Shown: positions 1-33,064 of the stretch, one piece after another
How positions within the stretch are numbered: position 1 is the first letter of the stretch
Layout: each line of letters begins with the position of its first letter
DNA from: Candidatus Nomurabacteria bacterium
Lineage (GTDB): Bacteria > Patescibacteriota > Minisyncoccia > Phycocordibacterales > UBA9973
Direction: 5' to 3'
Assembly: GCA_025361085.1 (NCBI GenBank)
Contig: JANYAX010000028.1
Span: 1 to 33,064 of the forward strand
Length of the DNA: 33,064 bases
Position numbers and translations under genes: made by a program
Notes under the pieces: model-generated
Told to the model about the DNA's origin: nothing
The model's database searches: none
The model's input: only the letters and a program-made list of their open reading frames with translations

Positions 1-1149
<1,149 letters not shown>

Positions 1150-1337
1150 AATAGAACGGAACAAAAGAAAAAATACTTTTGTGTCCTTAAACTGGATTAA
1201 TGTCTCACAGCGCTCTGTGAGACTTACTTATTTGCGTTGCATCATTAATTCGGGTTGAATTAATGTGCTTTTATTTGTGATACAAAACTATATAAATTTC
1301 AAAGAAAATAAATCAGCCAGGTATACACCAGACTGTA
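1150..1337 (-). promoter_or_regulatory. 16S leader with two perfect hairpins
   Basis: The leader between the predicted start and the 16S gene holds two perfect hairpins: GTCTCACAG/CTGTGAGAC (1202-1210 and 1215-1223, loop CGCT) and CATTAATTC/GAATTAATG (1243-1251 and 1257-1265). They could be processing or anti-termination structures. I see no coding potential here. Confidence 0.5.
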
Positions 1338-1343
1338 AGGACT

Positions 1344-1371
1344 ATTATATAGATATAAATAAAGAAGTCAA
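1344..1371 (-). promoter_or_regulatory. rRNA operon promoter
   Basis: On the minus strand TTGACT (1366-1371) and TATAAT (1344-1349) are separated by 16 bases, a near-consensus housekeeping promoter. It reads towards the 16S gene and predicts a start near 1337, giving a leader of about 190 nt. Confidence 0.75.
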
Positions 1372-1398
1372 GCATTTTACCGTCTATTCTACTCATAG

Positions 1399-1426
1399 AA
1401 AAACCCGTTAAAAATAAGGGGTTTTT
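1399..1426 (-). terminator. Intrinsic terminator after the acidic protein gene
   Basis: AAAAACCC (1399-1406) and GGGTTTTT (1419-1426) form a perfect stem followed by a T run on the minus strand. It lies just past the stop codon at 1436 and upstream of the rRNA promoter, so it separates the two transcription units. Confidence 0.7.
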
Positions 1427-1435
1427 AGTAAAAAT

Positions 1436-1921
1436 TCACAAAGTTGGATCTAATGGGTCGATGTATCCAATATGGCTATCTCTTTCTGCTCTCTTTTTTA
1501 GAGCTTTTGCTATGGCTATTTTTTTTGCTAATTCTATTTGTGCTGGAGTTTTTGTACTTTTAGTTGGATGAGGAAATTCTTTCTTATCAAAACCTTTATG
1601 GTAACCAATATCCTCCCAAGGGTCTACTTTATCAAATTCTTCTGTTTTTATTACATCATTCTCATCTCTCTGTTCTTCCAATCCATCTAAAATACTATTT
1701 TCATAATTATTTTCAAATTGTTTTACAATCTTTTCAATTACCAATTGATATTCAAAATTTACATCTTCACCTTCTTCAATTCTTTTTTCTAATTCTTCTT
1801 TTTTTTCCAAAAGCTCTTCTAGACTTTCATTGTCTTCTATTTGTTTTTCGTCCAAAGTAGGCTCCGATGTAATAGGTGCCTTAGGTTCACTTGGTATATT
1901 AATTGATTCAAAATTCTCCAT
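1436..1921 (-). CDS. Hypothetical acidic coiled-coil protein (161 aa)
   Basis: I do not recognise this protein. It is soluble with no signal peptide or membrane segment. Residues 1-100 are strongly acidic and Glu/Asn-rich with a likely coiled coil around residues 30-55 (LEELLEKKEELEKRIEEG). The last 60 residues differ: a Trp/Gly/His patch (DPWEDIGYHKGFD) and then a basic, Ala/Lys-rich helix ending in SHIGYIDPLDP. It starts six bases after the stop of the 72-aa gene upstream, which shares its acidic make-up, so the two are probably co-transcribed. The terminator at 1399-1426 closes the unit. Confidence 0.7.
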   Translation of the reverse strand: MENFESINIPSEPKAPITSEPTLDEKQIEDNESLEELLEKKEELEKRIEEGEDVNFEYQLVIEKIVKQFENNYENSILDGLEEQRDENDVIKTEEFDKVDPWEDIGYHKGFDKKEFPHPTKSTKTPAQIELAKKIAIAKALKKRAERDSHIGYIDPLDPTL

Positions 1922-1927
1922 ATAGTT

Positions 1928-2146
1928 TTATTTTTTTAAATTTTGCAATCTTTCAAGTTCTTCTTTGTAATAATTAGCAGAATCATTATGCTCTGACTTA
2001 ACATAAGGATAATCCTCTTTATTAAAAAGTTCACCACTTTCTTCTGGTTGTATTATATTATTTTCATCATTTAAAGACCCTTCCGTAACTTTTTGATTCA
2101 TACTAAAAAACTCGTCATCTTTACCAAATTTTTCGAAATTTATCAT
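1928..2146 (-). CDS. Hypothetical small acidic protein (72 aa)
   Basis: A 72-residue acidic protein of unknown function beginning MINFEKFGKDDEFF. The frame stays open upstream to 2284, but that extension runs through the tRNA-Lys-linked repeat element and through a good -10 box, so I place the start at the ATG at 2146. TATAAT lies seven bases before this ATG, implying a leaderless mRNA. The C-terminus (ANYYKEELERLQNLKK) is a probable helix. It is followed closely by the 161-aa acidic protein, with which it likely forms an operon. Confidence 0.6.
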   Translation of the reverse strand: MINFEKFGKDDEFFSMNQKVTEGSLNDENNIIQPEESGELFNKEDYPYVKSEHNDSANYYKEELERLQNLKK

Positions 2147-2153
2147 ATACTTT

Positions 2154-2159
2154 ATTATA
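2154..2159 (-). promoter_or_regulatory. -10 box of the 72-aa gene
   Basis: TATAAT on the minus strand, seven bases from the ATG at 2146. It lies only a few bases past the copied tRNA-Lys 3' end. No convincing -35 is visible. Confidence 0.55.
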
Positions 2160-2165
2160 CTACTT

Positions 2166-2323
2166 TGTGCCCCGTGAGGGAATCTCGCCCTACGGTCGCT
2201 GGTATTTTTCATGTTGTAAACAACATTGAAAAATCTTTCGCTCCCCTCACGCAAGCAAAGCAGTTTGCTTGCTACGAGGCACACATATTAAAAAAGACGC
2301 CTTAGCCGCTTTTTTAATATGTG
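2166..2323 (-). ncRNA. tRNA-Lys-linked structured element
   Basis: This minus-strand segment follows tRNA-Lys without a gap. In order it contains: a segment complementary to the tRNA 3' end (perfect 18-base arms 2279-2296 and 2309-2326), a 9-bp hairpin with CTGC loop (2251-2272), GTGAGGG plus a conserved CGAAAGA stretch (2234-2250), a long hairpin TTTTTC..GAAAAA (2205-2233), a strongly conserved stretch ending GTAGGGCGAGA (2183-2204), and a second copy of the tRNA 3' end (2166-2184, 19 bases identical to 2322-2340). GTGAGGG (2244-2250) can pair with CCCTCAC of that copy (2174-2180). The element after tRNA-Gln at 8928-9066 has the same parts in the same order. Function unknown; it may be a mobile repeat or a co-transcribed RNA. 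Confidence 0.6.
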
Positions 2324-2326
2324 TGC
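2279..2326 (-). repeat. 18-bp perfect inverted repeat at the tRNA-Lys 3' end
   Basis: Arms 2279-2296 and 2309-2326 are exact reverse complements around a 12-base loop. The right arm includes the last three bases of tRNA-Lys. Reading from the tRNA, the inner part has A6 and T6 tracts around GC pairs, so it may also act as terminator for the tRNA. Confidence 0.65.
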
Positions 2327-2396
2327 CCCGTGAGGGAATCGAACCCCCGACCATCTCCTTAAGAGGGAGCTGCTCTACCAGCTGAGCTAACAGGGC
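2324..2396 (-). tRNA. tRNA-Lys(CTT)
   Basis: A full cloverleaf on the minus strand: acceptor GCCCTGT pairs with ACGGGGC (one G-U), D arm GCTC/GAGC, anticodon loop CTCTTAA with anticodon CTT, T arm GGGGG/CCCTC (one G-U) with TTCGATT. The discriminator is A and the 3' CCA is not encoded. The outermost anticodon-stem pair (G27-A43) is mismatched. Fragments of this gene are repeated on both sides. Confidence 0.93.
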
Positions 2397-2427
2397 AAAC
2401 TATTTACTTTTTAAAATTAAACTTTAT
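2385..2427 (-). repeat. 43-bp direct repeat, gene copy (tRNA-Lys 5' end plus upstream flank)
   Basis: Bases 2385-2427 and 2459-2501 are identical over 43 bases. This copy spans the first dozen bases of tRNA-Lys and about 31 bases upstream of it. Confidence 0.85.
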
Positions 2428-2458
2428 CTCACTATACTAGCTTTAGACCTACCAAAAC

Positions 2459-2501
2459 AGCTAACAGGGCAAACTATTTACTTTTTAAAATTAAACTTTA
2501 T
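2459..2501 (-). repeat. 43-bp direct repeat, upstream copy with degenerate tRNA-Lys 5' fragment
   Basis: Second copy of the 43-bp repeat. On the minus strand it continues as GCCCTGTTAGCTG followed by TTTTGGTAGG, which resembles a decayed acceptor and D arm of the same tRNA. It looks like the remnant of a tandem tRNA-Lys duplication. The gap 2397-2510 otherwise holds no gene. Confidence 0.75.
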
Positions 2502-2509
2502 ATACTATA

Positions 2510-3478
2510 TTATTTTCTTAATAATTTTACAAGTTCGTCTGTAAGTTTTTTTACAGAAGCATCATCATAAAGCGAAAGCGTGAAAACTGGTTTTTTTAAT
2601 TTCTTAAATTCACTCTTTATTTTTTCTATTTTTTTCTCATCACCGATGACATCAGTTTTTGTAAGAATTATGACTTCATTTTTCTCAATTAATGATTCAT
2701 CGTAATTTTCTAATTCTTTACGAATTTGTTTATACACTTTCATTGGGTTTTCATTTTCAAACGATACTAAATGCACTAGCATTCGAGTTCTTTTGATATG
2801 ACGGAGGAATTTGATACCTAATCCTTTCCCTTCACTTGCCCCTTCTATAAGACCTGGAATATCGGCAATAGTATAACCAAAGAAATCGCCCAAATTAGGA
2901 TCAAGTGTTGTGAACTGATAACTTCCTATTTTTGCTGAAGCATTGGTGACAGCATTCAAAAGTGATGATTTGCCAGCATTCGGTAAACCGATCAATCCTG
3001 CATCAGCAAAAAGCTCAAGCTCAATTTTGAAATTCCCTTCTTCTCCACTTTTACCCTTCGTTGCTTTTTCAGGAGTTGTGTTTATAGAACTTTTAAACTG
3101 TTCATTGCCATAGCCTCCGACTCCACCTTTTAGCAACAATTCTTTTTGGCCGACTTTATCAAGTGATACCTTCCCATTACTTTCTATGTTAGTAATAATA
3201 GAACCCACTGGTAATTCTATTATCAAATCTTTCCCATCTTTTCCATGACGACTTCCACCAGCACCTTCATCTCCATCTTCAGCTTCGAAAGTTTTCTTGT
3301 GTTTGTATTTTGAAAGCAAATGAATATCGTTAAGAGCGACAGCATAGACATCACCACCCTTACCACCATCACCTCCGTTGGGCCCACCTTTATCTATAAA
3401 CTTTTCCCGACGCCAGCGAACAACCCCGTTTCCACCGTGGCCAGCTTTTGCAAAAAATTTTATTTCATCGATAAACAT
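2510..3478 (-). CDS. obg: GTPase Obg (CgtA), ribosome assembly
   Basis: A 322-residue Obg GTPase, which acts in 50S subunit maturation and stress signalling. Residues 1-156 form the glycine-rich Obg fold (GHGGNG, GGPNGGDGGKGG, GGVGGYGN). The G domain follows: G1 GLPNAGKS at 164-171, switch region FTTLDPN, G3 DIPG at 206-209, and G4 TKTD. The C-terminal extension found in some family members is absent. I use the ATG at 3478 because MFIDEIKFFAKAGHGG is the standard family start; the frame runs 27 codons further but that part crosses a large hairpin and is not Obg-like. The hairpin at 3488-3578 sits directly upstream, between obg and the MYG1-like gene. Confidence 0.95.
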   Translation of the reverse strand: MFIDEIKFFAKAGHGGNGVVRWRREKFIDKGGPNGGDGGKGGDVYAVALNDIHLLSKYKHKKTFEAEDGDEGAGGSRHGKDGKDLIIELPVGSIITNIESNGKVSLDKVGQKELLLKGGVGGYGNEQFKSSINTTPEKATKGKSGEEGNFKIELELFADAGLIGLPNAGKSSLLNAVTNASAKIGSYQFTTLDPNLGDFFGYTIADIPGLIEGASEGKGLGIKFLRHIKRTRMLVHLVSFENENPMKVYKQIRKELENYDESLIEKNEVIILTKTDVIGDEKKIEKIKSEFKKLKKPVFTLSLYDDASVKKLTDELVKLLRK

Positions 3479-3487
3479 ATGTTTTTT

Positions 3488-3578
3488 AAAGGAAGAATAA
3501 AATTGTTTAATTTTCTTGCGCTTTACCCTAAAGGGCTCCGGCACGACTGCGAAAATCAAACAATTTTATTCTTCCTTT
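3488..3578. repeat. Large inverted repeat before obg (21-bp perfect arms)
   Basis: Arms 3488-3508 and 3558-3578 are exact reverse complements. The interior adds a second pairing, ATTTTC with GAAAAT, and a GC-rich centre (CCCTAAAGGG). The distal arm lies ten bases before the obg start codon, so in an mRNA reading through from upstream genes this would be a strong 5' hairpin. It may be a repeat insertion, a terminator/attenuator or a processing site. Confidence 0.75.
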
Positions 3579-3585
3579 TGCTACT

Positions 3586-4500
3586 TTACGTCAATAATGC
3601 CTTTTCAGCAAGCTTTATAGCACTTTCTTTTGATTTAACCGCTAAGTAAAACCCATTCTGATGACAGAATACAACATCCGAGATACCAGTAGCCTCTTTT
3701 AATCTTTCATCTCCGCCAGTGAATCCTCTCCAAGATTCAGGGAATAGTTTTCTGCTTTCCATTGTCTCTGGGCTTTTCTTTATGGCTTCTACTTTCCATA
3801 GATGACTTTTCGAGCTTGGATAAATCAGATATATCGGTTCGGGTAACTTTGATAAAGTATCTTGTAATAAATATCTGGGAAAATCTATTTCGGATGTTAT
3901 TATTCGTTTATCGTTCGATTTGTTGTAATCACCAATGAGAGCTTCTATCCCTTCTATATCATCTTTCGCAATTTTTATTTCTCTCTTTAATAATTCTACG
4001 ACTTTCTCGACTTGGTTTTCAAATATTTCATCAATGTCTTTATTTTCTTCTTTCCAAGTAGGAATCACAGAAAGAAATATTGCTTCTACATTGTACGGAA
4101 AAACATTTTTAATTTTGGGTATTAAAATATCGAAACCCTCATCTGTAGCATCGATAGATTGGACAATTTTATTATCAATTTTATCTGCAACTTCTTTACT
4201 TCCGCATATTTGTTCACCATACTTTTTCCAAACCAAACCAAAAGCAGCATAAGGTATACCATTCTCGCGAACTCCACCGCCACCTTTTTGATGATGATCG
4301 AATCGGTTTTTCTCCGGATCGTTTACTCCACCCACGTCGTATACATAATTTCCTGTTTCAAAAATTTTAGGGTCGCGAGTACGAATGATTTTTATATTTC
4401 CATTATTGAGTATTGAAAGAATTGCAGTCGCGAAAAGATCATCGGTATGAAAGGCACCATTGTGAGTAACGCATATTTTCTTTTTATTAAAAAATGACAT
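3586..4500 (-). CDS. MYG1/UPF0160 family DHH-type phosphoesterase
   Basis: A 304-residue member of the MYG1 (UPF0160) family, related to DHH phosphoesterases; eukaryotic members are exonucleases, while the bacterial role is unclear. The metal-binding motifs are intact: THNGAFHTDD at residues 12-21 (His, His, Asp-Asp), a VYDVGG stretch near 53-58, and FDHHQ at 67-71. The family's C-terminal region is present, including a GFTGGDERL-like stretch and a Cys-His-Gln-Asn segment. It is full length. The gene is five bases from the DedA-like gene upstream and belongs to the yqeY-led minus-strand run. Confidence 0.88.
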   Translation of the reverse strand: MSFFNKKKICVTHNGAFHTDDLFATAILSILNNGNIKIIRTRDPKIFETGNYVYDVGGVNDPEKNRFDHHQKGGGGVRENGIPYAAFGLVWKKYGEQICGSKEVADKIDNKIVQSIDATDEGFDILIPKIKNVFPYNVEAIFLSVIPTWKEENKDIDEIFENQVEKVVELLKREIKIAKDDIEGIEALIGDYNKSNDKRIITSEIDFPRYLLQDTLSKLPEPIYLIYPSSKSHLWKVEAIKKSPETMESRKLFPESWRGFTGGDERLKEATGISDVVFCHQNGFYLAVKSKESAIKLAEKALLT

Positions 4501-4505
4501 TTTAT

Positions 4506-5111
4506 TTATTTATTTATTTCTTTAGTTTCAAATAATTCGATAGCAAAGGCGACGATCTTCTCAAGAACAAAGAACATTAAGAAGAATATAAGTATTATAC
4601 CAAGAAACTTGCGAATATCCTTACTTATAGACATGGCCGTTAAACTGAAGAAATAACCGATAGAAAGCATTGTAACTGACCACGCTATGAGTGAAGACAC
4701 TTCGGCCTTTATGAAAGTTCGTATTTTTATCTTTTTGAATCCAGCGAAAACGAGCGAGAACAAGTGCATACCAAGAATTAAAAACCGTGACAAGAAAATA
4801 GAAAGAAAAGGTTTTTGCAAATAATTTGGTAAAAAATAATTCACACGACTTTCTGCTTGAAGTAGAAAATTGTTTGTCGAGTGATACTTTTGTAAATAAT
4901 AACCAATTTTATAACCAATAAAAGATTTTATGCTACCACCAATAATAATCGAAAGAATTACTAAAAAAATATTTAGGGATCCGAGGTGAGTGAAAATCCC
5001 TGCCATTACTACGACGATCTCTCCTTCTATTATCATTCCAAGAATAATCAATAAATATCCGATTCCAGCATTATCAGCGGCAAAATGTTTAATATAACTT
5101 AAGGTCAGCAT
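4506..5111 (-). CDS. DedA-like (SNARE-associated) membrane protein
   Basis: A 201-residue integral membrane protein with about five hydrophobic stretches. The order fits the DedA/VTT fold: an N-terminal re-entrant segment with a glutamate (GMIIEGEIVVVMAG), a Gly-rich helix (IIGGSIKSFIGYKIGYYL), then SRFLILGMHLFSLVFAG, matching the family's arginine-containing loop and Gly-containing helix. Family members are linked to phospholipid flipping and membrane homeostasis. Similarity is by pattern and weaker than for the neighbours. It lies in the same tight operon as yqeY and the MYG1-like gene. Confidence 0.7.
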   Translation of the reverse strand: MLTLSYIKHFAADNAGIGYLLIILGMIIEGEIVVVMAGIFTHLGSLNIFLVILSIIIGGSIKSFIGYKIGYYLQKYHSTNNFLLQAESRVNYFLPNYLQKPFLSIFLSRFLILGMHLFSLVFAGFKKIKIRTFIKAEVSSLIAWSVTMLSIGYFFSLTAMSISKDIRKFLGIILIFFLMFFVLEKIVAFAIELFETKEINK

Positions 5112-5117
5112 ATTTGA

Positions 5118-5462
5118 TTAGTCGTCGAAGTGAAATATTTTGGTCAATATCCAATTTATTATTGATACCAGCAATGATCCGATGAAGGCTGCTTGGAATG
5201 TCGTAACTGAAAAACCTTTAATAAAGGTGCCGAGATACCAGAACACTGCCCCATTTATCACAAGCGAAAAAAGTCCTAATGTAATAAGGTTGATTGGTAA
5301 TGTTAATATCTTGACTATTGGCTTTATAAACATGTTAAACAAAGTGAGGCAAGCCCCTACGATTAGAGCTACCCAAATAGGATCGACAGTGATACCTGTA
5401 ACAATTTTTGTAGTTACAAAAACAGCAACCGAAAGAATAATAAAACGTAAAATAATTTTCAT
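5118..5462 (-). CDS. YvlD-like four-helix membrane protein (phage holin 4 superfamily)
   Basis: A 114-residue protein with four hydrophobic helices. It matches the small YvlD/phage_holin_4_2 family through features such as LFNMFIKPIVKILTLPINLITLGLFSL and the following NGAVFW helix. Despite the family name it is normally a chromosomal membrane protein of unknown role, in some bacteria part of envelope stress responses. It is full length. The gene lies six bases from the DedA-like gene and 13 from yqeY. Confidence 0.85.
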   Translation of the reverse strand: MKIILRFIILSVAVFVTTKIVTGITVDPIWVALIVGACLTLFNMFIKPIVKILTLPINLITLGLFSLVINGAVFWYLGTFIKGFSVTTFQAAFIGSLLVSIINWILTKIFHFDD

Positions 5463-5475
5463 CTATTTTTTATAT

Positions 5476-5931
5476 TTATTTAAATAATGTATCGACTATT
5501 TCTTTTACTAAACTGCCATCGGCTTTACCTTTTAAATCTTTCATAAGTGATGCCATAAACATTCCTTTCTTCGTAACATCGACAGCGTCAAGTTCCGCAA
5601 TTTTATTTTTGACAATTTCTTCTACTTCACTTCTCTCCATCAGCTTGGGGAGGAATTCTTCTAGAATTGAGAGCTGAGCTTTTTCAACCTCGACTAAATC
5701 CGCACGATTCCCTTTTGTGAATTGTTCAATAGAGTCTTTCCTCTGTTTAGATGCGCGAGTAATAACTTTTATAACTTCTTCATCGGTTAGCATATCTTGT
5801 GGAGTTTTACCTGTAGCCACAAGCTCATTGGTAAATGCCGTGACAAGCCCACGCATAACCTCGAGACGAACCTTATCCCCTGCCTTCATTGATTCCTTTA
5901 TTTGATTTTTAATTTGTTCATGTAATGACAT
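5476..5931 (-). CDS. yqeY: YqeY/GatB-like domain protein
   Basis: A 151-residue member of the YqeY family, a helical domain related to the tail of GatB, the amidotransferase subunit that makes Gln-tRNA(Gln). Its stand-alone role is not established. Features: N-terminal helices with VRLEVMRGLVTAFTNE, a middle ASKQRKDSIEQFTKGNR stretch, EKAQLSILEEFLPKLM, and the C-terminal KGMFMASLMKDLKGKADGS. It is the first gene of a minus-strand run (yqeY, yvlD-like, dedA-like, MYG1-like) with gaps of 5-13 bases. TATAAT lies seven bases before the ATG, which predicts a leaderless transcript. Confidence 0.93.
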   Translation of the reverse strand: MSLHEQIKNQIKESMKAGDKVRLEVMRGLVTAFTNELVATGKTPQDMLTDEEVIKVITRASKQRKDSIEQFTKGNRADLVEVEKAQLSILEEFLPKLMERSEVEEIVKNKIAELDAVDVTKKGMFMASLMKDLKGKADGSLVKEIVDTLFK

Positions 5932-5938
5932 GTGGTTT

Positions 5939-5944
5939 ATTATA
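5939..5944 (-). promoter_or_regulatory. -10 box of the yqeY operon
   Basis: TATAAT on the minus strand with seven bases to the yqeY start codon. No clear -35. Confidence 0.55.
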
Positions 5945-5972
5945 CCAAAAATGATACAATAATGGAATGAAT

Positions 5973-6090
5973 CCCGTTAGAAGCCGCGATCACGGCAAGA
6001 GAACGAGATTAAGAAAATAAATTATTAAAATAAATTGAAAAAAGCAGAACAAAATCACCACAAGGTGACCGCGATCTGCTTCTAAACGGG
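5973..6090. repeat. Imperfect long inverted repeat before the exonuclease gene
   Basis: The outer arms CCCGTTAGAAGC (5973-5984) and GCTTCTAAACGGG (6078-6090) pair with one bulge. Both sides continue with a CGCGATC core (CGCGATCACGG and GACCGCGATC), and an inner hairpin TCACC/GGTGA is also present. The distal arm ends directly before the ATG at 6091. The interval between divergent yqeY and this gene has no other gene. Confidence 0.65.
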
Positions 6091-6867
6091 ATGAAAAAAA
6101 TTATATTTTTAGACACAGAAACAACTGGGAATGAGCCCAAAAAAGATTTTCTTTGCCAGCTTGCATACAAGACGCGAGACCTGCCAGCGCAGGCAGGTGA
6201 AACTTTTTGTGAACTATACAAACCGCCGATTCATATTCCACCTGAAGCAAGTGCTGTGACTCATATAACAGACAAAACAGTTGTTGATAAAAAAGTATTT
6301 AGAGAAAGTCCTGAATATGTAAGAATAAAAACACTTCTCGAATCACCCGATTCAGTTCTCGTAGCCCACAATGCAAAATTTGATATTGCTATAATTGCAA
6401 ATGAAGATATCATCCCCGCACATTTTATTTGCACTCTGCGAGTAGCAAGATTTTTGGATAAGAACAATGTCATTCCACAATACCGTCTACAATATTTGAG
6501 ATATTATTTAGATATAGATATTGAGGCATCCGCACACGATGCTCTTGGCGATGTTTTAGTTCTCGAAAAATTATACGAGAGATTACTTGATAAAATAAAA
6601 GAAACCCCCTCTGCCTTTGGCATCTCCCCCTTATCAGGGGGCGAAGAAATACACGATCAAATTATAGAGAAAATGATAGAAATATCATCCAAACCATCAC
6701 TTATGAATATGTTTAATTTCGGGAAATATAATGGCAAGACCGTCCAAGAAGTCGCCAACATTGACCGCGGATACTTAGAATGGATGCTCGCGCAGAAAGA
6801 ACAAAATGAGGATAATGAAGAAGATTGGATATATACTCTTAGATATTATCTTGGCAAATTGCAGTAA
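6091..6867 (+). CDS. DnaQ-like (DEDDh) 3'-5' exonuclease
   Basis: A 258-residue protein with an N-terminal DEDDh exonuclease domain: D8 and E10 in LDTET, D98 in HNAKFD, and H149 and D154 in HDALGD. Such domains remove nucleotides from DNA or RNA 3' ends, in proofreading (DnaQ) or repair (ExoX). The C-terminal module, about residues 209-238 (FGKYNGKTVQEV, then GYLEWML), matches the small domain often joined to ExoX-like enzymes. Two palindromic insertions are visible in the coding sequence: residues 31-36 (LPAQAG) in the exonuclease domain, and about residues 172-185 (TPSAFGISPLSGGE) in the linker. No polymerase gene is adjacent, so a repair role fits best. Confidence 0.88.
   Translation: MKKIIFLDTETTGNEPKKDFLCQLAYKTRDLPAQAGETFCELYKPPIHIPPEASAVTHITDKTVVDKKVFRESPEYVRIKTLLESPDSVLVAHNAKFDIAIIANEDIIPAHFICTLRVARFLDKNNVIPQYRLQYLRYYLDIDIEASAHDALGDVLVLEKLYERLLDKIKETPSAFGISPLSGGEEIHDQIIEKMIEISSKPSLMNMFNFGKYNGKTVQEVANIDRGYLEWMLAQKEQNEDNEEDWIYTLRYYLGKLQ
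6180..6197 (+). repeat. In-frame 18-bp palindrome, copy 1 (exonuclease gene)
   Basis: CCTGCCAGCGCAGGCAGG has eight of nine possible pairs. Read C-CTG-CCA-GCG-CAG-GCA-GG it gives LPAQAG, residues 31-36. It has one change from the shared consensus CCTGCCTGCGCAGGCAGG. Confidence 0.8.
6612..6641 (+). repeat. Second palindromic insertion in the exonuclease gene
   Basis: Two adjacent hairpins, TGCC/GGCA (6612-6622) and CCCCCT/AGGGGG (6626-6641), lie within the coding sequence and encode a Pro/Ser/Gly-rich linker between the exonuclease domain and the C-terminal module. Confidence 0.55.
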
Positions 6868-6875
6868 AAATATGA

Positions 6876-6881
6876 TAGAAT
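6876..6881 (+). promoter_or_regulatory. -10 box of rmuC
   Basis: TAGAAT with six bases to the rmuC ATG at 6888; a TTGGCA lies 19 bases upstream. This predicts a leaderless transcript. Confidence 0.45.
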
Positions 6882-6887
6882 AAGAAT

Positions 6888-7934
6888 ATGAATTTACTTA
6901 TAATCATTTTCCTTGGAATACTTATTGTTTTAGTAATCGGGCTATTCTTCTTTATGAAAAAAGAACCCGCAAAAAATGATGACAACTCCGTTCAACTTTT
7001 ACTTACTCAAATAAACGAACTTTCTCGCACGATAGATAATAAGCTTGGAGAATCACAAAAAGAAATCAACCAGTCGATGCGTTTTCAATCGACTGAGACT
7101 TCGCGTATTATTGCCGATATTACCGAGAAGATTACTCGCCTCGATGAGACCAACAAACAAGTTGTTTCTTTTGCTGATCAACTTAAAAATTTGCAAGATA
7201 TACTAAAAAACCCAAAACAACGCGGAGTGCTCGGAGAATATTACCTAGAAACTTTGCTTAAGAATGTCATGCCTCCAGGCTCTTACCAAATGCAATATAC
7301 TTTTCCTGACGGAAATATTGTTGATGCTGTAGTTTTTGTTAAAGACAAAATAATACCAGTTGATTCTAAATTCTCTCTTGAGAATTACAACAGAATGTCA
7401 GAAGAGAAAGAACCAATGCGGAAAAAAGATTTAGCAAAGATTTTCGAAAATGATTTAAAAAATCGTATAGTCGAAACTTCAAAATATATACAGCAAGAAA
7501 ACAATACTATGGATTTTGCTTTTATGTTTATACCACATGAAGCTATTTATTATGACTTGCTAGTTGGAACAGTAGGTGCAAGTGGTGACGAAGCAGAAAA
7601 TCTAATACAAAGAGCTGCAAGTAAATACAAAGTCATTATCGTTTCTCCTACTTCATTCTTAGCATATCTGCAAACCGTCCTCCAAGGGTTGAAATCAATG
7701 CAAATAGAAGAAAGTGCAAAAGATATCGTCAAGAGAGTTGGCGAACTCGGAAAGCATTTAAAGAGTTATGAAGAGGTTCACCAAAAATTGGGTAACGCTA
7801 TCAGTACAGTCGTCAATCATTTCACAAAGTCTAATCATGAATTCAGAAAGATAGATAAAGACGTCATGCGTATCACTGGCGAAGCGATAGAGATAGAAAC
7901 TCTCGCTATCGAAAAACCACAAGAAGATGATTAA
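6888..7934 (+). CDS. rmuC: RmuC family DNA recombination protein
   Basis: A 348-residue RmuC protein, a membrane-anchored member of the PD-(D/E)XK nuclease superfamily thought to limit DNA rearrangements. One N-terminal membrane helix (residues 3-23) is followed by a coiled coil (about 30-110), then the RmuC domain with KNPKQRGVLGEYYLETLL, the nuclease-like core FPDGNIVDAVVFVKDKIIPVDSKFSLENY, and the conserved FMFIPHEAIYYDLL segment. Length is slightly shorter than proteobacterial RmuC. It is followed by a strong bidirectional terminator. Confidence 0.95.
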   Translation: MNLLIIIFLGILIVLVIGLFFFMKKEPAKNDDNSVQLLLTQINELSRTIDNKLGESQKEINQSMRFQSTETSRIIADITEKITRLDETNKQVVSFADQLKNLQDILKNPKQRGVLGEYYLETLLKNVMPPGSYQMQYTFPDGNIVDAVVFVKDKIIPVDSKFSLENYNRMSEEKEPMRKKDLAKIFENDLKNRIVETSKYIQQENNTMDFAFMFIPHEAIYYDLLVGTVGASGDEAENLIQRAASKYKVIIVSPTSFLAYLQTVLQGLKSMQIEESAKDIVKRVGELGKHLKSYEEVHQKLGNAISTVVNHFTKSNHEFRKIDKDVMRITGEAIEIETLAIEKPQEDD

Positions 7935-7936
7935 AG

Positions 7937-7976
7937 AATAAAACAAAAAACGCCGTATGGCGTTTTTTGTTTTATT
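7937..7976. terminator. Bidirectional terminator between rmuC and the Tyr-rich gene
   Basis: Perfect 18-bp arms (7937-7954 and 7959-7976) around a GTAT loop, with A and T tracts on either side of GGCG/CGCC. It can end transcription from both convergent genes. Confidence 0.9.
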
Positions 7977-8363
7977 TTAGCATCCAGGATAAGAGCAGTA
8001 ACCACTCCCTCTATTATAATTAGAACCACCTTGATAACCGAAATGATTATAATAACTACCATAAGAATATGCGGTTGGATTGTAATAAGAATTGTTATAA
8101 ACACCTTCGTTATAAGGATTATAACCTCTATACCCAACACTATAATTGTATGACGGATAAAAATATGAGTTTTGAAAACCATTATAATACAAACCCCCAC
8201 TGTAACCGTCAGTCACATAGTTGTAGTATGGGCTATAACTATTACCATAACCATAACCATAACCACTACTATAACCCCACGCAAAAGTAACACTTGGGGC
8301 CAATAAAAGCCCAAAACCCATTAATAATACAGATATTGAATACATAATTGTTGTTTTTTTCAT
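7977..8363 (-). CDS. Secreted Tyr/Gly/Asn-rich low-complexity protein
   Basis: The start at 8363 gives 128 residues beginning MKKTTIM; a nine-codon extension to 8390 looks unlikely because it precedes a normal signal peptide. The signal peptide spans about 28 residues (hydrophobic core SVLLMGFGLLLAP, cleavage near TFA-WGY). The mature part is almost entirely Tyr, Gly, Ser and Asn (repeats such as GYGYGYGNSYSPYYNY) and ends CSYPGC with two cysteines. I recognise no family. Similar composition occurs in adhesive, amyloid-like or cell-surface proteins, so a surface role is an inference. The stop codon lies in the shared terminator. Confidence 0.75.
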   Translation of the reverse strand: MKKTTIMYSISVLLMGFGLLLAPSVTFAWGYSSGYGYGYGNSYSPYYNYVTDGYSGGLYYNGFQNSYFYPSYNYSVGYRGYNPYNEGVYNNSYYNPTAYSYGSYYNHFGYQGGSNYNRGSGYCSYPGC

Positions 8364-8444
8364 AGCAAATACATTATAGACTTGATTCATGAAATGTCAA
8401 TGGGGGAAACAAACATTGAAACTTTTTATTTTTTATTCAATTCT

Positions 8445-8733
8445 TCAGCTTTTTTCTAAATACGAAGTAGAAATACCAGCTGCTATTGAGATGAATAATT
8501 TATTATTATAATGTTTACTAATTTCACCAATTAGTTCTTCAAAATTTTGTGGCTTCACGGCGAGAACGATAACATCTAAAACAATTAAAAGATCAATTAG
8601 CGACTCTGCATTTTCAATACCATTTTTTGTTTCTATTTTATTTTTATCAAAAACCAACACCAAATAGTAATTGGAGATTCTCTCTCAAATAGCTTTGCCC
8701 AATATTCCCAAATCCTATAATTCCGATTTTCAT
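8445..8733 (-). pseudogene. proC remnant (pyrroline-5-carboxylate reductase), frameshifted and truncated
   Basis: From the ATG at 8733 the reading begins KIGIIGFGNIGQS, the Rossmann NADP-binding motif of ProC, but hits a stop after about 28 codons. The continuation is in another frame from near 8663, with VIVLAVKPQNFEELI and LFISIAAGIS, both recognisable ProC motifs in the right order. The sequence then ends near residue 95 of an enzyme that is usually about 260 residues. One frameshift plus loss of the whole dimerisation domain argues for a pseudogene. No neighbouring proline biosynthesis genes are present. Confidence 0.72.
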
Positions 8734-8811
8734 TTATTTTTTTAATTTTTTATACAGAGTTCCTGTAAATGACAAAATCACTAGGTTTATATTATAACAA
8801 ATTTAATATAG

Positions 8812-8840
8812 TTGAAAAATAACTGTTTTTAATGTATCCT
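8812..8840 (+). promoter_or_regulatory. tRNA-Gln promoter
   Basis: TTGAAA (8812-8817), 17-base spacer, TATCCT (8835-8840), placed 16 bases before the tRNA 5' end. The layout matches the tRNA-Tyr promoter at 21443-21471. Confidence 0.65.
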
Positions 8841-8856
8841 ATAAGTGTTTAAATAT

Positions 8857-8927
8857 TTGGGGATCGTCTAATGGTAGGACAGCGGCCTTTGAAGCCGTTA
8901 ATTGGGGTTCGAATCCCTGTCCCCAAG
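8857..8927 (+). tRNA. tRNA-Gln(TTG)
   Basis: Cloverleaf with acceptor TTGGGGA/TCCCCAA, anticodon stem GCGGC/GCCGT, loop CTTTGAA with anticodon TTG, T loop TTCGAAT, discriminator G. CCA is not encoded (the sequence continues CAA). Two T-stem pairs are G-U. A structured element and a copy of its 3' end follow directly. Confidence 0.93.
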
Positions 8928-9066
8928 CAAAATTAAGCGAAGCGCAATTTTGCGTGGGAAGTGAATGAACTGCTTTATTCACGTCAGGGATTCGAGAGAC
9001 TTTTCCTTACCGAAGACGGGAAAGTACCCGCGACTGTAGGGCGAGAAATTCCCTGTCCCCAAGCAA
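8928..9066 (+). ncRNA. tRNA-Gln-linked structured element
   Basis: Homologous in layout to the element after tRNA-Lys. In order: a segment complementary to the tRNA 3' end and flank (AATTTTGCGTGGG, 8946-8958), a 9-bp hairpin with CTGC loop (8961-8982), CAGGGATTCGA (8985-8995), the exact reverse complement of the tRNA T loop and 3' T stem at 8909-8919, a second hairpin CTTTTCC/GGGAAAG (9000-9006 and 9018-9024), a conserved 22-base block ending GTAGGGCGAGA (9025-9046; 20 of 22 match the tRNA-Lys element), and a direct copy of the tRNA 3' end (9050-9066, 17 bases identical to 8914-8930). CAGGGA can pair either with the tRNA or with the copy. No gene is supported here. Confidence 0.6.
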
Positions 9067-9077
9067 TAAAACTGTGT

Positions 9078-9083
9078 TATACT
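9078..9083 (+). promoter_or_regulatory. -10 box of the AI-2E transporter gene
   Basis: TATACT with six bases to the ATG at 9090; no clear -35, which would fall in the copied tRNA 3' end. Confidence 0.45.
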
Positions 9084-9089
9084 ACATAT

Positions 9090-10106
9090 ATGCAAATAAC
9101 ATCGATAGAAAAAAATTTCTTGTTCGTATTATTATTGATAACTGTTATTATTACCCTCTTGATTTTTTATCCTTTCCTCGCGATGTTCATACTTGCAGTG
9201 GCTTTTGCTGTAATGCTCAAACCTATTTATCACTGGATCAAAAAAAACATTACGAGAAATCTTTCTGGCCTCGCATCTTTCTTAACCATAATACTATTCC
9301 TTGCATGTTTGTGTGTTCCCCTTTTCTTTATAGGTAAAGCAGTTTTCAACCAGACACAAAGTCTATATTTTAGTATTGCCAGTTCGGGAAGTTCGAATCA
9401 TTTTATAGAAACAATCAATTCATCTATAAACAAAATACTCCCTGACGGTTTCAGTTTTGATATTCATTCTAAAATAACTCAAATAGTTTCTTCTCTCTCG
9501 GGCAATCTAGCAAAATTCTTTTCTTCGACAGTCAATTCGATTGTTATGTTTGTTCTTATGATATTTACTCTTTTCTATCTGTTGAAAGATGGAGAAAAAT
9601 GGGAAAGAGAATTTATAAATATCTTTCCACTTTCAGACAATAATATAAAAGAGATACTCTTCAATCTTAAAAAATCAATTAACAAAATTTTCAAGGGTTC
9701 ATTCATCATCGCGATTGCGCAAGCAATTTTGGCGTGGGTAGGATTCGTCTTCTTTGGTGTTCCAAACGCCATTATCTGGGCTATTTGTGCTGGTCTTGCA
9801 TCATTCATTCCTACAATCGGGACTTCAGTAGTTACTGTGCCAGCAATACTATTTTTGTTCTTTACTGGGATGCCACTACACGCACTCGGGCTTCTCATCT
9901 GGTCAATCATAATTGTCGGAACAGTTGATAATATCTTGAGCCCATACATTATTTCGAAAGATACGCCAATCCCTTCTCTCTTTATTCTTTTTGCAATCCT
10001 GGGTTCAGTGACATTGATGGGGCCACTTGGGATACTAATTGGCCCACTCGTCTTAAGTTTACTTTATAGTTTAGTTTCTATTTATAAAAAAGAAATTAGA
10101 GGTTAA
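9090..10106 (+). CDS. AI-2E/PerM family transporter
   Basis: A 338-residue polytopic membrane protein of the AI-2E (PerM/YdiK) family, which includes putative exporters and Na+/H+ antiporter-like proteins; the substrate here is unknown. About seven to eight hydrophobic segments are visible: two at the N-terminus, a soluble region around residues 85-140, a helix near 145-165 followed by FYLLKDGEKW, and the conserved C-terminal block (NAIIWAICAGLASFIPTIG, DNILSPYII, GPLGILIGPLVLSLLYSL). The frame is open back to 8961 but that part is the tRNA-linked element, so I start at the ATG at 9090. The stop overlaps the convergent flavoprotein gene by four bases. Confidence 0.88.
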   Translation: MQITSIEKNFLFVLLLITVIITLLIFYPFLAMFILAVAFAVMLKPIYHWIKKNITRNLSGLASFLTIILFLACLCVPLFFIGKAVFNQTQSLYFSIASSGSSNHFIETINSSINKILPDGFSFDIHSKITQIVSSLSGNLAKFFSSTVNSIVMFVLMIFTLFYLLKDGEKWEREFINIFPLSDNNIKEILFNLKKSINKIFKGSFIIAIAQAILAWVGFVFFGVPNAIIWAICAGLASFIPTIGTSVVTVPAILFLFFTGMPLHALGLLIWSIIIVGTVDNILSPYIISKDTPIPSLFILFAILGSVTLMGPLGILIGPLVLSLLYSLVSIYKKEIRG

Positions 10107-11386
10107 ACAGAAATTCCTGCTATATACCCCGTCGTCCAACAAATCTGAAGAGAGTATCCTCCAGAGTTACGATTGATATGTAATAAATCTCCAGTGATAT
10201 ATAAGTTCGAAATTTTTTTCGAACACATAGTTTTCATATTTATTTCTTTGAGTGTTACTCCCCCGTCGACAACAACCGCTCGATAAAGACCCATCAAACC
10301 GTCTACAGACATCGGCAACGCTTTCAACAAGTCAACAATCTTTCTTCTATCTTCTTTTGTTATGCTATGAACTTTTGTTTCTAAATCAATAAAATCTATT
10401 ATCTCGAGAAAAGCATTCGCCATACCATCTGGCACAATTTCTTTTATTATTGTTTTTAATATTTTATTTTTATTCTGATCAAAAACTTTTATAATTCTTT
10501 TTTCTAAATCACTTATCGTTGTATCTGGATAAAGATCAATATTTGCCGTAACTACACCCTTATCGAGAAGTGTTTTTATATTTTTTGCACTATTTAAGAT
10601 AAGGGGGCCGGAAATGCCAAAATGTGTAAAAAGTATTTTGCCAGTTTTAGAAAATTGTTTCTTGCCTACATGCGCAGGTAGGCCATCTAAAAAGAAAGTA
10701 ATTTTCATAAAAGATAAAGACACCCCGGCAAGATTTTTGACCCAATCCTCATGAATAGCGACTGGGACAATATCGGGAGTAGGGTCTTTGACCGTGTGGC
10801 CCAATTCTTTCAAGAATCGAAAACCGTCGCCAGTCGAGCCAGTTTCTGGGTGTGACATTCCACCAGTTGCAAGTACAAAAGATTTCGCTGAGAAATTACC
10901 TTGATTCGTTTCAACGCTCACAATTTTACCCGCATGGTAATTAATACCTGTTATCACGCAATTCTGCTTCAATACTGCTTTGTTTTTTATTAATTCTTTA
11001 TGAAGAACATTGAAAACATCTTCAGCTTTTTCAGTTACTGGAAATACGCGATTGCGAGCTTGCGTCACAAGAGGCAACCCTCGAGATTCAAAATATTGAA
11101 ATGTATCTTTAACTCCAAAAATCGAAAACGGCGAATATAAAAATGGCGCACCCTCACCATAAACTGCGAGCATTTTATGAATATCGGGTTCGTTGTTTGT
11201 AATGTTGCATCTTCCTCCACCAGTGATCTTCAATTTCTCTCCAGCATTTTTATTTTTATCTAAAATGAGTACTGACAATCCACGAGCCGAGGCAACTGCT
11301 CCAGCCATGAGACCCGAAGCACCTCCGCCCATTATTATTACATCCCAAATAGTATTTTGCTGTTTATTTATTTTTATTTTCGGCAT
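10103..11386 (-). CDS. HI0933-family NAD(P)/FAD-dependent oxidoreductase
   Basis: A 427-residue flavoprotein of the HI0933/BaiN family, whose members are FAD-binding reductases of mostly uncertain substrate. The FAD-binding GGGASGLMAG motif lies near residues 20-29, followed by the family signature GEKLKITGGGRCNITN, FVLATGGMSHPETGSTGDG, FTHFGISGP, and the C-terminal ITGDLLHINRNSGGYSLQICWTTG. A six-residue insertion LPAHVG at 236-241 is encoded by an 18-bp palindrome, between a conserved Gly and KKQFSKTG. It overlaps dnaX by 23 bases and is probably translated from the same mRNA. Confidence 0.93.
   Translation of the reverse strand: MPKIKINKQQNTIWDVIIMGGGASGLMAGAVASARGLSVLILDKNKNAGEKLKITGGGRCNITNNEPDIHKMLAVYGEGAPFLYSPFSIFGVKDTFQYFESRGLPLVTQARNRVFPVTEKAEDVFNVLHKELIKNKAVLKQNCVITGINYHAGKIVSVETNQGNFSAKSFVLATGGMSHPETGSTGDGFRFLKELGHTVKDPTPDIVPVAIHEDWVKNLAGVSLSFMKITFFLDGLPAHVGKKQFSKTGKILFTHFGISGPLILNSAKNIKTLLDKGVVTANIDLYPDTTISDLEKRIIKVFDQNKNKILKTIIKEIVPDGMANAFLEIIDFIDLETKVHSITKEDRRKIVDLLKALPMSVDGLMGLYRAVVVDGGVTLKEINMKTMCSKKISNLYITGDLLHINRNSGGYSLQICWTTGYIAGISV
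10665..10682 (-). repeat. In-frame 18-bp palindrome, copy 3 (flavoprotein gene)
   Basis: On the coding strand CCTACCTGCGCATGTAGG, with eight of nine pairs and one compensated pair (A4-T15) relative to the consensus. It encodes LPAHVG in the same frame as copies 1 and 4. Confidence 0.75.
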
Positions 11387-12431
11387 TAAGGATTTTGATT
11401 AACGCAAGCTCAAGCGGTAATTCACTGATTACTGTGTTTCGTAGGGATTGATATGCTTCGAGTAAAATAGAAAGTGTCGATGATGATATGTATTCTGGCT
11501 TTGTGGAAATTAATTTTATTAAATATTCTAAATCACGTTCATTGATAGCATTTTCAATTGACTTCTTCATGTTTGGTACATAGCGCAACATGAGTGCATA
11601 CCTAAGTTTGTAAAGAATCATTTTAATATAGACTCCCATATCGATATTTTGACTCACCGCTTTCTCGATCGATGAGAAACCTTTTTCAATATCATTTGTA
11701 GCAAGTGCATCCAAAAAATTATCTACGAGTTTAGTATTTGGCGCCCCTGTAATTTCTTCAATTTCAGCAATATAGATAACTTTGTCTTTTGAAAATGAAA
11801 TAACTTTCTGCAAAGTTCCAAGCGCATCACGGAAAGCTCCATCGGCAAGAAGGGCGATAAGTTCGGCTCCACCTTCTTCGAGTTTATAACCTTCTTTTTT
11901 TGCTACGTTTGTCACAACTTGTGAAAGAATCGCATCATTGGGCTTTTTGAAGGTAAAACTTTGGCAACGTGAAATTATTGTTTCTGGAATTTTTTCGAGT
12001 TCGGTTGTTGCTAGAATAAATATCACGTGTTCTGGCGGCTCTTCAATAGTTTTCAGAAGTGCATTCCATGCTTCTTTTGTGAACATGTGAACTTCATCGA
12101 GAATATATATTTTATATTTTGAATCAAAAGGCAAAGTGCGGATATTTTCATTTATTTCTCTGATATCATCAATACCACGATTACTTGCTGCATCCATTTC
12201 ATAAATGTCATTCACCGACGTTCCAAGCTCACGAGCAATTATCCGAGCAATGGTTGTTTTCCCTGTACCTCGAGGGCCACAAAGAAGATAAGCATGCGCT
12301 ACTTTACCGGCCTTTAAACTGCCAGATATAGCCCTGACAATATGATCCTGCCCAATAACCTCACCCCAAGTTTCTGGGCGATACTTACGATATAGTGCGA
12401 TATTTGAATCTTTTTCTTTCATGTTAGCCAT
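11364..12431 (-). CDS. dnaX: DNA polymerase III gamma/tau-type clamp-loader ATPase, minimal
   Basis: A 355-residue DnaX homologue, the AAA+ subunit that loads the sliding clamp. Walker A GPRGTGKTT at 52-60, Walker B ILDEVHMF near 109-116, sensor 1 ILATTELEKIP and the SRCQSF arginine-finger motif are present, followed by the helical lid and collar domain. Two parts of classic DnaX are missing: the four-cysteine zinc module normally between Walker A and EIDAASN (here only a few residues precede EMDAASN), and the long tau tail that binds helicase and polymerase. The next gene downstream is the flavoprotein, overlapping by 23 bases. Confidence 0.93.
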   Translation of the reverse strand: MANMKEKDSNIALYRKYRPETWGEVIGQDHIVRAISGSLKAGKVAHAYLLCGPRGTGKTTIARIIARELGTSVNDIYEMDAASNRGIDDIREINENIRTLPFDSKYKIYILDEVHMFTKEAWNALLKTIEEPPEHVIFILATTELEKIPETIISRCQSFTFKKPNDAILSQVVTNVAKKEGYKLEEGGAELIALLADGAFRDALGTLQKVISFSKDKVIYIAEIEEITGAPNTKLVDNFLDALATNDIEKGFSSIEKAVSQNIDMGVYIKMILYKLRYALMLRYVPNMKKSIENAINERDLEYLIKLISTKPEYISSSTLSILLEAYQSLRNTVISELPLELALIKILNAENKNK

Positions 12432-12446
12432 TATATCATTTCAATA

Positions 12447-13469
12447 TTATTTTGTCTTTTGTAAAAATTCTTTTACTATTTTTTCTACCTCTTTTGCATT
12501 TTTGGTTTCCATGAGCTTCATACGGAGTTCTTTGGCTCCATCCCTGCCTTCGCAGGCAGGAAAACCATTCACATACGCCTTGTAATGCTTTTTCATAACT
12601 GCAAAATTTCTATGTTTACCTAAAAGTTTCTCAAATAATTTCGTATGTTCGAGCATAACTTTAAGACGTTTAGTTAAAAAATCTCGCCCTTCGCTCTTAC
12701 TCAGGACATTTTTGTTTTTATGTAAAGATGCAAACAAAAATGGATTACCAAATATACCACGGCCGATCATGATTCCATCGCAACCAGTTTCTTTCCACTT
12801 CCTCCTACCATCGTCAATGTCTACGACATCACCGTTTCCAATTATTTTAGTTGTGACTTTCATTTCATTTCGAATCTCTACTACCCTCTTTACATAATCC
12901 CACTTAGCAGGAACTTTCGACATTTCTTTGCGAGTTCGAGCATGAATAGTAAGCGCATCAATTTTTTGAGAAAGTAAAAATGGAATCCATTCTTCGAGCT
13001 GGCTTTTATTGTAACCGACGCGAGTTTTTACAGATATAGATATTTGTTTCCCGGAATCTCTTATACCATCTTTAACAGCCTCTATTATCTCTCCAGCTTT
13101 TTCCATACTCTTCATCATAGCAGCGCCAGCACCTTGACCCTCTACTGAACGATCTGGGCAACCCATATTGATATCGATACCATCAAAACCAAGCGAGGCA
13201 ACATATTTTGCCGCTTGGCGCATTTTCGTCGGGTTCGAAGAAAAAAGTTGCGCGACAATTGGTTTTTCTTTTTTAGAATAAATTAAATTATCTTTTAAAA
13301 TTTCTCTTCCTTTACTTGTGAGCCCGTCTGCTGAAACAAACTCTGTCCATAAAACATCTGGTTTACCATACTTTGTAATAATACGACGAAAGGCGGCGTC
13401 CGTGACATCGGCCATCGGCGCTAAGCAAAAAAAGGGCTTCGGTAATTTTTCCCAGAAATTTTTCATCAC
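12447..13469 (-). CDS. dus: tRNA-dihydrouridine synthase
   Basis: A 340-residue Dus flavoenzyme that reduces uridine to dihydrouridine in the tRNA D loop. It shows the TIM-barrel start FFCLAPMADVTDAAFR, the catalytic-cysteine motif DINMGCP (Cys104), KTRVGYN, LTIHARTR, GNGDV and GIMIGRGIFGNPF (FMN phosphate binding), and the C-terminal helical domain with MKKHYKAYVNGF. Residues 304-309 (PACEGR) come from an 18-bp palindrome inserted between GF and DGAKELR. The start overlaps the stop of the ftsQ-like gene (ATGA), showing translational coupling. Confidence 0.95.
   Translation of the reverse strand: MMKNFWEKLPKPFFCLAPMADVTDAAFRRIITKYGKPDVLWTEFVSADGLTSKGREILKDNLIYSKKEKPIVAQLFSSNPTKMRQAAKYVASLGFDGIDINMGCPDRSVEGQGAGAAMMKSMEKAGEIIEAVKDGIRDSGKQISISVKTRVGYNKSQLEEWIPFLLSQKIDALTIHARTRKEMSKVPAKWDYVKRVVEIRNEMKVTTKIIGNGDVVDIDDGRRKWKETGCDGIMIGRGIFGNPFLFASLHKNKNVLSKSEGRDFLTKRLKVMLEHTKLFEKLLGKHRNFAVMKKHYKAYVNGFPACEGRDGAKELRMKLMETKNAKEVEKIVKEFLQKTK
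12543..12560 (-). repeat. In-frame 18-bp palindrome, copy 2 (dus)
   Basis: On the coding strand CCTGCCTGCGAAGGCAGG, one change from the consensus. It is read CCT-GCC-TGC-GAA-GGC-AGG (PACEGR), a different phase from the other three copies but still six whole codons. Confidence 0.8.
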
Positions 13470-14332
13470 TGAAACTTATATAAAACCTTATTTTTAAACC
13501 TTAAATCTATATATAAGAGAGTATTATACTTCCCATTTATTTCACCTGCAAATTCTGATTTCTTCATGGCGAGTGATAAATTATCAAATATCACGGCCAA
13601 ATCATTTTCACTCTTAAAAATAATTCTTGGGGCAGTATCATTTACTCCATGGTCTAAATACAATGAATGTGTGCCATCTTGTTCAACTATAAGATACGTT
13701 GGTTTGAAACCAAGCGAAGTCACTCCATCGACAAATCTCACAAGCTCGTGGAAATGCCCTATACTAGTCATTTGTTTACCTAGTGGGTTCTCGCTCCCAT
13801 CTACAATTGCCATATAATATTTGAAATAAACGTTACCCGAAAAGTATGGGGCTTTATCAAAAATGAGACCGTCATTATTTAAAAAATAACAATTCTCACC
13901 GACATTTTTTTTATCTTCTGGGATTTTCACCCCGCAGTAAAGATACGAACCAACCCGTTCAGTAATATTTATTTTGAGTGTCTTCAATCCATCCCGCGAA
14001 ACAGAAAGTGATTCGATTCTAGGAAAGTTTAAAATCAAATTATTATATATTTTCTTGTGTGGATATATGAAGCTATTTGATCTTGCAAATAGATGCAAAT
14101 ATCTCCCGCCGATATCTTGGTTAATTTCTTTTATCACTTTATCTTGATCGATAATATGTGTTCCTTCTACTACGATTTTATCTATAACAATATGTTTCTC
14201 ATTAGAAAAAAATGCAAGTGCCCCTACTATGGAAATAAAAAGTAAGAAAAAAAGAACACCCAACCTTATTCTACGAATACGACGGTTACGACGAATTTCT
14301 ATAATACGTGGAGATGTTGGTATATCTTTCAT
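13466..14332 (-). CDS. ftsQ: FtsQ/DivIB-like cell division protein
   Basis: A 288-residue bitopic membrane protein. The N-terminus is basic and cytoplasmic (RRNRRIRRIR), one membrane helix spans about residues 23-43, and a POTRA-like domain follows (VIDKIVVEGTHIIDQDKVIKEI), typical of FtsQ/DivIB, which scaffolds septal wall synthesis with FtsL and FtsB. The C-terminus ends YIDLRFKNKVLYKFQ, the common FtsQ ending. Sequence identity in this family is low, so the call rests on the architecture. It lies nine bases after serS and overlaps dus by four. Confidence 0.78.
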   Translation of the reverse strand: MKDIPTSPRIIEIRRNRRIRRIRLGVLFFLLFISIVGALAFFSNEKHIVIDKIVVEGTHIIDQDKVIKEINQDIGGRYLHLFARSNSFIYPHKKIYNNLILNFPRIESLSVSRDGLKTLKINITERVGSYLYCGVKIPEDKKNVGENCYFLNNDGLIFDKAPYFSGNVYFKYYMAIVDGSENPLGKQMTSIGHFHELVRFVDGVTSLGFKPTYLIVEQDGTHSLYLDHGVNDTAPRIIFKSENDLAVIFDNLSLAMKKSEFAGEINGKYNTLLYIDLRFKNKVLYKFQ

Positions 14333-14341
14333 TATTTTATT

Positions 14342-15604
14342 TTATGAAATAATATTTTTCCCAAAATATTTCTGTAAAACTTCAGGTATTTTTATTGAGC
14401 CATCAGCTTGCTGAAAATTTTCTACAAGCGATACTAGAATTCTTGGAGTAGGAATGGCTGTACAATTGAGTGAGTGAGCATATCTTGATTTACCTTCCTC
14501 ATCCTTATAACGAATATTTAAACGTCGCGTCTGAAAATCATGAAAATATGACGCAGAAGAAATCTCACGATATTTGTCTTCCTTTGGAACCCAAAGTTCT
14601 ACATCATATTTTTTTACTTGCCCCATACCCAAGTCTCCCCCACAATTAACAACTGTTCGATAAGGAATACCAAGTGACTCGATAAATTCTTCAGTATTGC
14701 GATTTATCTCTTCATGAAAAGCGACGCTTTCTGAATGTGATGCTTTACATAAAATAACTTGCTCCATTTTATAAAATTCATGAACACGGATTAACCCTTT
14801 CACATCTTTACTATGGCTACCTACTTCACGCCTGTAACAAGGAGAAAAACCTAAATACTTTTTAGGCAACTCCTCGGCCTTTAAAATTTCATCTTGGTGA
14901 AATCCCATAATAGGAACCTCCGCTGTTCCAGAAAGAAAATCTCCATCTTGTGTTTTATATAAATCATCTTCACCCTGTGGCAGATAACCGGTTCCCATAA
15001 ATGTTTCTCTTCGAATTATTACCGGAGGAAGTATCGGAACAAATCCTTTTTGAGAAAAGAAATCTAGGGCATAATTCCAAATCGCCATCGAAAGTCGAGC
15101 TCCATCACCCAAGAGAAAGTACCCTCTGAAACCATGAACCTTGATACCACGTTCGAAATCAACCATCTTCAGATTGGTCATAATATCAAGATGGTCTTTT
15201 GCTTCAAAAGCAAATTTTGGCTTTTCTCCCCAAATTTTTATTTCTTGATTATCTTCATCACTATTTCCCTCTGGAACTGAAATATCGGGTATATTGGGGA
15301 TCTGAAGTATCAAAGATTGCCAAGTTACAATTGTGGAACGAAGTTCTTCTTCTTTTTCTTTCAATTCTTCTTTAATCAAACGCATTTCTTCAATCAATTG
15401 CTCTCGAGCCGCATCCGTCAGCGTGCCGCCCATAGAAACACTGGCTTTGTTCTGCTCACCACGTAGAGATTCAACACGAGAGAGTAATTCTAATCTTTTC
15501 TCGTCTGTGGAAAGAAGCCCGTCTATATCAACCTCAATGTGCTTTTTCTTAGCTCCTTCTTTAACAATATCTTTATTTTCACGTATGAATTTAATATCTA
15601 ACAT
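14342..15604 (-). CDS. serS: Seryl-tRNA synthetase
   Basis: A 420-residue class II synthetase charging tRNA-Ser. The N-terminal coiled-coil arm (about residues 30-100) is present. The catalytic domain has TGYLPQGEDDLYK, SGTAEVP, motif 2 CYRREVGSHSKDVKGLIRVHEF, the ELWVPKEDKYREISSAS loop, and a motif 3 region HSLNCTAIPTPRILVSLVENFQ. I choose the ATG at 15604 (MLDIKFIREN), the standard family start; a 12-codon extension covers the promoter. TATACT lies nine bases upstream, so the mRNA would have a very short leader. The gene leads the serS-ftsQ-dus-dnaX-flavoprotein run and diverges from dprA. Confidence 0.96.
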   Translation of the reverse strand: MLDIKFIRENKDIVKEGAKKKHIEVDIDGLLSTDEKRLELLSRVESLRGEQNKASVSMGGTLTDAAREQLIEEMRLIKEELKEKEEELRSTIVTWQSLILQIPNIPDISVPEGNSDEDNQEIKIWGEKPKFAFEAKDHLDIMTNLKMVDFERGIKVHGFRGYFLLGDGARLSMAIWNYALDFFSQKGFVPILPPVIIRRETFMGTGYLPQGEDDLYKTQDGDFLSGTAEVPIMGFHQDEILKAEELPKKYLGFSPCYRREVGSHSKDVKGLIRVHEFYKMEQVILCKASHSESVAFHEEINRNTEEFIESLGIPYRTVVNCGGDLGMGQVKKYDVELWVPKEDKYREISSASYFHDFQTRRLNIRYKDEEGKSRYAHSLNCTAIPTPRILVSLVENFQQADGSIKIPEVLQKYFGKNIIS

Positions 15605-15613
15605 AATGTATAC

Positions 15614-15636
15614 AGTATAATAAAAAATGATATAAT
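15614..15636. promoter_or_regulatory. Divergent promoter region of serS and dprA
   Basis: A minus-strand TATACT (15614-15619) serves serS and a plus-strand TATAAT (15631-15636) serves dprA. The dprA -10 is 31 bases before its ATG, so that transcript has a normal leader. Confidence 0.5.
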
Positions 15637-15667
15637 ACACAAATACTAAAAATTTTAATCACACATC

Positions 15668-16531
15668 ATGGAAGATATCTATAAATTAAAACCTGAACAA
15701 TTCCCGGAAGCCTTATTTGAGATTCCCCAACCACCAAAGACACTATATATACGTGGCAAGCTTCCAGACCCAGATTTAATTTATTTAGCAGTTGTTGGCT
15801 CTCGTAAATTTACTTCTTATGGGAGAGATGTTTGTCAAAAATTAATTTCTGGTCTAAAGGGTTATCCAATTGTTATTGTTTCTGGTCTTGCAATGGGTAT
15901 AGACAGCATCGCACACAAAGCTGCCCTGGAAAATAATCTTATCACAATGTCTTTCCCTGGATCAGGTCTCGACAATAGCGTTCTTTACCCGAGAGCCAAT
16001 ATTAAACTTGCAGAAGAGATTGTGAATAGCGGGGGTTGTCTTATTTCCGAATTTTTACCAAATGCCATTTCACAACTTTATTCATTCCCCCAAAGGAATC
16101 GCCTGATGGCCGGAATTTCAAAAGCTGTCTTAATTATTGAAGCTGAAGAAAAATCAGGAACACTTATCACTGCTCGCATGGCACTCGACTACAATCGCGA
16201 CGTCCTCGCGGTGCCTGGCTCAGCATTTTCTTCAAACTCAAATGGTACCAACTGGCTCATCAAACAAGGCGCCACACCTGTTACATCGAGTGAAGATGTT
16301 TTGATAGCGCTCGGATTTAATATTGAAAAACCAAAACTTTCAGAAAAAGAAAAATATGCTGATTGTAGTAAAGAAGAATTGAAAATTATCGGACTTCTTC
16401 GCGAACCAATAGAACGCGATGAACTAGTAAGAATTTCGGGAATGAAAATCGCTGAAGCAAACGCATTACTTTCAATTATGGAAATCAAAGACTTGATCAA
16501 AGAAGAATTAGGAGAGATTAGAAAAAATTAA
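15668..16531 (+). CDS. dprA: DNA-processing protein DprA (Smf)
   Basis: A 287-residue DprA, which binds single-stranded DNA and loads RecA during natural transformation. The Rossmann-like core is intact: VGSRKFTSYG, VSGLAMGIDSIAHKAAL, FPGSGLDNSVLYP, GGCLISEF, FPQRNRLMAGIS, EKSGTLITARMALDYNRDVLAVPGS, and NGTNWLIKQGA. The C-terminal winged helix follows (EELKIIGLLREPIERDELVRIS). The N-terminal SAM-like domain is reduced. In these small genomes DprA suggests DNA uptake from hosts or neighbours. It lies 47 bases upstream of topA. Confidence 0.95.
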   Translation: MEDIYKLKPEQFPEALFEIPQPPKTLYIRGKLPDPDLIYLAVVGSRKFTSYGRDVCQKLISGLKGYPIVIVSGLAMGIDSIAHKAALENNLITMSFPGSGLDNSVLYPRANIKLAEEIVNSGGCLISEFLPNAISQLYSFPQRNRLMAGISKAVLIIEAEEKSGTLITARMALDYNRDVLAVPGSAFSSNSNGTNWLIKQGATPVTSSEDVLIALGFNIEKPKLSEKEKYADCSKEELKIIGLLREPIERDELVRISGMKIAEANALLSIMEIKDLIKEELGEIRKN

Positions 16532-16539
16532 AATAAAAT

Positions 16540-16568
16540 TTGCATAAAAATATGTTTTCGTGTAATAC
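16540..16568 (+). promoter_or_regulatory. topA promoter
   Basis: TTGCAT (16540-16545), 17-base spacer, TAATAC (16563-16568), ten bases before the topA ATG. Confidence 0.55.
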
Positions 16569-16578
16569 TTAGCGGAGT

Positions 16579-18828
16579 ATGAAACTTTTAATTGTTGAAT
16601 CACCATCAAAAGCAAAAACTATCGAGAAATATTTGAACGGCGCATACACAGTGCGCGCGTCTGTCGGGCATATCAGAGATTTGCCAAAATCAAACAAAGA
16701 TGCGATTGATATACCTGCAGGATTTGTTCCTCGTTATGAAATATCAAAAGGAAAAGAAAAGGTTGTTCATGAGCTAAAATCACTTGGTGAAAAAGCGTCA
16801 GAGATAATGCTTGCGACCGACCCGGACCGTGAAGGTGAAGCAATCTCTTGGCACTTAAAAGAACTATTGGATGCTGATAAAAAAATAAAAGCCAAAATAA
16901 AAAGAGTAACTTTCCATGAAATTACGAAAGAGGCAGTCGAAGAAGCATTACAAAACCCACGCGATATTGACCAAGATTTAGTAAGGGCTCAAGAAGCACG
17001 TCGTGTGCTCGATAGACTTGTCGGATATGACCTATCGGGAATAATTTGGAAAAAGGTTCGTTACGGCTTATCGGCTGGGAGAGTTCAATCCCCTGCTCTC
17101 CGCATAATAATGGAACGTGAAAGAGAAATTCGCGCATTTGTTCCTGAAAAATATTTCACACTTGAAGGGATTTTTGATACGCAGAAAAAATCAAGAATAA
17201 CAATGTCTTGCGCAGAAGAACCACGAGATGAGAAACTGGTAGAAAAAATATTGGATTTAGGAAAAAAAGAAAAATGGTTTATTACAGATGTAAAAGCGAG
17301 CGAACAAAAACGCTCACCTCGTGCGCCTTTCACAACTTCGACACTTCAACAAACCGCCAGTTCAAGAATCGGTTTCTCCCCTTCACGAACAATGCAAACT
17401 GCTCAGAAACTTTATGAAGCAGGTTATATTACTTATATGCGTACAGATAGTACAAATTTATCTTTACAAGCCCAAAATCAAATATTGGGACTTGTCGAGA
17501 AAAAATATGGCAAAGAATATGCCGAGAAACATATTTATAAAACTAAATCAAAAAATGCCCAAGAAGCCCATGAAGCTATTCGCCCTACACACGTAGAACA
17601 AGAGCGCGCAGGCAGTACAGAAGACCAGAAAAAACTTTACAACCTCATTTGGGAGAGAGCTGTATCTTCTCAAATGTCAGATGCTAAATTATTAAAAACG
17701 AAAATCACTGCAAATATTGAAAGTAAGAAAATTCCAGATTTTTCTGCTAACGGTTCACGAGTATTGTTTTTGGGTTGGCTTACCTGTGACACAGGAGCCC
17801 GCGGAGAAGATGTTGAATTACCAAAAGTTGAAATCGGAGAAGAATTAAAACTTATTGATTTAACAAGTACCGAAAAATTCACTGAACCACCAAATCGCTA
17901 TAGCGAAGCTGGGTTGGTCAAAGAACTCGAATCTCGCGGTATTGGCCGACCTTCTACATACGCATCTATAATGAAAACAATCGAAGATCGTGGTTATGTC
18001 AGAAAAGAAGGGAGAACTCTATTACCCACAGATACTGGTGATGTGGTATCCTCGTTTCTTGAAGATAATTTCGCAAATTATATCAGTGACACATTCACAG
18101 CAGAAATGGAAGATGAACTCGACGAAATATCGAATGGTAAAAGAGAATATGTAAAAACATTAAAAGATTTCTACATCCCATTCCAAAAAGAAATAAAAGA
18201 AAAAGACAAATTGTCCAAAGCCACCAATATGGGCGAAGCACCTAGTGATATAAAATGCCCTAAATGTGAAAGCGATATGATTATAAAGCTCTCTCGTGGC
18301 GGTAAATTTTACTCATGCAATAAATATCCAGATTGTACTGGAGCTAGAACGATGGAAGGCAACGAACTCGAAGGACCAAAAGAAACAGGAGAAATGTGCC
18401 CACTTTGTGGCCTGCCTGCGCAGACAGGAGAAAGAAAGAAGAAAGTTCAAGGTGGTAAATTAGTTATTCGCGAGAGACGCGATGGCTCTGGAACTTTCAT
18501 ATCATGTTCTCGCTACCCAAAATGTAAATTCGTAAAACAAGACGAGGAAGAATTAAAAAGAAAAATGACCGATATCACCTGCCCTGTTTGTAATAAAGGC
18601 AAAATGATGGAACGCAAGGGACGATTTGGAATATTCTACTCATGTAGTAACTACCCTGATTGCAAAAATGCTATCAAAGCAAAACCAACCGGAAACACTT
18701 GTGACCTCTGTGGATCTCTCATGATGGAAGGCACAAAAACAATTCCAGAGCGATGCTCAAATAAAATGTGTAAGAATCATAATCCGCACAAATTAGGAAA
18801 CGACATCAAGAATAATAAGAAAAAATAA
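16579..18828 (+). CDS. topA: DNA topoisomerase I
   Basis: A 749-residue type IA topoisomerase that relaxes negative supercoils. The TOPRIM domain starts LLIVESPSKAKTIEKYL and has DPDREGEAISWH; the active-site Tyr is Y286 in YITYMRTDST; later core motifs include EAHEAIRPTH and GIGRPSTYASI. The C-terminus carries three zinc ribbons, beginning near CPKCESDM, CPLCGLPAQ and CPVCNKGK, and a fourth partial one (CDLCGSLM). Residues 612-617 (LPAQTG) inside the second ribbon come from an 18-bp palindrome, lengthening the knuckle between the cysteine pairs. Length is normal for the family. Confidence 0.97.
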   Translation: MKLLIVESPSKAKTIEKYLNGAYTVRASVGHIRDLPKSNKDAIDIPAGFVPRYEISKGKEKVVHELKSLGEKASEIMLATDPDREGEAISWHLKELLDADKKIKAKIKRVTFHEITKEAVEEALQNPRDIDQDLVRAQEARRVLDRLVGYDLSGIIWKKVRYGLSAGRVQSPALRIIMEREREIRAFVPEKYFTLEGIFDTQKKSRITMSCAEEPRDEKLVEKILDLGKKEKWFITDVKASEQKRSPRAPFTTSTLQQTASSRIGFSPSRTMQTAQKLYEAGYITYMRTDSTNLSLQAQNQILGLVEKKYGKEYAEKHIYKTKSKNAQEAHEAIRPTHVEQERAGSTEDQKKLYNLIWERAVSSQMSDAKLLKTKITANIESKKIPDFSANGSRVLFLGWLTCDTGARGEDVELPKVEIGEELKLIDLTSTEKFTEPPNRYSEAGLVKELESRGIGRPSTYASIMKTIEDRGYVRKEGRTLLPTDTGDVVSSFLEDNFANYISDTFTAEMEDELDEISNGKREYVKTLKDFYIPFQKEIKEKDKLSKATNMGEAPSDIKCPKCESDMIIKLSRGGKFYSCNKYPDCTGARTMEGNELEGPKETGEMCPLCGLPAQTGERKKKVQGGKLVIRERRDGSGTFISCSRYPKCKFVKQDEEELKRKMTDITCPVCNKGKMMERKGRFGIFYSCSNYPDCKNAIKAKPTGNTCDLCGSLMMEGTKTIPERCSNKMCKNHNPHKLGNDIKNNKKK
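18411..18428 (+). repeat. In-frame 18-bp palindrome, copy 4 (topA)
   Basis: CCTGCCTGCGCAGACAGG, one change from the consensus, encoding LPAQTG in the same frame as copies 1 and 3. It falls in a zinc-ribbon loop. Confidence 0.8.
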
Positions 18829-18849
18829 CCCACTTTCAAAAAAATATCA

Positions 18850-18870
18850 ATAAGCTATAATATAGCTTAT
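18850..18870 (+). promoter_or_regulatory. Palindrome over the -10 box and start codon of the RSH gene
   Basis: ATAAGCTAT (18850-18858) and ATAGCTTAT (18862-18870) form perfect 9-base arms around AAT. TATAAT (18856-18861) lies inside and the ATG begins at 18869, seven bases on. The site has the form of an operator, and the transcript would be leaderless. Confidence 0.55.
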
Positions 18871-20335
18871 GACTCCATCTGTTGAAAAAATAATCAGTCT
18901 TGTCTCAGATATTGATGAAAACGACAAAGCCCTTATAGAAAAGGCTTATAAATTTGCAGAAAAAGCGCACAAAGGTCAATTACGCAAAAGCGGTGACCCC
19001 TATTTCACTCATGTCGCAAATACCGCTCTCAATCTCGCTGATCTAGGGATGAAAGCAAAAACGATCTCCGCAGGACTACTTCACGATGTACTCGAAGATG
19101 CAGATATCACAGAAGAAGAATTGAAAAAAGAGTTCGGGGACGAAATAGTAGAACTTATCAAAGGGGTCACAAAATTAGGGAAAGTTAAATATCAAGGAGT
19201 TGAACGTAACGTCGAAAACCTAAGAAAATTTTTTATCTCTGTTGCAAAAGATTTGCGTGTTCTGGTTATTAAGCTTGCCGATCGTCTTCACAACATGGAG
19301 ACGCTCGAGCACGTCAGGCCTGATAAACAAAAAAGAATCGCGCTCGAGACTCTAGAGATCTACGCACCACTTGCTGATCGTTTATCAATGGGACGATTAA
19401 AAGGTAAGTTAGAAGATGCAGCCTTTAAATTCGCCTATCATAAAGAATATGAGGAGGTTAAAAAATTACTAACTGAAAAAAAGGGAGTTGAGGAAAAATA
19501 TTTGATTGAAGTAAAAGATACAATTACTAAAAAAATAAAGGAAGCAAAGATAAGAGGAACAAAGATAGATTCTAGACAAAAACATTTATACTCTCTTTGG
19601 AAAAAACTTCAAAAATATGAGATGGATATAAGTAAAGTCTACGATATCATCGCACTTCGAGTCATGGTAAATACAGTAGCAGATTGTTATCACGTACTCG
19701 GGTTAATTCACGGTGAGTGGACACCTGTTCCAAATCGATTCAAAGATTATATAGCCACCCCAAAAGCAAATGGGTATCAGAGTTTGCATACAACTATATT
19801 TACGGGAACAGGAGGAATCGCTGAAATACAAATAAGAACACATGAGATGCACGAAAAGGCCGAGAATGGTATCGCTGCTCACTATATATATAAAGAAGGT
19901 AAAATAGAAAAAGAAATACCTAAAGAATTCGAATGGGTGCAACAATTACATGATCTTAATCAACACGAAGATAGCCCTGAAAAATTCTTAGAAACTATAA
20001 AGATGGATTTTTTCAGTACAAGAGTGTTCGTCTTTACACCAAAAGGAGACATTGTCGATCTACCAGAAGATTCTAGCGTAGTCGATTTTGCTTATGCAAT
20101 TCACACTGACATAGGGAACCATATACAAGGAGCAAAAGTAAACGGTAAGAATGCACCACTAAACCATAAATTAAAAACAAATGACATCGTTGAAATACAA
20201 GTAAACAAAAACGCAAAACCATCCACTAAGTGGTTAAATTATGCGAAAACGACCCTAGCTCGTAAGCAGATAAACAACCATTTTAAAGAAGGTAATAGTC
20301 TTCTTTCCAAATTCTTATCTTTCGGGAAAAACTAA
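18869..20335 (+). CDS. RelA/SpoT homologue (RSH), bifunctional (p)ppGpp enzyme lacking the ACT domain
   Basis: A 488-residue RSH protein controlling the stringent response alarmone. The hydrolase HD domain has intact metal ligands (H48, H72-D73, and ADRLHNM further on) with the E76-D77 pair. The synthetase domain has SRQKHLYSLWKK, RFKDYIATPKANGYQSLHTT and EIQIRTHEMHEKAENGIAAH, so both activities look possible. A TGS domain follows (VFTPKGDIVDLPEDSSVVDFAYAIHTDIGNH). The protein stops soon after TGS and lacks the ~200-residue zinc-finger and ACT region of full-length Rel. A terminator separates it from parB. Confidence 0.95.
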   Translation: MTPSVEKIISLVSDIDENDKALIEKAYKFAEKAHKGQLRKSGDPYFTHVANTALNLADLGMKAKTISAGLLHDVLEDADITEEELKKEFGDEIVELIKGVTKLGKVKYQGVERNVENLRKFFISVAKDLRVLVIKLADRLHNMETLEHVRPDKQKRIALETLEIYAPLADRLSMGRLKGKLEDAAFKFAYHKEYEEVKKLLTEKKGVEEKYLIEVKDTITKKIKEAKIRGTKIDSRQKHLYSLWKKLQKYEMDISKVYDIIALRVMVNTVADCYHVLGLIHGEWTPVPNRFKDYIATPKANGYQSLHTTIFTGTGGIAEIQIRTHEMHEKAENGIAAHYIYKEGKIEKEIPKEFEWVQQLHDLNQHEDSPEKFLETIKMDFFSTRVFVFTPKGDIVDLPEDSSVVDFAYAIHTDIGNHIQGAKVNGKNAPLNHKLKTNDIVEIQVNKNAKPSTKWLNYAKTTLARKQINNHFKEGNSLLSKFLSFGKN

Positions 20336-20371
20336 AATTCCCCATAGGTCTTGCCTCTGGGGAATTTTAGT
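20331..20371. terminator. Bidirectional terminator between RSH gene and parB
   Basis: Perfect 13-base arms ACTAAAATTCCCC (20331-20343) and GGGGAATTTTAGT (20359-20371), flanked by A and T runs, between two convergent genes. Confidence 0.85.
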
Positions 20372-20376
20372 TTTAT

Positions 20377-21405
20377 TTAGATTGAGAAATTTTTTATATT
20401 GTAAAGATCAACTTCTTCTTCTGACCTTTTTATTTCTTCTTTCGTACGATCTTCATTCATATCGATCCCTTCTTCTGTCCCCATGCCATCAACCTCACTA
20501 TTGCTTTCTATTGACGAAACAATTTCTTCTTGTGGTTGGCTTGCAATGAATTTATCCAGCATGCTGTTTGGATTCCCATTTTCGTTCTTCTTGATTGAAT
20601 TAAGGATTGTATAAAGATCATCACTTGTAAAGAAGTCGATCGTTATATACCCGCCATTTTCTTTCTTCTCAATGTGAACACGTGTCCCTAGAGACTCTTG
20701 TAATTTTTCTTCCATTTCTGCTATTTCAGGATCTATCAAATATTCTTTTTTACGAACACGATCAAAAGCAATCTTTCTTGCCGCTTTTTCTGCATCACGG
20801 ACAGTCATTTTTTTGAAAACTATTTCTTTAAATAAAACCATTTGTTCTGCTGGCCTATCGATAAGCATCAGAATTGGCCTTGTATGACCTTCGCTTATTT
20901 TCCCGGCAGAAAGTGCATCAAGCATTTCTTGCGGTAACGCAAGAAGACGTAATGTATTTGAAACATATTCGCGACTCTTTCCTACTTTTGCCCCTATCTG
21001 TGTATGTGTAAATTTAAATTCTTCAACAAGACGCATAAAGGCTCGAGCACGCTCGACAGCATTCAAATCTTCACGTTGCAAGTTCTCAATAATCGCAAGT
21101 TCAAGCTTGGCCATACTGTCATCTCCTGTACGTATGATTACTGGTATCTGTTCAAGCCCGGCAATTTTGGAAGCACGTAGTCTGCGCTCACCTGCGATGA
21201 GCTCGTATTCTACTGCAATACCTCCATCTTCTTTTTGAATTTCCTCACGGGAAACAACAAGAGGCTGGAGAACCCCATACTGACGGATCGAGTCAGCCAA
21301 ATCACGAAGCCTGTCTTCGTCGAATTCACGTCGTGGCTGAAATGGATTTGGTTTAATTTTTTCTATATCTACCCAAAAAATTGAATTACTATAAAGCTGT
21401 GCCAT
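20377..21405 (-). CDS. parB: ParB/Spo0J chromosome partitioning protein
   Basis: A 342-residue ParB family protein that binds parS and, with ParA, segregates the chromosome. The CTPase domain starts VDIEKIKPNPFQPRREFDEDRL and has ELIAGERRLRASKIAGLEQIPV and AIIENLQREDLNAVERARAF. The helix-turn-helix follows (FTHTQIGAKVGKSREYVSNTLRLLALP). The C-terminal tail is acidic and low in complexity from about residue 300. No parA is in the window, and I see no canonical 16-bp parS. The gene is next to tRNA-Tyr, where the accessory block begins. Confidence 0.95.
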   Translation of the reverse strand: MAQLYSNSIFWVDIEKIKPNPFQPRREFDEDRLRDLADSIRQYGVLQPLVVSREEIQKEDGGIAVEYELIAGERRLRASKIAGLEQIPVIIRTGDDSMAKLELAIIENLQREDLNAVERARAFMRLVEEFKFTHTQIGAKVGKSREYVSNTLRLLALPQEMLDALSAGKISEGHTRPILMLIDRPAEQMVLFKEIVFKKMTVRDAEKAARKIAFDRVRKKEYLIDPEIAEMEEKLQESLGTRVHIEKKENGGYITIDFFTSDDLYTILNSIKKNENGNPNSMLDKFIASQPQEEIVSSIESNSEVDGMGTEEGIDMNEDRTKEEIKRSEEEVDLYNIKNFSI

Positions 21406-21442
21406 GCGTATATTCTATCACAAATTCTAGTTAAATTAAAAG

Positions 21443-21471
21443 TTGAAAAATATATCAAAAACATGTATACT
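21443..21471 (+). promoter_or_regulatory. tRNA-Tyr promoter
   Basis: TTGAAA (21443-21448), 17-base spacer, TATACT (21466-21471), 16 bases before the tRNA. Confidence 0.75.
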
Positions 21472-21487
21472 CCCTTTGTGCACAATT

Positions 21488-21571
21488 GCGTCGGTGGCAG
21501 AGTGGTCAATTGCATTTGACTGTAAATCAAACGCCCTTGCGGCTACGTAGGTTCGAATCCTACCCGGCGCA
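21488..21571 (+). tRNA. tRNA-Tyr(GTA)
   Basis: Cloverleaf with a long variable arm: acceptor GCGTCGG/CCGGCGC, anticodon stem TTTGA/TCAAA, loop CTGTAAA with anticodon GTA, T arm GTAGG/CCTAC with TTCGAAT, discriminator A. CCA is not encoded. The stop codon of the serine recombinase gene on the other strand lies in its T stem, which suggests an integration site. Confidence 0.95.
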
Positions 21572-23158
21572 CAACCTAGGACGAATTGGGTCAAAAGACT
21601 CAGTTCGTCCTTTTGATATAAGACTATCTTCTCGTTCCAACCGTTCTATTTCTGGCATAAGTTCTATTTCCCCTTCTTTGAGCTTTAAAAACCAAGAATG
21701 TAAGTCAATAAAGAGTTTTTTATCTTTTATTCTATGGTTCAAACCTAAGCTTGAAAAAATCTCTCTTTTTGTCTGAATATCACCATTTTCAAAAGCATCC
21801 CCCACACAGCACATAAAACTAACCACATCTTCTGTTAACTTTGTCCAATCTTTTATACGTCCCTCTGTTTCTAAAATTTTTATTTTATTTTTTTGTAACC
21901 CTTCCTCAATGTTTACTTTTTGTTTATTGTATTGATCTTTTGTTAATGTCCCATCAATTAAAAATTCCATAATGCGATCAAGCTTCTTTTGTAATTCAAG
22001 TATTTCTTTTTGCTGATTTTCGTAAATTTTTTGGTGAATAAGAGATTCATTTTTGTGCATTTCTGATAAAACTTCAAGGGCTAAATTATAAAACTTTTTA
22101 TTTATAGTTTTTTCCTTAAAAATTTTTAAAATTTTTTCTTCTAGATTCTCGGATGTTATTGGCTTCTCTTTGCAAGATATATACTTTTTTCTTTTTGTGC
22201 AATGATAATAGGTATGGTAATTGATAGTTCCATTTTTTAATATTTTGTGTTTTTTTGAGGCAGTAATTTGTGCTCCACAATTTTCACATGTCATAATACC
22301 AGTAAATGGAAATTCATGTTTTTGTGATCTTGGTCTACCTTTCTTACCCAAAAAAATCTGAGTTCTATCAAATTCATCCATTGTTATCATAGGAGTATGT
22401 TTACCTTGATATAATTGTCCTCCATACATGAAATTACCAGTGTAAAAAATATTAGTAAACATAATATACGCATAACTCTCAGAAATTGCTTTACCACCAA
22501 TTCTTTTTCTTTTTGGAGTATTTAAACCCCATTCATTAGTGGCCTTTCTTAACGTTTGTGGAATCGAATAATTTCCAGTGAGTAATAAGTCCCACATTTT
22601 ACGAACAATTAAAAATCTTTCTTCGTCTACAATAATTGTTTCGTTTCCTTTTTCATGAGTTTTTGAATTCAAATAGCCGATTGGTGGAATATTCGGAAAC
22701 CATCCCTTCTCGGCTTTTGATCTCATCCCTCTTTTTACATTTATAGATAAATCACGAATGTATTGACTAGACATTCCATTTTCAACAGACATAATTATTG
22801 CATTATCTTGTGGTAAATAATTCTTCTCTGGAGTTTTAATACAAAGTAATTTCTGTTTTTGTAAAAAATATTGAATGGCGCCACTATCAATTGCGTTACG
22901 AGATAATCTATCCATCTTCCAAACTAAAAGACCACTAATTTTACCTTGTTCAATTAGTTTTGAAAGTTTTATAAAGCCATCTCTCTTGTATGGCTCCTTA
23001 GCAGATTTTGCTTCAAATATAATTTCACTTATTTTTATACCTTCTCTTTTTGCTATAGCTTTCAGATTATTAATCTGATCATCAATAGACTGTATTTGCC
23101 TATCAGATGATTCCGTAGATTTCCTTGCATATATAGCCCATATTATATTTTTATCCAT
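21560..23158 (-). CDS. Large serine recombinase / integrase 1
   Basis: A 532-residue large serine recombinase. The catalytic domain has the nucleophile Ser14 in YARKSTES, then LVWKMDRLSRN and the helix E region SINVKRGMRSKAEKGWFP. The recombinase domain (IPPIGYLN, IFYTGNFMYGGQLYQGKH), a zinc ribbon (CENCGAQIT, then YHCTKRKKYISC), and a coiled coil (about residues 345-420) follow. Such enzymes integrate and excise mobile DNA at att sites. The last 15 or so codons cross the tRNA-Tyr terminator and the stop lies inside the tRNA, so the C-terminal tail was probably formed by integration. Upstream is a cluster of interlocked inverted repeats. Confidence 0.93.
   Translation of the reverse strand: MDKNIIWAIYARKSTESSDRQIQSIDDQINNLKAIAKREGIKISEIIFEAKSAKEPYKRDGFIKLSKLIEQGKISGLLVWKMDRLSRNAIDSGAIQYFLQKQKLLCIKTPEKNYLPQDNAIIMSVENGMSSQYIRDLSINVKRGMRSKAEKGWFPNIPPIGYLNSKTHEKGNETIIVDEERFLIVRKMWDLLLTGNYSIPQTLRKATNEWGLNTPKRKRIGGKAISESYAYIMFTNIFYTGNFMYGGQLYQGKHTPMITMDEFDRTQIFLGKKGRPRSQKHEFPFTGIMTCENCGAQITASKKHKILKNGTINYHTYYHCTKRKKYISCKEKPITSENLEEKILKIFKEKTINKKFYNLALEVLSEMHKNESLIHQKIYENQQKEILELQKKLDRIMEFLIDGTLTKDQYNKQKVNIEEGLQKNKIKILETEGRIKDWTKLTEDVVSFMCCVGDAFENGDIQTKREIFSSLGLNHRIKDKKLFIDLHSWFLKLKEGEIELMPEIERLEREDSLISKGRTESFDPIRPRLCAG
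21578..21614 (+). terminator. tRNA-Tyr terminator hairpin
   Basis: A 15-bp stem (21578-21592 with 21597-21611, two G-U pairs) with an AAAA loop and a T run, seven bases after tRNA-Tyr. It also codes for the last residues of the recombinase on the opposite strand. Confidence 0.8.
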
Positions 23159-23173
23159 ATATTTTTTGGTCCC

Positions 23174-23281
23174 AAAAAAGGGGCAACAGTTAAGACTTTA
23201 TAATCGCCAGACTACAAAATCACTATTACCCCTTTCTTGAATTCAAAAAAGATTAAAGTCTATTTTATTTTGTAGTCTGGC
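23174..23281. repeat. Three interlocked inverted repeats upstream of recombinase 1
   Basis: Three arms appear in order and then their partners in the same order: c 23176-23185 with c' 23227-23236 (AAAGGGGCAA, one mismatch), b 23194-23205 with b' 23251-23260 (GACTTTATAATC, two-base bulge), a 23206-23220 with a' 23267-23281 (GCCAGACTACAAAAT, perfect 15 bp). Only alternative or pseudoknotted folds can satisfy all three. It fills the gap 23159-23315, which has no gene. Candidate functions: autoregulatory leader, att site or recombinase binding region. Confidence 0.7.
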
Positions 23282-23315
23282 TAGTTGATTATAACACAAA
23301 AAGTTAAATGAGTAA

Positions 23316-25493
23316 CTATTTATTAAAAACTATCTCAATATTATGAGTTTCTGAATTTACCCCACCACCTTCAACACTATTTATTTCTTCTAGTTCAAAC
23401 TCTGCTTCTATTGGTATAACTACCATCTCTCGTTTATCGTCAACGCTTCTTTCTTGAACCAAAAGTCCAGATTGTTCAAGTTGGGGAAGTATTTGAATTC
23501 TAAGGCTTTGCATACTTAATGGTCGTCCATACAACTTAAAGTGCCGATTAAGAATTTCCTTTCTTGTTACAAATGTTTTCTTATCATCTGGAGATGAAAA
23601 ACCTCCATAAGTAGAGGCCGGTTCTTTCCATAAAGGAATTATAATTCTTGTGTAAATCTCAAATATATAAGGAGATAAACCATAATCTTGCCCATAAGAT
23701 ATTTTCTCCCACAAATTAAAAGCACTAAAGATATCTTCTTCTGTTGCAAAAATACATGATCCTTCTCTTTTTCTAAACCAAAGATTAAGCAAAGAAAATC
23801 CTTTAATAATACTAATTATCTTTTTAATGTCTCTTTGTTGCCTTGGTTTTAAACTTTTATTATCTTTTAAAAATAATTCTTCTATAAGTTGTTTGTTTTC
23901 TATTTTTATATTATCTATTTTTTCTTGCCTTATTCCCAAGATTCTTTTTTTTAAAAGATTTCTATCGTAATCATTATTTACAATATCCATAAACTTTTCA
24001 TGATCTGTTTCTTTGAATATTGACTGCTGAATTCCTTGATAAAGCTTATCGTGTTCAATTGATGGACTAAGAACTATAAATCTAGTACTTTCTTGTTCAT
24101 CTATTTTGAAATTAGCACTACAAAAATAAACTGTTGGATAACCAATAATAGTTATATTTTTTGTTCTATTTCCACCAGATTGGTTTTTGTCAGTTATTTT
24201 AGCATGAGACTCTTTTGAGTCATGAGATAATAAAGATCTTAATCTAGAAAGTAAACTGGGGTCAGGCATATCAGTAAATATTAAAATCTTCCTTGAAAGA
24301 TCTACTGTCATCTCATTCTTATCTTTATTGTAACGTCCTTGCTCATGGAAAAATGCAGTTGGACTACAGTTTGCAAGTATAATAGAGTCTTCTTTTGGAA
24401 ATAAATCTACAACAGATAAAGGAATGTGACTCTTACCTGTCGAACTTGGTGCACTAAAAAATACATTAGTTTGAGATTCATAAGTATAAGTCGTGAGCAT
24501 TGTTAAAAATGTAATTGCTTTATTTTCATCATCTTTTTTTATTGTTAGATCAAGTATTTTACAAATGTCTTCTATTTTAATTTCTTCAAATATTGATGCG
24601 TCAATTTCTTCTGGGTATTTTTTTGCATATTTTGTAAAAAGATCATTTATTGGTAATCCAAGTCGAACTATATAATCTCCAAGATCTCCCTTATCACCAA
24701 CTTCATTTGGAAGTGTAATAATAAATAGATTAATACATCCATTTTTATATAGCATTGAAGCCATCTTTTGTTCTCCAATTCTCCCAGCTTCATCATTATC
24801 ATAACAAATATAATAAGTAACTTCTGGTTTAAAATATTCACCCCAGCTATCTTTTGCTGTATTAGCCCCGTGTGTATTAGTTATACATGGAATATTATTA
24901 GATCTCATAAGTAATGTATCCATTTCCCCTTCAGAGATTAATAAATTATTCTCAGCCATTAATAAAGTTTCCCAATCATAAATTTGAGCTGTTATTTTTT
25001 CTTTATCAGTACTTTTAGGCCAAGTCATTTTATTTTTCCCAACTTCTGGATCTTGACGAAGTTTAAACAATAAATAATTCCCATTAATATCTTTTATAGG
25101 AATTGTTATCCACCAATTATGATAAAAAAAACCATACCCGATTTTTTCTTTATCAATTATTTCATTTGTTATACCTCTTTTGTTTAAATATTCTCTAATT
25201 CTTTCAGGTAAATTTTTATTACAATTTTCAACCACTGAAGGTGTTAATGTTCTTATGTTTCTTTTATTTTCTTTTTCTACTAAATCTCCAAGATGTTTTC
25301 TGAGAGTAGTCATATTTCCTGTTGCATTACATTTTTTACAATGATACTGACCTGTATCCATACTAAAATACAAATGTGTCTCGTTTCCCTTACTGTTGTC
25401 ATCACAACCAGAAAACAAACATTTTGTAACCAATTCTCCATTAACAGTTCGAAAGACTATACCTTTCTCACTCAAATATTTTTCAATATTCAT
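23316..25493 (-). CDS. Mobile-element primase-helicase (CHC2-like zinc finger, TOPRIM, AAA-type ATPase, winged helix)
   Basis: A 725-residue replication protein. Residues 25-55 form a CHC2-like zinc finger (C25, C30, C52, C55). A TOPRIM domain has E188-G-E190 and D232-N-D234, the catalytic pattern of DnaG-type primases and of plasmid and phage primase-helicases. An ATPase domain has Walker A APSSTGKS (348-355) and Walker B ILIFTD (403-408), with SANFKIDEQESTRFIVLSP further on. The C-terminus is a probable winged helix (VTRKEILNRHFKLYGRPL). The layout suggests it primes and unwinds the element's own DNA. Rigid family assignment was not possible. Confidence 0.85.
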   Translation of the reverse strand: MNIEKYLSEKGIVFRTVNGELVTKCLFSGCDDNSKGNETHLYFSMDTGQYHCKKCNATGNMTTLRKHLGDLVEKENKRNIRTLTPSVVENCNKNLPERIREYLNKRGITNEIIDKEKIGYGFFYHNWWITIPIKDINGNYLLFKLRQDPEVGKNKMTWPKSTDKEKITAQIYDWETLLMAENNLLISEGEMDTLLMRSNNIPCITNTHGANTAKDSWGEYFKPEVTYYICYDNDEAGRIGEQKMASMLYKNGCINLFIITLPNEVGDKGDLGDYIVRLGLPINDLFTKYAKKYPEEIDASIFEEIKIEDICKILDLTIKKDDENKAITFLTMLTTYTYESQTNVFFSAPSSTGKSHIPLSVVDLFPKEDSIILANCSPTAFFHEQGRYNKDKNEMTVDLSRKILIFTDMPDPSLLSRLRSLLSHDSKESHAKITDKNQSGGNRTKNITIIGYPTVYFCSANFKIDEQESTRFIVLSPSIEHDKLYQGIQQSIFKETDHEKFMDIVNNDYDRNLLKKRILGIRQEKIDNIKIENKQLIEELFLKDNKSLKPRQQRDIKKIISIIKGFSLLNLWFRKREGSCIFATEEDIFSAFNLWEKISYGQDYGLSPYIFEIYTRIIIPLWKEPASTYGGFSSPDDKKTFVTRKEILNRHFKLYGRPLSMQSLRIQILPQLEQSGLLVQERSVDDKREMVVIPIEAEFELEEINSVEGGGVNSETHNIEIVFNK

Positions 25494-25515
25494 AATATAT
25501 ATTTAATAAAATACC

Positions 25516-25692
25516 TCAATTATCTTTATTAGCAGATGATTGATTTATTTTGTTATTTTGCTGTTGTACAGCGTTAATAAGGCAAACAAGTGCCGTAATT
25601 TCATCACGGGCTTTAGATTTATCAATTAACTCATTATACTCTTCGAGATATATTGATATATATTTTTCTAAATATTTTTCACTTATTTGCAT
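25516..25692 (-). CDS. Hypothetical small helical protein (58 aa; up to 83 aa)
   Basis: An unrecognised small protein. From the ATG at 25692 it begins MQISEKYLEKYISIYLEEYNEL and is predicted all-helical, with a Gln/Asn/Ser-rich tail. A GTG at 25767 would give 83 residues, but that start sits in the stem of a hairpin (25753-25767) and the extension looks less protein-like. It lies 22 bases upstream of the primase-helicase gene and may be its operon partner. Confidence 0.5.
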   Translation of the reverse strand: MQISEKYLEKYISIYLEEYNELIDKSKARDEITALVCLINAVQQQNNKINQSSANKDN

Positions 25693-25752
25693 AAATTTAA
25701 TAAATGGCACTTTTAGAGACTTGATCTGCGCCAACACATCAAGTCCCCGAAG

Positions 25753-25791
25753 GTGCCCATTTGGCACAGAATCATAGAAAAAACTATGATT
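25753..25791. repeat. Two adjacent hairpins between small gene and tandem repeats
   Basis: GTGCC/GGCAC (25753-25757 and 25763-25767) and AATCATAG/CTATGATT (25770-25777 and 25784-25791, loop A6). The second has the look of a weak terminator or a protein-binding palindrome. Confidence 0.4.
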
Positions 25792-25840
25792 GTTTTAAAT
25801 ATATGCAATAAAAAATTCCACACACTAAAAAGCTATGGAA

Positions 25841-25880
25841 TCATACTATTTCATACTATTTCATACTATTTCAGACTATT
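25841..25880. repeat. 10-bp tandem repeat, four units
   Basis: TCATACTATT occurs three times without gap (25841-25870) and a fourth unit TCAGACTATT follows (25871-25880). The 10-base period places every unit on the same face of the helix. It overlaps the 3' end of the 266-aa gene and is close to the primase gene, so an origin, iteron-like or partition site is possible. Confidence 0.75.
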
Positions 25881-26676
25881 TCGGTTTTTTAACAAAATGC
25901 TTTAATTGCTTTATTTCCTCCATTAATTTTTTGTAGTTTATTTCTTCGTTTTCTAATTGACTTGCAAGTACATTGTTTCTAAAAAAAAGAGCATTTTTTG
26001 AAATATTTGTAAAAAAAATCTTTCTTAACATTTTTTTAAAACCAAGATCTTCTATCATGCCCAAAATTCTACGTGTTAACTTGTAATTTAGTTCTTGGTT
26101 TGTTTTCATAATATCTTTTTCAATAAAAGATTTTGTTAATTTTGTTTCTGGATTTCTTAAAACAACTTCAAAAAAATTTAATGCCTGTCCGTCATAGCGT
26201 GGATTAGATAAAATATATTTATCATTTAAGATAATAACGTCTCTCATTTTGTATTTTTCTAAACTAACAAAATATTTTGGTGACACTGATAATTCTATTA
26301 AAAAATTCTTAATTTTGGAAGGAATAAATTCACATTTGTAATTTATAAAAAATACTTCAGTATTAGAATATGGAATCTCATATTTACCATCATTACTTAT
26401 GCCACCTTCTTCTATTACTTCTTTTAACCCATTACTTAAGAGATGATACTCCTTTAAATATTTCTCTTTTTTTAGAAATCTAAATACAAATTTTATAATT
26501 TCATTGTCGTTATTTTCAAAATCTTCTGTATAAAAGGTAATAGAAATTGTTGTTAATTTATTTTCCAAAACATTGTCTGGTATATTTTTATAGATTAACT
26601 TTAAAACTCTTATTATTGACTCCTCAGAAGGTAAGTTTTCCCCTTTTATTTTAATATTTTGTTTTATTTGGCGCAT
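25876..26676 (-). CDS. Hypothetical element protein with possible winged-helix C-terminus (266 aa)
   Basis: I do not recognise this protein. It is soluble, Lys- and Ile-rich, with an N-terminal region (residues 1-120) of mixed helix and strand and a C-terminal region (about 150-240) rich in regular helices (ALNFFEVVLRNP, KLTRRILGMIEDLGFKKMLRKIFF), resembling a DNA-binding helix set followed by a basic stretch and a terminal coiled coil. Its place beside the primase gene and 10-bp tandem repeats would suit a replication initiator or regulator, but that is inference. It diverges from the structured RNA and cargo operon at 26771 onwards. Confidence 0.65.
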   Translation of the reverse strand: MRQIKQNIKIKGENLPSEESIIRVLKLIYKNIPDNVLENKLTTISITFYTEDFENNDNEIIKFVFRFLKKEKYLKEYHLLSNGLKEVIEEGGISNDGKYEIPYSNTEVFFINYKCEFIPSKIKNFLIELSVSPKYFVSLEKYKMRDVIILNDKYILSNPRYDGQALNFFEVVLRNPETKLTKSFIEKDIMKTNQELNYKLTRRILGMIEDLGFKKMLRKIFFTNISKNALFFRNNVLASQLENEEINYKKLMEEIKQLKHFVKKPK

Positions 26677-26770
26677 ATTGCTAGCATACCTAAAAAGAGG
26701 TATTATTTCAATACAACTTAATAAGAGTAGCCTAAACCTTTATTTTATAAAGGTATGGTTAATAAACAGT

Positions 26771-26870
26771 CCTGACAGACATAAAGAACCCATCATATGG
26801 GGTTGTCTGTCAGGCCATGCAGGAAACTGCATGAGAGATCTCGGTCTCTACCTATGTGGTGGGCTTTTTG
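26771..26870 (+). ncRNA. Uncharacterised multi-hairpin RNA upstream of the cargo genes
   Basis: Four consecutive elements: an 11-bp perfect stem CCTGACAGACA/TGTCTGTCAGG (26771-26781 and 26804-26814) with an inner CCCAT/ATGGG stem; a 7-bp hairpin CATGCAG/CTGCATG closed by a GNRA loop GAAA (26816-26833); a short hairpin AGAGA/TCTCT (26834-26849); and a weak stem CTACC/GGTGG followed by a T run (26848-26869). The gap 26677-26911 has no gene. It resembles a riboswitch or attenuator leader, or a stand-alone small RNA; I could not match it to a known class. Confidence 0.6.
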
Positions 26871-26911
26871 TTTTTCTATTACATAGATAATTTATTAAAT
26901 AAATTATCTTT

Positions 26912-27967
26912 ATGAATAAAATAAAACTATTTGGAATAATTATTATAAGTTTGATTGTAATATTTCCATCAGTAATAAAAGCTACTTCTGGTGCTTGCTC
27001 TTCTCATGGTGGAGTTAATTGTTCAGCAGGAATGGGCAACTTGGGAGCAAATGCTATTTGTAATGATGGCTTCGAAAGTTCTACCAGCTACTACGATACA
27101 AAAGAGTGTACTGGTAATTTTTCTACATGTAGTGAACCAATAAAAGGATCTTGTTCTGATAATTCAGATATTGTGCGTCATTGTGGAACTCCTAGTCAAT
27201 ATACATATGAAATGTATGATATTTGCAGGAATGATTGTCAGAATCAAATAAATCAATATCAATCACAGTTACAAACATATAATAATTGTATTTCTAATAC
27301 AAACCAAAATTACACTTCAAATACCACAACAATAGATAAGGACACATATGTAAATCAAAAAATGCAAGAATACTGTGTTGGAAAATATGGCAATAGTGTG
27401 AAATATAATTCGACAAAAATTGTATGCGAATGTATCGATGGATATTTTATGAATTCAAATATGCAATGTATGCTCAAAGAACAAGTATATCAAGAGCGTT
27501 GTGTTGAGCGTGATGGTTTAAATTCTAAATACGACCCAACGACAAATAACTGTAAATGTAATGATGGCTATGTTATTGGAAATACCGAAGATAGTAAATG
27601 CGAAACATTAGATCAATTTTGCACAGATCATTACGGATTGAATGTGCATGTCGAGGATAATAAATGTACATGCAATAGTGGCTATACTTTAAATATAAGT
27701 AATTCTATATGTGAAATACAAAAAACCCCAATCAAACAAACAAAATCTGACAACAAAAAGACAGCAAAAGAAAAAGACACAGTTGATAGTCCAAAGTTAA
27801 ATGACATCTTAGTAAAAACTCCTACAACTACCATAACTAATTATCCATACGAATCGGTGTTTAACACTCCCACAACAACTACTCCAGTTTCCATAAATGT
27901 TTCACCCCAAAAACATAAAAATGTATTTCGCAAAATGTTTGATTTTATTAAAAATATATTTAATTAA
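26912..27967 (+). CDS. Secreted cysteine-rich protein with EGF-like repeats
   Basis: A 351-residue exported protein. The signal peptide is residues 1-24 (FGIIIISLIVIFPSVIKA). Next comes a CSSHGGVNCSAG segment with paired cysteines, an N/Q-rich middle, then three similar cysteine repeats, each of the form C..(Y/G)G.....C.C..GY........C (for example CVERDGLNSKYDPTTNNC then KCNDGYV), reminiscent of EGF-like modules. The tail is Thr/Pro-rich and ends in a basic, hydrophobic helix (FRKMFDFIKNIFN). It is probably a cell-surface or secreted factor; the ligand is unknown. It opens a plus-strand run of small genes. Confidence 0.75.
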   Translation: MNKIKLFGIIIISLIVIFPSVIKATSGACSSHGGVNCSAGMGNLGANAICNDGFESSTSYYDTKECTGNFSTCSEPIKGSCSDNSDIVRHCGTPSQYTYEMYDICRNDCQNQINQYQSQLQTYNNCISNTNQNYTSNTTTIDKDTYVNQKMQEYCVGKYGNSVKYNSTKIVCECIDGYFMNSNMQCMLKEQVYQERCVERDGLNSKYDPTTNNCKCNDGYVIGNTEDSKCETLDQFCTDHYGLNVHVEDNKCTCNSGYTLNISNSICEIQKTPIKQTKSDNKKTAKEKDTVDSPKLNDILVKTPTTTITNYPYESVFNTPTTTTPVSINVSPQKHKNVFRKMFDFIKNIFN

Positions 27968-27968
27968 T

Positions 27969-28220
27969 ATGAAAAAACTAATCATGGAGATATTAAAAAA
28001 ATTAAATGAATGGAAATTTATTTTACTAGTAATATTTATTGTCGTTGGATGTTTTTATTGGTATGAACTAAGACCATCTATTATTTATTCAAGATGTAAT
28101 AATGAAGCCATAAAAGAAACAGATGAAATATTGGGGTCATATGAATATTCTGGTGCGGGTAGAGATTTATATAATATAAAATATTCAGTGTGTTTAAGAT
28201 CTAAAGGAGTTAATAACTAA
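27969..28220 (+). CDS. Small membrane-anchored protein (83 aa)
   Basis: Starts one base after the stop of the Cys-rich gene. One hydrophobic segment (residues 17-31, FILLVIFIVVGCFYW) after a basic N-terminus, then a short outer domain with two cysteines (SRCNNEAIK and YSVCLRSKG). Family unknown. The tight spacing implies co-transcription with the secreted protein. Confidence 0.6.
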   Translation: MKKLIMEILKKLNEWKFILLVIFIVVGCFYWYELRPSIIYSRCNNEAIKETDEILGSYEYSGAGRDLYNIKYSVCLRSKGVNN

Positions 28221-28288
28221 ATTAAAGAAAGAATCTACATAATTAATTATGGTATATTATTAACAATGAACAAAAAATAATCAATATT

Positions 28289-28984
28289 ATGAACACATCA
28301 GAAAAAATACAAACTAGTTTGTCCGTACTACTTACTACCTTGGCTTTCCCCATAATGTTTTTAAATCTAGCTGGTGGAATTATTTCAGGTATTTGGTTAA
28401 TTATTATAGGTAAATTAAGTCTTGTTATTTTCTCCCTTCTTCTTACATTTATTGCTACGAAGGTTCTCGGCCTTATACTTGCACCCACATTACTTTTAAT
28501 GCACCCAGTTGCTAAGGCTCTAGAGAATAAAAAATATACAAAAGTTTATATATTATCAGCATTAGCTAATTTTTGGGATTATTTAGTAATGACAGTTTGG
28601 TGTGTAGGAAGTTTTATTTATATTGTTAATTATACAAATAGTGGTTCTATATGGCCCTATCTACTTTTAGGTTATTGTGTCGCTACAGTACCATGGACTT
28701 ATATAGCTTCCCATGAAGATTCAAATGAAGTTAACGCATCAACAATAGGGACTTTTTTTGTTTGTCTTGGAACCATAGCAATGATGATGATTGCGATTTT
28801 TTCTAAAACCCCAAATCTTGGTTCAATGTTAATAGTATTCATCATTGCAATGCTTGTTGCATGGATAATGCAAGTGATTTTATTAATATCAAATATAAAG
28901 TCTACTGAAGTACGAAACGATAATAACATAGAAGAAAGTGAGGGTGCACCAGAAGATAGTTATTCATTATTTTCTGATAATTAA
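28289..28984 (+). CDS. Hypothetical polytopic membrane protein (231 aa)
   Basis: About six hydrophobic segments: residues 10-30, 33-70 (two), 90-112, 120-140, 152-170 and 176-198, followed by an acidic tail (NNIEESEGAPEDSYS). Glycine and tryptophan are frequent in the helices. No family recognised. It may form a surface or transport module with the neighbouring secreted and anchored proteins of the element. Confidence 0.65.
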   Translation: MNTSEKIQTSLSVLLTTLAFPIMFLNLAGGIISGIWLIIIGKLSLVIFSLLLTFIATKVLGLILAPTLLLMHPVAKALENKKYTKVYILSALANFWDYLVMTVWCVGSFIYIVNYTNSGSIWPYLLLGYCVATVPWTYIASHEDSNEVNASTIGTFFVCLGTIAMMMIAIFSKTPNLGSMLIVFIIAMLVAWIMQVILLISNIKSTEVRNDNNIEESEGAPEDSYSLFSDN

Positions 28985-29069
28985 AATAAACTATGTACTG
29001 AACCTATTCTTTACATAGAAATCAAAATATTATCAGCACAACCAATTTATCAAAGAATAATAAACGATT

Positions 29070-29294
29070 ATGAAAATAAAATTCAATCAGCCAACGAAAA
29101 TAAAAGCGATACAGTTTCTAGGAAGTCTGTTTCAGGGGAAGAAAAAGGAAGTACAAAAGGAGGAAAAGAAAATAATCAACTTAATAGATATCAAGAAGTT
29201 TCTACAGGGCAGGAAATGGGAGGAACTAACAGAGAAGGAACAAATAGAAATCTCCCAGAAAATAGCCGACCTAATATCGAAGGAAAGTGACTAA
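29070..29294 (+). CDS. Hypothetical small basic protein (74 aa)
   Basis: A Lys/Glu/Ile-rich helical protein with a C-terminal part (KKFLQGRKWEELTEKEQIEI) that reads like a genuine amphipathic domain. No family recognised. Another frame is also open here but has no start codon. Part of the plus-strand small-gene run. Confidence 0.5.
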   Translation: MKIKFNQPTKIKAIQFLGSLFQGKKKEVQKEEKKIINLIDIKKFLQGRKWEELTEKEQIEISQKIADLISKESD

Positions 29295-29310
29295 ATTATT
29301 AATATAAACT

Positions 29311-29445
29311 ATGAAAATAATTATTTTTTTAATAATTTGGGTAGGGTTAATGCTTATCTTCTCAGATAAGGTTATTCCTAATATTACTAGTGATAATGAT
29401 AAATCTTGTTACCAAAATGGACACCCACTTTGGACAGATTGTTAA
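29311..29445 (+). CDS. Putative small membrane or secreted peptide (44 aa)
   Basis: A short frame from the ATG at 29311: a hydrophobic start (KIIIFLIIWVGLMLIFS) and a polar tail with two cysteines ending LWTDC. It starts 16 bases after the previous gene and stops four bases before the next start, which supports it as a real gene; a frame reading from 29390 across it is less likely. Confidence 0.5.
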   Translation: MKIIIFLIIWVGLMLIFSDKVIPNITSDNDKSCYQNGHPLWTDC

Positions 29446-29449
29446 ATAT

Positions 29450-30076
29450 ATGAGCGAAAATAAATCAGAAAAATTAATTTGTAAAGACTTTAAACCAATT
29501 ATAGAAAAAGCTATAAAAGAACTAAAAGATGGTGAAAATCGTTTTGTTATTTCTGATTCTTTAGTAAAGTATCCTTTTATTAGTGAATTTCCTAATCCAG
29601 ATTTTTCTGAAAGAGTATCTTCTGATTATGGAGTACCATCAAACAATAAAGAAATTGAAGCAGATTATTTTGAAGAAGTAAGATTGTTAAAACAATTAAT
29701 AAAAGAAGCAGATATTCAAATAAATCTTTCAAATTGGCAAATATCAGGAAATAAAAGTGGAGAAGATATGTGGAAAGAATTAAATATTCAAGCATACTCT
29801 ATTCAGTTGTGGGATTGGTATGCAATTCCATTACGATATAAAAATAATGCCATATATATTATATGGCCACCACAAGATGTATATCAAGGAACACCAATTA
29901 TACATAGCTATCCTATTGATTTTTTTCTAAAAATTCTTTCTGGAGTTTTAGAAAAACAGACAGAAGATCATATAAAAACATTAAAAATGTTAAATCTTTG
30001 GAAAAATTTTGGAATGATAGTTCTTACAATTTTTATAATTTTTGTTTTAACTAAATTATTAATAATAATGAATTAA
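29450..30076 (+). CDS. Hypothetical C-terminally anchored protein (208 aa)
   Basis: Begins MSENKSEKLICKD at the ATG at 29450, preceded by TAAATAT like other starts in the element; an in-frame ATG at 29390 overlaps the 44-aa gene. The bulk is soluble with several Trp and Tyr (LSNWQISG, LWDWYAIPLRYKNNAIYIIWPP). One hydrophobic helix near the C-terminus (FGMIVLTIFIIFVLTKLLII) would anchor it in the membrane. No family recognised. Confidence 0.6.
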   Translation: MSENKSEKLICKDFKPIIEKAIKELKDGENRFVISDSLVKYPFISEFPNPDFSERVSSDYGVPSNNKEIEADYFEEVRLLKQLIKEADIQINLSNWQISGNKSGEDMWKELNIQAYSIQLWDWYAIPLRYKNNAIYIIWPPQDVYQGTPIIHSYPIDFFLKILSGVLEKQTEDHIKTLKMLNLWKNFGMIVLTIFIIFVLTKLLIIMN

Positions 30077-30093
30077 AGAAATAAAAGATATAT

Positions 30094-30252
30094 ATGAAAA
30101 AGAAAACTACAACAATGTCACAGGAAGAAGAGAAACTACGCTACCAAGAGGCGGTGAGAATGGTTCAATTTCTAGTGAAAATAGGTCAGATAAAGAAAAT
30201 GCCATCAGAAGCGGAAATGAAGGCGTATTGGGAGAAACTAAAGAAGTACTAA
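30094..30252 (+). CDS. Small paralogous protein A (52 aa)
   Basis: Starts at AAGATATATATG and encodes MKKKTTTMSQEEEKLRYQEAV followed by VQFLVKIGQIKKMPSEAEMKAYWEK. The second half is almost identical to protein B nine bases downstream, and the first halves match in length with conservative changes (Y17, A20-V21, L27-V28). It is probably a short amphipathic helix pair; function unknown. An overlapping frame is open through both copies but has no start codon upstream. Confidence 0.55.
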   Translation: MKKKTTTMSQEEEKLRYQEAVRMVQFLVKIGQIKKMPSEAEMKAYWEKLKKY

Positions 30253-30261
30253 AAGATATAT

Positions 30262-30417
30262 ATGCAAAAGAAAACTACAACAAACAAACAGGTGCCAGAC
30301 ATAATGAATTACCAGTTCGCAGTGAATCTAGTAAAGCACTTAGTGAAAATAGGTCAGATAAAGAAAATGCCATCAGAGGAGGAAATGAAGGCGTATTGGG
30401 AGAAGATTAATAAATAA
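30262..30417 (+). CDS. Small paralogous protein B (51 aa)
   Basis: Tandem paralogue of protein A, from the same leader AAGATATATATG. It shares KKTTT at the start and KIGQIKKMPSEEEMKAYWEK at the end. Differences concentrate in residues 8-27, where hydrophobic positions are kept (NYQFAVNLVKHLV against RYQEAVRMVQFLV). Confidence 0.55.
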   Translation: MQKKTTTNKQVPDIMNYQFAVNLVKHLVKIGQIKKMPSEEEMKAYWEKINK

Positions 30418-30495
30418 AATTATCTATACTTTTATTTATTAAATTATCTTTTGATTAATTGATTTAATCAATCATTTTATGATGCAAATAAGTGA

Positions 30496-30501
30496 TATAA
30501 T
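30496..30501 (+). promoter_or_regulatory. -10 box of the 117-aa gene
   Basis: TATAAT six bases before the ATG at 30508, predicting a leaderless mRNA. The preceding gap (30418-30495) is AT-rich with short inverted repeats and no gene. Confidence 0.5.
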
Positions 30502-30507
30502 TTAAGT

Positions 30508-30861
30508 ATGAATAATAAACGTGGTGGTAAAAGAATAGGAGCAGGAAGAAAGAAAGGATTAGCCTCGATTAGTGCTGAAAAGGCTAGAGAATACACCGTA
30601 AAACGTATAGCTGAGGAACTAGAACCTCTTTTAACGGGTCAAATTGAGCTTGCAAAGGGTTTATATACGGAAATTGAAGATGAACAAGAAGGTATCAAGA
30701 AGGTATACCAGAAAGCGCCAGATTACCGTGTAGGGGCATTCCTTTTAAATCAACTAATAGGTAAGGCAAAAGAGACTTCTGATATCAATATTGAAGGTAG
30801 TTTTTCGTTGAGTAAATTAGCTCAAATGAGGGAAGAGTCAAGAAAACAAGAATCTACTTAA
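30508..30861 (+). CDS. Small-terminase-like or DNA-binding protein with AT-hook-like N-terminus (117 aa)
   Basis: The start NNKRGGKRIGAGRKKG is the basic Gly/Arg motif often found at the N-terminus of phage small terminase-like and related DNA-binding proteins. A helical part follows (AEKAREYTVKRIAEELEPLL), then KAPDYRVGAFLLNQLIGKAKET and a Ser/Glu tail. The middle fits a short coiled helical oligomerisation region. No large terminase is present, so a packaging role is unproven; a regulator or partition-like role is equally possible. Confidence 0.6.
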   Translation: MNNKRGGKRIGAGRKKGLASISAEKAREYTVKRIAEELEPLLTGQIELAKGLYTEIEDEQEGIKKVYQKAPDYRVGAFLLNQLIGKAKETSDINIEGSFSLSKLAQMREESRKQEST

Positions 30862-30965
30862 ACTAATATAGTATTTAAGGGTGTGGGGTTAAATCATTAA
30901 TTTTACAGATCCAATTTGATAAATTTGGTATGTAAATAGGTACTAAAGAATTTATAAGTTCCGTT

Positions 30966-32522
30966 CTAACATCTTCTAGTACGGCGCACCAAGATAGTAC
31001 AAATAGGTTTAGCGGGGGTTAATGTATGGGTGTGCCGTAGGCACGCCCACGCTGTTTGTGTTTGGTTTGCAACGGAATTTGAAAAATCGGGCGCGCTAGC
31101 GCGCACTAATCTTTCGCCGAGGAGGAGGTTCGAGCCAAAGACTTTTTTGGCAGCAACCTTTTTATTCAAAAGGTTGCAATCCAGTGCAATTTTTTCCATA
31201 TTTTGAGCCTCTTTTATCCATTCTCGCATCGGTTCGAGCCAATGTTTTTGTTTTTGTTGATTAAGAGATATTTCTTCCTCGAGCGACTTCTTTTCAGATA
31301 ATAAAATCGCTTTTTGAGTTCTGTAAGTTTCTTTATCAATATCTTGTTCTAAATATCCTTCTAGAAGTCGCTCAAGCTTTGCAGAAATATCTTTTATACT
31401 TTTTTGATTCTTTTCAACAAAAACAGAAACAGATTGGGCGGATTTATTTTCATCTTCATTGAGTCTCGTGTTTAAATAATCCGCCCAATCTTGTGGCATA
31501 GAAACTTTTTTGAGAAGTGATGAAATTTGCTCGTCCAAGACCTCTTGGCGAATGCAGGATTCGGGACATTTCATATCTCGTCTTTTCTTGGAACAATGAT
31601 AATAAGTATAGTAATGTTCTTTACCACTAATTTGTCTTTTAATCCTGTATTCGCCAGTTATCATCATTCCACAAGTAGCACAACTTAGGAGCCCGCAAAA
31701 TACTTGTGGTTCATTTTTATGAATCAGTCTTGGACGACCTCTCTCTTTCATCACTTCTTGAACTCGATCAAAAAGTTTCTTATCCACAATTGGTTCAAAC
31801 TTTCCTTCATATATTTCTCCAGCGTAGCGGAAATGTCCGTAATAGAATGGATTGGAGAGGATAAAAGTGGCTCGTGTTCTGTGTATTTTCTTTCCGTGTT
31901 TTGTCAAAAGATTATGTTTCGCCAAAAACATACCAATAGTATCAAGCGTTTGATTCCCTTGTGCATACATCTCAAACGCTTGGCGAACAACAGGCGCGGA
32001 CTTGGTATCTATTACAATCGTTTTCGTTCGACTATCATTTATATATCCTACAGGTGAAAGTCCTGGGTATTCTCCGCGCCTAACTTTTTGGCGTAAACCT
32101 CTTTTGGTATTTTCGGAAAGAGAATCCACATAATATTTACTTTGTCCGAAAGCCATATTGAGCATAAATTTACCCTGTGAAGTAGAATCACACCAAAATG
32201 TTGGGAATTTTAGGCTCGCAAGTTTCCCAATGTCGAGGAGATAAATAATCTTACCGCCATCAATACTATTTCTTGCAAGACGATCCGGATGCCAAGAGAG
32301 AACAGAATCTGCATCGCCATTTTCTATACACTTCATCATCTCATTGAAAATAGGTCTGCCTGGAATTTTTGCAGATTGTTTTTCAATGAACTCTTTGGCG
32401 ATGTAGAGATTTTCTCTCTTGGCATAGTCTCGTAATTCTTGCAATTGTGCCTCAATACTAAGCACCTGCTTATCCTCGACATCTGTGGACTTGCGAGCAT
32501 ACAAAAAGAATTTTTGTGACAT
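30966..32522 (-). CDS. Large serine recombinase / integrase 2
   Basis: A 518-residue large serine recombinase: nucleophile Ser12 in YARKSTDV, WHPDRLARNSIDGG, SENTKRGLRQKVRRGEYPG, the recombinase domain (SPVGYIND, NPFYYGHFRYAGEIYEGKF), a zinc ribbon (CATCGMMIT, then YHCSKKRRDMKC) and a coiled coil (about 345-420). The last 50 or so residues (from LLLGERLV) are encoded by a 147-bp sequence present as an inverted copy upstream of the gene, so the C-terminal tail is repeat-derived. It is only distantly related to recombinase 1. Interlocked inverted repeats precede the start. Confidence 0.93.
   Translation of the reverse strand: MSQKFFLYARKSTDVEDKQVLSIEAQLQELRDYAKRENLYIAKEFIEKQSAKIPGRPIFNEMMKCIENGDADSVLSWHPDRLARNSIDGGKIIYLLDIGKLASLKFPTFWCDSTSQGKFMLNMAFGQSKYYVDSLSENTKRGLRQKVRRGEYPGLSPVGYINDSRTKTIVIDTKSAPVVRQAFEMYAQGNQTLDTIGMFLAKHNLLTKHGKKIHRTRATFILSNPFYYGHFRYAGEIYEGKFEPIVDKKLFDRVQEVMKERGRPRLIHKNEPQVFCGLLSCATCGMMITGEYRIKRQISGKEHYYTYYHCSKKRRDMKCPESCIRQEVLDEQISSLLKKVSMPQDWADYLNTRLNEDENKSAQSVSVFVEKNQKSIKDISAKLERLLEGYLEQDIDKETYRTQKAILLSEKKSLEEEISLNQQKQKHWLEPMREWIKEAQNMEKIALDCNLLNKKVAAKKVFGSNLLLGERLVRASAPDFSNSVANQTQTAWACLRHTHTLTPAKPICTILVRRTRRC
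30987..31133. repeat. 147-bp inverted repeat, left copy
   Basis: Reverse complement of 32701-32847 with 145 of 147 bases identical. It contains two internal palindromes, GCGCGCTAGCGCGC and a GGGTGTGCC/GGCACGCCC hairpin. It encodes the C-terminal tail of recombinase 2. Confidence 0.93.
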
Positions 32523-32532
32523 ATATTTTAAA

Positions 32533-32629
32533 AGCAGAAATGGATATTCTAGTGTTGAAACCTTAACGCAAAGTTAAGATAGCTAGAATATCCATTTCTG
32601 CTAACTTTGCTAATAATTTGGTTTCAACA
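32533..32629. repeat. Interlocked inverted repeats upstream of recombinase 2
   Basis: Perfect 20-bp arms AGCAGAAATGGATATTCTAG (32533-32552) and 32583-32602; perfect 10-bp arms TGTTGAAACC (32553-32562) and 32620-32629; 9-bp arms GCAAAGTTA (32568-32576) and 32602-32610; plus a local hairpin CTTAAC/GTTAAG (32562-32578). The 20-bp pair crosses the other pairs, so the folds are mutually exclusive or pseudoknotted. In the transcript direction the 20-bp hairpin ends in TTTT just before the start codon. Confidence 0.75.
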
Positions 32630-32700
32630 ATTCAAGTATATCACTTTTAAAATAATCACAAAATTCTTTTTGTATAAATTAGTAAAAATTGCATTGGATT

Positions 32701-32847
32701 TCGAACCTCCTCCTCGGCGAAAGATTAGTGCGCGCTAGCGCGCCGGATTTTTCAAATTCCGTTGCAAACCAAACACAAACAGCGTGGGCGTGCCTACGGC
32801 ACGCCCATACATTAACCCCCGCTAAACCTATTTGTACTATCTTGGTG
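32701..32847. repeat. 147-bp inverted repeat, right copy
   Basis: Inverted copy of 30987-31133 with two mismatches. The hairpin GGGCGTGCC/GGCACGCCC is perfect here. Its plus strand contains a frame matching the recombinase tail, without the rest of a gene. Confidence 0.93.
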
Positions 32848-33064
32848 TGGTTATATGACTCCGTTCGAACCTATTTCCAAAAGAATGAAAGCTAATCTTA
32901 CGCTCGGCTTCTGTCTTTTCTTTAATATTCCTACTACGCTCTACTAATGTATCAATTCTCTAAACTGCGGACTTCGGTTTTGCGAAACTAATTTGCGGGA
33001 AGGGATTCGCAAAACCTCGACTTATTTCCATTTTGCCTTGAATTCTCTTTTGCCGTGCAGGAAG
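32848..33064. other. Gene-free right edge with a palindrome
   Basis: No supported gene. On the minus strand a short frame starts at 33031 (MEISRGFANPFPQ) but meets stops. An 11-bp inverted repeat GGTTTTGCGAA/TTCGCAAAACC lies at 32976-32986 and 33006-33016. The stretch looks like a dispersed intergenic repeat or the decayed edge of another element. Confidence 0.4.

Follow-up and report, generated by a model that had tools for sequence, protein, structure and literature searches.

The window, by which we mean the whole 33,064-nucleotide stretch of DNA that was analysed, is an entire contig (C4) of a genome of 771 kb in 38 contigs. Near its right end lies the gene for a serine recombinase, which we call recombinase 2, set between two inverted repeats, and to the left of this unit lie a second element with a recombinase of its own and a tRNA-Tyr gene. 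The features on which the analysis draws are the following:

21488-21572, plus strand: tRNA-Tyr(gta), the putative original target (ARAGORN/Rfam); 13 nt separate the end of its T-loop GGTTCGA from the CAC core
21573-30989: element 1, with recombinase 1 (21560-23158, minus strand), delimited by sequence comparison
30966-32522, minus strand: recombinase 2, a large serine recombinase/integrase of 518 aa (Pfam Resolvase, Recombinase, Zn_ribbon_recom)
30987-31133, plus strand: IR1, the tRNA-side arm, with an attachment core (CACC) at its start, two GC palindromes and the C-terminal residues of recombinase 2
31134-31177: a double hairpin of 44 nt at the 3' coding end of recombinase 2, absent from the other arm by sequence comparison
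32529-32631, minus strand: structured leader of the recombinase gene, with three helices in the order A1-B1-C1-B2-A2-C2, preceded by a TATACT -10 box
32701-32847, minus strand: IR1', the internal arm
32820-32885, minus strand: predicted intact internal attP, inverted, in which ATAGGTTCGAACGGAGTCATATAACCA is joined to CACCAAGATAG (sequence comparison)
32848-33064: IR2', truncated where the contig stops; the matching outer arm, IR2, is at 13679-13882 in contig C3, at that contig's end and adjoining clpC

A sequence-only reading of this DNA had described two inverted arms differing at two positions, GC-rich palindromes in both, a recombinase gene that runs about 50 residues into the left arm, and a base composition indicative of a separate origin. 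Each of these observations was borne out. The arms are 147 nt long, lie 1567 nt apart and agree at 145 of 147 positions (98.6%), and no other inverted repeat in the window comes near them in length (the runner-up measures 28-33 nt). Both palindromes, GCGCGCTAGCGCGC and TGGGCGTGCCGTAGGCACGCCCA, are present in each arm, the second with a single T/C change in one of them. IR1 holds about 49 codons of recombinase 2, and the GC content of the unit is 0.38-0.39, as against 0.25-0.30 in the block to its left. We also found that the inverted match resumes beyond the double hairpin (AATCCAGTGCAATTTTT, paired with AAAAATTGCATTGGATT at 32684-32700). The same reading had proposed a search for the 147-bp sequence elsewhere in the genome, where dispersal would have pointed to a simple insertion. 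It is not dispersed: apart from the two window arms, only diverged copies in contig C2 were found, and there, too, they surround a recombinase.

Recombinase 2 has the domains and the catalytic serine and arginine residues of a large serine recombinase/integrase. The invariants of its family, as judged from 14 relatives, include Y8, R10, S12, D80, R81 and R84, and its profile matches the structures of A118 integrase (4kis/6dnw) and TP901-1 (3bvp) in the PDB. In all members of the closest group, the recombinase frame runs across IR1 without a stop, with stops in most of the other frames, which suggests that the IR1-coded tail is probably translated. The very last residues are an antisense reading of the target tRNA, and vary with the insertion site.

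The pairing of the leader is kept despite complete sequence change across 25 relatives, each of which scores above its 20 shuffles. The leader has no match in Rfam and is absent from about a dozen relatives. It is an optional module, and may form a pseudoknot or a two-state switch.

Relatives and complete elements

A scan of bacterial genomes returned 52 loci, and every title that names a lineage names one of the Patescibacteria, including Nomura-, Zambryski-, Taylor-, Yanofsky-, Moran-, Magasanik- and Sungbacteria, Saccharibacteria, Woese- and Gottesmanbacteria, and others. The window's genome holds at least four copies of the element. Three further recombinases of this genome (in C2, C13 and C18) lie between inverted repeats of 99-147 bp. 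Repeats surround the recombinase gene in 34 of the 48 relatives examined, which rules out a chance arrangement; in most of the rest, the contig is cut beside the gene. IR1 was not detectable in three relatives with a usable upstream flank (L114, L115 and L128).

We found 11 complete elements, and these show that the recombinase unit does not stand alone. In each, a second repeat pair (IR2) comes directly after the IR1 pair and brackets other genes, so that the elements read tRNA, IR1-recombinase-IR1', IR2'-cargo-IR2, displaced flank. IR1 and IR2 overlap by a few bases where they meet. The att core, a short sequence of 3-6 nt, is repeated at both ends of the element, as in a genomic island. When the outer ends, which lie kilobases apart, were joined over this core, the resulting 120 nt matched the internal IR1'/IR2' junction at 94-100% identity in eight of nine elements; the ninth, L094, has mosaic IR1 arms that are 74% identical. 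Because the joined outer ends constitute an attP and match the internal junction, the latter should be another complete attP, inverted relative to the first. We conclude that the recombinase 2 unit is very probably one half of a mobile element that is integrated at the 3' end of a tRNA gene, encodes a large serine integrase and carries two inverted attP. The element layout also accounts for the odd C-termini of these recombinases, which are antisense readings of tRNAs, and for the frequent assembly breaks at recombinase genes in these genomes.

The cargo varies between elements. In L104 and L129, it includes a reverse transcriptase with bAvd and candidate targets, i.e. diversity-generating retroelements. 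L137 carries threonyl-tRNA synthetase-like genes and dehydrogenases, L100 a NUDIX protein, a methyltransferase and a glycosyltransferase, and L109 a nucleotidyltransferase resembling aminoglycoside adenylyltransferases. Genes for replication, for conjugation or transfer, and of phage type were not found among the cargo products checked. L100 also has a group I intron (12959-13191) near a tRNA cluster.

The sequence-only reading had seen the unit as one that recombination between its arms would invert, with a possible swap of the gene's tail. Put as a rival explanation, this is a self-inverting, phase-variable unit, whose recombinase would turn its gene over by acting at the 147-bp repeats. A recombinase gene flanked by inverted repeats is what this would predict, and in L097 and L102 the recombinase does lie opposite to the tRNA. 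However, both of these contigs end at an arm, where orientation is ambiguous in a short-read assembly, and in 43 of the 48 relatives the recombinase is antisense to the adjacent tRNA 3' end, which lends no support to frequent inversion. A swapped tail would be nearly unchanged, given that the arms are near-identical, and only the last residues vary, with the insertion site. The arm edges, moreover, are tRNA att cores, the arms run on into IR2, and recombination of attP with attP is not normal for serine integrases. What stands of the idea is a recombinase between inverted repeats; what falls is the free-standing invertible unit, since the arms are halves of longer repeats whose outer edges are att cores. 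We regard self-inversion as quite improbable.

A similarly unlikely, if slightly better, alternative is that this is an ordinary tRNA-targeting element in which the second att copy is the remnant of a nested insertion (tandem accretion) rather than a maintained duplication. Accretion can be seen at the window site itself, where element 1 sits between tRNA-Tyr and the recombinase 2 unit, and certain arms, those of L094 and the outer one in C3, combine sequence from two element types. Yet the layout with two inverted repeats is shared by 11 elements from both Paceibacteria and Microgenomates, whose cargoes are independent. Across 15 elements, furthermore, arm identity averages 97.9% within an element versus 69.5% between elements, so the arms are kept alike within each element, which argues for maintenance.

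Because many contigs end in arms, we also considered whether the repeats could be false inverted duplications generated by assembly at contig ends. This is hardly credible: the repeats come from dozens of separate assemblies, the two arms are often non-identical (89-99%), the arm keeps the recombinase frame open, and complete elements lie inside contigs of up to 236 kb.

tRNA targets and empty sites

Among the relatives, the element was found at the 3' ends of tRNA genes of about 14 isotypes, with the tRNAs left intact according to ARAGORN; in 43 of the 48, the arm downstream of the recombinase starts at such a 3' end, the tRNA being encoded on the opposite strand. In the tRNA, about 13 nt lie between the end of the motif GGTTCGA, or a variant of it, and the core, versus about 17 nt in attP; in the internal attP of the window, likewise, the T-loop-like GGTTCGA lies 17 nt from the core, versus 13 nt in the tRNA. 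At the one comparable half-site, attP always has the longer distance: the excess is 4 bp in 14 cases out of 16, and 5 bp in the remaining two. Serine integrases have been found to bind a motif in both attP and attB with a shift of 5 bp (ZD motif; PMC3783163), and the offset of 4-5 bp observed here comes close to that rule. From these comparisons, the integrase most likely reads the T-loop of the tRNA. As GGTTCGA is common to nearly all tRNAs, its probable recognition would explain the use of so many of them.

Empty sites were found in relatives, as is expected of a tRNA-integrated genomic island. In G000:C13, a 4.1-kb element parts tRNA-Ser from tRNA-Val, and the same two tRNAs lie 25 nt apart in G010. 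The joined flanks of the element match G010 continuously (86%), as well as about five other relatives across the junction. A corresponding search for G043:C7 found no relative spanning the site.

These targets also bear on whether the unit, about 1.9 kb long and bounded by inverted repeats, could be a transposon with terminal inverted repeats and a serine transposase. Although its outline would fit, the boundaries lie at tRNA 3' ends, copies at non-tRNA sites were not seen, and the unit makes up just one half of the element, so that its outer end is not the element's end. IS607-family serine transposons, in addition, are without terminal inverted repeats (PMC6188088). We consider this explanation very improbable.

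The tRNA-Tyr locus of the window

The element of recombinase 2 is split over two contigs in the window's genome, and its cargo is missing. On the window side, it is preceded by element 1, which is bounded by an 8-bp direct repeat, CGGCGCAC, at 21565-21572 and 30982-30989. We infer that element 1 arrived later, by insertion into the same tRNA-Tyr end, and so parted tRNA-Tyr from the recombinase 2 element. The 9.4 kb of element 1 code, in addition to the serine recombinase, for a protein that contains Toprim and for a secreted, EGF-like protein rich in cysteines.

The sequence of IR2' also occurs at the end of contig C3, where it stops at the identical inner point and is followed by clpC and nifS. 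The gene order topA-relA-parB-tRNA-Tyr-clpC-nifS is conserved in seven of seven relatives. Together with the far IR2 arm beside clpC, this order establishes that C4 and C3 belong to opposite sides of a single occupied tRNA-Tyr locus. At the C3 junction, GACAC is followed directly by AAATGAAAA; the empty tRNA-Tyr of a relative reads GACGCACAAATGAAAA. The outer arm in C3 differs from the internal arm over its outermost ~60 nt, which is another sign of arm exchange between elements. A 98-aa gene beside the far arm in C3 was tried as a marker of the locus, but it is not conserved, and clpC was used instead. In L260 (G001) and L266 (G011), tRNA-Tyr is reversed between parB and clpC relative to five other relatives.

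Several further features were observed in the window. Two adjacent repeats at 30076-30417, 72-91% similar, encode paralogous short ORFs of ~51 aa. A 53-nt segment is repeated at 2375-2427 and 2449-2501 and overlaps the 5' region of a tRNA-Lys; it is possibly an old att remnant. LOOT RNA (RF03000) occurs at 26729-26849 (plus strand) and in L112 (160-284). Of 24 genomes of the genus, 16 have it, often close to serine recombinases of the recombinase 1 type, and it may belong to mobile elements. As a candidate part of the inverted repeats it was rejected, since the window copy sits in element 1 and the L112 copy in the cargo.

Proposed circle and comparison with known systems

We propose that the free form of the element is a circle, in which the recombinase and cargo regions would be parted by two inverted copies of one repeat (IR2-IR1, roughly 150-470 bp), each copy carrying an attP at its IR2/IR1 junction. 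The integrase, in catalysing integration, would join one attP with the 3' end of a tRNA gene, at any of the many tRNAs made usable by recognition of the T-loop GGTTCGA. The copy so used would split, leaving IR1 beside the tRNA and IR2 at the far end, and the other would stay whole and inverted inside the element. The recombinase gene would then extend across IR1 and onto the antisense strand of the tRNA, from which it would take its tail. In searches for the element outside chromosomes, viral contigs gave no match in the recombinase 2 scan and only distant relatives in a profile scan, no circle was seen, and a plasmid search returned no close relative.

The spare attP may serve, at a guess, to capture chromosomal DNA between tRNA genes or to bring about amplification of the 2-micron kind. 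We hold it possible, though rather doubtful, that both inverted attP are functional by design, with the internal one active after integration, such that the element could recombine with further tRNAs, undergo inversion or amplification as a circle, and acquire the chromosomal genes that lie between tRNAs as its cargo. Were both functional, this would be a new class of integrative element, a tRNA-hopping gene-capture system of the Patescibacteria, which have tiny genomes and few described systems for moving genes, and in several classes of which the element is present. The paired inverted attP in any case open up a question for experiment that does not arise with ordinary integrative elements. 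An integrase that reads the universal T-loop, if this is true, would be a broadly targeting integration tool. Patescibacteria have been reported to carry many genomic islands, in an account that does not mention recombinases, integrases or tRNA (PMC12455944). In searches of the open-access literature, we found no published description of an element such as this one.

Among known systems, the large serine integrases of the A118/LI, TP901-1 and phiC31 type share with recombinase 2 the domain order, a sequence that matches the structures of A118 and TP901-1, and the motif shift of 4-5 bp between attP and attB; the element described here differs in using the 3' ends of many different tRNAs and in having two inverted attP. 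The tRNA-targeting islands of the Islander/TIGER class likewise insert at a tRNA 3' end, leave the tRNA intact, displace a copy of the core and have empty sites. In contrast to these islands, the serine recombinase studied here is not bound to one tRNA, there is an internal inverted att copy, and the cargo products checked include no transfer or phage genes.

A counterpart of the circle is the yeast 2-micron plasmid (Flp/FRT), in which two unique regions lie between site-bearing inverted repeats and one of them encodes the recombinase. The circle proposed here has this same plan, with inverted repeats that hold the recombinase sites between two unique regions, but it would differ in having a serine rather than a tyrosine recombinase, an integrase attP as its site, and integration into the chromosome. 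Invertible segments of the Hin/Gin kind, whose small invertases act on two like sites, similarly have a recombinase gene near inverted sites, whereas the sites of recombinase 2 are explained by tRNA integration and one orientation is dominant. The element is of a known type, i.e. tRNA-integrated with a serine integrase, with a new trait in its paired inverted attP.
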